Assembly (NCBI GenBank): GCA_902727855.1 | Contig: CACVAS010000030.1 | Span: 62,001 to 126,000, forward strand | Reading direction: 5' to 3' | Source: an uncultured Sulfurovum sp. | GTDB taxonomy: Bacteria; Campylobacterota; Campylobacteria; Campylobacterales; Sulfurovaceae | Length of the DNA: 64,000 nt | Shown here: positions 1 through 64,000 of the stretch, one piece after another | Numbering within the stretch: position 1 is the stretch's first letter | Layout of the letters: each line of letters starts with the position of its first letter | The notes under the pieces: generated by a model | Told to the model about the DNA's origin: nothing | Database searches by the model: none | Seen by the model: the letters and a program-made list of their open reading frames with translations, nothing else | Program-made: the position numbers and the translations under genes

Positions 1-274
1 GACCTTCTTGTAGTGTGATAGAGTCTAACCCTTCACTCTCTTGCTCACTACCTACTAAGACATCGAACATACCACTTGCATCTGACTCGTAGCCAGAGTA
101 GAGACCGTAAAATTGTGTGCCCTCTTGTAGTTTAGGAACAACCTCTTCATAAAACTTTCCCCAAAGTGGTGCTATTTTTTGTGTGTCTACATTCATCTCG
201 TCTGCGTTTTTTGTTCTTGTCTTAAGTCCATAAATGGTTTTAGATGTGACATCAATCTTTTTAATATTTGGCAT
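1..274 (-). CDS. GyrI-like / effector-binding domain protein (3' part outside window)
   Basis: The reading frame starts at an ATG preceded by a good AGGAGA site and runs out of the window after about 91 residues. The visible part begins MPNIKKIDVTSKTIYGLK and continues with a WGKFYEEV stretch and GLYSGYESDASGMFDVLVG. That layout matches the GyrI-like (AraC effector-binding / SOUL-type) small-molecule-binding fold, which occurs alone or attached to regulators. No DNA-binding domain precedes it here, so it is probably a stand-alone binding-domain protein. The AEC transporter gene follows on the other side of its start, on the same strand but upstream. The ligand cannot be told, and the family call is moderate because the protein is truncated by the window edge. 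Confidence 0.6.
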   Translation of the reverse strand, partial: MPNIKKIDVTSKTIYGLKTRTKNADEMNVDTQKIAPLWGKFYEEVVPKLQEGTQFYGLYSGYESDASGMFDVLVGSEQESEGLDSITLQEG

Positions 275-282
275 ATAATCTC

Positions 283-1182
283 CTAAGTTATTATCTGATA
301 TAAAATAAATGTACTCATAAACGAAAGTACAATACCATAACCCACAATGGCATTACTCAGTCTTGGTGCTAACCCAACAAATGACGCCATGGCAGCTGCT
401 GTTATCATAGAAGACATCCCTGCTTCCATGATGGAGACCTGAGCACTCAAGCCCTCCCACCCAAAGAGAGTACACATTACTAGTGCAACCACTGGTGCAA
501 AGATGAGTTTGACTAAAAGTGCAAAAGTAAAAGCTTTTACCTCTTCTTTGGGTAGTTTAAACTGCATTTGTAAACCTACAGCAACCAGGGCAAAAGGCAC
601 GATGGTAGCAGCCAAGAAAGTAAATATGTCATTCATTACTGGCAAAAACGTCACATCTCGTAAAAACATTGCTACAACAAGTGTTACAAATGGAGGAAAA
701 ACAACTATCTTGTAGAGTATAATTTTTAGACTGACCGCACTTTTAGCTGAGTAGTACGCTGCTATGACCGTACCATAGGTCGCTAGAGCTAAAAAAGTAC
801 CCAGCTGATCATAGATGACAATGTAAGGAAGCGCGGCATCTCCAAAATATGCTGTAATGACAGGGATACCTAAAAAGGAACTATTGGTAAGTACAGCTAC
901 TAGCATGAGTGAACCGGTTATCTCTTTACTAAATGCTAGGTACTTTGAAACAAAAAAGACTAAAAGAGCACTAAGTCCCATCACACTCCAAGAGACTGCC
1001 ACAGGAACCAATGCACCTGAAGTAAAATCAAGTTTTGGTATCTGCAAGAGTATCATCGCGGGTAAAGAGAGGTAGATGACAAACTTGTTTAAGTAGTGTG
1101 CCAAGTTTGCAGGTACTACAGAGAGGTTTTTGATGCTGTACCCTATGAGGACATAGACTAGTATAAGTATAAAGTTTATCAT
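283..1182 (-). CDS. AEC (auxin efflux carrier) family transporter
   Basis: This 299-residue polytopic membrane protein has about 8-10 hydrophobic segments and almost no soluble domain. The N-terminal half contains PAMILLQIPKL and the central stretch carries LTNSSFLGIPVITAYFG. This N(S/T)-x-FLG-P pattern is typical of the AEC family (YfdV, MleP, MdcF types). The C-terminal half has EAGMSSMITAAAMA. Family members move small organic anions such as malate or malonate across the inner membrane. The ATG is preceded by AGAGG at a good distance. The malate:quinone oxidoreductase gene lies upstream on the same strand, which would fit a dicarboxylate substrate, but that is only inference from position. 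Confidence 0.8.
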   Translation of the reverse strand: MINFILILVYVLIGYSIKNLSVVPANLAHYLNKFVIYLSLPAMILLQIPKLDFTSGALVPVAVSWSVMGLSALLVFFVSKYLAFSKEITGSLMLVAVLTNSSFLGIPVITAYFGDAALPYIVIYDQLGTFLALATYGTVIAAYYSAKSAVSLKIILYKIVVFPPFVTLVVAMFLRDVTFLPVMNDIFTFLAATIVPFALVAVGLQMQFKLPKEEVKAFTFALLVKLIFAPVVALVMCTLFGWEGLSAQVSIMEAGMSSMITAAAMASFVGLAPRLSNAIVGYGIVLSFMSTFILYQIIT

Positions 1183-1367
1183 CTACTACCTCTTCTCTTT
1201 TTAAGTTCTTAGTACTTTAAGTTCTCGTATATTTTTATGTAAGTGTACCACTACAACTTGAAGTGTATCTGTCTGATAACTAGTACTTTTTAGTCCATTG
1301 GGCTTTAGCAATGAACTTTGAAAGCAATGTAAAATACTTAAAATATAAGTCAATGTATACTGGTTTT

Positions 1368-2687
1368 TTACAAGAGCTCCTCTGTATGCTTTTTAGTATC
1401 AAATGTAGTGCCTAAGTAGTCACAAATATATTGTGCATCTGTCATGGCAATGGACAGTGAACTAGAGGCTCCTGGACTAGGTGTCATATTGAAGATGATG
1501 CCATCATTTTTTAATTTCACTTCACCCATAAGTAGTTCATGCTTACTCTTATCTACAATTTGAGGACGCATACCTCCATATTTTTTTGCAAATACAATAT
1601 CTGAAGCTTTTAGAGAAGGGATGATTTTTTGTGCATCATAAATAAACACTTCTTTACCAAGTAGAGGAATCTCTTCAACGACATTACGAACGATGTAATT
1701 TCTTATGGTTTTATCTTTGAGCAAATTCATATAGACTTTTGTAGCATCTCTATCTATATTTAACGCACTAATTAAGTCTCTTACATGTAAAGCCTGATAA
1801 CGTTCTAACTTAGGAAGCGCAAATGCTGTAGGACCAAAACGTGTGTTCCACTCTTGCGTACAGTCTGGGTCTGCATGTACAGCTGCAAAAGGGAGTTTTG
1901 GATTTTGCATTGTGTAGACTTTTGCATTAAGATACTTTTTTTTACTAAAGAAAAAACTACCCCCAATAGGCAATACAGCATACTCTTTTCCGTAACCCAT
2001 AGACTGTGCAAAAAGTAGCGAATAAGACCCCGCATTTACAACAACGCTCTTTGCATTAAATGTTGTTGTATCAGTAGTAATTGTATAGGTTTTATCTGTA
2101 TTTCTAACAATTTTCATGACTTCTTCATTGTAACGTATTTGTATATTTTTTTCTGTATCAAGTGCCTCTTGCGTGAAACTTTCACTCAACTTTTTAAAGT
2201 CAACTGTGGTTATTTGTCCTTTAGCTCCCATTGCTAAAATAGGTACTTTTCTTTTTTCTAACAGTTTAGGCTCAATGTCCAATAACATCTCTTCATCCCA
2301 TAACTCTAAATATGGGTAAAGTGATTTAAAGCGTTCATAACGCTCTTTAAGGTTGGCTATTTCTACTTCTCCGACAGCTAAAACCATTTTATTGCTTATG
2401 AATCCTAATGTACCAAGACCATCATGATTTTCGATGTACTTGGCTATCATAGAAGAAGATGTTTTGACTACTTTTGCTTTATCATAAGAGTAATTCGTTT
2501 CTATGTCTCCAACATGTAAGGTCTGAGAGTTGGATGTTGGATGTGAGTTTAACATACTCATCTCTTCATATTTTTCAAAGAGAATAATATTTTTTATATC
2601 CGTATATTTTGCAAGTGTAAACAGAAGTGAAGCGCCTGCTACTCCACCACCTACTATGGCAGTATCAAAGAGTTTATTGATAGGCAT
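1368..2687 (-). CDS. mqo: Malate:quinone oxidoreductase, FAD-dependent
   Basis: The 439-residue protein opens with a Rossmann FAD motif, AIVGGGVAGASLLF, followed by LFEKYEEMSMLNSHPTSNSQTLHVGD. That block is characteristic of the epsilonproteobacterial malate:quinone oxidoreductase group. It oxidises malate to oxaloacetate at the inner face of the membrane and passes electrons to the (mena)quinone pool, replacing NAD-dependent malate dehydrogenase in the TCA cycle. The C-terminus holds a second flavin-contacting region, MTPSPGASSSLSIAMTDA. The length is a little under the approximately 450-490 of other Mqo groups. AGGGGG precedes the ATG. It sits 22 nt downstream of the ArsC-like gene. The related L-2-hydroxyglutarate oxidase family is the main alternative. 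Confidence 0.82.
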   Translation of the reverse strand: MPINKLFDTAIVGGGVAGASLLFTLAKYTDIKNIILFEKYEEMSMLNSHPTSNSQTLHVGDIETNYSYDKAKVVKTSSSMIAKYIENHDGLGTLGFISNKMVLAVGEVEIANLKERYERFKSLYPYLELWDEEMLLDIEPKLLEKRKVPILAMGAKGQITTVDFKKLSESFTQEALDTEKNIQIRYNEEVMKIVRNTDKTYTITTDTTTFNAKSVVVNAGSYSLLFAQSMGYGKEYAVLPIGGSFFFSKKKYLNAKVYTMQNPKLPFAAVHADPDCTQEWNTRFGPTAFALPKLERYQALHVRDLISALNIDRDATKVYMNLLKDKTIRNYIVRNVVEEIPLLGKEVFIYDAQKIIPSLKASDIVFAKKYGGMRPQIVDKSKHELLMGEVKLKNDGIIFNMTPSPGASSSLSIAMTDAQYICDYLGTTFDTKKHTEELL

Positions 2688-2709
2688 TATGCCCCCTTAT
2701 GTAGAGATT

Positions 2710-3051
2710 TTATAGAAATAATGCTTTGTAGTCATCTTCATTATAGGTTACATGCACTTTACCATCTCCATACTCAATGACTGGACGTTTTAACAAGTAG
2801 TTCTCTTTTGCCATCCATGTTATTTTACCTTCATCATCAAGGTTTAACTCTTTGAGTTTTAAATCACGGTATTTTTTACCTTTGTTATTAAAAAGTATAT
2901 TGATATCTACTTGCTCAAGCCATTCTCGTATTTTTGTTTCATCCACAGATGTTACTTTATAGTCTACAAACTCAAATTCTATGTGATTGTCTTTCAAAAA
3001 TTTTCTTGCTTTACCCACAGTTGAACAGGTTTTTATGCCGTACATTACCAT
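2710..3051 (-). CDS. ArsC/Spx/YffB-family glutaredoxin-fold protein
   Basis: This small 113-residue protein has the ArsC-like thioredoxin fold. The N-terminus MVMYGIKTCSTVGKARKFL matches the YffB pattern (GIK-C-x4-KA), with one active-site cysteine and no CxxC. The C-terminal KRPVIEYGDG is the usual cis-proline plus glycine part of the family. Relatives include arsenate reductase ArsC, the regulator Spx and E. coli YffB. With a single Cys in this context it is better called an ArsC-family protein than an arsenate reductase. It is the first gene before mqo on the minus strand with a short spacer, so the two are probably co-transcribed. No arsenic genes lie nearby. Confidence 0.75.
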   Translation of the reverse strand: MVMYGIKTCSTVGKARKFLKDNHIEFEFVDYKVTSVDETKIREWLEQVDINILFNNKGKKYRDLKLKELNLDDEGKITWMAKENYLLKRPVIEYGDGKVHVTYNEDDYKALFL

Positions 3052-3097
3052 TTTATATCCTTAGAAATTGATTGCACTATTGTATCTCGTTACGCTT

Positions 3098-4429
3098 CTA
3101 TTGCGACTTCGCAATAAATCGAAGCCATACATAACCAAAAAGTCCTGCAAAGAGTGAGGCTGCGAGTATTCCTACTTTAGCTTGGAAAATCAATTCAGCA
3201 TTACCCATAAATGCTAAGTCGGCTACAAAGATAGACATGGTAAAACCAATACCTCCTAAAAATGCTACACCAAAAATTTGGTTCATACTGCTTCCTTTTG
3301 GAAGTGTTGCCATCTTCAACTTAATCGCCAACCAAGCAACCCCAAAGATACCTAACACTTTTCCAAGTATCAGCCCTCCAATAATTCCCATAGATACAGG
3401 TGTCATAATCGTTGTACCAATAGAGCTAAAGTCTATAGCTATCCCTGCATTTGCCAATGCAAAAAGTGGGATAACAATAAGCGCAACCGGTAGATGCAAG
3501 TCATTTTCCAACTTGGCTGCTGGTGTACCTATTTCCTTAATGTTATCTTCAAGCTTTAAAAGAAGCGCTTTTTGTCTTTCATTCATCCCCTCTTTTTCAT
3601 CTACAGGGTAAGAGTCATATTCGTCAAGTAATTCTTTGGCATCTTGTCTAAAACTTCCTGGTGCACGTTTGGGCTTAGAAGGAATAGCAAGTGCAGCGAT
3701 AACCCCTGCAATGGTAGCGTGCACGCCAGACTCTAACATGAAAAACCACATAAGAAGCCCTACAATAAAGTAAGGCAAAATCATATGTATACCAAAACGG
3801 TTAAAAACCACCATAATAAGAAACATAACTCCTGCCATGATAAGTGGCAATGTATGTATCTGCTCTGTATAAAAAAGTGCGATAACCAAAACAGCACCTA
3901 GGTCATCGACAATGGCAAGGGCTACCAAAAATGTCACCAATGCAGGAGGCACACGTTTACCTAAAAGTACCAAAGCTGAAATGGCAAAAGCAATGTCTGT
4001 TGCCATAGGAATACCCCACCCTACAGAACCATCCGTACCTGCATTGATATACATATAAATAAGTGCAGGAAATATCATACCACCAATCGCTGCCAAGATA
4101 GGTAAAATAGCCACTTTAATATTTGAAAGTTCTCCTACCATAACCTCTCTTTTTATTTCAAGCCCAATAATAAAAAAGAAAATTGCCATCAACCCATCAT
4201 TAATCCAATGATGAATGGTATGAGAAAGCTTCCATGTTCCTACACTGAAATCTATTTTCGTGTGAAAAAAATGTGCATACGTTTCTGCTAAAGGTGAATT
4301 GGCAAGAATAAGTGCGAGTATTGTCATAAACATAAGCACAAAACCTGTTGTGGTTTGTGCATGAAGAAAGTGTTCAAAAGGTGTAGCAAGTTTTTTAAAA
4401 GCTTTTTCCCATGGGGCGCAAAATTTCAT
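3098..4429 (-). CDS. nhaA: Na+/H+ antiporter NhaA
   Basis: This 443-residue inner-membrane antiporter shows the full NhaA signature. MATDIAFAISALVLLGKRVP is followed by VALAIVDDLGAVLVIALFY, whose adjacent Asp pair corresponds to the D163/D164 transport site of E. coli NhaA. About 12 transmembrane segments are visible. A hydrophilic stretch around residues 255-300 (RQDAKELLDEYDSYPVDEKEGMNER) makes the loop longer than in E. coli. NhaA exports Na+ in exchange for H+, which suits a marine or brackish organism. It starts 185 nt from the divergent periplasmic-protein gene at 4615. The NhaA call is secure; any special regulation is not visible. Confidence 0.95.
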   Translation of the reverse strand: MKFCAPWEKAFKKLATPFEHFLHAQTTTGFVLMFMTILALILANSPLAETYAHFFHTKIDFSVGTWKLSHTIHHWINDGLMAIFFFIIGLEIKREVMVGELSNIKVAILPILAAIGGMIFPALIYMYINAGTDGSVGWGIPMATDIAFAISALVLLGKRVPPALVTFLVALAIVDDLGAVLVIALFYTEQIHTLPLIMAGVMFLIMVVFNRFGIHMILPYFIVGLLMWFFMLESGVHATIAGVIAALAIPSKPKRAPGSFRQDAKELLDEYDSYPVDEKEGMNERQKALLLKLEDNIKEIGTPAAKLENDLHLPVALIVIPLFALANAGIAIDFSSIGTTIMTPVSMGIIGGLILGKVLGIFGVAWLAIKLKMATLPKGSSMNQIFGVAFLGGIGFTMSIFVADLAFMGNAELIFQAKVGILAASLFAGLFGYVWLRFIAKSQ

Positions 4430-4614
4430 TGTATGTCTCTTATGTTGAATTATCTATAGAATAGATTCGCATTATACAAAACTACTATTAATGATATAGT
4501 TAATCTTTCAAGTATATAACAAAAAATTATTAATATTATAACTTTAATAATATATTAAGGTGGAGATATGTATACTAACATAAGTTAAACAAATTAAATA
4601 CATAAGGAAATAAA

Positions 4615-5175
4615 ATGAAAAATTTATTTATAAGCACGTTATTACTATTAAGTATAAACGTTGCACAGGCAGAAACAAATTCAGATATTGAAATATGTAA
4701 GACATATATCAATAAAGCTACAACCTATCAATCTACTATGAAAAGTGACCCAATATCACAAGCTACGTTTGCTTTTTATAAAGATGAGGTTGTAAGTCAC
4801 TGTGGTAGCATCGTTGCGAAAATACCATTTGATAAAAACTTTTTTGTTAATAATTTAATGAAAACAGACACTAAAAATGTAGAAAATTGTAAACTTTCTA
4901 TTAAAATGGCGAAAGCATCTGTTGAAGATGGCAATATATCTCCATTTTCTGTACATGCACATAAAATTAACATTATTGACAATTGTGGAACACTGGTAGC
5001 AAAAAAAGCACCTACCTTTTGTCTTTTTGATATAGTAGACAATTCAAAAGAAGATTTAAAAAATCGTTGTATTGCATCTATACAAAAAGCACATGCAGAC
5101 ACTAATCCTAAAACACTACAGATGCATAAGGAAGATATAGTCGCTAACTGTGGGAAACTACACTCAACGCTATAA
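4615..5175 (+). CDS. Periplasmic protein with three cysteine-pair repeats, unknown function
   Basis: The 186-residue protein has a clear signal peptide, MKNLFISTLLLLSINVAQA, with cleavage before ETNS. After it come three imperfect repeats of roughly 45-60 residues. Each opens with a Cys (ICKTYINKA, NCKLSIKMA, RCIASIQKA) and closes with HCG or NCG followed by (S/T/K)(I/L)VAK or KLHS. A Lys/His-rich helix containing HK or YKDE lies in between. Six of the seven cysteines are thus paired by position, which suggests one disulfide or one metal/haem-independent clip per repeat. No CxxCH haem site is present. I do not recognise a family. It is monocistronic with an AAGGAAA-type site before the ATG and a hairpin terminator directly after it. 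Confidence 0.8.
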   Translation: MKNLFISTLLLLSINVAQAETNSDIEICKTYINKATTYQSTMKSDPISQATFAFYKDEVVSHCGSIVAKIPFDKNFFVNNLMKTDTKNVENCKLSIKMAKASVEDGNISPFSVHAHKINIIDNCGTLVAKKAPTFCLFDIVDNSKEDLKNRCIASIQKAHADTNPKTLQMHKEDIVANCGKLHSTL

Positions 5176-5185
5176 TCATCCTTTT

Positions 5186-5210
5186 AACACTCCAAAAAAC
5201 TTGGAGTGTT
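5186..5210 (+). terminator. Rho-independent terminator after the Cys-repeat protein
   Basis: A perfect 10-bp stem (AACACTCCAA / TTGGAGTGTT) with a 5-nt AAAAC loop lies 11 nt after the stop codon of the upstream gene. Its U-tract is weak (TTTC). It could serve both this gene and the converging FMN-protein gene. Confidence 0.75.
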
Positions 5211-5291
5211 TCTACACACTCTTCTTCGAAATGTCTTTTCCACACTTATTCTTTGGTATCACTATTAGGTCTACTATAGTCAGTTCAACAA

Positions 5292-6983
5292 CTAGTGCCT
5301 TAATTTAAGGTCAGTGGTTGATAATTCTGAGATTTTAGTTTTTCCCATAACAGCTAAAAGGGCGCGTACACCATGTAGCAGTTCATGATGATAACTCGCA
5401 ATATGCTTAGCTTTTTCCAACACAAGAAACTTACTTCGTTTCCCTTCATCCATAGTTGCCAAACCTACTGGACAATTGTGCCCCCCAGCACCAGAACACT
5501 CTCTTGCACGTATACACCCAGCAGATATCATAAACCCTCTGGCTATATTAATAAAATCAGCGCCATGGCATAAAAGTTCTACAACATCATCAGGTGTCAG
5601 TACTTTTTCTGCTGCAATGATTTTAATGTCATCTCTTAACCCATACGCTTCTAATACTTCTGTGACGATAGATAATGCCTCTTTAATTCCTAACCCAATA
5701 CGGGACATCATCTCTAGTGGTGCAGTACCTGAGCCACCATCACCACCGTCTATAGTGATAAAATCTGGAATACTTAATCCCTCTTTTTTCCTAGCCTGCA
5801 GTGCTTTGGCGTAGAGTTCAAAATCTTCTCTCGTTGAAATAACTATTTTAAAACCAACAGGTTTTTCAGACAATGACTGGAGTTCAGAAATAAAATCAAA
5901 AAAACTTTTCATACTGGTTGCATACGGAAATCTATTAGGGCTTATAAGATCTTGATGTGCAGGTATGCCTCTATAGTAAGCAATATCATCACTTACTTTG
6001 GTTGCAAGAAGTTTACCTCCAGTCTGCTTTGCACCTTGTGCAAGTTTAATCTCTGTCATTTTTGCAAAACGCATGACTTTTTTGTAACGTTCCTTATCAA
6101 AACTACCATCATGATGCCGTACACCATACAATCCTGAACCTATTTGAAATGTAATATCGGGTATATGTTCTGGTACCGATGTTGGAAAGCTGTCAATACT
6201 TTTTTTCCAGTCAATACGAAAATAGAGTAGTTTATGATTGTCAAATATAAATGAACCTCTATCTTTCTGACGTACAACCATATTTCTATATACTCTTTGA
6301 GAGACTTCACGGTTCGTGAAAATACGTAATATTTTATAGACAAACTTAGCAAAAAATGTCCCTACTTTGATTTCTAAATAATCTGTAGACTCACAATCTT
6401 TTAAATTAAGTGTTGCCAAAAAGTTTGATGTTAATCCACCCTCACCTGTATTGATAGGAAAATTTTCCCTATATGCACCAATAGAAAATGCCCTAGTTCC
6501 CTCTGGCGAGATAGCACCATCACTCATCGCAGAACGCCCTATGATGCTTTTAGCAACAAATGGATGAGCTCTTTTATTTCCAAACACAACAGAAAATTCT
6601 TTTTGAACTTCGTCTATTTCGTTGACAAAATTAGCATGTTTAAATCGTACATCTTGACTGCCATAAGGTTTGGTTGTAGAAAAAGACAAATAAGGGTTTT
6701 TATTTTCTGAAACCTTCGAAATCCATTCTAACTTTTCAAAAGAGTCATAAAAGGTTTCATCACCAAAGTATTGACGCATGGGATTTCTTAACATATAAAA
6801 CAAGTAACGTAACCGTCCAATAAGAGGATAGTTAATGAGTAATTGATTGTTACGTTGAACAAACCTATCATAAATAAATAGTGCAAATAAAACCAATAGT
6901 AGTACTGTAGTCAGTACTTTGGTAAGTAAACTCCAATCGGCTGATAGTAAGGGAATATCTTGTAGAAGTATTTCACTATTCAT
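5292..6983 (-). CDS. Membrane-anchored FMN-binding glutamate-synthase-family protein
   Basis: The 563-residue protein starts with one transmembrane segment (about residues 20-42, VLTTVLLLVLFALFIYD) and continues as the FMN-binding/synthase domain of glutamate synthase. The flavin site TIDGGDGGSGTAPLEMM is present, as is the triple-cysteine cluster site CIRARECSGAGGHNCPVGLAT, which in GltB binds a 3Fe-4S cluster. It has no N-terminal glutamine amidotransferase domain and no C-terminal GXGXG domain. It therefore cannot be a full GltB; the real gltB is at the other end of this window. Such stand-alone proteins are annotated 'FMN-binding glutamate synthase family' and their reaction is generally unknown. 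Its ATG overlaps the UGA stop of the DoxX gene by 4 nt. Confidence 0.85.
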   Translation of the reverse strand: MNSEILLQDIPLLSADWSLLTKVLTTVLLLVLFALFIYDRFVQRNNQLLINYPLIGRLRYLFYMLRNPMRQYFGDETFYDSFEKLEWISKVSENKNPYLSFSTTKPYGSQDVRFKHANFVNEIDEVQKEFSVVFGNKRAHPFVAKSIIGRSAMSDGAISPEGTRAFSIGAYRENFPINTGEGGLTSNFLATLNLKDCESTDYLEIKVGTFFAKFVYKILRIFTNREVSQRVYRNMVVRQKDRGSFIFDNHKLLYFRIDWKKSIDSFPTSVPEHIPDITFQIGSGLYGVRHHDGSFDKERYKKVMRFAKMTEIKLAQGAKQTGGKLLATKVSDDIAYYRGIPAHQDLISPNRFPYATSMKSFFDFISELQSLSEKPVGFKIVISTREDFELYAKALQARKKEGLSIPDFITIDGGDGGSGTAPLEMMSRIGLGIKEALSIVTEVLEAYGLRDDIKIIAAEKVLTPDDVVELLCHGADFINIARGFMISAGCIRARECSGAGGHNCPVGLATMDEGKRSKFLVLEKAKHIASYHHELLHGVRALLAVMGKTKISELSTTDLKLRH

Positions 6984-7420
6984 TGATTTCCATCCTTAAA
7001 TAAAAAATTGTCAAATGAGTATTTTCCTCCTCCATAAGAAGCCAAAACAAACAAAAACAGAAGATAGTAAAGAGGTATTTCAATGCCATTATTGGCTACA
7101 GAAAAACCGTGAGTTAGATGGACAAAAAAGATAGCACCAACCATAACACAGGCTAGTAAAAAAGCAATTTGACGGGTAAAAAGCCCCAATATAAGCAAGA
7201 CTATACCCAGGGTCTCCAACATGGAAACCACATAGGCTAAAAAAGTATAAAATGGTATTGATATACTTTCAAACCACTTAGCCGTTGCAGTGATGTCACT
7301 TAGTTTCAATAGCGCTGGCTTGCTAAACCCATAAGCTAACATCAACCTTACAGCCAAAATCATTAAGTGTTTGGGATATGAAAAAAGGACAGACAGTTCC
7401 CCTAAAAAGTTTTTAAACAT
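6980..7420 (-). CDS. DoxX-family membrane protein
   Basis: This 146-residue integral membrane protein has four hydrophobic segments, of DoxX/SURF4-like type (MLAYGFSKPALLKLSDITATAKWFESISIP, then LETLGIVLLILGLFTRQIAF). I use the ATG at 7420 because GAGGAG sits 6 nt before it. A longer reading from 7441 would turn that ribosome site into codons. The stop is UGA and overlaps the start of the downstream FMN protein gene (ATGA), so the two are translationally coupled and probably work together. DoxX proteins are linked to thiol/quinone and oxidative-stress chemistry, but the role here is not known. Confidence 0.78.
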   Translation of the reverse strand: MFKNFLGELSVLFSYPKHLMILAVRLMLAYGFSKPALLKLSDITATAKWFESISIPFYTFLAYVVSMLETLGIVLLILGLFTRQIAFLLACVMVGAIFFVHLTHGFSVANNGIEIPLYYLLFLFVLASYGGGKYSFDNFLFKDGNQ

Positions 7421-7446
7421 ATGATTCTCCTCAATACACAAACTTT

Positions 7447-7476
7447 ACATAGTAGATAGTATACAATTTACTATGT
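7447..7476. promoter_or_regulatory. Inverted repeat in the divergent doxX / MBL intergenic region
   Basis: Perfect 8-bp arms ACATAGTA (7447-7454) and TACTATGT (7469-7476), 14 nt apart, lie in the 79-bp gap between two divergently transcribed units. It is a plausible operator for a shared regulator. No regulator gene is adjacent. Confidence 0.4.
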
Positions 7477-7499
7477 GTAATATTTATGTAGGAGAAAAT

Positions 7500-8390
7500 A
7501 TGAAAAAAATACTTTTTTTAATGGTATGGCTCAGTCCATTGATACTTTTAGCCAATACTTCCGTAGCGCTACAAGTCTTAGGTTCTGGTGGGCCAGAAAG
7601 CGGAGATAAGCGTGCTTCAACTGCCTACATAATTTGGATAGATGGGAAGAGTCGTATTTTAATTGATTTTGGTGGAGGTGCTTCACTGCGTTTTGAAGAG
7701 GTCAATGCCAACATAGCAGACTTAGATGTGATATTACTCACTCACCTACATGTAGACCATACAGCTGATCTTCCTGCACTACTAAAGTCTTCTTTCTTTA
7801 CACATGCTTCTGGGAAACTACATATTTTTGGGCCAGATAAAAATATTTTCATGCCTAGTACAGATGATTTTATAGAGAGACTCTTTAAAAATGCTAAGGG
7901 TGCATGGCAATATTTGGGTGACCATCTAGACGGTCAAGCAAGACTGCAACTAAAAACACACAACATTCGTAAAAACCATAAAGCATCACTCATTTATAAA
8001 AATGGCTCCATGACTATTCAAGCTATCTCCGTACACCATGGTCCTATTCCTGCCATTGCCTATAGGGTCAACATAGGAAACAAAAGTATCACTTTTTCAG
8101 GTGACATGAGTGGTCAGTACCATACACTAGAGACATTGGCAAAAAACACCAACATACTCGTAGCACACAACGCAGTACCTCAAAATGCGTCAGGTGTAGC
8201 CACACAACTACATATGAAGCCAAGTACCATAGGACAAATTGCACAAAAAGCCACACCTAAAAAACTCATACTCTCACACAGAATGCTACGTACCTTGGGA
8301 AAAGAGAAAGAGACAAAACGTGAGATTAGAAAATACTATAAAGGCCCTATACAGTTTGCCAATGACAAAAGTTATTATAAGGTTCGGTAA
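7500..8390 (+). CDS. Secreted metallo-beta-lactamase-fold hydrolase
   Basis: The 296-residue protein has a signal peptide (MKKILFLMVWLSPLILLA) and the metal-binding motif LLTHLHVDHTADLP, the HxHxDH signature of the MBL fold. Later ligands are seen in the HHGPIPA region (about residue 180), TFSGDMSG and LSHRML. The layout resembles RNase Z-like or arylsulfatase-like periplasmic MBL proteins, but the export signal rules out an RNase Z role. The start at 7500 follows TAGGAGA by 5 nt; an upstream in-frame ATG at 7473 has no such site. It is transcribed away from the DoxX operon. The substrate is unknown. Confidence 0.85.
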   Translation: MKKILFLMVWLSPLILLANTSVALQVLGSGGPESGDKRASTAYIIWIDGKSRILIDFGGGASLRFEEVNANIADLDVILLTHLHVDHTADLPALLKSSFFTHASGKLHIFGPDKNIFMPSTDDFIERLFKNAKGAWQYLGDHLDGQARLQLKTHNIRKNHKASLIYKNGSMTIQAISVHHGPIPAIAYRVNIGNKSITFSGDMSGQYHTLETLAKNTNILVAHNAVPQNASGVATQLHMKPSTIGQIAQKATPKKLILSHRMLRTLGKEKETKREIRKYYKGPIQFANDKSYYKVR

Positions 8391-8455
8391 ATTTAATAAT
8401 GAAAAGGGTTTTATACCTCTGAATACACTCTCTTGCATGTTAAGATGTATTCTGA

Positions 8456-8486
8456 TTGTTTGTATAGGCATTACTTTTGATATAAT
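8456..8486 (+). promoter_or_regulatory. Candidate promoter of the CopG-type module
   Basis: A consensus -10 hexamer TATAAT lies at 8481-8486, 31 nt before the first ATG of the pair. A weak -35-like TTGTTT lies near 8456. Only the -10 is convincing. Confidence 0.45.
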
Positions 8487-8517
8487 GTTTGTTCAATAAA
8501 TAGTTAGGTTAATAAAT

Positions 8518-8706
8518 ATGAACGAATTAATTCATGAAGTATGGGAAGAATTTGATAATGAACAGGTCCTGCCAGGATGCTGTTTAGCAGGACCAGATGG
8601 TGATGGTTTTCGTGCATTATTAAGCTCAAATGCACGTTTAAAAATAGTATTTAAAGCATCAAACCACAAGGAGATTAAACTTTATGAAAGCATCAGAGCT
8701 AGATAA
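8518..8706 (+). CDS. Small conserved-looking protein upstream of CopG antitoxin
   Basis: This 62-residue protein (MNELIHEVWEEFDNEQVLP, then GCCLAGPDGDGFRALLSSNARLK) overlaps the following CopG-type gene by 23 nt, so the two form one operon. The CCLAGPxGDxFR stretch resembles a family of uncharacterised small proteins I recall only weakly. It is not a RelE or PIN protein. By position it would be the partner, possibly the toxin, of the ribbon-helix-helix protein. An 8-bp inverted repeat (8565-8572 with 8587-8594) lies inside the coding region over the LPGCCLAGP codons. Function is unproven. Confidence 0.55.
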   Translation: MNELIHEVWEEFDNEQVLPGCCLAGPDGDGFRALLSSNARLKIVFKASNHKEIKLYESIRAR

Positions 8707-8929
8707 AAAATTTGATGATAATCAAGAAGATATCTTAGACTATTTTGATACATCAAAAATAAAAATGATAAATGAAGAACCAAAACGAGTCAATATAGAT
8801 TTTCCCTCTTGGATGGTTGATTCTTTAGATAAAGAAGCAAAACATATTGGGGTAAGTCGTCAAGCTGTTATAAAAATGTGGTTAGCCGAGAGACTGCAAA
8901 GTTTGAACTCTAAAGTGGCAGGTATATAA
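8684..8929 (+). CDS. CopG/BrnA-type ribbon-helix-helix protein (probable antitoxin)
   Basis: The 81-residue protein ends with KRVNIDFPSWMVDSLDKEA and KHIGVSRQAVIKMWLAERL. This is a ribbon-helix-helix fold, in which the strand (RVNIDFP) binds the DNA major groove and the two helices form the dimer. CopG/BrnA antitoxins have this plan. The N-terminal 40 acidic residues would contact a partner. It overlaps the preceding 62-residue gene by 23 nt. It probably represses its own operon through a site near the -10 at 8481-8486, though no clean palindrome is visible there. Confidence 0.75.
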   Translation: MKASELDKKFDDNQEDILDYFDTSKIKMINEEPKRVNIDFPSWMVDSLDKEAKHIGVSRQAVIKMWLAERLQSLNSKVAGI

Positions 8930-9070
8930 CAAATATTAGCATCCAACAGGTACACTGTCAATGAAGTCAACCGTTAACACATAGAGAAAATCATCTGCTA
9001 CTTCTTTTTTATAGAAGTACAAATATCATAAAAAGATATTATAGTGAGATTGAAAAAATGTGAAAATGCT

Positions 9071-9259
9071 TTAAATAGAGAGTTTAAAACGACACTCACC
9101 TAAAGTAATGGTTTTCCCCTTACGTATTTCCGTCATAATATACTCTAGAGTGCCCTTAGCATCTGTTTCGGGCATCTCTTCTTCTATCATGCGAAGAGCA
9201 TCTTTTTCTAACGTTTTTGTCCATTTCTTTTCATAAATATATTGTGTAAAAAGATGCAA
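9071..9259 (-). CDS. Small protein downstream of an in-frame TAG, unknown
   Basis: This 62-residue protein (MHLFTQYIYEKKWTKTLEK, then RMIEEEMPETDAKGTLEYIM) would begin at a TTG only 3 nt after the TAG stop of the preceding small gene, in the same reading frame. It has no separate ribosome site. Expression would need stop-start coupling or read-through of the TAG. It is charged and helical with no signal peptide. It may equally be the C-terminal half of a gene broken by a nonsense mutation. No family is recognised. Confidence 0.5.
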   Translation of the reverse strand: MHLFTQYIYEKKWTKTLEKDALRMIEEEMPETDAKGTLEYIMTEIRKGKTITLGECRFKLSI

Positions 9260-9262
9260 AAA

Positions 9263-9457
9263 CTATACCCACCCAAGTTCTGCGAATATAGGTTCCATCT
9301 CCATCCACCAGTTTTCAAAATATGAATTAACATCAGAAATGGCATTTTCTTCTTGGCCCCATTCATCTAACTTCTTTAAAATAAGCGGTTTATCCTCTGT
9401 AGAAATATCTGTAGAGTTTTCTACTTTTACAATCACTTCTTCAATTTTCTCTTTCAT
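9263..9457 (-). CDS. Small acidic helical protein co-translated with TamB
   Basis: The 64-residue protein begins MKEKIEEVIVKVENSTD and ends in a Trp-rich tail (YFENWWMEMEPIFAELGW). Its start overlaps the UGA stop of tamB as ATGA and is preceded by AAGGAGA, so it is clearly translated. The protein is amphipathic and soluble. The frame stays open past its TAG stop for another 63 codons (see 9071-9259). I do not recognise the family. Its link to the TamAB operon is by position only. Confidence 0.65.
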   Translation of the reverse strand: MKEKIEEVIVKVENSTDISTEDKPLILKKLDEWGQEENAISDVNSYFENWWMEMEPIFAELGWV

Positions 9458-12400
9458 TGTATCTCCTTTTCTAAATTAAAGTCTCTTTTATAAATTATAT
9501 CATAAGATTGTGACTCTTCACTCACACCTATGACACTTTCAGTGTGCTTTCCATGTTGGTACTTGAGTTTCACTTTTGGTATGTCACCATTTATGTAAAT
9601 AAGGGTTGTTTTATTGGTCAGTTTTTTACCAACTTCCACACTGTTGCCTTCACCAAAAACCAAATGATCTACGTCTACACCTAAGTCTGAAAGTGCAGCT
9701 TTTGCCATAGCACCGCCCATCATTTTCATCATTTCATCACCTGTATGTGTCTCTCCCCCCGCTTCAGTGTCAAACAATATAATAGATAATATCTGTTCTC
9801 TTGTCAGTGAAGGGTTTGCAGAAAAGTTAATGTTTGGTTCGTTTGGTGTACCCGTAACTGCTATAGTGATAAGGTAATTCAATGATTTATACTTTGTCTT
9901 TATATCTAGTAGTGGCTTTTTGACATCTCCCGTAAAATAGACAAAACTGTCATTAATTTTAAAGCTTTTTTTCTGAAAGAGATACACACCTTCTTGAAGT
10001 CCTACTGAACCTAAAAAGAGCAAGTCACTTTCTCTCTCTTTATTAATTGTGATACTGGGCATGACCTCAACGTTAAGTCCATTTTGTTTCACCTTTAATG
10101 CCTTCTTTGTCTCAACCTGAAGCATGACTGACAAATGTTTCATAAAAGGACTCTGCTCATTGTCTACTATATGTTGAAGTATAATAATATCTTCATCAGA
10201 AGCAAAACTTTGTCCTGTCACCTCTGGGGTTATCTTTCCTTTTAATAAAGTTACGTCCCCCTTGAGTGTTGTATTGTTCCCATCTAACTGCACATTGATA
10301 TCTGTATCTGCATAGATATTGACTATTTTGTCTTTTATATGTAGGTTTTTTGCTTTTAAAAGAAATGTACCTTTTTTATTTGGTTGGTTGTAGGTACCAG
10401 TCACTTTAAGTTGATCATTAACCCAGAAGTCTTTGACTTCAATCGTATCATCTAAAGTAACATTAGAAACTTTATTCGCATACAGCTCATACTCTTTGTA
10501 TTTTAATTGATATGAGTTTAAAACAATGTCTGACCCTTTCATACTCCCTATCATACTAAAGTCTTCTACAGTATGTATGGTTTCATCATCAATATAACTC
10601 ACTTTAGAAGATGTAAGCTCTAGCTCTACTGCATTCATATTTTTTAGTATAATACTACTGTTGATATTGCCTTCTAGCACTGGAAAGTCCTCCAGAGGGT
10701 AAATGGTAGCAATGTCATCTCCTAAAGTAGAAAGGTCATCTACTTGGGTTTGTATCCTAAGTTCTTTATTGAGTAGTCCAGAAATATTGGTCTTAAGTTT
10801 ACTTATATTTAAATCTCCATTCATCTGACTACTATTGAGATCGTACTTCAATGTTGTGCCTATCGTCTCACCATTAAGACTGAGGTTTAACATGTTACTT
10901 TCTAATGATATATCAGTATGTAGTGGCGTCAGTACTTCCCACTTAACATCTTTACTATAATGTTTAATAAGAGATTCTTGAGGTATTTCTATGACTGCAT
11001 TGACATCAAGTTTATTTGCATACACTACATGGGCATCTATATTAACAAGGTTTGATGTTGCTACAACATCTGCTTTTATGTTGCTAAAGTCATTTAGCGT
11101 AAGTGGCATGTCCACTCGTAAATTAAGTGCTGTTGCATTTAAATCTGGAGGTAATGAAACAAGCTGATTAACAACTAACGCTTCTTTAGTTTCTAACTTT
11201 AAGTCTGCTTCTTTAAAGTCTAGAGTATTAAAGTCACCCTCAAAAGCATAGCTATCAATAGTCGTATAGATACCAGTTGTTGTACCATTGTAGTCTAAAG
11301 CCAAATCATTCAGTAGTCTAGTAAACTTACTATCAAACCCAATGACCTCTTGTGCCTTTATCGTACCTGTATAGCTAAGATTATCATCCATTTTTAATTG
11401 ATTAGTAATATCTATATTTTTTGCATACGGTGTCGTTACCTTTGCATGACTTTGCACATCAAGTGTGTTGTGTTCAATACTATAATGGACATTTGCATCT
11501 AAAGTATCTACATCTAAATTAAATGCATCTTTTTCTGCATCTAGTAACGCATTTGCAGACGTATGTACCTTTGCCATTACCTGCTCTTGTGTTGCATTCA
11601 CATCAAGTAAAATCTCTTTAATGGCATCATGGCGTAATGGTAGCTCAAAATGTTCATAAAGATAGCTTTGGGGCACTAACTTGATGTTGCCTAGTAGTTG
11701 ATTGTTAAATATATCTCCATTGTAAGAAAGTGTCGTTAGATTTGTACTTGAATCTAATTGTAGTTTAGCTTTTTTTACAACAGCATCTTCAACATCAAAT
11801 AGCATGTCTGTTGCTTTTAAATCTATGTTGTCTACAACTAAAGGGTCATAGTCTACACCTAACGTACTCACGTCTAAATGCTTTACCATAATTTGTTTTG
11901 GCATCAATACATTTGGTTCATTTTCAACATTGATTTGTGTCGTATTATCTTCACTACTCTCTTTACTCTTGTTCTCATCAACAGCAGTCAGGCTCATGAG
12001 TTTAGAAATATTAATATCTTTTAATATCACATTCTCTAGGTTTACTACTCTTTCTACCATGTCACCATTGATTTGGACATTTCCCACATCACTCTCTAAT
12101 GTAAAGTTTAAGCCTTCGAGTGTTAGGTTGTTGTCTATAAAATAGAGGGTTTCATTTTCCAGTCTGGCATGCTGTACCGTTACATTATATTCTGTAAACT
12201 GCTTCAATGAAATGTCAATATCTTTCACTTCAACCCTATAGTCAAAACTACTGTTTGCATCATCATCTTCCATGTTTTCTGTAGTATTATCTTCTATACC
12301 AAATCTATTGATAAGTGCTTTGAGTACAGAAACATTGACATCATTTACATGTACCTTGTCTATGGCTATAATTTCTGAAGAGAGTTTGTTAGGGTTCCAT

Positions 12401-12663
12401 TTTAGTTGTATATACGAAGCAAGGGTGGTACCGTTGTATTGAGGTTTTTTAATGGTAAACCCCTTAAATGTATTACCAGAAATACGTTCATAGCTAATGT
12501 TATAATCAGGAGCAAAAGCTTCTACAGCTTTTTTAAGTACCAGCGATGAGTTTCCTATAAAATAGAGTACTAACACAATCAGAAGTATAATAATAAGCAA
12601 GGTAAGTACCACACGTCGAAACCATAAAAATGGGCCATAGAGTATAAGGTTTTTCACAGACAT
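9454..12663 (-). CDS. tamB: Translocation and assembly module protein TamB
   Basis: The 1069-residue protein has one N-terminal transmembrane anchor (about residues 15-36, RVVLTLLIIILLIVLVLYFIG). A very long beta-rich periplasmic body follows, and then the conserved TamB C-terminal domain (DUF490) with FLGSVGLQEGVYLFQKKSF, NLNYLITIAVTGTPNEPNI-like strands and LTREQILSIILF. TamB spans the periplasm as a beta-taco and works with TamA in outer-membrane protein insertion and phospholipid transport. Its ATG overlaps the TAA of tamA by 1 nt. It ends in UGA, overlapping the next small gene. It is a little shorter than E. coli TamB (about 1260 residues), as expected in this phylum. Confidence 0.88.
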   Translation of the reverse strand: MSVKNLILYGPFLWFRRVVLTLLIIILLIVLVLYFIGNSSLVLKKAVEAFAPDYNISYERISGNTFKGFTIKKPQYNGTTLASYIQLKWNPNKLSSEIIAIDKVHVNDVNVSVLKALINRFGIEDNTTENMEDDDANSSFDYRVEVKDIDISLKQFTEYNVTVQHARLENETLYFIDNNLTLEGLNFTLESDVGNVQINGDMVERVVNLENVILKDINISKLMSLTAVDENKSKESSEDNTTQINVENEPNVLMPKQIMVKHLDVSTLGVDYDPLVVDNIDLKATDMLFDVEDAVVKKAKLQLDSSTNLTTLSYNGDIFNNQLLGNIKLVPQSYLYEHFELPLRHDAIKEILLDVNATQEQVMAKVHTSANALLDAEKDAFNLDVDTLDANVHYSIEHNTLDVQSHAKVTTPYAKNIDITNQLKMDDNLSYTGTIKAQEVIGFDSKFTRLLNDLALDYNGTTTGIYTTIDSYAFEGDFNTLDFKEADLKLETKEALVVNQLVSLPPDLNATALNLRVDMPLTLNDFSNIKADVVATSNLVNIDAHVVYANKLDVNAVIEIPQESLIKHYSKDVKWEVLTPLHTDISLESNMLNLSLNGETIGTTLKYDLNSSQMNGDLNISKLKTNISGLLNKELRIQTQVDDLSTLGDDIATIYPLEDFPVLEGNINSSIILKNMNAVELELTSSKVSYIDDETIHTVEDFSMIGSMKGSDIVLNSYQLKYKEYELYANKVSNVTLDDTIEVKDFWVNDQLKVTGTYNQPNKKGTFLLKAKNLHIKDKIVNIYADTDINVQLDGNNTTLKGDVTLLKGKITPEVTGQSFASDEDIIILQHIVDNEQSPFMKHLSVMLQVETKKALKVKQNGLNVEVMPSITINKERESDLLFLGSVGLQEGVYLFQKKSFKINDSFVYFTGDVKKPLLDIKTKYKSLNYLITIAVTGTPNEPNINFSANPSLTREQILSIILFDTEAGGETHTGDEMMKMMGGAMAKAALSDLGVDVDHLVFGEGNSVEVGKKLTNKTTLIYINGDIPKVKLKYQHGKHTESVIGVSEESQSYDIIYKRDFNLEKEIQ

Positions 12664-14423
12664 TAGAAAGACTGTCCTATTTGAAATGAAATACCATATT
12701 GTGATGGTTTATTGACATTAAAACCTACATCAAGTTTAAAAGGACCAATAGGCGTCATGTAACGTACACCAAGTCCAGCAGAACTAATAACCTCACCAGA
12801 AAAATCATAGCTCTCTTCATTTTGCATCGTATTGTCAGTAAATACTGCACCATATAAGTCACCGACGATAGGATGATTTGCCTCCAAAGAGAGATTAAGC
12901 ATACTAGCAGCCCCAGAAATGCTATCTGAGGTAGGTGAGCCAATGACACCTATACTTCTATAACCATAAGCACGGTTAGAGTAAGACCCACCTGAGAAAA
13001 AGAATTTAGATTCAGGTAACTCTTGCGTAAGATTGTCAACCACGCCTACTTTACCAACTGCTGACAAAGTTAGCTTATCGAAGGTATGTATGAGTCGTGC
13101 CTCTGCATAGGTCTTTATGTAAGAAGTAGCATCAGGTTTATAGTCTACCCCATACTCTAAAGAGGTAGCAAAGTAGTAGCCATATTTAGGATTTAACTTG
13201 TCATCTCTAGCATCATAAACAATGTCTATATAGGGGTAAAAAAGTAAAAATGTACCATCATTTATTGCCTGTTGTAACTCTTCATCTTCATTTAGATTAT
13301 CTTCTAAAGAGATATCTATATTTTCTAAAGCCAGCCCAACCTTTAATGCCAAGTTTCCTTCATTGTGTTCTAGATAAAACTTTCCAAAACCTTTCTCTTC
13401 TTGGAAACCACTATATTCTAAATTTGAATAACCAAACTCCGTTCCAAAATCAATGCCATAATTGTCAAATACAATAAAAAGTGCCGGTTTATAATATTCG
13501 CCAATAGCCAGTTGCTCTTTTTTAGACCAAGATAGCTTAATCCCAGTTTTTTGTGCATCACCCATAAAATTTTTCTTGACAAGTGACGTATGAACACGTG
13601 GACCTATGTAGGTATCATACCCTACCCCTGCCTCAAAATGGTAAGCATCATGTACCTCTTTAAGTGTAATATCTATAGGGACAACATTATAAATTTTTCT
13701 CTCTACAGAGACTTGCACCAAATCAAAACTATTTAACCCATAAATACTATTGTAAGTCGCTTTTAATTTTTTAGGACTATATCTATCACCCTTTTTTGCT
13801 CTCACTCTTGTAAGTACCACTTTTTCATCTATGTCTTTGAGTCCTTTGATGTATGCTTCTCCAAATGTACAAATGCCACCTTTTTTGAGCATAAATTTCA
13901 CATCTGCTTGATGTTTATCTAAATCTACATAGGCTTTTGCATCAAGGTCATGACTGCAATACCCTTCATCTAAAAGAGCCTTCATAATATTTTTTTTACT
14001 CTCAATGAAATCTTTTGCTCTAAAGATGGTATCTTTTTGTGTCAAAATAGATGAAGAGATATCAAAATCGCTAGAGATATTAATATCAGATACCATGACG
14101 GGTGTATTCTCTACAATATCGACTTGAACTGTCGTTTTATTTTGCTCAATCTTAAATTTGGCATCATAAAACCCTTCAGAGTCATAAAAACTTTTAAGTG
14201 TAGCTTCTAATGTGGGTATGAGTTTGTCTGTAATTTCAGGGTTTTCATCTGCCCAAAACTTAAGTTTACTGGTTGTAGTGACATCAAGTGCATCATATAG
14301 AGTGCTAATAGTAAAATGTTTATAACCACTTATTTCAATTTTATGTGAAGGTAATTTTATCTCTTCTGAGTAACTAACACTATGTATTAGAAACCATATA
14401 AATAGTATACGTTTTAAATGCAT
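12663..14423 (-). CDS. tamA: Outer-membrane assembly factor TamA (Omp85/BamA superfamily)
   Basis: The 586-residue protein has a signal peptide (MHLKRILFIWFLIHSVSYS), POTRA-type domains up to about residue 250 and a C-terminal 16-strand barrel. The barrel ends with SQYGISFQIGQSF, whose terminal Phe is the outer-membrane protein sorting signature. The Omp85 motif region is seen as FFSGGSYSNRAYGYRSIG (an (V/I)RG(F/Y)-like turn) and GLGVRYMTPIGPFKLDVGF. It is followed immediately by tamB on the same strand, the classical tamAB pair. BamA is the alternative, but the tamB neighbour and the short POTRA region favour TamA. Confidence 0.87.
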   Translation of the reverse strand: MHLKRILFIWFLIHSVSYSEEIKLPSHKIEISGYKHFTISTLYDALDVTTTSKLKFWADENPEITDKLIPTLEATLKSFYDSEGFYDAKFKIEQNKTTVQVDIVENTPVMVSDINISSDFDISSSILTQKDTIFRAKDFIESKKNIMKALLDEGYCSHDLDAKAYVDLDKHQADVKFMLKKGGICTFGEAYIKGLKDIDEKVVLTRVRAKKGDRYSPKKLKATYNSIYGLNSFDLVQVSVERKIYNVVPIDITLKEVHDAYHFEAGVGYDTYIGPRVHTSLVKKNFMGDAQKTGIKLSWSKKEQLAIGEYYKPALFIVFDNYGIDFGTEFGYSNLEYSGFQEEKGFGKFYLEHNEGNLALKVGLALENIDISLEDNLNEDEELQQAINDGTFLLFYPYIDIVYDARDDKLNPKYGYYFATSLEYGVDYKPDATSYIKTYAEARLIHTFDKLTLSAVGKVGVVDNLTQELPESKFFFSGGSYSNRAYGYRSIGVIGSPTSDSISGAASMLNLSLEANHPIVGDLYGAVFTDNTMQNEESYDFSGEVISSAGLGVRYMTPIGPFKLDVGFNVNKPSQYGISFQIGQSF

Positions 14424-14541
14424 TGTAAAAATAACTCCTTAGAAGTTTATCATATCAAAATCAGCCTAACACACCTATTATTTCCACCTATCTTTAATCT
14501 ATTTCGATATGATAATAGTATTAGACTACGAGGGTATAAGA

Positions 14542-16119
14542 TTGAAACTGGTTAGACCTACATATTTAATTATAATATGTGCTATATTTATTATCATTTT
14601 TACAAATACAGTATTTTTTCAAAACCTACTAAAGGCTTTCCCTTTAAATAGTGAAAATACCCTCTTTCTTATTTCTGTTGTATTGGTTTATTACATACTT
14701 CTAGTAATCATTTTTTCACTTTTTTCTTTTAGAAAAACATTAAAACCATTTTTAATTCTCATGCTCATCATCTCGGCAACTGTACACTACTTTATGGAGA
14801 GTTATCACATTGCTGTTGATAAAGCAATGATAGAGAATGTCATGCAGACCAATGCTAAAGAGATAGATGATTTACTCACCTTTAAGTTTTTCATCACACT
14901 CTTTTTTTTAGCACTGCTACCCTCATATATCATCTACAGGATACCTTTAATATATACTGGATTTAGACGTGAATTCATACGACGTATAAGGTTTATACTC
15001 ATACATCTTCTAGTACTTATTGTATTGCTTTTTACTTTTTCAAAGTTTTATACTAGCTTTTTTAGAGAACACAAAGAGTTACGTCTTTACACTAACCCAC
15101 TTGCAACACTCTATAATGGCATAGACTACACATTTGAAAAAATATTAAGCAGAACCATACCCATGAAAGTGATAGGTGAAGATGCACACATATCAAAAAA
15201 TGAAGAATCCAAACGCAATATAGTCATTATGGTAGTAGGAGAGGCAGCAAGAGCTGATCATTTTTCACTCAATGGCTATGAAAAAAACACTAATCCTTAT
15301 TTAGCCAAAGAGGATGTGGTAAACTTCTCACAAATGTATGCATGTGGTACAACCACCGCCATCTCTGTGCCTTGTATGTTTTCTATGTATACGAGTGAAG
15401 AGTATGACTCAGTCAAAGGCTGGCATACGCATTCGGTTTTAGATGTACTCTCTCGTGCAGGTGTCGATGTGTTATGGAGAGAGAACAACTCTGACTCTAA
15501 AGGGGTTGCTACAAGAGTACCTTTTGAGTACTACAAAACAGATTTCTACAACAGAGTATGTGATGATGAATGTCGTGATGAAGGCATGCTTATAGGACTA
15601 GATAAGGTTATTGAAAAGAGCGAAAAAGACATTATCATTGTCTTACATCAAATGGGAAACCATGGACCTGCTTACTATAAACGCTACCCAAAAGAATTCA
15701 AACACTTTACACCTGTATGTGAAACCAATCAATTTGAGTCATGTACCATTGAAGAGATTCACAATGCGTATGACAACGCATTACGCTATACAGACTATTT
15801 CTTATCTAAAACGATTGAATTACTCAAACGTTATGAAGAGAGTGCCAACACAACCATGATTTATATGGCAGACCATGGAGAGTCACTTGGAGAAAATGGT
15901 CTCTATCTTCATGGTTTACCTAATTTCATAGCCCCAGAAAGTCAAACACATGTAGGTGCGCTTATGTGGTTTGGGAAAAACAACACTATAGACAAAGAGA
16001 CACTAAAGACAAAAGCACAAAACCCCTATAGTCATGATTATCTCTTTTCAACATTATTAGGTCTGTTTTCTGTAAAAACAAAAGTCTATAACCCTAGTTT
16101 AGATATGTTACGAGAGTAA
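14542..16119 (+). CDS. eptA: Phosphoethanolamine transferase (EptA-like)
   Basis: This is an inner-membrane protein with five N-terminal transmembrane segments and a periplasmic sulfatase-fold domain. Active-site features are MVVGEAARADHFSLNGY, CGTTTAISVPCMFS (the nucleophilic Thr) and MADHGESLGENGLYLHG (Asp-His zinc ligands). EptA adds phosphoethanolamine to lipid A, and in Campylobacterota also to flagellar or glycan targets. I prefer the TTG at 14542: GAGGG lies 7 nt before it and the N-terminus LKLVRPTYL then aligns with other EptA proteins. The ATG at 14509 would add 11 residues and has no ribosome site. The gene converges on gpsA and overlaps it by 12 nt. Confidence 0.87.
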   Translation: MKLVRPTYLIIICAIFIIIFTNTVFFQNLLKAFPLNSENTLFLISVVLVYYILLVIIFSLFSFRKTLKPFLILMLIISATVHYFMESYHIAVDKAMIENVMQTNAKEIDDLLTFKFFITLFFLALLPSYIIYRIPLIYTGFRREFIRRIRFILIHLLVLIVLLFTFSKFYTSFFREHKELRLYTNPLATLYNGIDYTFEKILSRTIPMKVIGEDAHISKNEESKRNIVIMVVGEAARADHFSLNGYEKNTNPYLAKEDVVNFSQMYACGTTTAISVPCMFSMYTSEEYDSVKGWHTHSVLDVLSRAGVDVLWRENNSDSKGVATRVPFEYYKTDFYNRVCDDECRDEGMLIGLDKVIEKSEKDIIIVLHQMGNHGPAYYKRYPKEFKHFTPVCETNQFESCTIEEIHNAYDNALRYTDYFLSKTIELLKRYEESANTTMIYMADHGESLGENGLYLHGLPNFIAPESQTHVGALMWFGKNNTIDKETLKTKAQNPYSHDYLFSTLLGLFSVKTKVYNPSLDMLRE

Positions 16120-16995
16120 ATCCTTCACGCTTTCTAGTGGATTTTTACCCTCTTCTATCATGGCATAGACCTCTTGAGCTATAGGCAGATAGAGTTCTTT
16201 ATCTGTGGCTATTTTATAGAGTGCTTTTGCAGTGGGGACGCCTTCTGCAACTTCACCAAGTTCTTTGAGTATCTCATCCATGTTTTGACCCTTTGCTAAG
16301 CCTAAACCTACCCTAAAGTTACGTGACATGGTTGAACTCGCTGTCAAAAACAGATCTCCAGCCCCTCCTAAAGAGAGAAAGGTTTCACTTTTTGCACCAA
16401 ACGCTTCTCCAAATCGTGTCATCTCTACCAAACCACGTGAAATGAGAGCTGCTTTTGCATTGTTCCCTAATCCTAAACCTTCACAGACACCCCCTGCAAT
16501 GGCTATAACATTTTTATATGCACCAGATACCTCTGCACCGACCACATCATCACTCACATATCCTTTGATGAACTTTGGCAAAGCATCAGCATAAGTTTGT
16601 GCTAATGCTTGATTAGTAGATGATATTTTAAGTGCTGTAGGTAAAGACTGTTGCACTTCAGTAGCAAAAGAAGGTCCAGAGATAAAGGCTAACCTCTCTT
16701 CACCTACAAAGCTCCCATAAATCTCATTTAAAAATGCGCCTGTGCTGGTCTCTATGCCTTTTGCAGCCACAAGTATGTTTTGTCCTTGGTCAACAAAGTT
16801 TTCCTCCATCCAAGCACGTACAAACTGCGCAGGAATAGCCAGTACCAAATACTCATAACCCAATGCCTCTTGCATACTCACAAAATTGTCTATGTCTTTA
16901 GTGTTACGAGATGAAATGACTACGTCATTCTCTTGACTATACGCATGGTACAACGCCTGACCCCATTTACCAGCTCCAATGATGGCTATTTTCAT
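16108..16995 (-). CDS. gpsA: Glycerol-3-phosphate dehydrogenase [NAD(P)+]
   Basis: The 295-residue cytoplasmic enzyme has the Rossmann motif AIIGAGKWGQALYHAYS and the GpsA landmarks VLAIPAQFVR, AAKGIE, FISGPSFATEV (substrate site), EVSGAYKNVIAIAGGVCEGLGLG (catalytic Lys) and LGGAGDLFLTASSTMSRNFRVGLG. It reduces dihydroxyacetone phosphate to sn-glycerol-3-phosphate for phospholipid synthesis. The ATG overlaps the UGA stop of the PIN-domain toxin gene, so in this genome it is the last gene of a toxin-antitoxin transcript, which is unusual for an essential enzyme. Confidence 0.95.
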   Translation of the reverse strand: MKIAIIGAGKWGQALYHAYSQENDVVISSRNTKDIDNFVSMQEALGYEYLVLAIPAQFVRAWMEENFVDQGQNILVAAKGIETSTGAFLNEIYGSFVGEERLAFISGPSFATEVQQSLPTALKISSTNQALAQTYADALPKFIKGYVSDDVVGAEVSGAYKNVIAIAGGVCEGLGLGNNAKAALISRGLVEMTRFGEAFGAKSETFLSLGGAGDLFLTASSTMSRNFRVGLGLAKGQNMDEILKELGEVAEGVPTAKALYKIATDKELYLPIAQEVYAMIEEGKNPLESVKDLLS

Positions 16996-17420
16996 ATATT
17001 TCCCTTCGTGCTCTGCACTAATAATCCTTTATACACACTCATATTTAGCAATACATTGTCATTGGTCATAAAAGTAGTACACCCTGCTCTTAAGGTAGAG
17101 TGCAACACCATTAAATCTTCAAAATCATCACAAATATTATTGAAAAAACTATTTTTTGCTTCTACAAAATCTGTATGATTTAGATAAAAAGGTGTTACCT
17201 CCATACAAAGTAAATCTATAGCTTGCACTACTTTATATTTGTCTATCTTTTTACGTTCAGTAAGTATATAATAAAATGTTGTAATAAAATCTCCAGAAAA
17301 ATGAAAACTTAGTGAAACATCATCTTTATGTCCCATATACCATGCTACAGATGCACGAGATGTAGGTCGTGTCGTATCTAACAGATCTAAACAAATATTT
17401 GCATCTAAAAATATCTTCAT
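16992..17420 (-). CDS. PIN-domain toxin (VapC-like ribonuclease)
   Basis: The 142-residue PIN protein opens MKIFLDANICLDLLDTTRP, with the first metal-binding Asp at residue 6. It closes with DDFEDLMVLHSTLRAGCTTF and MTNDNVLL, which supply the remaining acidic residues. PIN toxins are Mg2+-dependent endoribonucleases, often cutting tRNA or rRNA. I use the ATG at 17420, which overlaps the antitoxin UGA (TGATG); a TTG one codon earlier is also possible. Its own UGA stop overlaps gpsA by 4 nt. Cognate antitoxin is the 89-residue gene upstream. Confidence 0.82.
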   Translation of the reverse strand: MKIFLDANICLDLLDTTRPTSRASVAWYMGHKDDVSLSFHFSGDFITTFYYILTERKKIDKYKVVQAIDLLCMEVTPFYLNHTDFVEAKNSFFNNICDDFEDLMVLHSTLRAGCTTFMTNDNVLLNMSVYKGLLVQSTKGNI

Positions 17421-17689
17421 CAAATATCACGTTTGCTTAATGAGTCTTTTTTCATCTCTTTATACTCAATGTCACCTATTTCTCCATCAAGTGACCCTAT
17501 AAAAGAACCTGTACGTTTATTGGCACTTTTTTCAATCGTATCTAATATTGATGGTTCTTTTACAATAGCTTTAAAATAGAGGTTTATCACTTCTGTTAAA
17601 TTTTTATGCTTATCTTTTATAATAAACTGAGCCTTATCAATAACATCTTTATCTAACAAAAAGTTTTTACGTACTTTAATAACATTCAC
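17420..17689 (-). CDS. Antitoxin of the PIN module
   Basis: The 89-residue protein has a compact N-terminal half (MNVIKVRKNFLLDKDVIDKA, then QFIIKDKHKNLTEVINLYFKA) compatible with a ribbon-helix-helix or DUF6364-like DNA-binding domain. A polar C-terminal tail (KEMKKDSLSKRD) would wrap the toxin. It is preceded by AAAGGAG and starts with GTG. The stop is UGA, overlapping the toxin start. A perfect 10-bp inverted repeat lies 14 nt upstream and is the likely operator. Confidence 0.72.
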   Translation of the reverse strand: MNVIKVRKNFLLDKDVIDKAQFIIKDKHKNLTEVINLYFKAIVKEPSILDTIEKSANKRTGSFIGSLDGEIGDIEYKEMKKDSLSKRDI

Positions 17690-17702
17690 AATAGACTCCT
17701 TT

Positions 17703-17727
17703 TATATGTATAGTATTTATACATATA
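17703..17727 (-). promoter_or_regulatory. Operator palindrome of the PIN toxin-antitoxin operon
   Basis: Perfect 10-bp arms TATATGTATA (17703-17712) and TATACATATA (17718-17727) are separated by GTATT. They lie directly upstream of the antitoxin ribosome site and probably overlap its promoter. Autoregulation by the antitoxin or toxin-antitoxin complex is the usual arrangement. Confidence 0.6.
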
Positions 17728-17766
17728 TTACCTAAACTATTCTTAAGTATGTATCAACTTTTTGTA

Positions 17767-19407
17767 TCAAACTTTTTCTTTTTCATTCTCTTCTATCATC
17801 TCTACAAAAAGAGATGCGCTCTCTTCATACATGTCAAATATTTTACTTACCCCTGCAAGGTAAAGCTTTCTATTGTCTTCTTTACTGTCTGAGAGGGCTA
17901 CAATTTCACCTTCAAAACCATTGGACCTAAGTGTGATACTTCTATATACATTGATTGATTCATCACGCATTGCACATACGATTATGGCATCTGAACTGGT
18001 CACTATGTTACTCTCATATTTTTCTATTTTACTGATGTCTGTCAAGCCATCACTTCTTGCACTTTCTATGGCATCGTCATTTATCTCATAAATAGCTACT
18101 TTTATCTTTTTATCTTGTAGCATTTTACATAAATGTGCACTTTTATGCGTGTAGCCGAAAAAGAGTATACTTTTTCCAGTTTTACTATGTTTTACCAAAT
18201 AATTAAATGCCTGTCTATCTACCACTTCATAAGGTTCAACAGTGCCATTTACTTTTGTCGCTTCATATTGTGCATGTAGACTATGTTGATTCATACGCGC
18301 ATAAATCACTGAGTTCTCTACAATGCTCTTTGCATTGAGTATAAAATAGATATTGTCTATATCTGAACTTGTGAGCGTAAGCATTGCTTCAATATTGTTT
18401 TTTCTATACAACTCTTTGATGATTTTGGCACTTGAACCATCTGCACGTATGACATTGTAACCATCTTCTAATGCGGCGGTGACTTTATGCTCATCATGTT
18501 CTATGATGACAGGTTCATAGACTTTATGTAGTGTAAGCTTTTTAGCAATCGTTGCCCCTAGGTGACCATAACCGTTAATCACCACTACATGACGCATATG
18601 ATTTACATGGTTAATGCTGTCTTGATTACGTAATTCATCAAAACGCTCTGAAAAAGCTGAAACCATGACAGAAGTCACAAAAGAAATCATGGCAATACCA
18701 AAGACTATACCAAACATAGAGAGTATTTTACCTATATCTGTCACTGGTGAAATATCTCCATACCCCACAGTAGAAATAGTCACAAGTGCCCAGTAGATAG
18801 CATCTAAATAAGAGCCGATTTTATCATTGACACCAAACTCTAGTAGGTAAAAGATAGACCCCAACGTAAAGGTGATAGCAAAAAGCATATAACCTAAAAA
18901 GATAAACTCAAAACGCTTTTTGAGTAAAGCATCAAACAAGCTTGATGCACCATGCATATAGTGGTACAATTTAAGCAGTCTGACTATCCTAAATTTTGGG
19001 AAAATAGCCACAAAATCTATCAGTGCGGGCAGTGAAATCATGTAACGAAGTTTTGATTTTAGTGCATCAATGTAGCCATGAGAATCCTCACCTTGTTCCT
19101 TACGTTCTATAATGTACGTATGCACATCATTGTGTATCCATAATCTTAGTAGATACTCTAAAGCAAAAATAGCTGTGACAAAATACAGGTCAAACATCAC
19201 TAACCATTCGGGAATTTTACCCGATTTATTCATCACTAAAATAGCGATAGAGATGACAATAAGAAATATCATAAATGCATCAAAGTAACGTTTATAAGGG
19301 TAGTTTACATCATTGAGAAGGGAACGAAAAAAAGATTTTGTTTTTTGGTATTTTTGAGATGTATCAATAGCAGTGGAGAGTTTTAAAATTAAATTATGCA
19401 ATATCAT
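17767..19407 (-). CDS. Voltage-gated-type K+ channel with RCK (TrkA-N) domains
   Basis: The 546-residue protein carries six transmembrane segments (about residues 40-250) with the K+ selectivity filter TISTVGYGDIS between S5 and S6. A weakly charged S4-like helix is seen (RIVRLLKLYHYMHG). The cytoplasmic half has a first RCK/TrkA-N Rossmann domain (VVVINGYGHLGATIAKKL) and a second, degenerate one near ILFFGYTHKSAHLCKML. Such channels regulate K+ efflux in response to ligand or redox state. AGGAG abuts the ATG at 19407 with no spacing, so initiation is more likely at the TTG two codons later (19401). A leader hairpin lies just upstream. Confidence 0.87.
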   Translation of the reverse strand: MILHNLILKLSTAIDTSQKYQKTKSFFRSLLNDVNYPYKRYFDAFMIFLIVISIAILVMNKSGKIPEWLVMFDLYFVTAIFALEYLLRLWIHNDVHTYIIERKEQGEDSHGYIDALKSKLRYMISLPALIDFVAIFPKFRIVRLLKLYHYMHGASSLFDALLKKRFEFIFLGYMLFAITFTLGSIFYLLEFGVNDKIGSYLDAIYWALVTISTVGYGDISPVTDIGKILSMFGIVFGIAMISFVTSVMVSAFSERFDELRNQDSINHVNHMRHVVVINGYGHLGATIAKKLTLHKVYEPVIIEHDEHKVTAALEDGYNVIRADGSSAKIIKELYRKNNIEAMLTLTSSDIDNIYFILNAKSIVENSVIYARMNQHSLHAQYEATKVNGTVEPYEVVDRQAFNYLVKHSKTGKSILFFGYTHKSAHLCKMLQDKKIKVAIYEINDDAIESARSDGLTDISKIEKYESNIVTSSDAIIVCAMRDESINVYRSITLRSNGFEGEIVALSDSKEDNRKLYLAGVSKIFDMYEESASLFVEMIEENEKEKV

Positions 19408-19416
19408 CTCCTGTAG

Positions 19417-19437
19417 GGGGCGATTGCTATCGCACCC
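19417..19437 (-). other. Leader hairpin before the K+ channel gene
   Basis: GCGAT / ATCGC arms around a TGCT loop, extended by GGG/CCC across a one-base bulge, form a short stable hairpin a few nt before the channel's ribosome site. It lies between gatB and the channel gene. It could be an mRNA stability or translation element; no function is shown. Confidence 0.35.
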
Positions 19438-19459
19438 ATGACTAAAAGTGGCAAAATGC

Positions 19460-20890
19460 CTACCCTAAACGCTCTTTAAGCAGTGCATTGACCTTGCCTG
19501 GATTTGCAGAACCTTTACTTGCTTTCATAGTCTGCCCTACAAAGAAGCCAAAGAGTTTCTCTTTACCACCTTTGTATTGCTCTACTTTGTCTGCATTTTT
19601 AGCAATTATCTCATCAATAATAGCCAAAATCGCACCATCATCACTCACTTGAGCAAGACCTAGTTCATCTATAAGTGCTTCAATGTCACGACTCTCATTG
19701 TCCATCATATAATCAAGTATCTCTTTAGCACCCTTACCTGAAATGGTATCATCAGATATTTTTGCTACGAGCGTTCCTAGTGTCTTTGCATCTACAGGGC
19801 TTGACTCTATAGAAAAACCAGCTTTATTCAGACGACCAAGCAGTTCAGAGGTAAGCCAAGTAACAGCTGTCTTAGCCACTGCACCCTGCACTAACATCTC
19901 TTCAAAAAAGTACGCCATCTCTTTATCTGAAGTAATCACAAGTGCATCATAACGTTTCATGCCAAGTGAGTCTATATAACGCTTTACTTTCGCATCTGGA
20001 AGTTCTGGCATTTTTTTTGCCTCGTCTATCATCTCTTGTGTGACGATGAGTGGACGTAAGTCTGGGTCTGGAAAGTAACGGTAGTCAGCTGCCTCTTCCT
20101 TACCTCTCATAGACTTTGTGACACCCTGTTCAACATTCCAAAGACGCGTCTCTTGGTAGACTTCTTCTTCATAGACACCATCTTCATAGGATTCACTTTG
20201 GCGTTGTACTTCATACGCAATGGCATCGGCAACAAACTTAAAGGAGTTAATGTTTTTTATCTCTACTCTTGTACCAAATGCCTCTTGCCCTTTAGGGCGT
20301 ACCGAAACATTGACATCACATCTAAAAGAACCCTCTTGCATGTTTGCATCAGAGATGTCCAAGTAACGCACTGTAGCATGTAGCTTTTTTAAAAATGCCA
20401 CAGCTTCATCAGCACTTCTCATGTCTGGCTCAGAGACAATTTCAAGTAGTGGTGTACCTGCACGGTTCAAGTCAACTTTTGAGTAGTCTCCCTCATGTAT
20501 ATTTTTACCCGCATCTGCCTCAAGGTGTGCTTGAGTCATACCTATACGTTTTTGTGAACCATCTTTAAGGTCTATAAACACTTCACCTTTTTGTACTATT
20601 GCCTTAGTAAGTTGTGTTATCTGATACGCCGAAGGACTGTCTGGGTAAAAGTAAGACTTTCTGTCAAAATACGAAGTATGGTTCACATTGGCATTGATAG
20701 CATACCCCAGTCTCATAGCCTTAATGGCCGCTTCTTCATTGACCACTGGTAGTGCACCAGGAAGTGCTAAACAGGTAGGACAAGTGTTGCTATTTTGGTG
20801 TTCTGCAAAAGAGGTAGGACAAGAGCAAAAAAGTTTAGTTTTAGTGTTAAGTTGAACGTGTACTTCAAGACCAATAACGGTTTCAAACAT
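19460..20890 (-). CDS. gatB: Asp/Glu-tRNA(Asn/Gln) amidotransferase subunit B
   Basis: The 476-residue protein begins [20 protein letters not shown] with the GatB landmark GLEVHVQL. It continues with LFCSCP and [15 protein letters not shown] (zinc-binding cysteines), [17 protein letters not shown] and [11 protein letters not shown]. The C-terminal Yqey/tail domain (NKAGFSI to [17 protein letters not shown]) is complete and ends [21 protein letters not shown]. GatB activates the tRNA-bound Glu or Asp in the GatCAB transamidosome. The ATG at 20890 is preceded by GAGGA at 8 nt; a TTG five codons earlier would overlap that site and is not the start. Confidence 0.95.
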
Positions 20891-20949
20891 AGAGAATATC
20901 CTCAATAAATATATTGAAGATATTATAGCGTCTTGTTATTTAAGGTAGG

Positions 20950-21990
20950 TTATCTAGCTAATGACCTATGATTTTTAATCATCAATTCTTTTTCACTTGT
21001 TATACCTAAACAACTCAAATCTTCATAAATTTTTTTAGCCAAATAATACCCAAGATAAGGTGGTACTGCATTACCTACCATTTTATATCCTGCCATTACA
21101 TTTTTATAGTAAAACTTATGTGTATCAGGGAAGCTTTGCACTCTTGCACATTCACGTACAGAAAGACGACGATATAAATGCTCTTTGGCCGGTACAAATA
21201 TTCTTTTATTTTGCTCTACAAATTCCATTTTAGGTGCTTGTGGATGTAATGGTGCGTGTCTTCCACCTGCCTGTATTGTAAATGATGGTTCATCCCAAGA
21301 GCGTACACGATTACGTGACATAAACATAGAAGAAAATCCACCTATGGCATACTCATGATTATCTAGAGTACATATATCTCCATTGGCATAATTTTTCTCC
21401 TTTGCAGGGAGTGCAGTCTCTTTTATATCCCAAATGATATCTTTTAAAAATCTCTTTTTTTCAAAACCTTTTGGAAACTCAAATTCTAACCCAAGGTCTT
21501 CTCTATAACCTATAAAAAAAACTCTTTTTCTATCTTGTGCAACATTATAATCATGTGCATTTAGCATTTTAAAAGAGAGGTTGTATCCACTCTCTTTAAA
21601 AAGTTTTTTGATGTTTTCTAAAGCTTCAGAATGACGACTTGCCAACATACCTGAAACATTTTCTGCTAGAAAAAAAAGTGGCTTTTTCTCTCGTAGTAAG
21701 CGAATAAAATCAAAAAAGAGTTGACCCCTCTTATCATCTATCCCTTTCAAAGCCCCTGCTTCACTCCAACTCTGACATGGAGGTCCACCTATGATACCTA
21801 TTGCATTTGGTATCTCATCAGAGCTTATTTTAGTAATGCTTCTTTTATCTAGCGTGGCATTTGGAAAGTTTTTTTCAAAAGTTTCCCAAATATCTTTGTC
21901 ATATTCATTCGCCCAAATTGTGTTAAAACCTGCTTTTTCAAAACCAAGGTCTAAACCTCCTGCACCTGAGAATAATGATATTATGTTCAT
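20950..21990 (-). CDS. DNA (cytosine-5) methyltransferase, HaeIII-like (predicted GGCC)
   Basis: The 346-residue enzyme shows all C5-methyltransferase motifs in order: [33 protein letters not shown] (catalytic Cys72), [46 protein letters not shown] and [11 protein letters not shown]. The target-recognition region contains [32 protein letters not shown], close to what I remember of M.HaeIII. That enzyme methylates the inner C of GGCC. The ATG overlaps the UGA of the endonuclease gene by 4 nt. The GGCC specificity is inferred from this likeness and from the NgoPII-like partner. Confidence 0.9.
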
Positions 21991-22832
21991 ATTCCAAACA
22001 CCAATAACTTAGCATCCAGCAACTTCACAGGATTATTAGGGTTCTTAATCTTAACATCCAAAACTTCAACCCCATCAACACCCAAACTATCCAAAACCTC
22101 TCTATCTTCAATAGGCAAACCATCATATTTATCTCTACTCAATAGACAAACTAACTGAAAACTTTTACTCTCATCATAGACATAGAGGTAATCAAAAATT
22201 TTATTTGGATTATCTATATGCCACATACCTCTTATACGTAAATCTGTTATACCAAGTGGATCAACTCTTTTTACCTTACCTAATTCTTTAGTATCTGTAA
22301 ACTCTACATCAGTTATACTATTGATTCCATCTGAAATAGTATCTTTGATTCTTTCATAGGTTTCTCTTGAAGCACAAAAACAATCCCCATACACCATCCA
22401 AAGGGAGTTTAACTTAGTATCACTTGTGTAACCAATAGTATATATAATATCTTTTTCATCCCAATCTTCACACTCTTTACAAGCCTTCGTTAACATTGGA
22501 CTATCAGCATAGAGTTTAGCTTTAGGATAGGAACTATTAAGAGTGATGGCAGAGTTTTTTGACTGTAACTTTTTTACTTCTATAGCATCGGAGTTTTTTA
22601 ACATCAAGTCAGGTGGATTGTTTTGATTACCTTGATATGAGTAAATCTCTGAAAATCTTCTAAGTCTTAGATCTTCATCATGTTCATCTATAGTACCTGC
22701 AAAAGCATCTTGTACATAGACTTCTAAGGCTTTTCCGGTATTGTTAATTCTATTTCGACCTTCATAATAGTCAGTCAATTCTATGATAGGATTATTGACG
22801 ATATTTATAAATGCTTTAATAATATTAGACAT
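21987..22832 (-). CDS. Type II restriction endonuclease, NgoPII family (predicted GGCC)
   Basis: The 281-residue protein carries [48 protein letters not shown] and a long variable C-terminus. The PPDLM...AIEVKK stretch is a PD-(D/E)xK nuclease core (D, then ExK), as in NgoPII-family enzymes that cut GGCC. It sits directly before a HaeIII-like methyltransferase gene with a 4-nt overlap, the expected pairing for a self-contained type II system. It was probably gained by transfer, since it separates gatB from a decayed secreted-protein locus. Confidence 0.78.
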
Positions 22833-22931
22833 AAATACTCACTTGTTTTATTAATTCACTCATTTTATCTAAATTTTTCAAAGAACTATAAAAATATGTC
22901 AAATTGTCATACTTTCTAACATATAAACGGA

Positions 22932-22997
22932 TTACTCTGCCTCCAGAGTAAGTGTACCTATGCTGTCTTCTCCCCAATGGCTATTGAAAATTTTTAA
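22932..22997 (-). pseudogene. 3'-end remnant of a second secreted-hydrolase gene
   Basis: Read on the minus strand this gives LKIFNSHWGEDSIGTLTLEAE followed by TAA. The intact hydrolase gene at 31363-34512 ends VIFNSHWRTDNIGTFVVEAQ then stop. About 14 of 20 residues match and the DNA is visibly similar, but a stop follows a few codons upstream and no further homology is seen. It lies 100 nt beyond the 3' end of the giant repeat gene. It is a relic of an earlier duplication or insertion event. Confidence 0.75.
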
Positions 22998-23098
22998 AAC
23001 ACAATAAATTCTATCATAGTATTCAATTAGAGAGGAACTATTCTCAAAAAACTAAAAGTTCATTTTCCCAAAATAATATTGTTAGCTATGCATCAATA

Positions 23099-26000
23099 TC
23101 ACTCCAATATAATATAATAAACAGCAGGAAACCAACCTAGGTTCTCTTCCTTAGTTGTAACACTTATACTTCCAAATGGATAAATATCATACGGGGTATA
23201 CACATGAAGCTGATAGTCATAGGTAGTTTTTTCTTCTAACCCTGATACAGTAAATGTTCTAGCCTTTGAACCCATTACAGCAATACGGACATCATCTTGG
23301 TACAAAATAAATCCACTTGTTTCATTGGTATATGGTGTATACCATTTAAGTGTTACACTCTTATCTGAAATGCTTAATACCTCCATGTTTATAGTTGGTA
23401 TAGGTGTTGCTGTAGGAGTTGGTGTGGGTGTTACACTCGGAGTTGGCGTTGCAGTAGGAGTTGGTGTCGCTGTCGGCGTAGACGTAGGTGTTGGTGTTGG
23501 TATTACAGCATTATTTATCTCAACAAAACTATTTTGCACATCATTCTCTCCTGGGCTGACTACTCCTGCAATAACATTTACCTGATTGTTAGTACTATCA
23601 TCATCAGAACCACCTTCATTTTCACGTACATTGTCATACCCATTTGGTTGGGTTTCTACAGCCAAGTAGTGGCCTGGAGTTAAGCCTGTAAAATAATAAT
23701 CACCATTTTGATTTGTACTGCTTACAGCTACAATAGTATTTTCATGACTATCTTTTCTCCCATTAGCATTATCATCTACATATAAAGTGATGACAACACC
23801 TATCATAGGTGTATCGCCTATACCATCATCATTGGTATCTTCACTTACATTGCCAGACCAATTTCCATAGTAAGATGTAGCATCTGCAACATCAACCAAC
23901 TCTGTATCATTCACATCCAACAAGACCCCACCTTTTGGGCTACCTGTCGCAGTCGCCGTATTGGCTATAGCAATACCAGCATCGATATCTTCTTTTGTAA
24001 CAGTATAGGTTGCGGTAAAGGTTGCTACTTCTCCTGGTGCTAAGTCATCACTAGCAGAACTGAGTGTAAGAGCAGAGAGTGTGCCACTTCCTAGGTGGTT
24101 ATCACTCACACGCACATCATCAATGGAGATATTTCCTGTGTTGTTCACTTCATAGGTATAGGTAATCAGTTGTCCTACTTCTACATCGGTGGTATCATCT
24201 GCTGTCTTTACGATACTCAGTGCTGGCGTAGCATCTACTACATCGACTGTTTCAGTCGCATTCACATCTGTGAGTTCTCCACCTTTTGGTATCCCTGTGG
24301 CTGTGGCTGTGTTATTAATATCCACACCTGCATCTACATCTTCTTGTGTGACGGTATAGGTTGCTGTAAACACTTGACCTTCATTTGGTGCTAGGTTTAC
24401 ACTTGCTGGTGTGATGCTACTTAGTGCACCACTTCCTAAATGGTTATCACTCACACGCACATCATCAATGGAAATATTTCCTGTGTTGTTCACTTCATAG
24501 GTATAGGTAATAAGTTGTCCTACTTCTACATCACTTGTATCATCAGCTGTCTTTACAATACTCAGTGCTGGTAGTGGGTCTGCAATATCGACTAACTCTG
24601 TATCATTGACATCTAACAAGACCCCACCTTTAGGTATCCCTGTGGCTGTCGCCGTATTGGCTATAGCGATACCCGCATCGATATCTGCTTGTATCACCGT
24701 ATAGGTTGCTGTAAAGATCTCTGTTTCTCCAGGGGTGAGGTTCGCATCGCTTGGACTAATACTGCTTAGTGTCCCAAACCCTAGATGCTCATCTGTCACT
24801 TTCACACTCTCTATCCCTACATTTCCTGTGTTGTTCACTTCATAGGTATAGGTAATAAGTTGCCCTACTTCTACATCACTTGTATCATCAGCTGTCTTTA
24901 CAATACTCAATGCTGGTAGTGGGTCTGCAGTATCGACACTTTCTGTGTCATTCACATCTGTCAGTGTGCCACCTTTTGGTGTTCCAGTCGCTGTGGCTGT
25001 GTTATTAATATCCACACCTGCATCTACATCTTCTTGTGTGACGGTATAGGTTGCTGTAAACACTTGACCTTCATTTGGTGCTAGGTCTACACTTGCTGGT
25101 GTGATGCTACTTAGTGCACCACTTCCTAAATGGTTATCACTCACACGCACATCATCAATGGAAATATTTCCTGTGTTGTTCACTTCATAGGTATAGGTAA
25201 TAAGTTGTCCTACTTCTACATCGGTGGTATCATTGGCTGTCTTTACAATACTCAGTGCTGGTAGTGGGTCTGCAATATCGACTAACTCTGTATCATTCAC
25301 ATCCAACAAAACCCCACCTTTAGGTATCCCTGTGGCTGTCGCCGTATTGGCTATAGCAATACCTGCATCAATATCTGCTTGTATCACCGTATAGGTTGCT
25401 GTAAAGATCTCTGTTTCTCCAGGGGTGAGGTTCGCATCGCTTGGACTAATACTACTTAGTGTCCCAAACCCTAGATGTTCATCTGTCACTTTCACACTCT
25501 CTATCCGTACATTTCCTCTATTGGTCACATTATACTCATAGGTAATGAATTGTCCTACTTCTACATCGGTCGTATCATCAGCTGTTTTTACGATACTCAG
25601 TGCTGGCATAGCATCTACTACATCGACTGTTTCAGTCGCATTCACATCTGTCAGTGTGCCACCTTTTGGTATCCCTGTGGCTGTGGCTGTGTTATTAATA
25701 TCTAAGCCTGCATCGACATCTTCTTGTGTGACTACATAAGTCGCACTGTACGTAGTACTTTCATTAGGTGCCAAGGTGATACCACTTTGGTTCATATCTG
25801 ACAATGTTCCTGTACCTGAATGGCTATCACTGACATTGATATCATCTATCCCTACATTTCCTATATTGGTGACTTCATAAGTATACGTAATCAGATTACC
25901 TACTTCCACATTACTTGTCTTATCTGCTGTCTTTGTGATATTGAGTTCTGGACTCTGTGTGATGGTTGTCACTGCTGTGTTATCACTTGGATCATTTGGT

Positions 26001-29000
26001 GTAGAAACATTATCATCATTGTCTTCAAATGCTTCTATAGCACTTGGATCTTTGGCCGTTTGCATTGCAGTATTGACAATGTCACTACCTGTATCTATAT
26101 CTACTTGAGTAACCGTTCTTGTGGCTGTACATGTTTGCGTAGCATTTACTTCTAATACAGCAATATTACACACTAGCGAACCTGTATCAATCGTTAGGTC
26201 TGTCACATTCACATCAAAGAGTCTCACATTTCCTGTATTGGTAAATGTGAAAGTATAGTTTAGAACGGTTGGTCCAGTGATGTTCAGTGGATCCACAGTT
26301 TTTACCATAGTGTATGATGGTTTTTGTATCAATACAGTATTGGTAGAAGACTGTGCTTCTGGTGGAATCATACCAGGTACTGCAGGCGTACCTAAAGCTT
26401 TGGCTGTATTTGTGACACTCCCTTGGTCTATGTCATCTTGTGTGAGCGTATAGGTTGCAGTAAAGGTTGTCTCTACCTCTGGTGCAAGCGTTGCTACGGT
26501 AGCTGGAGTAACCGTTGGGATACCTGCACTTCCACTAAAGGCTGTAGCGTTCTCTTCTATTTTTACATCGGTAAGGGTTGATGTTCCCTTGTTAGTCACT
26601 TTATAGCTATAGACTATCGTATCACCTACAGAGTCTTCTCCATCCCCATCTATATCATTGACCAAGCTTGCTGTTTTTTCCATAGCAATCGCTGCAGAGA
26701 TATTCCCTTCTACTTGTGCAGAAGAGAGCGCTGTTGGGTTTGTAAGTCCAGAATCACTTGGTGGTGTCCCTACCACATCTGCATCATTGGCTATAAGCAG
26801 TGTTCCTGTGCCATCGACTATAATCGTTGGATTAGAGTTATTATCTATATCATCTTGTGTGAGTGTATAAGTCCCTGTACATTGTGCAGTGGCATGTGCA
26901 CCAAGTGACGCTATGACATTCGTACCTGACCCACAATCTACTGCCATATTAAAGGGTGCCATACCTAAAGCATTATCAGTGACTTCTACATTGGTAAGTG
27001 TCACAGACCCTGTGTTCGTTACATCAAAGGCATACGTGACTGTATCATTGACTGCAACCGGGTTACTAAGCGTTGAAGAGTGTATACTTTTTACTAAAGA
27101 GATAGATGTTGCTTGTGCAACATCTTGGCTTACGGTACTGTTTGACTCAGCAGGTGTATTGTGTTGATCTACTGCAGTTACTGTGGCAGTGTTATTTCGC
27201 TCACCACTATCAAGGTCTGCATCTGTCAATACATAGATTGCTGTACATGTCACAGACTCTCCAACAGCTAGTCCCTCTGTACCATCATTAGTAAAGACAT
27301 TACCTAAACTTGTATTGGCACAACTATTTATAGGCACGAGGGTATCTGTCACTGAAACGTTGAGTAATGAAACATTTCCGTTATTGGTTGTCGTAAGCGT
27401 ATACGTGATGTTATCATCCGCATCGGTAATGGTAGAATCCACACCATTTGTAATGGTAGGTGTACCAGCTATTTTAATCACGGTAATTTGAGGATCAATC
27501 GCTTCAGTTGTCACCGATTCACTTGCATTAACATCTGTGAGTGTACCTAGTTTTGGTGTTCCCGTCGCAGTCGCTGTGTTATTGATATCTAATCCTGTAT
27601 CTATATCTGCTTGGGTTACTGTATAGGTCGAAGTAAAGGTTGCTACCTCTGATGGTGCAAGGTTGGTATCATCTGTTGTACTTATTGCTGAAAGTGTGCC
27701 TTGCCCTAGATGGACATCTGAGACTGTGATGCCATCTATACCTACATTTCCTGTATTGGTGACAGTGTACGTATAGGTAATGGTCTCTCCTACAGCAAGT
27801 TCACTTGTTTGGTTTGCTTCTTTTGTCATGCTTAACGCAGGTACTGGGTCAGTGACATCGACACTTTCTGTATCATTCACATCTGTCAGTGTGCCACCTT
27901 TTGGTATCCCTGTGGCTGTGGCTGTGTTCTTAATATCTATCCCCACATCGATATCTGCTTGGGTCACAGTATAGGTTGATGTAAACACTTGACCTTCATT
28001 TGGTGCTAGGTCTACACTTGCTGGTGTGATGCTACTTAGTGCACCACTTCCTAGGTGGGTATCACTCACACTTACACCATCGATAGAGATGTTTCCTGTG
28101 TTATTGACTTCATAGCTATAGGTAATGGTTTGTCCTACTACCACATCTGTCACATCATCTGCTATTTTAGTGATATTCAATTCTGGACTTGGATCAATCA
28201 CATCAACTGTTTCAGTGGCATTCACATCTGTCAGTGTGCCACCTTTAGGGGTACCTGTCGCAGTCGCAGTATTCTCTATATCTATCCCCGCATCTATATC
28301 TGCTTGCGTCACGGTATAGGTTGCTGTAAAGATCTCTGTTGCTCCAGGGGTGAGGTTCACATCGCTTGGACTAATACTGCTTAGTGTGCCAAACCCTAGA
28401 TGTTCATCTGTTACTTGCACACTCTCTATCCCTACATTTCCTCTATTGGTAACATTATACTCATAGGTAATCAGTTGCCCTACTTCTACATCAGTTGTAT
28501 CATCAGCTGTTTTTACGATACTCAGTGCTGGGCTTTGTAGAATAGTTGTCGTTGTATTATTATCAGAAGTATTATTCACTGTTGTACTGTTGCCATCATT
28601 GTCTTCTGATACGATAGAATTATTTGTATCTTTAGCAGTAGGGAATGCAACATTAAGTAAAGGACTTCCATCATCTATCATCGCTTGTGTGATTGTTCTT
28701 TGTGCAGTGCATTGTACCGTTTGATTTACATCAAGCTTAGTCATAGGACAATCTATCAATGAACCACTGTCTATATGGCTATCACTTATATTTAAATCTT
28801 TTAATGTCACATTGCCATTATTCGTAAATGTAAACGTATAATTCAGTATTGTTGGAGATGAAATAGTCGTCTGATCTACTGTTTTAACCATATTGAAACT
28901 TGGGTTTTGTTCCAGTAGTGTTATCACTGAGGCTATCGCATTTGGCGAGCTCATACCTCCTGGTGCTAGACCACTTGCACTTGCTGTATTACTTATACTC

Positions 29001-31261
29001 CCTGCATCAATATCTTCTTGCACCAAGGTGTACGTTGCCATAAAAGTAGTTGTGGCACCAGGTGCTAGAGAAGCATGTATTGCTGGATTTGGCGTAGGCA
29101 ATGTACCTGCGCCTGTAAATTGGCTACTATCTTCTACTATCTGTACATTTGTTAAGGTTGTTGTACCTTCATTTTTAACGGTATAAATATACGTAAGGGT
29201 ATCACCCGGATTGTCTATACCATCTCCATTTGTATCATTAACATCTAGTGCTCTTTTACTCAATGACAAAGCTGCACTTACATTCAACTCGACAGAATAA
29301 CTCGCTGTAGCACTTGGATCTGTTAATCCTGAACCTGCAGGTGGAGTCCCTGTGACATTGGCATCATTGAGTATTTCTAAGCCGCCACTCATATCAACAG
29401 TAATCGTTGGCGTATTAAGGTTATCTATGTCATCTTGGGTGAGGACATAGGATGCGTTACACTCTACAAAGCTATGTGCTGGTATGCTGGTAATCACATT
29501 TGAGACGCCTGTATTATTGGGACAAGTAATACCCATGTTAAAAGGCGCACTACCTAAAGCTTTGTCGACGACTGTAACATTACTAAGTGTGACTGAAGAG
29601 GTATTATTCACTTCAAAGGTATAGGTCACCACATCACCAACAGAAGCTGGAGAATCTACTGTAGAAGCATCACCCTTCTTAACAAGTACTATAGAAGCAT
29701 TCTGTGGTATATCACTGATGATTGTAGCATCATCTTCAATAGAATTGCCATCTTTATCTTCACCTTTTGCACTGGCTGTATTATTACGTTCTCCATAGTC
29801 CAAGTCATTTTGGCTAAGCGTATAACTTTCAATACACGTGATACTATCATTTACAGCTAGACTTTGCGTACCATCATTGACAAAGACACTACCATTCCCA
29901 TCATAGCTACATGAATCTAGCGTTGCAATAATAGTATCATTTATTTCTACATTCAGTAAGGTAATGTTTCCTCTATTAAATACTTGTATCGTATAGGTAA
30001 TATTGTCATCTGCATCGGTGATAGTGTTGTCTATACCATATATCACACTTGGAGCACTTGCACTCTTTGTCACAGCAATTGCTGGAAGTTGTGTGACATT
30101 CGTTTCTGCAGTATCATTTTTATCTGCTACTTCTGAGGTAGATATCACTGCTGTATTAATTAATGTCACATTCGTATCTATATCTTCTTGTGTTACCCTA
30201 TAGGTCGCCTCATATACCCACCGCTCACCTATATTTAATATTGAATTATTTGAATCGCTTTCAATAGGATTACTTAATGTTCCTACACCACCTCCTGGAT
30301 AGTGCTCTGTAAGATTTACATCCGTAAGATTAATGGTTCCATTGTTTTCAACAATAATGTTGTATGCTATTAGTTCATCTGCATCAATCACTGAGTTTTG
30401 ACCAGAAGATTGTGTCTTGGTTACATTAAAATCCGCTATAGACAATTGACAATTCAAAGGATTGTTCAGATTTCCATAATCAAAAGTTCCATCTTTTATT
30501 TTATTGATAAATATCTGATTTTCTGTACTGTTAGAGACCCCTGGAGTTTTTCCAGAAATATCACTCCTTACAAATTCAAATTCTGATTCCCAATCACTAC
30601 ACTGAAAAGAAAAAGTACTGCCCGCTCCACCTAGACCAGCATTAAAAGATGGATTCCCACTTATGGGGAAAAGGGGCGAGGCAATAGAGGTATTGACATC
30701 TCCATAAGCAAACCCATGATAAAAACGACTATCAGGTCTTCTTACCTGTATAACATCACCTCCATTTCTTAATCTATTTGCATTCCAGCTTGGTGTACCA
30801 ATTGAACTTGGAGAATAGTCACTATTGGACGTTGAAGGTAACTGTGCATACCTCCCAATTAAAGTGTTATTATTGCTTGGTACAACATATATACCATCTG
30901 TATTACTATCTGTTGGATCATCAACAGGTAGACCAGTATCTTTATCAGAACCATTATAAATAAGTATAATAGAACCAGGGGCAATAGACTCCCACATGAC
31001 ATTATTAAGATATAAATGTCCTCTAGCAACACCAGTGCCTGAAGATCCTTCAAACTCCCCATTGTTATCATCAATTTTCCATTGATTTATATTCACATTT
31101 GCCGTAGGATTAGCGGGGTCTCCTACAACTATAAGTTCTATCCACTCTCTACTTCCTCCATTTCCATTAGAAGCTTCATTAATAATGAGACCTGGAGCAG
31201 CATAAACATGTAGATACATGAAACAACAATAGAATAATGATAATAATATTTTTCGTTTGAT
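23099..31261 (-). CDS. Giant secreted repeat protein: lamin-tail, 18 DUF11-like repeats, SdrD-B, PT linker, FN3
   Basis: The protein has about 2720 residues. The first ATG (31219) lies inside a signal peptide. The frame is open upstream and reads IKRKILLSLFYCCFMYLHVYA before APGLIINEASNG, with AAAGGA 6 nt before an ATC at 31261, so ATC initiation is the best reading. Domains, counted from the ATG: lamin-tail domain (about 1-240); 18 DUF11/cell-adhesion repeats of 115-140 residues (about 260-2447; consensus TADDTxDVEVGQLITYTYEV, then TATYTVTQxDIDAG); an SdrD-B-like Ca2+-binding unit (about 2450-2560); a Pro-Thr linker; and a C-terminal FN3 domain. No LPXTG or T1SS tail is visible. A surface or adhesion role is inferred. 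The secreted hydrolase gene lies 102 nt upstream on the same strand. Confidence 0.85.
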   Translation of the reverse strand: MKRKILLSLFYCCFMYLHVYAAPGLIINEASNGNGGSREWIELIVVGDPANPTANVNINQWKIDDNNGEFEGSSGTGVARGHLYLNNVMWESIAPGSIILIYNGSDKDTGLPVDDPTDSNTDGIYVVPSNNNTLIGRYAQLPSTSNSDYSPSSIGTPSWNANRLRNGGDVIQVRRPDSRFYHGFAYGDVNTSIASPLFPISGNPSFNAGLGGAGSTFSFQCSDWESEFEFVRSDISGKTPGVSNSTENQIFINKIKDGTFDYGNLNNPLNCQLSIADFNVTKTQSSGQNSVIDADELIAYNIIVENNGTINLTDVNLTEHYPGGGVGTLSNPIESDSNNSILNIGERWVYEATYRVTQEDIDTNVTLINTAVISTSEVADKNDTAETNVTQLPAIAVTKSASAPSVIYGIDNTITDADDNITYTIQVFNRGNITLLNVEINDTIIATLDSCSYDGNGSVFVNDGTQSLAVNDSITCIESYTLSQNDLDYGERNNTASAKGEDKDGNSIEDDATIISDIPQNASIVLVKKGDASTVDSPASVGDVVTYTFEVNNTSSVTLSNVTVVDKALGSAPFNMGITCPNNTGVSNVITSIPAHSFVECNASYVLTQDDIDNLNTPTITVDMSGGLEILNDANVTGTPPAGSGLTDPSATASYSVELNVSAALSLSKRALDVNDTNGDGIDNPGDTLTYIYTVKNEGTTTLTNVQIVEDSSQFTGAGTLPTPNPAIHASLAPGATTTFMATYTLVQEDIDAGSISNTASASGLAPGGMSSPNAIASVITLLEQNPSFNMVKTVDQTTISSPTILNYTFTFTNNGNVTLKDLNISDSHIDSGSLIDCPMTKLDVNQTVQCTAQRTITQAMIDDGSPLLNVAFPTAKDTNNSIVSEDNDGNSTTVNNTSDNNTTTTILQSPALSIVKTADDTTDVEVGQLITYEYNVTNRGNVGIESVQVTDEHLGFGTLSSISPSDVNLTPGATEIFTATYTVTQADIDAGIDIENTATATGTPKGGTLTDVNATETVDVIDPSPELNITKIADDVTDVVVGQTITYSYEVNNTGNISIDGVSVSDTHLGSGALSSITPASVDLAPNEGQVFTSTYTVTQADIDVGIDIKNTATATGIPKGGTLTDVNDTESVDVTDPVPALSMTKEANQTSELAVGETITYTYTVTNTGNVGIDGITVSDVHLGQGTLSAISTTDDTNLAPSEVATFTSTYTVTQADIDTGLDINNTATATGTPKLGTLTDVNASESVTTEAIDPQITVIKIAGTPTITNGVDSTITDADDNITYTLTTTNNGNVSLLNVSVTDTLVPINSCANTSLGNVFTNDGTEGLAVGESVTCTAIYVLTDADLDSGERNNTATVTAVDQHNTPAESNSTVSQDVAQATSISLVKSIHSSTLSNPVAVNDTVTYAFDVTNTGSVTLTNVEVTDNALGMAPFNMAVDCGSGTNVIASLGAHATAQCTGTYTLTQDDIDNNSNPTIIVDGTGTLLIANDADVVGTPPSDSGLTNPTALSSAQVEGNISAAIAMEKTASLVNDIDGDGEDSVGDTIVYSYKVTNKGTSTLTDVKIEENATAFSGSAGIPTVTPATVATLAPEVETTFTATYTLTQDDIDQGSVTNTAKALGTPAVPGMIPPEAQSSTNTVLIQKPSYTMVKTVDPLNITGPTVLNYTFTFTNTGNVRLFDVNVTDLTIDTGSLVCNIAVLEVNATQTCTATRTVTQVDIDTGSDIVNTAMQTAKDPSAIEAFEDNDDNVSTPNDPSDNTAVTTITQSPELNITKTADKTSNVEVGNLITYTYEVTNIGNVGIDDINVSDSHSGTGTLSDMNQSGITLAPNESTTYSATYVVTQEDVDAGLDINNTATATGIPKGGTLTDVNATETVDVVDAMPALSIVKTADDTTDVEVGQFITYEYNVTNRGNVRIESVKVTDEHLGFGTLSSISPSDANLTPGETEIFTATYTVIQADIDAGIAIANTATATGIPKGGVLLDVNDTELVDIADPLPALSIVKTANDTTDVEVGQLITYTYEVNNTGNISIDDVRVSDNHLGSGALSSITPASVDLAPNEGQVFTATYTVTQEDVDAGVDINNTATATGTPKGGTLTDVNDTESVDTADPLPALSIVKTADDTSDVEVGQLITYTYEVNNTGNVGIESVKVTDEHLGFGTLSSISPSDANLTPGETEIFTATYTVIQADIDAGIAIANTATATGIPKGGVLLDVNDTELVDIADPLPALSIVKTADDTSDVEVGQLITYTYEVNNTGNISIDDVRVSDNHLGSGALSSITPASVNLAPNEGQVFTATYTVTQEDVDAGVDINNTATATGIPKGGELTDVNATETVDVVDATPALSIVKTADDTTDVEVGQLITYTYEVNNTGNISIDDVRVSDNHLGSGTLSALTLSSASDDLAPGEVATFTATYTVTKEDIDAGIAIANTATATGSPKGGVLLDVNDTELVDVADATSYYGNWSGNVSEDTNDDGIGDTPMIGVVITLYVDDNANGRKDSHENTIVAVSSTNQNGDYYFTGLTPGHYLAVETQPNGYDNVRENEGGSDDDSTNNQVNVIAGVVSPGENDVQNSFVEINNAVIPTPTPTSTPTATPTPTATPTPSVTPTPTPTATPIPTINMEVLSISDKSVTLKWYTPYTNETSGFILYQDDVRIAVMGSKARTFTVSGLEEKTTYDYQLHVYTPYDIYPFGSISVTTKEENLGWFPAVYYIILE
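23397..23510. repeat. Degenerate Pro-Thr coding microsatellite
   Basis: A 6- to 12-nt imperfect tandem repeat (GGTGTTGGTGTC-like on the plus strand) encodes the alternating PT/PTPTA linker between the SdrD-B and FN3 domains. Such tracts vary in length between strains. Confidence 0.7.
24225..25604. repeat. Recent 690-bp tandem duplication inside the giant gene
   Basis: Two adjacent blocks of two 345-bp repeats are almost identical at exactly 690-bp offset. For example, CTGTTTCTCCAGGGGTGAGG occurs at 24721 and 25411, and the CATCAATGGAAATATTTCC block near 24464 recurs near 25154. Protein repeats 14-15 equal 16-17 except for a few residues. Block edges are approximate. Confidence 0.8.
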
Positions 31262-31362
31262 TTTAGTTCCTTTAAATATAAATAGTCTTTAGAATGAATT
31301 GTAGCATCAAGCACATGAGAGTATCTTAACAGATACAGTCACTACTTTTCCTCTATCAAACC

Positions 31363-34300
31363 TTACTGTGCCTCCACAACAAATGTACCTATATTGTCTG
31401 TTCTCCAGTGGCTGTTGAAAATGACTTTTGTACCATCTGGACTGGCTCCTCCATAGGTATCATGGTAGCCATCATTGATGTGTGATTGAGAGAAGTTTTG
31501 TACATTTTCTTCTCCTGTACCGTCCAATTTTAGTGCAAAAACACGTTTATAGTTTGTCTCCACTGTTGTCACATAACACCACCCTGGACGCTGTGTATTT
31601 CTACAGCCAATGTGTCCTCCACCATACGGTGAACTTAAAAGTTCTTTACCAAGTTCATTTGGATTATCTAAATTAAAACTATAGACACCCACACCGCCTA
31701 TAAACTGTACAAAGACTTCATTACCTTGGGTATCATACCCTAAATCACCATGGCCTCCTTCGCTGTAGAGCTGACCATTACCATCCCATCTGTACTGTAG
31801 TTTTGTTTTATTCTCAAAGTCTATATCGTACCTGTACATACCATCTGTATTACCATTTCCATTATTGAAAACAATATAATTACCCGAAGGTGAAACCGAT
31901 AGCCAATCAAGTGTAGAAGGTTTCCAATAATATGTACCTGTATTCACATTTAGCGTCCATTCCCATGTTTGTGATGGCATTGTTTTAGTCCATACTCTAG
32001 ATTTGTTTTGGATATCATATAAAATTACATAAAAGGTATCAAGGTCTGGTTTTTTGGCTACAAATACCACATATTTATCATCATAATCTATATTACCTTC
32101 ATGTGGTCCGATATGTACTACTTCATATTCACTAAACGGGTCTAGTACTGTAGAACAGTTTACATCAGCACCTGTAATTTCAGCCTGTATAAACTGATAA
32201 GAACTGTTCATTACAAAAAATGTATTGGGTACTTTATTTGACCATCTAAAATAGTCTGAAGCCCTAGAACATAATGTATTATATCCTTCTGTCGAAGTTT
32301 TGTTTTTAGTAATGGCTGTCTCCTCTAAGCTATTGGCATCATAGATTCTATTGCCAATACGAATGAGACTCATATCTGTATTCCAACTTTGAACTTTAGG
32401 GTATGCAGATGTTGCAAAGTCAGGTTTATTTACCATAGAAATACGTGTTTGATACACATCGTCATTGCTAGGATTACCCACTGTAGGCTTAACTATACTG
32501 TCATCTGTAGCTCGTGACTCTAGTGTTGTTGTCACTGGGTATTTTTTTGCAGCTTCAACACTAAATGCTACTTTTGATTCAAGGCTAAAAGAGTTATTGT
32601 AAAACAGTCTTGCCTCGTACTCACCACTTGTCTGTAACCCATTTAGGGTCACAGAGTTCAGACCATGTGTCCAATCCCACAAAATCACATTTTCCCATTC
32701 ATGAGTATCATTAAGACTGTAAATACCTATCCAATTTTCATTATCTTCTGCTTGATTGTCTATATCTATGACTATGCTTTCATTCACAGCATAGGTGCTC
32801 TTTGAACGAAGTCTTAAATCATTTGCCAATAGACAATAATCTATATCATAATCTTGTAGTACGCTAATAGCGTTGTACTGTATACCTGCACAATCACCAC
32901 TCTGATAGACATCTTTATCTAATAGGTTGTCATAGATAACATCATAAGATACTTTATTCTCTGGAGGAATGGTCTCCTCTCCTTCAACACTGTGATTAAA
33001 CACATCATCCGTTAAAGCACCAATCATTAGAAGTAAATCATTCTTTTGCAATATGTTTTCTAAATCACCTACTACGTAACTGTGTGCATCAGCAGGTAAT
33101 GTGTAAAAAGATTTTTGATCAGACGAAGTAGATAATTCCCATATTTTTAAATGTATACGTGGATCTGTACCTGTACCTTGAACACCATTCATTTGAATAA
33201 AGGAAACATTACTATCAAGTTGATTGATATCACTTTGATTCATATCAAAGGCAAACCATCCATCTATTGAAAGTGCTAGGTTGGCTTCATCACCATAACC
33301 TTTATCTCGGAAATATTTCATGACATAAAAAGCTTGACCTCCACCTAAAGAATGTCCCATGGTGATTAGTTTCGAGATAGTTAGTCCATGAGCACTTTTG
33401 GCTAAGTCTATTGCTGACTCAAAATAGTTTTTCACGTAAGAACTACGGTATGAATCGGCATCGACACCAATCACATAGTAGCCTTTACTTGCCATAAATT
33501 TCATAATACCACTATAATCATCTATGGTAATAGCTCCTCCCCCTTTAACAAAAAGAACTACTGGCATATCTTCTCTGATGCCATTTTCTGGATAATACAC
33601 TAAAGACTTATTGTCTAAACCAACTTCTGGGTACCGTAAAGGTGTATAGCTTCCTAGTGATGCATACCCCGTAGAAGCATTATCACCCCAACTATATGTC
33701 ACTTCTGCTTCTCCTGCTTCATATCCATACACTTTCATCACAAGTACTTCTGTCGTTTTAGGCGTAATGGTAATGTATTCATTTCCCAAATTTCCATTGG
33801 TTCCGTTGTAACCTGACCATGTAATGTTCATATCGTTATAGATTATACTTTGTTTGCTAGCATTAAAAAGTAATCCTGTAGGATTCCATGAAACAATGGC
33901 TGTACCATCTGAACCATAGAGTTGAATATCTAAGTCTTTATTTGATGTAAGGTTTATTTGAACATTATGTACATTTGGAGGAATAGTACCTACTAAAGAG
34001 GTGGTATTTTGTTCTAATGTTTGGGTAAAATTTCCTTGACCACTTTCACTTGATTCACACCCCTCTTTACCCGTCCAGCTATAATTTACAGTGGCATATC
34101 CAGCTCTATAACCAAAAGCTTTCATTGTCATAGCCGTAGTCGTTGTACCCATAATCTCTATAAATTCATGCCCTTTTTTGCCTGCTACACCATTGTAGCC
34201 ACTGTAAGTTACATTGAGTTCTCCATAGACTTTTGTTGCTAAATCTTGTTGATTATGTATCCCATATGGCCAATGCACAATTTTATCATCATTTGCAGCA

Positions 34301-34512
34301 TACAAACGTATATCTACATCTTTATCACTCACTAGTTCAATATGTAACCCTTCAATACCAACGGGTATACTACCAACCACAACGGTATGTTCATAATCAC
34401 CTTGATAATGTTCAATTTGCTGTTCAAATGTACCTGAACCTTGACACTCTCCAAAGTTAAAATTTGCATATAAGTTTGTCCAAAACAGAATGCTTAAAAG
34501 TATATATTTCAT
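31363..34512 (-). CDS. Secreted alpha/beta-hydrolase (esterase-like) with N-terminal tandem domains
   Basis: The 1049-residue protein has a signal peptide (MKYILLSILFWTNLYA). Two homologous beta-domains follow (about residues 20-150 and 160-285). Both contain (T/S)SGYNG, (I/V)xVYGY-like strands and a YSW end, like bacterial pre-peptidase C-terminal domains. An alpha/beta-hydrolase then contains GHSLGGGQ at about 386, DGWFAFD and ADAHSYVVGD as likely nucleophile, acid and His; PET-hydrolase/chlorophyllase-type enzymes share this plan. The last 450 residues form a beta-rich, propeller-like domain ending SHWRTDNIGTFVVEAQ. It lies just upstream of the giant repeat gene on the same strand. The substrate is unknown; polymers or lipids at the cell surface are guesses. 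Confidence 0.75.
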   Translation of the reverse strand: MKYILLSILFWTNLYANFNFGECQGSGTFEQQIEHYQGDYEHTVVVGSIPVGIEGLHIELVSDKDVDIRLYAANDDKIVHWPYGIHNQQDLATKVYGELNVTYSGYNGVAGKKGHEFIEIMGTTTTAMTMKAFGYRAGYATVNYSWTGKEGCESSESGQGNFTQTLEQNTTSLVGTIPPNVHNVQINLTSNKDLDIQLYGSDGTAIVSWNPTGLLFNASKQSIIYNDMNITWSGYNGTNGNLGNEYITITPKTTEVLVMKVYGYEAGEAEVTYSWGDNASTGYASLGSYTPLRYPEVGLDNKSLVYYPENGIREDMPVVLFVKGGGAITIDDYSGIMKFMASKGYYVIGVDADSYRSSYVKNYFESAIDLAKSAHGLTISKLITMGHSLGGGQAFYVMKYFRDKGYGDEANLALSIDGWFAFDMNQSDINQLDSNVSFIQMNGVQGTGTDPRIHLKIWELSTSSDQKSFYTLPADAHSYVVGDLENILQKNDLLLMIGALTDDVFNHSVEGEETIPPENKVSYDVIYDNLLDKDVYQSGDCAGIQYNAISVLQDYDIDYCLLANDLRLRSKSTYAVNESIVIDIDNQAEDNENWIGIYSLNDTHEWENVILWDWTHGLNSVTLNGLQTSGEYEARLFYNNSFSLESKVAFSVEAAKKYPVTTTLESRATDDSIVKPTVGNPSNDDVYQTRISMVNKPDFATSAYPKVQSWNTDMSLIRIGNRIYDANSLEETAITKNKTSTEGYNTLCSRASDYFRWSNKVPNTFFVMNSSYQFIQAEITGADVNCSTVLDPFSEYEVVHIGPHEGNIDYDDKYVVFVAKKPDLDTFYVILYDIQNKSRVWTKTMPSQTWEWTLNVNTGTYYWKPSTLDWLSVSPSGNYIVFNNGNGNTDGMYRYDIDFENKTKLQYRWDGNGQLYSEGGHGDLGYDTQGNEVFVQFIGGVGVYSFNLDNPNELGKELLSSPYGGGHIGCRNTQRPGWCYVTTVETNYKRVFALKLDGTGEENVQNFSQSHINDGYHDTYGGASPDGTKVIFNSHWRTDNIGTFVVEAQ

Positions 34513-34645
34513 TATTCAATCCTTATGATTTAAGTTTACATACATTCTATAGTAAAAAGCATAAAAATCAATCACCATATACATAATTGGAGTCCTTAAG
34601 GCATATTTACGTATACTTTCCCAATTATTCCAAAAGGTAACATTT

Positions 34646-34999
34646 ATGAAAAATAGAAGCAGTATATTAGTAGTACTTTTAGGTTTAGCTCTTTTAGGAT
34701 GTGATGAAGTTGAAACATCAACAGATGGTGATGCTTCTTTCCAGTATACGATACAAAAAGCTGGATTTAACCTTAGAGGTGTTCTAGAACCAACCTGTAC
34801 AAATGCATATCAAGTAACTACTAGAGAAGCACAAACAAACCGTACAACGGGTAGACAAGAGTGTAAATGGATTTGTGCTGAATATGAAGATGCAAAACCT
34901 GTAACTGTAAAGCTTATTTTTGTACAAGAAGGTGTAGGTACTGCGTGGGAATTTGAAAGTGATACTGTCTCAACTGCTCCAAATCAATGTCACGACTAA
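34646..34999 (+). CDS. Small lipoprotein, unknown function
   Basis: The 117-residue protein has a lipobox (VVLLGLALLGC, lipidated Cys19). The mature part carries five more cysteines, in EPTCTN, ECKWICAEY and NQCHD, so disulfides in the periplasm are likely. No family is recognised. It is divergent from the secreted hydrolase gene (133-nt gap) and ends at a strong hairpin shared with thiL. Confidence 0.72.
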   Translation: MKNRSSILVVLLGLALLGCDEVETSTDGDASFQYTIQKAGFNLRGVLEPTCTNAYQVTTREAQTNRTTGRQECKWICAEYEDAKPVTVKLIFVQEGVGTAWEFESDTVSTAPNQCHD

Positions 35000-35018
35000 A
35001 GATACTGTTTAACCCCTT

Positions 35019-35846
35019 TTAAAAATGATGGCTACCGCACGTAAAACGTGCATCATTTTTAGCTACTTTTGCAAACACTGTTAACGGCGTTTGTGTAGAA
35101 ACTGCGATCTCCATGACTTCTGCATACTTCTCTGGTGGAAACGACACTAACATCTCATACTCTTCACCTGAAAGCCCTATAGCATCATCTATTTTATCAA
35201 AAATATCATATCCATATTTATTAATATCTAATAGCTTATTTGTGTCACAAAAGAGCCCGTCAGATATGTCCATACCTGTACGTAAATATTCTCTTGCATG
35301 AGCGATAAATTCTGCTCGTAGTACTGGCGAATAAAAGCGTGATTTTGGATCTATGGGTTCTCCTCTAAAAAGTGCTTCAAGGTCTTTTTTGGACTCGCCT
35401 AATGTACCAGTAAATGCAAGTAAGTCACCTTCTTTTAAGCCTGTACGTAAAAGTGGCGTTTTACTCTTTGAGATAATAGTGATACTAAGATGTAATTTAT
35501 CACCACCAATGGTATCTCCACCTATGATTTCACAACCATACTCTTTGGCTGTATGTTGTAAACTTTGCGTCAATTCATCTATCTCGTCATGTGTTAACGT
35601 ACTGGGTATTGAAACAGTCACAAGTGCATATTGAGGTTGTGCATTCATAGCAATCGCATCAGAAATATTGACTAACATGGCTTTGCGCCCTATTTGTGCC
35701 ATCGACATCCATTCACGTTTATAGTGGACATCTTCAAAAAATGCATCCATACTATAGAGCGTATCTCCAATGACTGCGGCATCATCGCCTATATGTTTGG
35801 AAGAAAGGTTGTTTATCAGGTATTGTTCTTTATCATCTATTTTCAT
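35019..35846 (-). CDS. thiL: Thiamine-monophosphate kinase
   Basis: The 275-residue ThiL shows HIGDDAAVI and DAFFEDVHYKREWMS near the N-terminus, GRKAMLVNISDAIAMNAQP, EIIGGDTIGGDKLHLSITI and GMDISDGLFCDTNKL. These are the Mg-ATP and substrate sites of the PurM/ThiL fold. It phosphorylates thiamine phosphate to thiamine diphosphate. It is shorter than E. coli ThiL (325), as usual in this phylum. Its last codons form part of a hairpin that can also end the convergent lipoprotein transcript. Confidence 0.9.
   Translation of the reverse strand: MKIDDKEQYLINNLSSKHIGDDAAVIGDTLYSMDAFFEDVHYKREWMSMAQIGRKAMLVNISDAIAMNAQPQYALVTVSIPSTLTHDEIDELTQSLQHTAKEYGCEIIGGDTIGGDKLHLSITIISKSKTPLLRTGLKEGDLLAFTGTLGESKKDLEALFRGEPIDPKSRFYSPVLRAEFIAHAREYLRTGMDISDGLFCDTNKLLDINKYGYDIFDKIDDAIGLSGEEYEMLVSFPPEKYAEVMEIAVSTQTPLTVFAKVAKNDARFTCGSHHF
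35021..35060. terminator. Bidirectional hairpin terminator between lipoprotein and thiL
   Basis: AAAAATGAT (35021-35029) pairs with ATCATTTTT (35052-35060), and inside it GCACGT pairs with ACGTGC across a short bulge. The right arm ends in a T-run, which suits the plus-strand transcript. The element lies within the last codons of thiL. Confidence 0.65.
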
Positions 35847-35942
35847 AGTGCGGAGTATAGCATAATTATGAAAACCAATACACTTTATGTTACACTTCGC
35901 ATGTTAAAATTTAAAAATAAATACTAAAACATAAGGAATTTT

Positions 35943-36305
35943 ATGCCATCAATCACTATCACTTCAACACTACTTATTACACTATTTACCATGTCTGCAT
36001 GTAGCTCAAAACCTGTAGATGTACACTCTGATTCACATCGATATAAAGTGAATGAAAAGAAAAATATGAAATATATTGCTGATGCCTACAGTGACTATCA
36101 GTCTTACAAAACACATAAAGCCATGGCAGTGACTATTGACAGTGCAGGTAGAGCAGCCCTTGGATACTCTTTTGACTGTACAACTACGCAAAGCGCTAAA
36201 CGGATTGCACTTGAAAACTGTGAGAAATCAAGGCAAAAATCAAAAGCGACATCTGCATGTACTCTCTTTGCCGTAGGTAATAAAGTCTTACATATCAATA
36301 AATAG
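35943..36305 (+). CDS. Small lipoprotein with DUF4189-like domain
   Basis: The 120-residue protein starts with a signal and lipobox (LITLFTMSAC, lipidated Cys20). The C-terminal half (KAMAVTIDSAGRAALGYSFDC, then AKRIALENCEKS and SACTLFAVGNKVL) is similar in plan to DUF4189 domains: an alanine/glycine strand, a helix with one Cys and a final strand. Three cysteines remain in the mature domain. ATAAGGA precedes the ATG. It stands alone between thiL and the Sdh-associated gene. Function unknown. Confidence 0.65.
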   Translation: MPSITITSTLLITLFTMSACSSKPVDVHSDSHRYKVNEKKNMKYIADAYSDYQSYKTHKAMAVTIDSAGRAALGYSFDCTTTQSAKRIALENCEKSRQKSKATSACTLFAVGNKVLHINK

Positions 36306-36435
36306 CCTTAAATTGGCAGATATAGTAACAGTTAAAGTAGACTTTTCATTTTTATACTTTGCTTATGACTTAGTCTCCACATAGCTCAGCTATACTCGAT
36401 GTAATACTATAAATATTGATAATGGAGACCTAACA

Positions 36436-37497
36436 ATGTCACATACTTTAAACGTGAGAGCATTTTTTTTCAATGCAAAGACAGATTATTTACCTTACTA
36501 CAAAAACTTCACTCTATCACTTGACAATGATGCAAAAGCAAAAGATATCGTTGTAGCAATAAAAGAACAAAACAGTGACTTTTCTTACCCTACATTAAAT
36601 TTAATCTTTAAAATCAATAGTCTCATGGTTGAAGCAGAACAATCTGTTTCTTCTATAGTAGAGAAGTTTGGTAATACTCTAACCATAGAGCCAGCCAAAA
36701 TATACCGTTCAAACAATGGTCTCATTATCAATGATGATGACTTTATGCAAAGCTTTGAACTTCTTGCACCTTATGCAACAGATGACGATAAAGCATACTA
36801 TAAAACACTGTATGCCCTGCACTATGCCTCTGAGACAGAAAACTTTGAACATCAGTATATTGGAGATGCAGTACTTATACTTGCGCACAAAATGATTGAA
36901 GATGGGAATGAACATAAAGATGCTATTTTGGAGGCTATCAGTACTGCAGACTCAGGATTACTTGACTGTGAATATGAAAACAACCTTTTTAATACCCAAG
37001 ACCATACCCAAACAATTGAAACACTCAAGGCTATGTACAAAAATGATGACAATGAGCACCCATCACTTCTAGACATGATAAAAACACGTTTAGGTATAGA
37101 TAAAAAAGAGACACAAACAGATTCAACACCTAAAAGAAAAACCACCATTATTGACAACTTAGAAGATAAACGTATAGCACACTATAGTGGACTTAACTCT
37201 CATGAAGAGATGCATAAACACATGACTCAATCAAATATAACTGAGATACATTTTCCACGCTCGCATAAACTCTCAGGTCTTTCAGTAATCAAAGACAATA
37301 AAGACCTTGCATTTAAAAAAGCAGGAACAACACTTTTAAGTGCCTTTGATGCAGGAGCTGAAGTCGTTGTTGTTGAAGAGGTGGAAGTTTTAGATATGTT
37401 TACAAAGCATTTCTCAGCTATAGAAAAAACAATTGGTAGAAAAATGATTGGTCTTGAACTTATCTCTAGTGAAGACTTTATAGAACAAACCTCATAA
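36436..37497 (+). CDS. Cysteine-free SdhB/SdhE-like protein next to sdhABE (DUF5644-type)
   Basis: The first 110 residues align by eye with the N-terminal ferredoxin domain of SdhB encoded 3 kb downstream. FFFNAKTDYLPYYK matches WRFNAETDYLPYTK, DFSYPTLN matches SFSYRRSC, and TLTIEPAK with GLIINDDDF matches ITLEPSSK with MIIDKSDF. All 2Fe-2S cysteines are missing. The C-terminal 110 residues (IAHYSGLN to GLELISSEDF) resemble one CCG domain of SdhE, again without its cysteines. I recall similar proteins as DUF5644 in Campylobacterota. It is 353 residues and soluble. It probably binds to or helps assemble the Sdh complex, or is a decoy relic. It ends 162 nt before sdhA. Confidence 0.7.
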   Translation: MSHTLNVRAFFFNAKTDYLPYYKNFTLSLDNDAKAKDIVVAIKEQNSDFSYPTLNLIFKINSLMVEAEQSVSSIVEKFGNTLTIEPAKIYRSNNGLIINDDDFMQSFELLAPYATDDDKAYYKTLYALHYASETENFEHQYIGDAVLILAHKMIEDGNEHKDAILEAISTADSGLLDCEYENNLFNTQDHTQTIETLKAMYKNDDNEHPSLLDMIKTRLGIDKKETQTDSTPKRKTTIIDNLEDKRIAHYSGLNSHEEMHKHMTQSNITEIHFPRSHKLSGLSVIKDNKDLAFKKAGTTLLSAFDAGAEVVVVEEVEVLDMFTKHFSAIEKTIGRKMIGLELISSEDFIEQTS

Positions 37498-37524
37498 TAT
37501 TCTTCATTTTATATTCTCTTAAAC

Positions 37525-37548
37525 TTCGGTATAAGTCACTATACCGAA
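37525..37548. terminator. Hairpin between the Sdh-like gene and sdhA
   Basis: Perfect 9-bp arms TTCGGTATA and TATACCGAA enclose a 6-nt loop. There is no clear U-tract afterwards, so it may be a weak terminator or an operator for the sdhABE promoter. Confidence 0.5.
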
Positions 37549-37621
37549 ACATCCCGTAACACTATCTTTATAATATAGACTAACATTACAATAAATATAA
37601 GCTCTTTTAATGCCCAAATGA

Positions 37622-37650
37622 TATAATAGATACAATTTGTTACAAAAGGA
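37622..37650 (+). promoter_or_regulatory. -10 element and ribosome site of sdhABE
   Basis: TATAAT at 37622-37627 is followed by AAAAGGA near 37644-37650 and the sdhA ATG at 37660. No good -35 is seen at the standard distance, so the promoter may need an activator. Confidence 0.5.
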
Positions 37651-37659
37651 TATACATTT

Positions 37660-39390
37660 ATGAGTAAAACCTCAGATATTAAAATCTATGAATATGACGC
37701 GGTTGTCGTTGGTTCTGGACTAGCTGGTTTGGCAGCAGCTAAAGAGCTAACAGAAGCAGGCAAGAAAACAGCAGTTATCACAAAACTTCACCCACTACGT
37801 TCACACTCTGGAGCAGCACAAGGGGGCATCAATGCCGCACTTGGTAAAGAAGACTCTACAGAACTTCACGAATTTGACACTGTAAAGGGTTCAGATTATT
37901 TAGCAGACCAAGATTGTGTTGAACTTATGTGTACCAAAGCCCCTGAGACTATTAGATGGGCTGAACGTATGGGAGCTGTTTTTTCTCGTGATGAAGAAGG
38001 TGACATCGCCATACGTCCATTTGGAGGGCAGTCTAAACCTCGTGCTTGTTATGCAAAAGACAGAACAGGCTTAACGCTTCTTCAAACTATTTATGAACAA
38101 GCAGACCGTGCAGGTATAGAGGTTTACGATGAGTGGTATGCAGGTGACCTCATATATAAAGACGGTAAAGTATCTGGTGTGGTTGCATATAATATTAAAA
38201 ACTCAGAAGTAGCTATATTTAATGCTAAAGTGAGTATGTTTGCTACAGGTGGAAATGGTAGACTCTTCAGATTTAACTCTAATGCACATGCAAATACTGG
38301 AGACTCACTCTCTATTGTTGCACGTCATGGTTTGCCTCTTGAAGATATGGAGTTTGTACAATTTCACCCAAGTGGTTTAGGAGGTTCTGGTGTACTCATC
38401 TCTGAAGCAGCACGTGGTGAAGGGGGACGATTGTTTAACTCTGAAGGTGAACGATTTATGACTAAGTACGCACCCAATGCCATGGAACTTGCATCTCGTG
38501 ATGTTGTTTCTCGTGCCATTATGGAAGAGGTACGTCAAGGGAGAGGTGTAGGTAAAGATGGCCAATCAGTAAACCTAGACCTTACGCACCTAGACCCTCA
38601 AATTATTCTCACTCGTCTTCCTGAACTTCGTGAACTTGCTATTGCCTTCCAAGGGCAGGATATGTTAAATGAAGCCATACATATCTCAGCAACTGCACAC
38701 TACTCAATGGGTGGTATACCAACAAATATTGACTGTCAAGTACAAAAAAATGCAGCGGGTGACTTGGTAGAAGGTTTTTACGCTGCTGGAGAGTGTGCAT
38801 GTGTTTCCGTACATGGTGCTAACCGTTTGGGTGCAAACTCTGTATTAGAAGCGATGCTTTTTGGTAGACATGCAGGTGAGAATATGATTAAAGCACTTGA
38901 CAATGGATTATCATTACGTAAAGCAACACTTGCAGATGCCGATACATTCGTCAATGAGATGAATGATATTAAAACATCTAATGGTGATGAAACGATTCCA
39001 AATATAAGAGTAGAACTTCAAAATGGTATGACAGCCAATGCTGGTGTCTTTAGAACTAAAGAGTCACTAGAAAAGCAACTGGGTATTATTGATGACTTAC
39101 TTGTGAGGTTTAACAACATTCGTATAGATGACAAATCAAACACTTACAACACAGACCTACAAGAAGCTATAGAACTAGGACATATGATAGAGTCTTCAAA
39201 AATAGTTGTGGTAGGTGCATTAAATCGTGAAGAGAGTCGTGGTGGTCACTACCGTGAAGACTTTACACAAAGAAATGATGATAAATTTATGAAACATACC
39301 TATGCAACCATGGATAAAGATTTCAATATTGACATCGCATGGGGTGAAGTTACACAAGGTAAGTTTGAACCAATGGAAAGAAAGTATTAG
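37660..39390 (+). CDS. sdhA: Succinate dehydrogenase/fumarate reductase flavoprotein (SdhABE type)
   Basis: The 576-residue flavoprotein has [20 protein letters not shown] for FAD binding and [16 protein letters not shown] with His49 in the place of covalent FAD attachment. [30 protein letters not shown] and [15 protein letters not shown] cover the dicarboxylate site and capping domain. It interconverts succinate and fumarate. There is no twin-arginine signal, so this is a cytoplasmic enzyme, unlike the periplasmic MfrA of Wolinella and Campylobacter. It is the first gene of sdhABE, with a 9-nt gap to sdhB. Confidence 0.93.
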
Positions 39391-39399
39391 GAGGTCCAG

Positions 39400-40410
39400 A
39401 TGAGTAAAAATGAAGTAGTAAATAGCGATACACGTACAGTCACCATCAAAGCATGGAGATTTAATGCTGAGACAGATTATCTCCCGTATACAAAACAGTA
39501 CGAAATGGAAGTAGGAAAAGATGAGTTGATTCTTGACCTTATGAACCGTATTAAGTGGGAACATGATGGAAGCTTTTCTTATAGACGAAGTTGTAGGCAT
39601 GGTATTTGTGGGGCATGTGCCATAAAAGTCAACGGTAAAGCCGTACTTGCATGTAAGCAAAATGCCATTGAGTTACTTGATCTTTTTGATAACGACATTA
39701 CCTTAGAGCCAAGTTCTAAGAAACGTGCCATAAAAGATATGATTATAGATAAATCAGACTTCTGGGACAAACATACTGCAGTAAAGCCTTTTGTCGTAAC
39801 AGAAGTTGAACCATACCCCCAACATGAAACAAAACAAAGTATTAGTGAGTTTAACAACTTCTTAGACTCTGATCTTTGTATCCAATGTGGTGCTTGTCAC
39901 TACTCTTGTCCTGCACTTGAAGTGAACGATGCATTCCTTGGACCTGCCGCACTTAACGCAGCGTACAGATTTACTGTTGATACAAGGGATGAAGCTGGAG
40001 ACGAGCGACTTGCGATCACTGCTGAAGGTGGCTCTGGTGTTTGGGACTGTGTCAAATGTTTTGAATGTGCAGAAGCCTGTCCAAAAGAGATAAACCCTAT
40101 AGAAAAAATAGGTAAACTTCATAACTTACAATTTGTACGAGGTGTGGCTGAGTCAAATGTAGCTACACGTCACGCAGAAGGTTTCTTACGTGGTATGAAA
40201 AAAACTGGTTATTTAGATGAAGCAGATATCGTCACGTATTCAGAAGGTTACTTAGGTATGTACAAGCACCTTGGTACAGCCATCAAAATGATGAAAGTTG
40301 GCAAAATACACTGGCATTCAGGTATACCATTTATTAACTCAATCCCAAAAATTAAAAATCTCGATGAAGTTCAAAAACTCATCGAAATTTCACAAACCAA
40401 TAAGCTGTAA
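39400..40410 (+). CDS. sdhB: Succinate dehydrogenase/fumarate reductase iron-sulfur subunit
   Basis: The 336-residue protein has a 2Fe-2S ferredoxin domain (SCRHGICGACAIKVNGKAVL, then AC) and a C-terminal domain with two cluster motifs, CIQCGACHYSCP and CVKCFECAEACP. It passes electrons between SdhA and the SdhE subunit. The extra approximately 70 C-terminal residues beyond E. coli SdhB are typical of the SdhE-type complexes. AGGAGG precedes the ATG. Its N-terminal domain is the likely source of the cysteine-free protein upstream. Confidence 0.93.
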   Translation: MSKNEVVNSDTRTVTIKAWRFNAETDYLPYTKQYEMEVGKDELILDLMNRIKWEHDGSFSYRRSCRHGICGACAIKVNGKAVLACKQNAIELLDLFDNDITLEPSSKKRAIKDMIIDKSDFWDKHTAVKPFVVTEVEPYPQHETKQSISEFNNFLDSDLCIQCGACHYSCPALEVNDAFLGPAALNAAYRFTVDTRDEAGDERLAITAEGGSGVWDCVKCFECAEACPKEINPIEKIGKLHNLQFVRGVAESNVATRHAEGFLRGMKKTGYLDEADIVTYSEGYLGMYKHLGTAIKMMKVGKIHWHSGIPFINSIPKIKNLDEVQKLIEISQTNKL

Positions 40411-40419
40411 GGAGAAAAG

Positions 40420-41316
40420 ATGAGCGAACAATTACACTATGCATTATTTACAGGATGTACGGCTAAGCAGTCTACCCCTGAACTTTTATCATCTACGCTT
40501 GCAGTAGCTGATAAACTAGGTATCAAAATCACTATACTTGAAGAGGCATCATGTTGTGGCGCCTCCCATCTACAAGATTTTGATGAATTTTTAGCACACG
40601 TACTCAATGCACGGAACATCTGTTATGCAGAAAAATTAGGTCTTACAATGATTACCATTTGTAATACATGTCAACTTAACTCTGCTATGACAAAACATGC
40701 CCTTGACAAAGACCCAGAGCTTAAAGCCAAGGTTAATGAAAAACTAGCAGAAGTTGGACTAGAGTATAAAGGTACATCAGAAATCAAACATTTTCTCTAT
40801 ACACTCATTGATGAATATGGTTTAGAGAATATTAAAGATAAAGTACAAACCCCTCTTTCTCACCTTAATATTGCACCATTTTATGGTTGTCACAACATTA
40901 GACCTTCTGAATTACATGAAGCGTCAAATGGACATGAAAATCCATATAAACCTACCTCACTCGATAATCTTATAGATGCTTTAGAAGGTAACCCCGTGGA
41001 GTATGAAAGTAAAAATAAATGTTGTGGTTTTCACGTAGAGCTTCAAGCAAATCACACCTCTGAAGTACTAGCAGGAAATGCCTTACTTGATGCTATGGAT
41101 AACAACGCAGATATGATGGTAACACCATGTCCACTCTGTCACCTAAAAATGGATACCTACCAAGACAGTGTAGGCAAAGTCATGGGACGTGATGTGGAAC
41201 TCCCTGTACTACACATGCCACAAATGGTAGCCCTTGCACTTGGATGTACAGAAAAAGAAATTGGTCTTAACTTCCACGTACAAAAAGCAAAACACCTTTA
41301 TAGTGAAGCTTCCTAA
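40420..41316 (+). CDS. sdhE: SdhE: CCG-domain (HdrB-like) subunit of succinate dehydrogenase/fumarate reductase
   Basis: The 298-residue protein has two cysteine-rich CCG domains: FTGCTAKQ with EASCCGASHLQ and CNTCQLN, and FYGCHNIRP with NKCCGFHVELQ and PCPLCHLKMD. This is the HdrB/SdhE architecture that binds special Fe-S clusters, and it replaces the usual haem-b membrane anchors. In Wolinella and Campylobacter the related MfrE couples to methylmenaquinol. It ends the sdhABE operon and is followed by a hairpin. GGAGAA precedes the ATG. Confidence 0.92.
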   Translation: MSEQLHYALFTGCTAKQSTPELLSSTLAVADKLGIKITILEEASCCGASHLQDFDEFLAHVLNARNICYAEKLGLTMITICNTCQLNSAMTKHALDKDPELKAKVNEKLAEVGLEYKGTSEIKHFLYTLIDEYGLENIKDKVQTPLSHLNIAPFYGCHNIRPSELHEASNGHENPYKPTSLDNLIDALEGNPVEYESKNKCCGFHVELQANHTSEVLAGNALLDAMDNNADMMVTPCPLCHLKMDTYQDSVGKVMGRDVELPVLHMPQMVALALGCTEKEIGLNFHVQKAKHLYSEAS

Positions 41317-41333
41317 GTTTATATTGCCTTTGT

Positions 41334-41372
41334 TATACTTTTGTTTCTATCTTTAGATAGAATCAAATAGTA
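41334..41372 (+). terminator. Terminator-like hairpin after sdhABE
   Basis: TTCTATC (41345-41351) pairs with GATAGAA (41356-41362) around TTTA, and an outer TATACT/AGTATA pair extends the stem. No long U-tract follows. Confidence 0.5.
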
Positions 41373-41434
41373 TAAAATTCAAAATATATTAACTAATATT
41401 ATGTATAATAGTACAGATTGAAAAAAGGATGATA

Positions 41435-41740
41435 ATGATAGACTTTTTAACTTTTCAAACCTTTATCACACCTTCATTGCTAATTTTGATGTATTACATA
41501 GGTGCTCTGGTTATACCTCTATTTGCATGGTATCTAACAATATGGCTCAAAAATAAATATTATTCTCATCTATCAACTACTACACAAAACCGTCTAAATA
41601 ACACACAGCGTTTTTTTACCTACACACTTGTGTTAGTATGTATTCTTTTTATGGAGATACTCTGGAGAATGATGTTTGAATTTTTTATCGCTTATTTTGA
41701 CATGCATGATGCTTTAATGAAACAGAAAGTAGGTAGATAA
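41435..41740 (+). CDS. Small membrane protein, DUF4282-like
   Basis: This protein of about 101 residues has two hydrophobic segments (SLLILMYYIGALVIPLFAWYL and FTYTLVLVCILFMEILWRMMFEF) and a basic loop between. The plan recalls DUF4282 proteins. I use the second ATG (41435), 6 nt after AAAAGG; the first (41429) overlaps that site. Its stop TAA directly abuts the ATG of the next gene, so the two are one transcript. Confidence 0.7.
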   Translation: MIDFLTFQTFITPSLLILMYYIGALVIPLFAWYLTIWLKNKYYSHLSTTTQNRLNNTQRFFTYTLVLVCILFMEILWRMMFEFFIAYFDMHDALMKQKVGR

Positions 41741-42778
41741 ATGCAAATAGTTAAAACATTATCTCTTGTCTCCCTCATTCTTTCACTCAACTATGCAGAT
41801 ACTAGTATAAAGCCAAGCAAAATACACTATCTTGATACATTACATGCTGATATATCAGAAAAAGTACTAGACTGGTCAAGCCATGCAGATCTGATTGTTA
41901 GCGGTTGGCTAGGATATGATAATAATCAATGTGATATTACACCTCCACAAGATCATATAGCATCAAAAAAAGTAGACTCATTTTTCCAAAACAACAAATA
42001 TATTGAAGAGACAGATGATGTTTTTATTCGTGTACGAACAGATACAACCCTTCAAACAAAAGAAGACAATGAATTTCGTTTAAAATTTCGTGCACAGCTT
42101 CCTTTTTCTCGTTGTAGAGAACAGTTGAAAATTTTTGTGGAAGATGTAGCTTTAGATAAAGATAAAACGAAAAACCAAATCAATGAAAATACTTCAACCG
42201 ATGTTGGGTTTCGATATGTTGCTAAAAAAAGACATGGGATAAAATCAAGGTATTCTCTAGGGCTTAGTGGTATCTCACCCTTTTTAAGTGCTAGATATAC
42301 AAAATCCTATCAGATAGATGATTGGGAAGTTGACCCTGTACAGACATTTAAATACTCTCTTGATGACTACTTTAAAGAAGACACAAACATATATTTTGAC
42401 AAAAGTTTTCAAAATGACGCTCTTTTTAGACTTACCTTAGAACGTGGCACAGAATCAAAAAAGCTTGGCATGGATTATGGTCTTAAACTTGAGTATTACA
42501 CCAATGCAAATGCAAATAGTGGATTGCACTTTGCTCAAGGGTTTTACGGTAATACAAGGTATAGACATAGAGATAAAGCATACCGTATTGATCATCCGAA
42601 AAATGAATACAGTGGTGTACATAACTATGTGACTACCATAAGTTATAGGGCCAATATATGGCGTAAATGGTTTTATTATGAAATCAAACCTAGTGTCAAC
42701 TTCCATAAAGACTTTGACTATGAACCTAACTACGCATTGCGTTTCTTTTTTGACTTTTATTTTGGTGAATATAAGTAA
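41741..42778 (+). CDS. Predicted outer-membrane beta-barrel-like protein, unknown
   Basis: The 345-residue protein has a signal peptide (MQIVKTLSLVSLILSLNYA). The first third is helical and polar. From about residue 110 it alternates aromatic and polar residues as in beta-strands (FRLKFRAQLPFSRC, GYNTRYRHRDK-like, FYYEIKPSVNFHKDFDYEP) and ends ALRFFFDFYFGEYK. That suggests an outer-membrane barrel without the classical terminal Phe. No family is recognised. It abuts the small membrane protein gene upstream. Confidence 0.65.
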   Translation: MQIVKTLSLVSLILSLNYADTSIKPSKIHYLDTLHADISEKVLDWSSHADLIVSGWLGYDNNQCDITPPQDHIASKKVDSFFQNNKYIEETDDVFIRVRTDTTLQTKEDNEFRLKFRAQLPFSRCREQLKIFVEDVALDKDKTKNQINENTSTDVGFRYVAKKRHGIKSRYSLGLSGISPFLSARYTKSYQIDDWEVDPVQTFKYSLDDYFKEDTNIYFDKSFQNDALFRLTLERGTESKKLGMDYGLKLEYYTNANANSGLHFAQGFYGNTRYRHRDKAYRIDHPKNEYSGVHNYVTTISYRANIWRKWFYYEIKPSVNFHKDFDYEPNYALRFFFDFYFGEYK

Positions 42779-42815
42779 ATGAGATAATTTTCATCCTATT
42801 TAATTATACTTATGT

Positions 42816-42821
42816 TATAAT
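42816..42821 (+). promoter_or_regulatory. -10 element of the superoxide reductase gene
   Basis: TATAAT preceded by TATGT (extended -10-like) lies 34 nt before the superoxide reductase ATG. ACAAGGA at about 42843-42849 is the ribosome site. Confidence 0.5.
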
Positions 42822-42855
42822 CCTGTCTGAAAAACAACTAAAACAAGGAAATAAG

Positions 42856-43239
42856 ATGCCAAAAATTAACAAATACGTAGATATCTCAGAAATAGACAGA
42901 GAAGCAAAAAAAGACCTTATCGACAGACATTCACCATTTATTCACTGTGCTGACAGTGCAACAGCTGGTGAGCCATTTGAAGTAACAGTAAAAATGGGTA
43001 ACGAATACACTCACCCAGATGACTTTGATCACTTCATTGAGTCAGTAACACTTTTCAATGGTGAAACACAACTAGCAAAAGCTTCTTATGTTCCAGGAAC
43101 TCTTGGTAATACAAAAGCGCACAACACAACTACATTTACAATCATCCCTACAGGAAAAAAACTTAAGCTTACTGCTCATGGTTACTGTACAAAACACGGT
43201 ATCTGGGAAGGTACTGAAAAAGTAGTTGAAGTCAACTAA
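42856..43239 (+). CDS. Superoxide reductase (neelaredoxin/class II type)
   Basis: The 127-residue protein carries the ligands of the Fe(His4Cys) centre: His25 in DRHSP, His53 and His59 in THPDDFDHFIE, and Cys111 with His114 in GYCTKHGIWEG. It has no N-terminal desulforedoxin domain, so it is a class II enzyme. It reduces superoxide to peroxide without making oxygen, fitting a microaerophile. The EKHxP signature of the active-site loop is DRHSP here. A second, decayed copy of its 3' end is found at 45869-45925. Confidence 0.88.
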   Translation: MPKINKYVDISEIDREAKKDLIDRHSPFIHCADSATAGEPFEVTVKMGNEYTHPDDFDHFIESVTLFNGETQLAKASYVPGTLGNTKAHNTTTFTIIPTGKKLKLTAHGYCTKHGIWEGTEKVVEVN

Positions 43240-43247
43240 ATACTCTG

Positions 43248-43269
43248 TAGTGCCCTACCTTGGGCCCTA
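43248..43269 (+). terminator. Hairpin directly after the superoxide reductase gene
   Basis: TAGTGCCC (43248-43255) pairs with GGGCCCTA (43262-43269) with one mismatch and a 6-nt loop. Confidence 0.55.
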
Positions 43270-43283
43270 CATCACTTATAAAG

Positions 43284-43302
43284 AAAAGATTTTTTATCTT
43301 TT
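43284..43302. terminator. AT-rich bidirectional hairpin
   Basis: AAAAGAT (43284-43290) pairs with ATCTTTT (43296-43302), followed by T residues. It can end transcripts from both the superoxide reductase gene and the small minus-strand gene at 43329-43421. Confidence 0.55.
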
Positions 43303-43328
43303 TTACTACATACTGCTACATCATAATC

Positions 43329-43421
43329 CTAGATAATTTGTCTCAGATATTCTCTACCTCGAGTGTAAATCATTAACTTATTGAACTCTTTGGAGTTTAT
43401 GTTTTCTTTAATAGTTTTCAT
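43329..43421 (-). CDS. 30-residue micro-ORF with strong ribosome site
   Basis: MKTIKENINSKEFNKLMIYT then RGREYLRQII. A full AGGAGG lies 7 nt before the ATG, an AT-rich -10-like stretch is upstream in the inverted repeat and a hairpin follows the stop. The peptide is basic and helical. It may be a true small protein or the remaining N-terminus of a larger lost gene. A longer upstream reading (to 43541) starts at TTG and lacks a ribosome site. Confidence 0.45.
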   Translation of the reverse strand: MKTIKENINSKEFNKLMIYTRGREYLRQII

Positions 43422-43443
43422 TATAAAACCTCCTATATAGAAC

Positions 43444-43519
43444 ATTTTATAACGTTTTCTATGGGATGGTACATATTTATGACCTGCAAACATTGCTACA
43501 GCGAGAAACGTTATAAAAT
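43444..43519. repeat. 14-bp perfect inverted repeat upstream of tetR
   Basis: ATTTTATAACGTTT (43444-43457) and AAACGTTATAAAAT (43506-43519) are exact inverted copies 48 bp apart. The core ACGTTATAAAAT occurs a third time at 45729-45740, after the Lnt-like gene. It could be a TetR operator pair or the edge of an inserted segment. Confidence 0.6.
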
Positions 43520-43574
43520 ATGTGAGATTATAAGGTTTCAATTTAATTAATAACCTAAAGATATAAAATTATAC

Positions 43575-43603
43575 TTGACTATAAAAATATATTCAGATAT
43601 AAT
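43575..43603 (+). promoter_or_regulatory. Strong promoter of the tetR-lnt-like operon
   Basis: TTGACT (43575-43580), a 17-nt spacer and TATAAT (43598-43603) form a near-consensus sigma-70 promoter. The -10 ends 5 nt before the tetR ATG, so the transcript is predicted to be leaderless or nearly so. Confidence 0.75.
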
Positions 43604-43608
43604 TTTTT

Positions 43609-44280
43609 ATGAAAACACAAAATATGAATAAATTTAATGACTTACCACAACGACAAAAAAAGTATGCTAAAACTAAAACATCGCTACTCAATGCACTGCT
43701 AAAGGAGTTAGAAGAAAAACCTCTTTCTGAAATTATGATAAAAGAATTGGCTAAAAATGCAGAGGTCTCCGAGCCAACATTTTTTAATTATTTTGACTCA
43801 AAGCTTGATATGTTGGTATATTTTATACAGTTATGGTCCATAGAAATGAATGCTTTGGCTCAAAGTAGTGAATTAAAGTCTAACTCTTATGTAACAACAA
43901 TAAAAGAGATTTTTAAACAAACCAGTCAATATATCACAAAGCATCCTCAACTCATGCTTGAAATTATTGCTTTTCAGGCACAAAGGGCTAAACCAAAACC
44001 TCATACTATCACTGTGGCTGAAAAATGGCTTTTTTTCCCAAATATTGAAGAAGTCGATACCGTTGAGGGAATGGGTTTAGAAAGTATCTTACCTCCACTC
44101 ATTACAAAAGCGATACAAACAGGAGAGTTAGATAGATCAACAGATATAGAATTGGTTTTTTTAAACCTCTCATCACTATTTTTTGGCACTGCCCTTTTAA
44201 TTTTAAAAAAGTCTCCAGAAACATACTCAAGTTATTTGGAAGCACAAATTAATCAATTATTTAAAGGATTATCATGTTAA
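43609..44280 (+). CDS. TetR/AcrR-family transcriptional regulator
   Basis: The 223-residue protein has an N-terminal TetR helix-turn-helix (SLLNALLKELEEKPLSEIMI, then KELAKNAEVSEPTFFNYFDSK) and a helical ligand-binding domain of unknown ligand. The gene begins right at the predicted transcription start. If the mRNA is not leaderless, the ATG at 43624 is the alternative. The stop overlaps the start of the Lnt-like gene by 7 nt, so the regulator probably controls that gene and itself. The flanking inverted repeat is a candidate operator. Confidence 0.87.
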   Translation: MKTQNMNKFNDLPQRQKKYAKTKTSLLNALLKELEEKPLSEIMIKELAKNAEVSEPTFFNYFDSKLDMLVYFIQLWSIEMNALAQSSELKSNSYVTTIKEIFKQTSQYITKHPQLMLEIIAFQAQRAKPKPHTITVAEKWLFFPNIEEVDTVEGMGLESILPPLITKAIQTGELDRSTDIELVFLNLSSLFFGTALLILKKSPETYSSYLEAQINQLFKGLSC

Positions 44281-45689
44281 ACAGAAAATTTTTATGGATA
44301 CTAAGTATCACTTTCATCGCCTTAGTTGGCATGCGTTTTAATATAAGTCTCTTGGCATGGGTGATGTTTGTACCCTTACTTCTTTTAGTAAGAGAAACCA
44401 AGAGCAAGAAGTCTTGGTTTCTCATTTTTGCTTTAATGCAGTTTTCTTATTTCTTACAGATATCCAAAATCATTACAGACCCCATGCCTATGGTAATGGC
44501 GCTACTCTTTTCTGTCCCTATGGCATTGGGGGCTTGGATAGTTTTATGGATTTTTGAGAAAGTGAGACGACGCATTGGTGACACTATAGGTATCTTTTTC
44601 TTTGCTTCGATGATGAGTGTTTTAGAATGGATTACTTATTCTACTACTGAGTTTGGTTCATGGGGTTCCATGACTTATACCCAATTGGATGATTTAGCAT
44701 TTTTACAACTTTCTTCACTCTTTGGTATCACATTTGGCTCATTTTTTATCTATCTGTCATCTGCTTTCATTGCAGTTTTTATTGTAAATAAAGATACAAC
44801 ACCATTTATTAAACCAGCGATCATTACATCTGTTATATTTTTACTTTTTTACAGCTATGGCGTAATCAGAGTCGAAAATGGACTAAGTAAAGGAGAGCAT
44901 GTCTTAGTTGCAGGGATATCAAGTAATATGCAAATCACGCCTCAAAAAATTCCTGAAAAAAGATATCTTCAAAATGGTACAAATATTTTGATTAAAAAAA
45001 CTAAAGTAGCCATTGATAGAGGGGCTAAACTTATCGCTTGGAATGAAGGGGCGACAATTATATTTAAAGAGGATGAAGATACATTTATTGAACAAGTACA
45101 GATAATTTCATCATTAAATAATGTGGATCTGGTTATTGCCTATATTGTCCCTGTAGATGGTATTAAAAAATTTGAAAACAAATACCTGTTTATCTCTCAA
45201 GGTAAGATATTGGATGAGTATTTTAAGTATCATCCTGTCCCAGGTGAACCAGCTGTTAAAGGAACAAAATTTGCAAAAGTAGCATCTCTGGAATACGCTA
45301 ATGTTTCAGGTGCAATCTGTTATGACTTTGATTTCCCAGTACTTGGAAGAGAGTTAGCCAAAAAAGAGATAGATATAGCTGTTGTGCCATCTAGTGATTG
45401 GAGAGGTATTGACCCTATACACGGGCAAATGGCAATGGTACGAGCTATAGAAGGAGGATACAGTTTATTACGACCTGTACGAGGAGCAACTTCTTATGCT
45501 TTTGATGGATATGGCAATATCCGTGCTTCAATGAATTACTTTGAAGAGAATGACCGTATTATGATGGCTTCACTTCCTACGCGTAAAATATGGACATTGT
45601 ATGGGGTTGTCGGAGACATTTTTCCGTTCTTCTTGACTTTATTTATGGTGCTAATTGGGATACGGTTTTATGTTAAAAAACGTAATTAA
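44274..45689 (+). CDS. Apolipoprotein N-acyltransferase-like membrane nitrilase
   Basis: The 471-residue protein has about six N-terminal transmembrane segments, a periplasmic nitrilase domain and a last membrane segment, the plan of Lnt. The catalytic triad is in place: Glu258 (AWNEGATI), Lys318 (EYFKYHPVPGEP, where Lnt has a comparable Lys-His-x-x-P) and Cys349 (GAICYDFDFP). Lnt adds the third acyl chain to lipoproteins. This one is divergent and under a TetR regulator, so it may be an inducible second enzyme acting on another acyl donor or target. Whether a housekeeping lnt exists elsewhere cannot be seen here. Confidence 0.78.
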   Translation: MLNRKFLWILSITFIALVGMRFNISLLAWVMFVPLLLLVRETKSKKSWFLIFALMQFSYFLQISKIITDPMPMVMALLFSVPMALGAWIVLWIFEKVRRRIGDTIGIFFFASMMSVLEWITYSTTEFGSWGSMTYTQLDDLAFLQLSSLFGITFGSFFIYLSSAFIAVFIVNKDTTPFIKPAIITSVIFLLFYSYGVIRVENGLSKGEHVLVAGISSNMQITPQKIPEKRYLQNGTNILIKKTKVAIDRGAKLIAWNEGATIIFKEDEDTFIEQVQIISSLNNVDLVIAYIVPVDGIKKFENKYLFISQGKILDEYFKYHPVPGEPAVKGTKFAKVASLEYANVSGAICYDFDFPVLGRELAKKEIDIAVVPSSDWRGIDPIHGQMAMVRAIEGGYSLLRPVRGATSYAFDGYGNIRASMNYFEENDRIMMASLPTRKIWTLYGVVGDIFPFFLTLFMVLIGIRFYVKKRN

Positions 45690-45728
45690 GGTTTGATGAT
45701 TTGATTAACAGGTATATTATGTTTGAAG

Positions 45729-45740
45729 ACGTTATAAAAT
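45729..45740. repeat. Third copy of the ACGTTATAAAAT motif
   Basis: This 12-nt motif matches exactly the right arm of the inverted repeat at 43444-43519 and lies 40 nt after the Lnt-like gene. The three copies bracket the tetR-lnt unit. Confidence 0.5.
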
Positions 45741-45868
45741 ATATAACTTTATAAGATTTTTATGACACTCACTTACGAATCAAATCTTAAGTATTTTTAT
45801 CCCCTACAAACATCGAGTGTATCGTTAGATGTAACCCATTTTAGGGGCTTATAGGAAAGTTAATTTCT

Positions 45869-45925
45869 AGGAAGGTACTGAAAAAGTAGTAGAAGTTAAC
45901 TAATACTCTTTAATGCTCTACCCGT
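45869..45925 (+). pseudogene. 3'-end remnant of a second superoxide reductase gene
   Basis: From 45871 the DNA matches the last codons and the 3' region of the superoxide reductase gene (43205-43260). It reads EGTEKVVEVN then TAA, with differences only at third positions (GTT to GTA, GTC to GTT). The Trp codon of the ancestral HGIWEG is TAG here, and nothing upstream is recognisable. The third-position pattern says the copy was once under selection, a true paralogue or a transferred homologue, before it was cut off. Confidence 0.75.
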
Positions 45926-45948
45926 AATGCCCTCTTATGGGGCATTAC
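45924..45948 (+). terminator. Terminator after the superoxide reductase remnant
   Basis: A perfect 9-bp stem, GTAATGCCC and GGGCATTAC, with a 7-nt loop is followed by TATTTTC. It now probably ends the tetR-lnt transcript. Confidence 0.7.
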
Positions 45949-46035
45949 TATTTTCATAAAACCTATTCTTCACAATATATTTTCCATCTTTATCTATCTT
46001 CTGCTACACTACCCCAATACAAGCAAGGAACCATA

Positions 46036-46296
46036 ATGAATATCAACATGCAAGACAAATCAGATGAATGCACCAAACGCTTTCTAGACAAAGCTGAATA
46101 CCTCAATATCCAAACTGACACTGTTCCGGTCCATACCATCCAGAAATACTGTCGTATGCTTACTGTCTATTGCGATGCAGAAGGAAAAGTAACCGATAGC
46201 TTTGTAAAAACTATGGAAAAATGTGCTGAAGAAATCATATTAGTTGAGGGTATGGAAGAAGTTTTTCATACCTGTAATAACTGTCTTGACGAGTAA
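46036..46296 (+). CDS. Small cysteine-rich cytoplasmic protein, unknown
   Basis: The 86-residue protein (MNINMQDKSDECTKRFLDKA, then YCRMLTVYCDAEGK, KCAEEII and CNNCLDE) has six cysteines including a CNNC pair near the C-terminus. A metal or cluster site is possible. I start it at 46036, 6 nt after AAGGAA. An upstream in-frame ATG at 45937 lies inside the preceding terminator and is not used. No family is recognised. Confidence 0.65.
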   Translation: MNINMQDKSDECTKRFLDKAEYLNIQTDTVPVHTIQKYCRMLTVYCDAEGKVTDSFVKTMEKCAEEIILVEGMEEVFHTCNNCLDE

Positions 46297-46345
46297 CCCT
46301 CTTAATACCAAAATTTAATAACATATTTAAAATAAAGGCCATTGT

Positions 46346-47614
46346 ATGAAAACAAGTCAATTACTCTTCACAACTCTAGTACTCTTCGGACTTACAGCAT
46401 GTGGTAGTAACAAACATGGTGAAAGTTCTACCCCTGACAATGTGGGTACTTTAGCAAACAGTGCTTTTGTGTATGACAATAATAGTCCATATAAAGAGAC
46501 TTTACTAGGGTGTATTGAACCAGATGATGTTTCCTCTTCTTGTACACTAAATACCTTACCCCTTATAGCACAAGAAAGCTCTGGTGTCACAAAAAATATG
46601 ATTATGCAACGTCTCGTTGTCTCCGATAAATGGATGGGTGAAAGATTCTCACAACTTCTAGACCATCTAGCGGGTAAAGAGATATATACCTTGTTTGGGT
46701 CAGTGACCGCTGTTGTCATACATAAAGATATCATACCCTCTTTTTATACTACTACCACAGGTGCCATCTATATAGACCCACGCTATTTATGGGTCACTGA
46801 CCAAGAGTCTAAGACTATCACCCAAAAAGAGGATTTTAGAAGTGATTTTGGTAGCCAACTACAGTTTATTGCTGGTTCATACAGTACGCACAATGGCTAT
46901 AGTATCAGAAGTCAAGTAGAAATGGGAAGTGGCCAAGACAGAAACTTTAATGATACCATAGCACCATTTGCGGGGCTGCTCTACCATGAACTGGCACATG
47001 CAAATGATTTTATCCCCCCTTCTATGATTGACAGTTTAGATACAACAAAAATAGTCTCAGAAGTCATTAGAGATATCTCTAATTCTCGTGTTTCATCTGC
47101 ACTCTACAACTACTCCCCTCTCACATCATCTGAGCTACTCTCATTAGGAAAGGTCATGTACCATGGTCATACAGCCACAGAAGAAGAAAAAGATCTCTCA
47201 GGCTATGTAGCTGGAGCTCTTTTCGATGAAGAAGATGCCTCAGATATCTACGCTTATAGCACGATGTATGAAGATACTGCTACCCTATTTGCAGATACGA
47301 TGATGAAACTTTATTTTAATGTCAATAATAATGTTGTCTTTGTGAATGCAGATAAACTCAACAATCAAAATGTGATCGAACTTGAATGGGGCGTTAGAAA
47401 CCCTGTTGCAAAAGCAAGTGTCGCGCATCGTGCTATTTTCGTCTCAGATAGGTTAAACCCAAAACCAAATGGTTGGAATGAACTATTTCACACACACATA
47501 GGGAGTGTTGCCTACCTTCAAACCAATCAAAATGAAAAACCAACTTTTAACAAATCAAACATAGACCTAAAAAATAAGATTCGTATAGAAGATTTTAAGT
47601 ATTTGTCTTTTTAA
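46346..47614 (+). CDS. Lipoprotein with HExxH metallopeptidase motif
   Basis: The 422-residue protein has a lipobox (LVLFGLTAC, lipidated Cys19). The middle contains LLYHELAHANDF, a zincin HExxH motif with His214, Glu215 and His218. A possible third ligand lies in the acidic region around DEEDASDIYAYSTMYEDTATLFAD, which in gluzincin-like enzymes would supply Glu. A zinc peptidase on the periplasmic face is likely. No known family is recognised beyond this. It stands alone, with a hairpin about 70 nt after the stop. Confidence 0.72.
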   Translation: MKTSQLLFTTLVLFGLTACGSNKHGESSTPDNVGTLANSAFVYDNNSPYKETLLGCIEPDDVSSSCTLNTLPLIAQESSGVTKNMIMQRLVVSDKWMGERFSQLLDHLAGKEIYTLFGSVTAVVIHKDIIPSFYTTTTGAIYIDPRYLWVTDQESKTITQKEDFRSDFGSQLQFIAGSYSTHNGYSIRSQVEMGSGQDRNFNDTIAPFAGLLYHELAHANDFIPPSMIDSLDTTKIVSEVIRDISNSRVSSALYNYSPLTSSELLSLGKVMYHGHTATEEEKDLSGYVAGALFDEEDASDIYAYSTMYEDTATLFADTMMKLYFNVNNNVVFVNADKLNNQNVIELEWGVRNPVAKASVAHRAIFVSDRLNPKPNGWNELFHTHIGSVAYLQTNQNEKPTFNKSNIDLKNKIRIEDFKYLSF

Positions 47615-47681
47615 GAGAAGTTGTTTCTACCACCTATTCTGTTGTTAAAAAAAGCATGGGTTAGATTTTAGCTCTCTAGTC

Positions 47682-47698
47682 CCCATCGTCAAGATGGG
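47682..47698. other. Small hairpin between the lipoprotein and higA
   Basis: CCCATC and GATGGG pair around a 5-nt loop. The same arms recur at 49636-49652, so it may be a degenerate copy of that REP-like element. Confidence 0.4.
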
Positions 47699-47709
47699 TA
47701 ATCTTAAGC

Positions 47710-48102
47710 TTATCCCCTGAGGGTGTTTTGGATTTCATAATCCCCAACTAACGCATCAAGAGGAATATGAAGTTTTTGGTGAAGATTTCTTATGTAATTG
47801 AGATTTAGTTTTCGTTTTAGGTTCAATACATCAGAAACTTTTGATTTGTCTCCAAAACAATCGACAATATCTTTTTGTTTTAATCCCATTTGATCCATTC
47901 TGAATTTTATAGCCTCAACAGGGTGAGGAAGCTCCATAGGATAGTGTTCCTCTTCATATTTCTCTATAAGAAGTGTTAGTAACTCAAGTTCATCTCCTTT
48001 GGGAGTATTAGGTTTGGCATCAAAAATAGCTTCTATTCTCTCCATAGCATTCTCATAGTCAGTTTCGGTTTTTAATACTTTTATTTTCACTTTATACCTC
48101 AT
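47710..48102 (-). CDS. higA: HigA-type antitoxin (XRE family)
   Basis: The 130-residue protein has an N-terminal arm that would bind toxin and a C-terminal helix-turn-helix (AIKFRMDQMGLKQKDIVDCF, then GDKSKVSDVLNLKRKL), the usual order for HigA partners of this HigB family. It overlaps the toxin gene by 11 nt and follows it. It probably represses the operon through the palindrome upstream of higB. Confidence 0.85.
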   Translation of the reverse strand: MRYKVKIKVLKTETDYENAMERIEAIFDAKPNTPKGDELELLTLLIEKYEEEHYPMELPHPVEAIKFRMDQMGLKQKDIVDCFGDKSKVSDVLNLKRKLNLNYIRNLHQKLHIPLDALVGDYEIQNTLRG

Positions 48103-48391
48103 TTGCGTCTATTTTGTCATATTGTTTATGCGTTCCAACAAATCTAATGTAGATCACACTAAAGTCATCATTTATCTTCACGATAAGCCTATATTTATTC
48201 CCGTGTATGTTGAAAACAACTCTGCTATCTTTTAAAATACTGGCACTCTTGTACTGTGCTTTTATATCACTAGGGGTCTTCCAGCTTGCCTGTCTAGCTT
48301 CATCAAACCATGCTTTTAAAGCTTGTTCGCTATCTACATATGCTGATTGTTCCCAAAACTCTTTGAGTCTTCTTCTAGAAATTATTCTCAT
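48092..48391 (-). CDS. higB: HigB-type mRNA interferase toxin
   Basis: The 99-residue protein has the HigB/RelE fold: MRIISRRRLKEFWEQSAYVD, SWKTPSDIKAQYKSASILKD, VVFNIHGNKYRLIVKINDD and IYIRFVGTHKQYDKIDANEV. The motif FVGTHKQYDKID is the signature end of the family. It cleaves mRNA at the ribosome. The ATG lies 5 nt after the -10, so its mRNA should be leaderless. The antitoxin follows. Confidence 0.9.
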   Translation of the reverse strand: MRIISRRRLKEFWEQSAYVDSEQALKAWFDEARQASWKTPSDIKAQYKSASILKDSRVVFNIHGNKYRLIVKINDDFSVIYIRFVGTHKQYDKIDANEV

Positions 48392-48396
48392 GGGGT

Positions 48397-48428
48397 ATTA
48401 TAGCATAAAGTTACCATTATGGTAACTT
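48397..48428 (-). promoter_or_regulatory. Promoter and operator of higBA
   Basis: The operator is a 21-bp palindrome with perfect 10-bp arms (AAGTTACCAT and ATGGTAACTT, 48408-48428) around one base. On the minus strand, TTACCA (48420-48425) as -35, a 17-nt spacer and TATAAT (48397-48402) form a promoter inside and beside it. Binding would block RNA polymerase. Confidence 0.78.
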
Positions 48429-48567
48429 ATATGAAACCTCACACTATGTTTTATGATCCTTTAAAAGATAGAAGATGAAACAAAACACACTCCTAAGCAA
48501 CCCTACACTATAATACTTCATACCTGTCTAACCCACAGGTAAATTACAATCATAAAAACAAAAGTAC

Positions 48568-48900
48568 CTACCATACACAAGTCATACAGAAGCTTGGGTC
48601 ACTACCTTGCTGGACGTACAAAGACTTGATGAAGACAGGTGTATAAAAGAAAAAGATGTTGTTATCTAGGTTGGTCTGTGACGAGGGCTGGGAGGGATAC
48701 CCGGTAAGTAAGTGCAGAGTGACTTTAGACTGAAGCAGATAATAAAGCTTGAGATTGGCTTTGTTATCTGTTTGTGTGAGCAGTGTTTGTTCTTTTATGC
48801 CAAAAGCTTTACGTGTGCTCTGGAGAAAAAAGGTTTTATGCGGGAAAGAAAGGATAGATGATGATATATAAGCAAACAATATTAAAAAATACAAATGCAT
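48568..48900 (-). CDS. Possible small secreted protein, unknown
   Basis: The 110-residue reading frame starts with a signal-like stretch (MHLYFLILFAYISSSILSF). The rest (QSTRKAFGIKEQTLLTQTDN, TLHLLTGYPSQPSS, QGSDPSFCMTCVW) is unremarkable. It overlaps the start of the UGA-containing gene by 40 nt on the opposite strand, so at most one start region is native to each. No clear ribosome site is seen. I am not sure this is a real gene. Confidence 0.35.
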   Translation of the reverse strand: MHLYFLILFAYISSSILSFPHKTFFLQSTRKAFGIKEQTLLTQTDNKANLKLYYLLQSKVTLHLLTGYPSQPSSQTNLDNNIFFFYTPVFIKSLYVQQGSDPSFCMTCVW

Positions 48901-49556
48901 TAACTAATACAGTAAAAGCGCTTGCAGCTTTATCAGTTATTTCATGAACTTTTGCTCAAGCAAATGATTTATTAATTCAATGTGACTACAATAATAATTG
49001 AATAGTCGATTGAAGAACTTATTTAAAAAAAGTAAAAAAAGCATTAGAAATAGATTGAGATTATAATAAACAAGATAAAAAAATATACAAAGCAGCACTT
49101 ACAAATGCTAGAAAAGAAAGAAAATGTAAAACAAGAATTGATGGACAAGAAATAAAACGACAAAAAAGTTATTTATCTCAATTAGATACAGATATAGAAT
49201 TATTAAAAAAAGAGTTACAACAAGTAGAGGAAGAACTAAAGCAAAACAAGGAAGAACTAAGTAAGGATAAGGAAGAACTAAGTAAGGATAAGGAAGAACT
49301 AAGTAAGAACAAGGCAGAACTAAAAGAGATTAGAGAAGAATTAGAAAGAAAAAAACAATGGTTATTGGGGAGAATTAGGGAAACGAAACTTTCATTCGGT
49401 TTGGGAGATGCATGTGATAAATTCAGAAAAGATAAAAAAAACTTTAATAGCTGTATGCTAAAGTTTTATAAGCTAAAATATAAAACTGCTACCAAGGATT
49501 TGTATATACGAGCACTTAAAAGTCTCATACAAAAAACTGAGATGGAGTTAAAATAA
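48861..49556 (+). CDS. Secreted EF-hand/coiled-coil protein with four in-frame TGA codons (UGA=Gly recoded)
   Basis: The frame is open for 231 codons only if TGA is read as an amino acid. TGA lies at codons 29, 47, 51 and 66 (48945, 48999, 49011, 49056); no TAA or TAG occurs before the TAA at 49554. AAGGA lies 6 nt before the ATG. Codons 1-34 form a signal peptide (TVKALAALSVIS-x-TFAQA) with TGA as a small residue. Residues 41-54 read CDYNNN-x-IVD-x-RTY: an EF-hand/dockerin-like loop whose sixth position is nearly always Gly. Codon 66 gives EID-x-DYN, again Gly-like. Thus UGA=Gly (code 25) fits better than Trp or Sec. Residues 124-158 are heptads (EELSKDK), then a basic domain with paired Cys. 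Half the glycines are TGA. Confidence 0.7.
49230..49334 (+). repeat. 21-nt tandem repeat encoding coiled-coil heptads
   Basis: Five consecutive 21-nt units start at 49230, 49251, 49272, 49293 and 49314. The second and third are identical and the others differ at a few bases. Each encodes one heptad of the EELSKDK type. Confidence 0.85.
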
Positions 49557-49566
49557 CTTTAGCTCG

Positions 49567-49652
49567 TTCCCATGCTGTGCGTGGGAATGCATACCCCACT
49601 CAAAACTATTTAAAAACATCTAACTTCTTCTCGCACCCATCATCCCGATGGG
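49567..49652. repeat. Two REP-like palindromic hairpins
   Basis: TTCCCATGC / GCGTGGGAA (49567-49587, one mismatch, TGT loop) and CCCATC / GATGGG (49636-49652) lie 48 nt apart. The GTTCCCA...TGGGAATGCA form is like the widespread REP/RAYT-type palindromes. No transposase is present here. Confidence 0.55.
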
Positions 49653-49728
49653 AACGCACACATCGATACAACACACAAAAGCCCTAAATCACACACATAC
49701 TAAAGCATGAATTGCCATCAAACCGTTC

Positions 49729-49757
49729 TTGACATATTGTATCTAAATAGATACAAT
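49729..49757 (+). promoter_or_regulatory. Promoter and operator of the RelE-type module
   Basis: TTGACA (49729-49734), a 17-nt spacer and TACAAT (49752-49757) form a near-consensus promoter. A perfect 22-bp palindrome (ATTGTATCTA and TAGATACAAT arms, AA centre, 49736-49757) covers the spacer and -10. The ATG follows the -10 by 5 nt, so the mRNA is predicted leaderless. Confidence 0.8.
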
Positions 49758-49762
49758 ACTTT

Positions 49763-50061
49763 ATGTATGAAATTAAATCTACAAAAACATTTTCTAAATG
49801 GTTATCCAAATTAAAAGACATTAAAGGTCGTATTGCAGTAGCCAGACGTATTGAGCGCATGGAGCATGGTAACTTTGGAGATGTAAAATCAGTAGGTGCG
49901 CGTCTTTCTGAGTTGCGTATCAGAACAGGTCCAGGCATAGAGTCTATTTTACACAAAAAGAAACGACCATTATTGTTTTATTGATTGGTGGAGATAAATC
50001 TACCCAATCAAAAGATATAGAAAAAGCTGAAACATTACTAGAGGAGTATGATGATGAATAA
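49763..50061 (+). pseudogene. RelE/HigB-type toxin disrupted by a 1-nt deletion
   Basis: The first frame gives MYEIKSTKTFSKWLSKLKDI to RIRTGPG, the typical start of the addiction-module killer family, then runs into IESILHKKKRP and stops at 49984. One frame over, RVYFTQKETTIIVLLIGGDK and STQSKDIEKAETLLEEYDDE continue the expected protein to a TAA at 50059-50061. The whole length is 299 nt, one short of 100 codons, and the break lies near 49935 in GGTCCAGGCATAGAG. The toxin is therefore inactive, or the deletion is a sequencing error. The antitoxin start overlaps the end. Confidence 0.82.
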
Positions 50062-50344
50062 TGAATTAATCCCTTTTGATATCACGGAGTATCTTGACAG
50101 TGAAGAGGCTATGGCTGAATACCTCTCTCAAGTTCTTGAAGATGGAGATAATGAAGAGTTTATAAGAGCCATTGGACATATTGCCAAAGCCAAAGGCATG
50201 GCACAAATAGCAAAAGATACAGGACTAGGAAGAGAGAGTTTATATAAAGCATTTCGTCCCAATGCCAAACCTAGGTTTGAAACGGTGATGAAGGTTATGC
50301 ATGCATTAAAACTGCAGTTTCATACTACGCTTGGGGCTCGATAA
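50048..50344 (+). CDS. Antitoxin of the RelE-type module (XRE-like)
   Basis: The 98-residue protein carries FDITEYLDSEEAMAEYLSQV, then IRAIGHIAKAKGMAQIAKDT and GLGRESLYKAFRPNAKPRFE. This is the helix-turn-helix antidote typical of the partner of the killer protein just upstream. It begins with three Met codons and overlaps the old toxin end. It looks intact while the toxin is broken. It would bind the 22-bp palindrome. Confidence 0.85.
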   Translation: MMMNNELIPFDITEYLDSEEAMAEYLSQVLEDGDNEEFIRAIGHIAKAKGMAQIAKDTGLGRESLYKAFRPNAKPRFETVMKVMHALKLQFHTTLGAR

Positions 50345-50394
50345 TATAGAACCTACTAAGCAGTATACTAGGCTACAAACTTACCAAAAAAGAC

Positions 50395-50486
50395 GCTGAC
50401 GTGGCATAATGGTTGTGCACTGGGCTTCAACCCCAGATAAGGGCTTCCACCCTTTTACGCGGGTTCGATCCCCGTCGTCCGCTCCA
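50395..50486 (+). tRNA. tRNA with UCA anticodon (Sec/opal type, Gly-like acceptor)
   Basis: The cloverleaf has: acceptor GCTGACG with CGTCCGC (one T-C mismatch), D-arm GCAT/GTGC with loop AATGGTT, anticodon stem CTGGG/CCCAG with loop CTTCAAC (anticodon TCA at 50427-50429), a 22-nt variable arm with stem AAGGG/CCCTT, T-arm GCGGG/CCCGT with TTCGATC, then T73 and encoded CCA. UCA anticodon and long variable arm fit tRNA-Sec. However, canonical bacterial tRNA-Sec has 8-bp acceptor and 6-bp D stems and G73. G1-C72, C2-G71, T73 and the ATAATGG D-loop instead match tRNA-Gly(UCC) from memory. So either divergent selC or a UGA-reading Gly-type tRNA. Confidence 0.75.
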
Positions 50487-50506
50487 AACTAAACTATGGG
50501 TAAAAC

Positions 50507-51118
50507 ATGGCTAAAAAGTTGTATCATCTACCTCTACTAAAAGTGCAAAACTTCATGCACGAGCACAAGAGTACCATTACTACACTACTGGGTAACCCTC
50601 AGAAAAAAGAGTACACCAAACGCTTTGCAAAAGCACAGTACCTCGTGCAGATAGAACAGTTTTTAAAAACCTTCCGCATAGACAAAGAGTTAGCCCATGC
50701 ACTAAAGCTCCTAAGCTACTTTGAGAGTGAAGCTTTTTACAAAGTGCTCTTTGGTCTTTTAAAGTTAGAGCGCTTTGAAGAGAGTAAACCTAGTGAAGTC
50801 TTGATGGTTGTGCTAGCTGTACTGCACAGACATGATGACAAGCTTTATGCACAGTTTTTAGAACACACTTTCATACACTACCACACAGAACAAACAGCCA
50901 AAAGCAAGATACACATAGACTACCAAGGCATAGCCAAACACCTAGCCAAACAACAAAAACTGGACTTCAAAGAGTCTTTTGGAGAAGAGAACGGACAAGC
51001 CTTTTTTAACCTCTATAGTGGTGACGAACTGTTAGTGGGTAAAAATGGAAAGTCTATTAAGACACTTAGAAAACAGGTTTATAAGATGTTTGTAGCGTAT
51101 CTTAGTGGTGAGGGGTAA
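50507..51118 (+). CDS. Hypothetical helical protein beside the tRNA gene
   Basis: The 203-residue protein (MAKKLYHLPLLKVQNFMHEH, then KSTITTLLGNPQKKEYTKRF) is soluble and alpha-helical, with LHRHDDKLYAQFLEHTF in the middle and a basic end. No signal peptide or known domain is seen. Codon use is like the host genes. Its TAA abuts the stop of the convergent periplasmic protein gene. It is not SelA, SelB or a tRNA synthetase. Confidence 0.7.
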   Translation: MAKKLYHLPLLKVQNFMHEHKSTITTLLGNPQKKEYTKRFAKAQYLVQIEQFLKTFRIDKELAHALKLLSYFESEAFYKVLFGLLKLERFEESKPSEVLMVVLAVLHRHDDKLYAQFLEHTFIHYHTEQTAKSKIHIDYQGIAKHLAKQQKLDFKESFGEENGQAFFNLYSGDELLVGKNGKSIKTLRKQVYKMFVAYLSGEG

Positions 51119-51526
51119 TTAGTAAACTTTGAGCATACAGTTTTTTAAGAGATACACTTCTTCTGTAATCGCATAACTATCATCTCTACAAACAAATACT
51201 TTTTCATTACTAATGTTTAAATCAGTAGAGGTAAATCCATCTATAAGGTCACAAGGGTATGGGATGGGTGAGTAGCCTCCAAGGTCTGAGGTATCTTGTT
51301 CTGTAGCTTCAAAAGAGTTACCAGATTCATTGAGTGATAGTTCTACTTTATAGCCCTCATGTACCCTAACCTTTTTAGCTGTTATCACCTTTTTTACACC
51401 CGTACATTCTACTTTTTTACCTTGTTTCATAGCAGATATTACACTAAACTGTTCTTTGGTGGTGGCATACACTGTCACAGACATCACAACAAAACTTGCT
51501 AAAAACACAACTTTATACTTTTTCAT
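51119..51526 (-). CDS. Small periplasmic protein, unknown
   Basis: The 135-residue protein has a signal peptide (MKKYKVVFLASFVVMSVTVYA). The mature part is beta-like and has four cysteines, VECTGV, YPCDLID, VFVCRDD and LKNCMLK, which could form two disulfides. No family is recognised. It converges on the hypothetical gene upstream with no gap. Confidence 0.7.
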   Translation of the reverse strand: MKKYKVVFLASFVVMSVTVYATTKEQFSVISAMKQGKKVECTGVKKVITAKKVRVHEGYKVELSLNESGNSFEATEQDTSDLGGYSPIPYPCDLIDGFTSTDLNISNEKVFVCRDDSYAITEEVYLLKNCMLKVY

Positions 51527-51733
51527 CTACATACCTTTTACTATTTTCTACGTTCAGATAATAACCAAAATACTACAATATCAAATGTAAACTTATACAA
51601 AACTATAGAAACGAAATAGAAACGAAAAAACTTCATTGTAGACAATTGCATTATTTTACAATTTGGAGTAAAATAAAAGTAAGTATTCAATACTATTTTG
51701 GGTATGAAAATGTAGCAGAAAGGTAGGTATGTG

Positions 51734-52579
51734 ATGAAAGAGATAAAAAGGATACTTGTAGGCATAGATATATTTGCAAAATCAAATAATGTTTTAAAAC
51801 GAGCAATCACAGTAGCTAGAGAAAATAATGCAACTCTCTTTGTAGTCTATGCAGTTGATACACCATGGCTTTCTATACCAAGTTACTTTGGTTCAGAAGA
51901 TGTACAGGTAGACCTAAAAGGCATAAAGAAAAAGATAGAAAAGAAAATACAAGTGCTAAACAACAAAGATGAAGTACCTTATATCATTATCATTAAAGAA
52001 GGGTCTCCGCATGACATATTAAGCTATGAGGCAAAATTACTTAAAGTAGACATGATGATTATAGGTGCAAATACAACTGGTAAGAAAAATGTCTTGGGGT
52101 CAACCGCTGAGAAAATGGTACACCGTAGTCGTTTGCCAGTATTGATAGTTAAAAATGCTGTAAAAGATACCTATAAAAATATAGTTGCACCCACTGACTT
52201 TCAAACGCAATCAAAACAAAGTATCTTGTTAGCAAAAATACTTTTCAAGTCTGCAACCATCAAACCCGTTCATAGTTTTGAGACCATCTATTTAGAAGGA
52301 CCCTATACTACTATGGGGCAAGATATGACACCCTATAATGAAGCAGCAAAAGTTTGTGCCAAAAGAGATATAAAAAAGTTAACAAAAAACCTTTCCATAG
52401 AAAAAGGGAAAGTACTAGACGGTACACTAAACAACAAAAAAGCATTGGTGTCATACATCAACAAGGGTACCTTTGATCTTACTGTGATAGGCTCTGCAGG
52501 ATTACATGCACACTTGGGAAGCATGGCTTCATCTATTATTAGAGATTCTAAGACAGATGTTTTGGTTTTTGTACCATAG
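51734..52579 (+). CDS. Universal stress protein with two UspA domains
   Basis: This protein of about 281 residues is a tandem UspA protein. The first domain opens KRILVGIDIFAKSNNVLKRA and ends with the ATP-binding motif IIGANTTGKKNVLGSTAEKM followed by SRLPVLIVKN (G-x2-G-x9-G(S/T)). The second opens KNIVAPTDFQTQSKQSILLA and ends TVIGSAGLHAHLGSMASSII with a degenerate motif. It is cytoplasmic and stress-linked. I start at the ATG at 51734, 6 nt after AGGTAGG; a GTG one codon earlier is possible. Confidence 0.87.
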   Translation: MKEIKRILVGIDIFAKSNNVLKRAITVARENNATLFVVYAVDTPWLSIPSYFGSEDVQVDLKGIKKKIEKKIQVLNNKDEVPYIIIIKEGSPHDILSYEAKLLKVDMMIIGANTTGKKNVLGSTAEKMVHRSRLPVLIVKNAVKDTYKNIVAPTDFQTQSKQSILLAKILFKSATIKPVHSFETIYLEGPYTTMGQDMTPYNEAAKVCAKRDIKKLTKNLSIEKGKVLDGTLNNKKALVSYINKGTFDLTVIGSAGLHAHLGSMASSIIRDSKTDVLVFVP

Positions 52580-52655
52580 AAGTTCTATCTTTGACTCTCT
52601 TTGTTCAAAAAAATAACAGATTACACTTTAAGAAGTATGGGAGTATAATACTTCT

Positions 52656-53315
52656 ATGAAAAACCTCAAAAATGCCCTGCTTTTAAAACAACTCTACCAT
52701 CTTAAACAACTTGGCTACACATATACTTCTGTGGTGCCATTTAAAGAGAATGAACCTGATTTAAAACTACCAAATACTTTAGAAACATTAAAAAAACAAG
52801 CAACAGAGTGTCATCTTTGTATTTTAAGTAAAAGTAGAAATAAAGTCGTATTTGGGGAAGGCCATCCCCATGCAAAACTGATGATAGTTGCTGATGTACC
52901 TAGTGACAATGATGATATCAATGGGCGTATATTTACAGGGCGTTCAGGAGAACTACTCACTAAAATGTTAGAAAATGTTTTAGAACTCTCTAGAGAAGAT
53001 GTCTACATTACTAACCTCTTAAAGTGCCATGCTTTAGACTCTCACTCACCCTCACCTGCCAATGTACATACCTGTTACCCTTATGTACTAAAAGAGATAG
53101 AACTTGTCAAACCTAGTATGATTTTAAGCATGGGAGAACTAGCCTACAGCTATCTTTCCAATGATGATACCCCTTTAGAAAAAGTGAGAGGTAGTACCTT
53201 TGTTCAAGAACAGTATACGCTGATACCTACGTATCATCCTAACTATTTACTCCGTAACCCTTCTGCTAAAAAAGAAGTGTTTGCAGACTTACTAAAGCTT
53301 AAGGGCTTACTCTAA
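52656..53315 (+). CDS. Family 4 uracil-DNA glycosylase-like protein (4Fe-4S)
   Basis: The 219-residue protein has four cysteines (52, 55, 124, 140) at the spacing of the 4Fe-4S cluster of family 4 UDGs, and motif B PTYHPNYLLRNPSAKKEV (His194). Motif A is altered: the usual GEAPGxxE is VADVPSDNDDINGRIFTGRSG here, so activity may be weaker or different. Family members remove uracil from DNA. It converges on the helicase gene 5 nt away. Confidence 0.85.
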   Translation: MKNLKNALLLKQLYHLKQLGYTYTSVVPFKENEPDLKLPNTLETLKKQATECHLCILSKSRNKVVFGEGHPHAKLMIVADVPSDNDDINGRIFTGRSGELLTKMLENVLELSREDVYITNLLKCHALDSHSPSPANVHTCYPYVLKEIELVKPSMILSMGELAYSYLSNDDTPLEKVRGSTFVQEQYTLIPTYHPNYLLRNPSAKKEVFADLLKLKGLL

Positions 53316-53319
53316 ACCC

Positions 53320-55365
53320 TTACTTCTCTTTTACTTCTGGTTCAATAAACTCCCCTTTAATAAGCCCTGCTTCATGTAGAAACTGTGAAGGCTTATAGTC
53401 TATTTTCTTCACTTTATCAAATTTAGCCAAAGAGAGATAGAGTTTATCTTTAGCACGTGTTACAGCAACATAAAATAGTCTACGCTCCTCTTCAACACTA
53501 GACATCATCTTACGGTTAGGAAAGCGTCCATCTACAAGGTCAATGACATACACTTCTGGAAACTCTAGACCCTTACTTGCATGAACCGTCAGTAGATTCA
53601 CACCTTCACCTTCACTCAGTTCATTGCCACCTAGAACCATCGCATTGACAAAGCGTCTAAGCTCTCTATATTGACGAGATAAGTCCAATAGAAGATTTGC
53701 TTTTCTTTCTATACGCTCTTTTGCTTGACTTTTTTTCTCTTCATCAATTTCACCACTCTTTAAACGTCCCCGTTGTGTCGATAGTAATGCAATAATATTG
53801 GCATAGAGTTTAGAGTGTATGGCTATCTTCAAAATGCTTGAAGGGTTGTTTTGACCATGTAACTCTTTCACAAGCTCATAGTAGTCTCTAAAAAAAGTAA
53901 CAGCATCTATGGTCATTTTAGGATGTTTGAGTAAGGGATGTTTCATTAAAGATGGATTTAAATGTAAACTATTAAATCGTGCAGAACTTCCTATCTCTTG
54001 GTCATCATCAAAGAGTCCAAGTTGTACATTTTTATTTGGGTTTAGTTTAGGTAAATCATATTTTTTAGGATACAGTACCCCTTGCAATAAATTACCCTCA
54101 CCAAAATAAAGAAAACATTGAAACAATTCTTTTGATAATGCAGAGCCTACACCTCTTGCATATTCAAAGATATGAATAAACGCCATCATATCTTTAGGGT
54201 TTACCAGTAATGAGAGTAAATCAAGTAAAAACTTAATCTCCTTTGCATCAAAAAAACTTGTTCCACCTTTACGTTTACAAGGTATACCATACTCACGCAA
54301 AGAAGCTTCTACTCCATCTGCAGAAGAGTTATTACGAAATATAACTGCTATTTGGTCATTGGGTACATGGGTATGTTTGATGCTTTGTGCTATAGATTGA
54401 TATTGTTCAAAAAGATCATTATACATCAGAAGCTTAGGAGGATGTGTTTTACCATGCCTACCAACCTCTAACTTTTTTGGATAGATACGTTCATTACGTT
54501 CTATCACTCTGTTTGCCAAAGACAAAATAGGTGCAGTCGATCGATAATTGGTTTTAAGTGTAAAAACTGACGCATCATCATATCGCTTAGAATATGTCGC
54601 TATATTTTCTATATTTGCACCATTAAACGCATAGATACTTTGATCATAATCTCCTACACAAAACAGAGATTTTGGTTTCAAGACATCAATCAGTGCAGAT
54701 TGTAGTGTATTGGTATCCTGATACTCATCGACTAATACCTCTGTAAAAGGTATAGTCTGTGTTTCTAAGTGGCTTTTCATACGAAGTAACAAATCATTAA
54801 AAGAGGCAAAACCAAACTCTATTTTTTCTTTTTCAAACTCTTGTGTAATATCCATATAGATATCCATCACTTGTTCATGCTCAGGGTACTTCTCTAAAAA
54901 CCATACATCAAAACTCTCTAAAGATGCATTTTGGTAGAGTGAATACATATCATATAGGTAGGTGGCAGAAAAAGGCTGCATGGTTAAATTCATACGTACA
55001 AAATTACGCTTTTCATAAATACTTCTAAAGAGTGTTTTGAGTTCAGAGGGTTGTTTTAACGTTAGGTTTGGGTATAACGTCTTTAACCATCTAAAACTTA
55101 CTGCATGAAAAGTGCCTGACTCTATTTGTGAAACAACTTTTTTTGGAAAATACCGTTCAAGACGTGCAATCATCTCACCAGCAGCTTTATTTGTAAAAGT
55201 AAGTAATAAGATACTTGAAGGTTCAACACCAGTCTGTAAAAGATGTGCTATACGCCCAACAATGGTTGAAGTTTTACCCGTACCTGCAGATGCAATGATA
55301 AGATTGTGACCTAAAGATGCTGTAGCAGCAGAAAGCTGCTCAGTATTTAGCGAAGAGAGTGGCAA
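53320..55365 (-). CDS. UvrD/Rep-family superfamily 1 DNA helicase
   Basis: The 681-residue helicase shows motif Q LNTEQLSAATA, Walker A IIASAGTGKTSTI, motif Ia LLTFTNKAAGEMI, II VLVDEYQDTN, III VGDYDQSIYAFNGA, IV TLKTNYRSTAPIL, V VNLLTVHASKGLEFPEVYVI and VI RRLFYVAVTRAKDKL. This is complete for a Rep/UvrD/PcrA enzyme, a 3'-5' helicase in DNA repair or replication restart. It starts at TTG directly after the TAA of the upstream gene, in the same frame. No other start fits before the Walker motif. Confidence 0.92.
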   Translation of the reverse strand: MPLSSLNTEQLSAATASLGHNLIIASAGTGKTSTIVGRIAHLLQTGVEPSSILLLTFTNKAAGEMIARLERYFPKKVVSQIESGTFHAVSFRWLKTLYPNLTLKQPSELKTLFRSIYEKRNFVRMNLTMQPFSATYLYDMYSLYQNASLESFDVWFLEKYPEHEQVMDIYMDITQEFEKEKIEFGFASFNDLLLRMKSHLETQTIPFTEVLVDEYQDTNTLQSALIDVLKPKSLFCVGDYDQSIYAFNGANIENIATYSKRYDDASVFTLKTNYRSTAPILSLANRVIERNERIYPKKLEVGRHGKTHPPKLLMYNDLFEQYQSIAQSIKHTHVPNDQIAVIFRNNSSADGVEASLREYGIPCKRKGGTSFFDAKEIKFLLDLLSLLVNPKDMMAFIHIFEYARGVGSALSKELFQCFLYFGEGNLLQGVLYPKKYDLPKLNPNKNVQLGLFDDDQEIGSSARFNSLHLNPSLMKHPLLKHPKMTIDAVTFFRDYYELVKELHGQNNPSSILKIAIHSKLYANIIALLSTQRGRLKSGEIDEEKKSQAKERIERKANLLLDLSRQYRELRRFVNAMVLGGNELSEGEGVNLLTVHASKGLEFPEVYVIDLVDGRFPNRKMMSSVEEERRLFYVAVTRAKDKLYLSLAKFDKVKKIDYKPSQFLHEAGLIKGEFIEPEVKEK

Positions 55366-55704
55366 TTACGCTTGACCAACAATATAATAGGTGTTTTTAC
55401 TATCTACTTTTTGAAGTGTCAATTTATATTTATTGGCCCAATGATGAACAAGTTCTTCAAACGCAGAAAGATTATCTGCTGAAGTATCTTCATCACATTT
55501 AATTTTTAAGTATTTTTCAGAATTTGACATTCCAATAAATCCTTTTTCCACAGCAAGTGCATCACTAAATGAAGGAATATGTTGTGAGAACTTTTCAAAG
55601 TTATTGGTATTCTCTATAATATCATTCATCTGTTTTAGTGTTTGTTCCGTTTTGTTATATCCTAGTTGGGAGAGAAGCGCTTCTGATGTTAACTCAAGGT
55701 GCAT
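55366..55704 (-). CDS. Hypothetical protein coupled to the helicase
   Basis: The 112-residue protein (MHLELTSEALLSQLGYNKTE, then QHIPSFSDALAVEKGFIGMS and YKLTLQKVDSKNTYYIVGQA) is cytoplasmic with mixed helix and strand. Its TAA is immediately followed by the TTG start of the helicase, in the same frame, so termination-reinitiation coupling is likely. No family is recognised. It follows the 174-residue hypothetical gene by 79 nt. Confidence 0.7.
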   Translation of the reverse strand: MHLELTSEALLSQLGYNKTEQTLKQMNDIIENTNNFEKFSQHIPSFSDALAVEKGFIGMSNSEKYLKIKCDEDTSADNLSAFEELVHHWANKYKLTLQKVDSKNTYYIVGQA

Positions 55705-55783
55705 CGATTTGTCCTTATGTGTGATTTGTATTTGTTTAAGAAAGTGTAACGAAAATTTGAAAAGAATCTATTTAAAAAAGTCT

Positions 55784-56308
55784 CTATACCCGCTCAATTA
55801 AATCTTTATAGTGTTCAACGTTTTGAAATGCTTTTTCATAACGCCAACGTAATACAAATTCAATAATTTCACTTTTAAGTGTTTGATCTAGGGTTTCAGC
55901 TTTACCAAAATAACCTAAAGAGATATTTTTAGCTTTTTTCTTTCCATTTTTATCTGGCTCATAAGTAATAGCAATCACTTGAATATATTTACCCTCTCTG
56001 ACTTGTCCAAAATCTTCTTCTTTCAAACCAATACCAGAAAGATTCATCGCTTTATAGATAAAGATCTTATCAAAATCAGGTGACTTTTCAAAAATATTTA
56101 ATTTAGTGTAAAGTTCTTTAACACGTTTAATATTGTCATCACGTATAGTGTCACATTCAATGTCAACATTTTTGGTAAGAATAGTTGGGGAGGCTAAGTT
56201 ATCAATATCAAGTTCTATGGTTTGTACATTATTAGATTTTTCTTTTTTTATTAACGCATCATCTAATCGCTTTGTTAATACTTTAAGTCTATCTAAACTG
56301 CTTGACAT
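55784..56308 (-). CDS. Hypothetical cytoplasmic protein
   Basis: The 174-residue protein has a coiled N-terminus (MSSSLDRLKVLTKRLDDALI) and a mixed C-terminal domain (YKAMNLSGIGLKEEDFGQVR, VIAITYEPDKNGKKKAKNIS, WRYEKAFQNVEHYKDLIERV). No signal peptide and no motif I recognise. It is the first gene of a minus-strand group with the 112-residue protein and the helicase. Confidence 0.7.
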   Translation of the reverse strand: MSSSLDRLKVLTKRLDDALIKKEKSNNVQTIELDIDNLASPTILTKNVDIECDTIRDDNIKRVKELYTKLNIFEKSPDFDKIFIYKAMNLSGIGLKEEDFGQVREGKYIQVIAITYEPDKNGKKKAKNISLGYFGKAETLDQTLKSEIIEFVLRWRYEKAFQNVEHYKDLIERV

Positions 56309-56573
56309 CTCTTTCCTTTGGTATGACTAGCTGTCGCACTTACATCACATATTAGATAATATTCTACATGATATTTATTAATAAGCACATTAATTATACT
56401 CATAAATATTAATTTAGTATTAAAAAATCTCAATAAGCTCTTATTTCATGTAGTGAATTCATACATTAATATTAATTAGTAAAATTTATTTATATCATAA
56501 TATTGGAGGTACCCTTAACTATATTTTAGATAAAATACTTTTTAATATTATGAAAAAACAGAAGGAATAGTGT

Positions 56574-57839
56574 ATGGATTATTTGGAGATTGTGGGTGGC
56601 AGTAAATTAAAAGGTGCAATTACGATATCTGGTGCAAAAAATGCAGCACTTCCTATTATTGCGGCAACACTATTGAGTGATAAACCCTTAACACTTACTA
56701 ACCTCCCTAATGTTGTTGATATTCGTACACTCTTAAAATTACTTACCATGCTAGGCGGTTCAGTCGAACACAATGAAACCATAGCAAACATCAATAACTC
56801 AGACATTCAATCTACAAAAGCTGTCTATGAAATAGTCTCACAAATGAGGGCATCTATTTTAGTACTTGGTCCCTTACTTACAAGATTTGGTGAATGTGAA
56901 GTTTCATTACCTGGTGGATGTGCGATAGGTCAACGACCCATTGATTTACACTTAAAAGCATTGGAATCCATGGGTGCCACCATTGAAATAAAAGGTGGAT
57001 ATGTTCGTGCAGAAGCTAAAGATGGACTACATGGTGCAAAAATAATATTTGATAAGATTACCGTGGGTGGTACAGAAAATGTTGTCATGGCTGCGGCAAT
57101 GGCACATGGTACAACCAATATCATCAATGCAGCAAAAGAGCCTGAAGTTGTTCAACTGTGTGAAATGATTGCCTCAGCAGGTATCGAAATAGAAGGTATA
57201 GGTACAAATGAACTTACCATAGAAGGAACTTGTGGTAAACCTTTAGAGTTTCCTACTATTGAAGTCATTCCAGATAGAATTGAAGCAGGTACATACCTTT
57301 GTGCTGCTGCCATTACATCTTCAAGTATCACATTGAATAAAGTAAATGCAGGACACTTAAGAGCTTCTATAGATAAATTAGAATCTATGGGATGTAGTTT
57401 TGATATTGAAGATGAGAGCATCACCATACACCCGGCAATTACACTAAAACCTGTTGATTTAATTACCATAGAATACCCTGGGTTTCCTACAGATATGCAA
57501 GCACAGTTTATGGCGGTAGCTGTCATTGCAGAGGGGGAAAGCCTAATAGAAGAACGCCTTTTTGAAAATCGTTTTATGCATGTCAGTGAACTCAATAGAC
57601 TAGGTGCAGATATATGGCTAAAAGGTTCAACGGCTGCGGTAAAAGGTGTTTCTACACTCTATGGAGCAGATGTTATGGCTACAGATCTTAGAGCTTCATC
57701 TGCATTGGTACTTGCTGCATTGGTAGCAGAAGGTACAACCAATGTAAGGCGTATTTATCATTTAGACCGTGGATATGATGATTTAGAAGGAAAACTCTCT
57801 TCTTTAGGTGCACAAATTACTAGAAAAAAAGAAGTTTAA
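56574..57839 (+). CDS. murA: UDP-N-acetylglucosamine 1-carboxyvinyltransferase
   Basis: The 421-residue MurA has [20 protein letters not shown] near the start, the fosfomycin-reactive cysteine Cys116 in [15 protein letters not shown] and [19 protein letters not shown]. It ends in the usual [18 protein letters not shown]. It makes the first committed step of peptidoglycan synthesis. AGAAGGAATAG precedes the ATG. It is followed by a bidirectional terminator shared with accD. Confidence 0.95.
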
Positions 57840-57850
57840 AACTTCTTTTT
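57825..57850. terminator. Bidirectional terminator between murA and accD
   Basis: AAAAAAGAAGTTT and AAACTTCTTTTTT form a perfect 13-bp palindrome. The stem ends in T-runs on both strands. It overlaps the last codons of murA. Confidence 0.85.
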
Positions 57851-57864
57851 TCCATGACTTTCTA

Positions 57865-58872
57865 TTAGACTTTTAACGATTCAGTTTCTTTTTCTAGTCC
57901 CGTATTTTCCTCCAAAGAAGAAACGTCTACCTCTTCTTCAACATCTATAGTTTCATCTGCATCATCTTCTATAACATCTGTAGGCTCATCTTCTATCATA
58001 GGTTCATTTTTACTCTCTTCTAGTATCTCATCTTCTATTTCTTCTTCTTGGTTTTCGAAAAGTTCAAACAAATGAGACAGTGTTTGATGCAAGTTACCTC
58101 TATCAACAATCATATCGATCAGTCCATGTTCCAGTAAAAACTCTGAACGCTGAAAACCTTCTGGTAAATCTACACCTACTGTTTGCTTAATAACCCTTTG
58201 ACCTGCAAAACCTATGAGTGCACCAGGTTCAGCCATGATAATATCACCTAACATCGCAAATGATGCAGAGACACCACCCATGGTAGGATCTGTTAATATA
58301 GAAATAAAAGGTAAACCTTTTTGGTGAAGCCTATTCAATGCAGCTGATGTTTTAGACATTTGAAGTAATGAATACGTGCTCTCTTGCATTCTTGCTCCAC
58401 CTGAAGCTGAAACAATAACAAACCCACACTTTTTTTCTATCGCTCTTGTAATACCACGAACTATTTTTTCACCTTCGACTGAACCAAGGCTTCCACCCAT
58501 AAATGAAAAGTCAAATACAACAATTTCTACAGGTCTTCCTCCAATAGTAGAAGAACCAGAGACTACCGAAGAGGTCTTACCTGTTTTTGACTTAGCCTCT
58601 TCTAAGCGTTTTTTATACGCTTTTTTATCTGTAAATTTCAATGGATCTACTGGAGCTAATGTCTTATCCATCTCTACAAATGAATCTTTATCTACAATCG
58701 AATCAATACGTTGACGTGCAGAAATACGAAAGTGATGATTACACTTTGGACATACGTGTTGCTTTGCTTCTACTTCTTTATAGTACATTAAAGAAGTACA
58801 TTTAGGACACTTTATCCACTGATTAGGTGTCTCTTTTATCTCTTCTTCTTTTCTAAATAAATTACCAAACAT
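57865..58872 (-). CDS. accD: Acetyl-CoA carboxylase carboxyltransferase beta subunit with acidic tail
   Basis: The 335-residue AccD has a zinc ribbon (Cys22, 25, 41, 44: KCPKC and VCPKC) and the carboxyltransferase core with FDFSFMGGSLGSVEGEKIVR, VIVSASGGARMQESTYSLLQ and PTMGGVSASFAMLGDIIMAE. It makes malonyl-CoA with AccA. After the normal end near LFENQEEE there is an unusual tail of about 60 residues, almost half Glu/Asp, which other AccD proteins lack or have shorter. It follows the phosphatase gene by 16 nt. Confidence 0.95.
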   Translation of the reverse strand: MFGNLFRKEEEIKETPNQWIKCPKCTSLMYYKEVEAKQHVCPKCNHHFRISARQRIDSIVDKDSFVEMDKTLAPVDPLKFTDKKAYKKRLEEAKSKTGKTSSVVSGSSTIGGRPVEIVVFDFSFMGGSLGSVEGEKIVRGITRAIEKKCGFVIVSASGGARMQESTYSLLQMSKTSAALNRLHQKGLPFISILTDPTMGGVSASFAMLGDIIMAEPGALIGFAGQRVIKQTVGVDLPEGFQRSEFLLEHGLIDMIVDRGNLHQTLSHLFELFENQEEEIEDEILEESKNEPMIEDEPTDVIEDDADETIDVEEEVDVSSLEENTGLEKETESLKV

Positions 58873-58888
58873 CTGCTCTCCAATTATT

Positions 58889-59617
58889 CTATTTATATTT
58901 TTTAACTAAATTTTCAATTTTTTGTGCTATAAGCTTATCTTTTGATACTATAACATATTCCTCTTCAACAATCACTTCTAAGCCTTCACAAAGTGCTAAT
59001 CCTGCAGCAAAATCATAAATACGAAACGTACCTACATACAAAACATAAGTTACTGAACGTGCATAAGCCAAAGAGAGTGCAATAGCACCTGGTGCCCTAA
59101 ATTTTAAATTTTCATTGTCAAGTGCCGCAACTAAATCTGGATTTGCGTACGCTTTTTCAAACAATCCAACTTCTGCTGAAGGTACAATGTGAGGAGTATA
59201 AAAATTTGAAGAAAAAAGTTTACCTTGTTGAATACTCTCATGACTCGTTGTAAAAAAGATATCTAAAGTTGCAAGGTTACATACCATGGCCCCATCAACA
59301 TCGCCTTCTTTGTTTACTTTAGCAACAGAGGTACCATAAAAAGGGAAAAGGGAAAGGGCATTAGAAGAACCATCAATCGGGTCAATAATAATTTTATCTA
59401 TTCCCTCTCCAATCACACCACTCTCTTCAGATTCAATCTGTCCAAAACGACTAAGATACTTGACGAATATCGCTTCTGCCATTAAGTCTAATTTAGAAGA
59501 GATATCTCCACCTGCACCCTTTTTGGTTTTCTCAAACCAAGAAGGATCAAAACCATCTTTAAGTGCATTACTTATCTCTTCATTAGCCTTCACACATGAC
59601 TGAATAAAGGACGTCAT
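58889..59617 (-). CDS. Inositol monophosphatase-family protein
   Basis: The 242-residue protein has the Li+-sensitive phosphatase motifs: GGDISSKLDLMAEAIFVKYL, ESEESGVIGEG (Glu metal ligand), IIIDPIDGSSNALSLFPFYG (metal-binding DPxDG) and IYDFAAGLALCEG in the C-terminal half. Substrates in the family include inositol-1-phosphate, fructose-1,6-bisphosphate and PAP (SuhB, CysQ types). Which one is not decidable. It lies 5 nt after gltB and 16 nt before accD. Confidence 0.85.
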   Translation of the reverse strand: MTSFIQSCVKANEEISNALKDGFDPSWFEKTKKGAGGDISSKLDLMAEAIFVKYLSRFGQIESEESGVIGEGIDKIIIDPIDGSSNALSLFPFYGTSVAKVNKEGDVDGAMVCNLATLDIFFTTSHESIQQGKLFSSNFYTPHIVPSAEVGLFEKAYANPDLVAALDNENLKFRAPGAIALSLAYARSVTYVLYVGTFRIYDFAAGLALCEGLEVIVEEEYVIVSKDKLIAQKIENLVKKYK

Positions 59618-59622
59618 AAAGT

Positions 59623-62600
59623 TTATTCGCCCTTAGCACCAGTGATAATGGTTGGTTTTACACCACGAGGTGCAACCATCCAGAATTTACGTATTTCACT
59701 TCTAAAGTTCTCTAAAATATATGCTGCTCTTTTACTTCCTGTTTTGGAAACATAGTCTTTAAGTAACGCTTTGAGCTCAAACATTTCAGAATCCCACTCA
59801 TCTGTATCTATACGTAGTGGTTCTACAAGTTCTGGGTTTACTTTTTCATAAAATTTACCTTCCATGTCATAAACAAATGCTTTACCACCTGTCATACCTG
59901 CACCAAAGTTTACACCAGTTTCACCAAGGATAACTGCAATACCACCTGTCATGTACTCACATGGATGGTCACCTGTACCTTCTACAACTGTGACTGCACC
60001 GGAGTTACGTACTCCAAAACGCTCACCCACTTTACCATGTACATATAAAGTTCCACCAGTTGCACCGTAAAGACATGTATTACCACCAAGGGCAAATTCA
60101 TGTCCCGCATTTTCTGAACTAATAACTATCTTACCACCACTCATACCTTTACCAATATAGTCATTTCCTGCACCATGTACATTGATGTTAATACCATTTG
60201 CCAAGAAAGCCCCAAGAGATTGTCCTGTTGTACCTTTTACATTAAGTGTAATGGTTCCTTCAGGTAATCCTCTATTTCCATGAAGGGCAGCAATTTCTCC
60301 TGAAATACGTGTTGCAAAACTTCTATTAAGATTTGAAATATCTTTATTAAGTTCAATTTTTTTAGACGGATTCTTGATTGTATCCATTACTTCTGCAAGA
60401 ATCTCTTTTTCATACTCATTTTGATCGTATGGTTCATTCGATGACACTTGACATGTATTATCACCTTTAATGTCATAAAGCATCTCATCAAAGTTAAACT
60501 TCTTAGCGAATTCATCATCTATTACTTTAAGTAAATCATTTCTACCAACAATTTCTTCAAGAGACTTATAACCAAGACTTGCTAGAATCTCTCTTACTTC
60601 TGTTGCAACAAAGGTAAAGTAGTTGACTACCTTTTGTACATTCCCTGTAAATTTAGCACGTAAATGTTCATCTTGCGTTGCTACACCTACACCACAGGTA
60701 TTCAAATGACATACTCTCAACATAATACATCCTACAAGTACCAAGGCACCTGTACCAAAGGCATACTCTTCTGCACCTAATATAGCCGCTTTCACAACAT
60801 CTAGTCCAGTCTTTAGTCCACCATCAGTCTCAACAGTTACTTGTCCTCTAAGATGGTTTGCCTTGAGTGCATTATGTGCTTCAATAAGTCCAAGCTCCCA
60901 AGAGTTTCCAGCAAATCGAATTGAACCTATTGGAGCAGCTCCTGTACCCCCATCAGCACCAGAAATAATGATCTTATCGGCATAACATTTTGCCACACCT
61001 GCTGCAACAGTACCTACACCCGCAGTAGATACAAGCTTCACTGCTACTTTTGCTTTTGGATTGACTTGTTTCAAATCAAAAATAAGCTGTGCTAAGTCTT
61101 CAATAGAGTAAATATCATGATGTGGTGGTGGAGAAATAAGTGTTACCCCTGGTTTTGTAAATCTAAGTTCAGCAATAAGAGGAGAGACTTTACTTCCAGG
61201 AAGCTGACCACCCTCACCTGGTTTTGCACCTTGTGCTACTTTAATCTGAAGCTCAGTTGCAGATCTCAAGTATTCTGGTGTCACTCCAAAACGACCAGAT
61301 GCCACTTGCTTAATACTTGAATTTCTCTCTGTGCCATATCGAGATGGTGATTCACCACCCTCACCTGAGTTTGATTTACCACCAATTTGATTCATAGCAA
61401 CTGCTAGTGTCTCATGTGCCTCTTGTGATATAGATCCCATAGACATTGCAGCCGTTGAGAAACGTTTAAAAATTTCACTCAATGGCTCTACTTCATCAAT
61501 GCTAATTGATTCTCTATCACTTTTTAGGTCATAAAAATCACGAATAAATTTCTTATCACGTTCATTTACAAGTTTTTTAACCTCTGCATAATCTTCTTTA
61601 TTTCCACTCTGAGATGCTTTTTGCATTGCAGAAATTGTAGGACGTGAAAAGTCATGGAACTCTTCACCTTTTTTGTACTTATAAAACCCACCTTTGTACA
61701 GTGCATTCTTCTTACCATCAAATGCGTTAGTATATGCACGCTGATGATTTGAATTCAGTCGTGCATCTATATCTTCATATCCTAAACCTGGTAGTAATCC
61801 TGTTGCACCATCAAAACAATCATCAACAATTTCAGAACTTAGACCAATGACATCAAAGAGTCTTGAGTTTCTATAGGATGCAAGTGTCGAGATACCCATC
61901 TTAGACATGATTTTCATAAGCCCTGCACCCATTGCTCTTCTGAAACGCTTCAAGATAGGCTTAATTGCTTCATTGCCCTCTTCTAGCTCTTCAACTGTAT
62001 GATAGAGTAAATAAGGGAAAAGTGCAGCAGCACCAAAACTGAGTAGACAAGCAGCAGAATGAGGATCAAACACTTCACCCGTAACTGCAACTATACTAGT
62101 AAGATGTGCAATATTTGCCTTTAATAGCTCTTGATTTAAACGACCAATAACCATAAGCATTGGGATGACTTTATTCTCAGCATTAAGCTTTCTATCATCT
62201 AAAATAATGGTTCTGACATTACTTCTTCTTACATCATCAATAATACGCTGAATCAATGCATCAAGACTGGTTTTTAAATCACCTTTATACGTTGTATCAT
62301 AGTTTCCTACTTTATAGCTTGGGTCATACTTTTCATTGCTAGGATTACCAAACTCTTGAAGAAGGCAGAACTTCTCAGCTGACATTACAGGAAGTACTGT
62401 TTTAAGACGTTTCGCATGGGTCGGGCTATCACTAAGAATATTGTGACTTTCACCAAAACCAGTATTAAGACTCATGACCGTTTTTTCACGGATAGGGTCT
62501 ATTGGGGGGTTAGTTACCTGAGCAAACTTTTGTTTAAAAAAGTCTGTAAAATTACGCTGCTCAGTAGAGAAAGCTGCAAGTGGTGTGTCATCACCCATTG

Positions 62601-64000
62601 AGCCCGTTGTCTCTTTACCTTCACTAAGCATCGGTCTAATAATTTCTCTAACCACTTCAGAGGTAAAGTTAAAGTAACGTTGTTTTGCCGCCATGTCCCC
62701 ATACTGTGTTTCACATGCCGTTGCATCTGTATTAGGTACATATTCTTGAAGATAAGATAGGTTTGAAGTCAACCATTTATCATAAGCATTTCCTGCTTTT
62801 AGATACTTATTGATATCATCATTGGTAAGTACTTTACCATGCTTGAGGTCAATACCCATCATTTGACCAGATTGAAGTCTTCCACGTTCAGCAATCTCTT
62901 CTTCAGGTAGTTTAAGTACCCCATATTCAGAAGAAATAAGAAGTCTGTTATCTGTCGTTCTAATGTACTTTGAAGGTCTCAAACCATTTCTATCAAGTAC
63001 ACATCCGATATAACGACCATCTGTCATACTTACAGCAGCTGGACCATCCCATGCCTCAAATGTAGCACTTGCATATTCATAAAATGATCTAAGTTCTGTA
63101 TCCATCTGTGGATTGTTATGCCAAGGTGCTGGTACAAGTGAACGTGCAGCCTTGAAGAAATCTACGCCATTCACACGTAAGAACTCCATAAAGTTATCTA
63201 GACTCGCTGAGTCGGACATACCATCTTGGATAACATTTCTTAGTCTATCCATCTCTTCATCTGTAAAGACTTCTGACTTTGCATTAGCCATTTTAGTTTT
63301 CACATTAAATCTGTTTGCCGTCACTGAGTTAATCTCACCATTGTGCGCAATCATTCTAAATGGCTGTGCAAGTTTCCACTGTGGTAGAGTATTGGTCGAG
63401 AAACGTTGGTGGAAAAGACAAAAAGATATCTCAAATGCAGGATCTGCAAGGTCTTTATAGAACTCTTTGATATGCGTAGGCATCACAAGTCCCTTATAAG
63501 AAATCACTGAAGTTGAAAATGAAGGAATATAGAAAGTGTCATCTTCCATCAACGCTGCTTCAATCTCTTTACGAGAAAGATAAACTAATGCCTCAAAACG
63601 ATTAATCGCAACTGGTGAATTCGGTGCTACAAATACTTGTTTCATGGTTGGAAGTGAAGCAAGTGCTTGCTTACCTAGTGCGTTGGTGTCTACAGGTACC
63701 GTACGCGTATAGATAATTTTAAGATCATTGTTATCACAAATCTTAGCAATGACATCAAAATCAGTGGGATTGTTAGAAAACACCATTGCTACAGCATAAT
63801 TTTCAGGAAGATATACGCTATTTGCAGAAGCCTCTTTAGCAAAAAATGATTTTGGCATTGAAAGAAGTAGCCCTGCTCCATCTCCTGTTTTACCATCTGC
63901 TGCCACTGCTCCTCTGTGCATCATACGAGAGAGAGATGTAACGGCATCTTCTAAATTTTTGTGTGAAGGTATATTATCGATAGAGGCCAAAAGCCCAAAT
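59623..64000 (-). CDS. gltB: Glutamate synthase large subunit (5' end outside window)
   Basis: At least 1459 residues are visible. The frame is open to the window edge and reads FGLLASIDN, the sequence just after the catalytic Cys1 of the amidotransferase domain, so only the start and pro-peptide are missing. Domains: glutamine amidotransferase (FHQRFSTNTLPQWKLAQPFR), central domain, FMN synthase domain (IISGADGGTGAAPIGSIRFA, AKPGEGGQLPGSKV), 3Fe-4S cysteines (CIMLRVCHLNTCGVGVATQ) and the GXGXG domain (NVHGAGNDYIGKGMSGGKIV). It makes glutamate from glutamine and 2-oxoglutarate. It leads the gltB - phosphatase - accD minus-strand group. Confidence 0.95.
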   Translation of the reverse strand, partial: FGLLASIDNIPSHKNLEDAVTSLSRMMHRGAVAADGKTGDGAGLLLSMPKSFFAKEASANSVYLPENYAVAMVFSNNPTDFDVIAKICDNNDLKIIYTRTVPVDTNALGKQALASLPTMKQVFVAPNSPVAINRFEALVYLSRKEIEAALMEDDTFYIPSFSTSVISYKGLVMPTHIKEFYKDLADPAFEISFCLFHQRFSTNTLPQWKLAQPFRMIAHNGEINSVTANRFNVKTKMANAKSEVFTDEEMDRLRNVIQDGMSDSASLDNFMEFLRVNGVDFFKAARSLVPAPWHNNPQMDTELRSFYEYASATFEAWDGPAAVSMTDGRYIGCVLDRNGLRPSKYIRTTDNRLLISSEYGVLKLPEEEIAERGRLQSGQMMGIDLKHGKVLTNDDINKYLKAGNAYDKWLTSNLSYLQEYVPNTDATACETQYGDMAAKQRYFNFTSEVVREIIRPMLSEGKETTGSMGDDTPLAAFSTEQRNFTDFFKQKFAQVTNPPIDPIREKTVMSLNTGFGESHNILSDSPTHAKRLKTVLPVMSAEKFCLLQEFGNPSNEKYDPSYKVGNYDTTYKGDLKTSLDALIQRIIDDVRRSNVRTIILDDRKLNAENKVIPMLMVIGRLNQELLKANIAHLTSIVAVTGEVFDPHSAACLLSFGAAALFPYLLYHTVEELEEGNEAIKPILKRFRRAMGAGLMKIMSKMGISTLASYRNSRLFDVIGLSSEIVDDCFDGATGLLPGLGYEDIDARLNSNHQRAYTNAFDGKKNALYKGGFYKYKKGEEFHDFSRPTISAMQKASQSGNKEDYAEVKKLVNERDKKFIRDFYDLKSDRESISIDEVEPLSEIFKRFSTAAMSMGSISQEAHETLAVAMNQIGGKSNSGEGGESPSRYGTERNSSIKQVASGRFGVTPEYLRSATELQIKVAQGAKPGEGGQLPGSKVSPLIAELRFTKPGVTLISPPPHHDIYSIEDLAQLIFDLKQVNPKAKVAVKLVSTAGVGTVAAGVAKCYADKIIISGADGGTGAAPIGSIRFAGNSWELGLIEAHNALKANHLRGQVTVETDGGLKTGLDVVKAAILGAEEYAFGTGALVLVGCIMLRVCHLNTCGVGVATQDEHLRAKFTGNVQKVVNYFTFVATEVREILASLGYKSLEEIVGRNDLLKVIDDEFAKKFNFDEMLYDIKGDNTCQVSSNEPYDQNEYEKEILAEVMDTIKNPSKKIELNKDISNLNRSFATRISGEIAALHGNRGLPEGTITLNVKGTTGQSLGAFLANGININVHGAGNDYIGKGMSGGKIVISSENAGHEFALGGNTCLYGATGGTLYVHGKVGERFGVRNSGAVTVVEGTGDHPCEYMTGGIAVILGETGVNFGAGMTGGKAFVYDMEGKFYEKVNPELVEPLRIDTDEWDSEMFELKALLKDYVSKTGSKRAAYILENFRSEIRKFWMVAPRGVKPTIITGAKGE

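Follow-up and report, generated by a model that had tools for sequence, protein, structure and literature searches.

A probable gene-local module for reading UGA as glycine in standard-code Campylobacterota

The analysed window is a stretch of 64,000 nucleotides from a contig of an uncultured Sulfurovum sp. (genome G000). It holds, on one strand, a leader RNA, a gene with in-frame TGA codons, a tRNA with the anticodon UCA and the gene of a small protein, p203, together with a hairpin and a toxin-antitoxin-like pair:

48666..48816, + strand: leader RNA, the region matched with 102.6 bits by covariance model R1, for which the window served as one of three source sequences
48675-48680 with 48713-48718, + strand: leader helix P1 (coordinates read off the sequence)
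48687-48692 with 48700-48705, + strand: leader helix P2, with the loop AGGGATA at 48693-48699 (coordinates read off the sequence)
48861..49556, + strand: putative UGA=Gly-coded gene of 231 codons with a TAA stop and TGA at 48945-48947, 48999-49001, 49011-49013 and 49056-49058
49566..49594, + strand: hairpin of a rare REP type, 3' of the gene (whether it belongs to the module is uncertain)
49763..50344, + strand: toxin-antitoxin-like pair between the recoded gene and the tRNA (the antitoxin named from Pfam, the toxin from its position)
50395..50486, + strand: UCA tRNA with a long variable arm, U73, a Gly-type acceptor and a U3xC70 mismatch, called tRNA-SeC by ARAGORN
50507..51118, + strand: p203, 203 aa, with a predicted RNase III-like helical domain and a dsRBD-like C-terminal domain

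The toxin-antitoxin-like pair at 49763..50344 is probably a passenger. Such pairs lie beside or within the module in G000 (window 47710-48391 and 49763-50344) and in G548 (L111 2161-2750).

An earlier note, made on the window alone, had claimed a UGA=Gly gene inside a standard-code chromosome, and its description of the frame was confirmed: 231 codons, closed by TAA and interrupted only by four in-frame TGA (codons 29, 47, 51 and 66). By eye, the code-25 product begins like a signal peptide and contains a DYNNNGIVDG loop and a coiled coil. Of the codons said to suit glycine, 47, 51 and 66 face Gly in both of the first homologues, P0002 and P0003, while codon 29 falls in the poorly aligned signal region; as a whole, relatives carry Gly or TGA at three of the four places. 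Two homologues added by profile search, P0004 and P0005, have Trp at codons 47 and 66, as we would expect if their TGA codons had been translated with code 4. Concerning the host, the 35 longest non-overlapping ORFs of at least 150 aa in the window end in TAA (22), TAG (8) and TGA (5), so TGA is a stop elsewhere in the window. The claim of a UGA=Gly gene in a standard-code setting is supported. The added statement that the host does not use this code needs a qualification, since the host has a linked tRNA that fits UGA=Gly. As for code 25 itself, UGA standing for Gly in the gene agrees with it (homologue residues, and the Pfam comparison for G285 given below), whereas its genome-wide character, with UGA never a stop, is not found in the window.

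A gene-profile search of 397 Campylobacterota genomes matched four, including G331 (contig JALUBH010000041.1, 3086 bases), where the homologous frame has five TGA. Weak matches without stops in G202 and G222 were set aside as coiled-coil noise, as were three weak matches in G000. Four TGA columns are common to the G000 and G331 genes and one G331 TGA stands opposite Ile; over 160 codons, ps is 0.50 and pn 0.27, so that the window frame has been subject to selection on its protein. FapA, other Pfam rows and the PADLOC rows of P0001 were below cut-off or coiled-coil noise.

The non-coding block 5' of the gene is common to G000 and G331. Its pattern, with up to three mismatches, matched three of the 397 genomes, the third being G285, where a different gene lies behind it. 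Model R1, built from these three leaders and modelled over 138 positions, revealed 11 leader copies, spread over 9 genomes out of 175 in the family, or 13 copies when G331 and G396, both outside that family, are counted. Each of the 13 is followed, with 18-140 nt from leader end to start codon, by a frame that contains in-frame TGA (G208 being a weak case), and no copy lacking such a frame was found among them. In a 12-leader alignment, which was fitted to R1 and hence is not structure-free, both helices were paired in 143 of 143 cells, 18 of them changed on both sides, as against 31-47% for slid versions. A three-leader alignment made without structure gave 36 of 36 paired cells (slid versions 33-47%), for helices chosen by looking at the same sequences. 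Compared with shuffles, the fold of window 48655-48790 had a z of -4.1, while the G331 leader alone (L039 1-140) had a z of 0.56, no better than shuffles. In the window's leader stretch Rfam had nothing at E<=1, and elsewhere in L077 and L039 its matches were all sub-threshold. An attC site, a group II intron and IS200/605 ends were set aside as identities of the leader, by eye only.

G519 (L108 2703-4414) and G473 (L106 9217-12749) each have two units of leader and recoded gene in tandem. The 3' end of the G331 contig (L039 3010-3086) resembles a leader start, so a further copy may follow there.

It has a little less than an even chance that the leader is a mobile-element end or an ordinary regulatory RNA with no part in decoding, the tRNA and gene being merely linked. 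Tandem copies (G473, G519), rare REP hairpins 3' of two genes and patchy spread agree with such an origin, and are to be weighed against the covariation and against a TGA-bearing frame lying directly behind each of the 13 copies, with none without.

Counted to the first TAA, the recoded frames contain the following numbers of TGA per codons: G000 4/231, G285 18/360, G473 12/416 and 20/489, G504 15/306, G519 6/142, G446 6/226 (with a masked run), G553 2/206, G548 8/190, G208 1/100, G331 5/177 and G396 21/1090. The second G519 gene has five TGA ahead of a TAG at codon 289. Since the frames were ended at TAA by choice, the absence of TAA does not count, and the point is their length, which reaches 1090 codons. 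TGA is codon 4 in 7 of 13 recoded genes, for which chance is about 1e-6 at an assumed rate of 5%, a post hoc figure that ignores kinship among the genes.

For one gene, that of G285, all 20 residues were tried at the TGA places, and only Gly passed the Pfam cut-offs, with 31.8 bits for PF16403 and 31.9 bits for PF17963. The next best residue for PF16403 was Cys (21.1 bits), Ser reaching 19.2 bits, and PF17963 was unlisted for the remaining 19 residues. Nine further genes were read with code 25 only, the residue at TGA not being varied, and six of them passed a Pfam cut-off (DUF4214, Big_9, Big_7, PKD_4, PF16403 and others); the genes of G553, G548 and G331 passed none. Between distant recoded genes, TGA often faces other residues (13 of 20 columns for the two G473 genes, 12 of 17 for G396 and G285), and these columns were left out of the support for Gly. 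Decoding of UGA as Ser or Cys by the linked tRNA, to which a long variable arm (SerRS) or U73 and an anticodon near GCA (Cys) could point, is very improbable in the face of these scores, of PF17963 being reached with Gly only and of the Gly residues in homologues, even though PMC7609411 describes a preference of SerRS for long variable arms and the charging of UCA tRNAs by some CysRS.

The UCA tRNA of the window begins 838 nt 3' of the recoded gene, and no second one was seen among the 38 tRNA matches of G000. Elements of tRNA-Gly are G1:C72, C2:G71, G3:C70 and U73, and of the Gly anticodon, UCA retains C35 and loses C36. All 13 UCA tRNAs (one partial) have U at position 73, and all 12 full-length ones have G1:C72 and C2:G71. 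G3:C70 is present in nine of the 12, position 3 being mismatched in G000, G473 and G417; the G417 tRNA is weak (40.4 bits) and is also mismatched at position 6. In G504 and G446 the acceptor is that of the tRNA-Gly of G000. Seven aligned UCA tRNAs form a cloverleaf with 7+5 stems, 17 cells being changed on both sides. Model R2, built from these seven, scores its sources at 103.8-113.3 bits, the CUA and CCG tRNAs discussed below at 59.0 and 58.2 bits, and the best ordinary tRNA among the sources given, tRNA-Gly(TCC), at 50.3 bits (next 45.0). By pairwise alignment, tRNA-Gly(TCC) comes first for the UCA tRNAs of G000, G504 and G548 and third for that of G396, which in plain pairwise alignment is nearer tRNA-Leu and tRNA-Thr.

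Could the tRNA be an ordinary tRNA-Sec, with UGA meaning selenocysteine or being unrelated? The anticodon, the long variable arm and the ARAGORN call (tRNA-SeC (tca), given for 7 among the 10 loci scanned first) suggest so, and still the idea is hardly credible: all 13 have U73, while G73 is essential for tRNA-Sec (PMC5330540), the tRNA occurs in only 10 of 175 genomes and is tied to the leader, and Cys, the nearest residue to Sec, scored 21.1 bits against 31.8 for Gly. The 13-bp acceptor/T domain (8+5) of tRNA-Sec was not seen in the seven aligned tRNAs, an argument of little weight because some true tRNA-Sec are also 7+5 (PMC5330540). Nor did these seven show the 12-bp acceptor domain (8/4 or 9/3) that PMC7609411 gives for allo-tRNAs and selC* tRNA.

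Among the 175 genomes, the leader was found in 9, the UCA tRNA (R2, E<=1e-10) in 10 and both in 7 (Fisher p=4.7e-9, uncorrected for kinship). In the genomes with the tRNA only (G496, G545 and G529), the contig ends 0-160 nt 5' of it. No UCA tRNA was found on the contigs of the leader genomes G285, G519 and G331; the contig ends 987 nt past the gene in G285 and about 1.8 kb past the second gene in G519. Gene and tRNA have the same direction in G000, G473 (first gene), G553 and G548, and are divergent in G504, G446 and G396. The last belongs to another family of the order and is a single contig of 3,269,699 bases. It has the whole set within 6.7 kb: a U32-like pair, a CUA tRNA, the recoded gene (21 TGA and 2 TAG before its TAA end), a leader (60.6 bits), a UCA tRNA (109.7 bits) and p203.

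Seen against these loci, the earlier note's view of a lone foreign gene is incomplete, as it missed the leader 5', the tRNA and the small protein gene beyond it. Leader and TGA-bearing frame are present together in 11 Campylobacterota genomes. With one of these a single 3.27-Mb contig, the assembly join it had named as an alternative is not supported; an artefact uniting two organisms is extremely unlikely, despite most of the genomes being fragmented and G000 having a contamination value of 9.07.

The G396 locus lies amid defence-type genes (L135 147-2278, 12501-13703 and 17208-19977), namely a PDC-M62 pair, a Fic-like gene, a CBASS cyclase, an E2 and a SAVED-HNH effector. In G473, a PtuA/PtuB-like pair (L106 4323-6261) lies about 3 kb upstream of the first leader.

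p203 lies 3' of the UCA tRNA in 9 of the 10 loci found by leader or tRNA, to which two loci found via p203 are added; in G548 it is shortened, and G545 lacks it. It is present in 4 of 397 Campylobacterota genomes. A fragment occurs in G266 with neither tRNA nor leader nearby. The predicted order of an RNase III-like helical domain and a dsRBD-like domain recalls RNase III and the mitoribosomal protein mL44. The RNase III signature is not evident in p203, and no RNase III sequence match was obtained for p203 in Pfam, NCBIfam and the PDB profile search, nor with the p203 profile; PDB sequence-search rows were at chance level. For these reasons p203 is probably a binder and not a nuclease.

As regards origin, genome_contigs was scanned twice for the gene family: P0001 alone found no match, and the second scan, with two patterns (one without Gly and able to match a close CPR relative), had a Campylobacteraceae MAG as its sole match. 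That a single gene came from Absconditabacteria or Gracilibacteria, as proposed earlier, is not shown. Named matches of the gene family and of p203 are from Campylobacterota only. No relatives of gene or leader were found in viral contigs or in phage and plasmid records, the only rows being four Spiroplasma plasmids over about 42 bases (E 9e-3).

That these genes are relics of code-25 genes, dead in Campylobacterota, is improbable. UGA=Gly is the code of that clade, and so is CGG=Trp (PMC8629427), with which the CGG at a Trp place in G331 may be compared. The recoded genes are also low in GC (0.23-0.35), and the G208 locus looks decayed, with one TGA in 100 codons and a p203 with two TAA. Relics would nevertheless hardly be linked to, and co-occur with, a fitting tRNA, nor show compensatory changes in leader and tRNA helices or frames of up to 1090 codons without TAA, and no CPR relative appeared in the genome_contigs scans. 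Acquisition of the whole working module from code-25 bacteria would be a variant of origin compatible with local decoding. It shares the meaning UGA=Gly and perhaps CGG=Trp, and the patchy spread (leader in 9 of 175 genomes, p203 in 4 of 397) and the sources of P0004 and P0005, seemingly translated with code 4, agree with it; given the exclusively campylobacterotal named matches and a window p203 with zero in-frame TGA, we find it rather unlikely.

The reading that we consider probable is that of a module which decodes UGA as Gly locally, for certain genes of bacteria with the standard code. Seen in sequence are TGA at places of Gly, the identity signals of the tRNA, the linkage and co-occurrence of the parts and the covariation of the leader. 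The linked tRNA-Gly(UCA), whose variable arm is long, would read UGA as Gly in a single neighbouring gene or a few of them, most being of secreted or surface type, while the cell elsewhere uses UGA to end its genes; both the charging of the tRNA with Gly and its reading of these codons are inferred steps. Because other host genes end in UGA, a confining role is proposed for leader and p203, which might restrict or help UGA reading on marked messages somewhat in the manner of SECIS and SelB, an idea that we hold possible but less likely than not. An early UGA, as at codon 4 in 7 of 13 genes, may keep the genes silent without the tRNA and so act as a lock on secreted or surface proteins.

Known cases of stop codons with a second meaning extend over a whole genome, belong to phages, or concern the rare amino acids Sec and Pyl. 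With the selenocysteine system, the proposed module shares a UCA tRNA with a long variable arm, a message-linked RNA structure, a partner protein and a sense reading of UGA in chosen genes only; it differs by the inferred Gly, U73, the 7+5 stems, up to 21 UGA per gene, an RNA element 5' of the gene and a partner predicted to be RNase III-like with a dsRBD. Code 25 of Absconditabacteria and Gracilibacteria likewise has UGA=Gly with a tRNA-Gly(UCA), but as a genome-wide change, whereas here a linked cassette would act locally, other genes end in UGA and the variable arm is long. Allo-tRNAs and selC* tRNA-Cys are similarly tRNA-Sec-like, with unusual anticodons, some linked partner genes and a patchy presence in bacteria, but have 8/4 or 9/3 domains and Ser or Cys identity (PMC7609411), as opposed to 7+5 stems, Gly signals and a recoded gene close by. 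Recoded phages with suppressor tRNAs also have in-frame stops read in a standard-code cell, while the module's gene and leader had no match in viral contigs or phage records.

In the literature searched (subscription papers and preprints being outside its scope), no gene-specific or mobile suppressor-tRNA system of this kind was found. In the present case a stop codon seems to stand for a canonical amino acid in no more than a few neighbouring genes, with tRNA, RNA element and partner protein together. If true, one could test directly how one codon keeps two meanings within the same cell, a class of genes now called 'tRNA-Sec' or 'pseudogenes' would be misannotated, and a natural part set for gene-specific recoding would be at hand.

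A second class of tRNAs (anticodon CUA or CCG, long variable arm, G73), followed by a conserved U32-like protein pair, was observed at L135 3263-5443, L107 5453-7730 and L039 964-2952. Their G73 is as in the tRNA-Trp of G000. At G504, the other locus with a CUA tRNA, the frame has one in-frame TAG and then more TGA before TAA. In G331, a CCG tRNA precedes the pair, whose proteins are 73 and 81% identical to those of G504; the recoded gene there has zero TGG and one CGG, which stands opposite a TGG of P0001, and CGG is absent from 11 other recoded genes. Among relatives of G331, U32-like proteins occur in 9 other genomes of 31, those listed having 23-29% identity. Three TAG and one CGG, too small a number to tell, hint at a second recoded codon class (UAG/CGG), perhaps Trp, perhaps Ser. 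The wider picture, which we hold possible though short of an even chance, would be a modular second code: a 5' RNA signal would mark the messages, UGA would be read as Gly by the UCA tRNA with p203, and CUA or CCG tRNAs with the U32-like pair would at some loci read UAG or CGG, perhaps as Trp. The whole would keep surface-protein genes locked in any cell that lacks the tRNA.

The rare REP-type hairpin lies 3' of two recoded genes, its sites being window 49566-49594, L079 11654-11685, L092 891-921 and 1520-1550, and L093. Exact matches number two in G000, three in G285 and zero in G331, and the remaining copies adjoin RAYT-like genes, named by eye.
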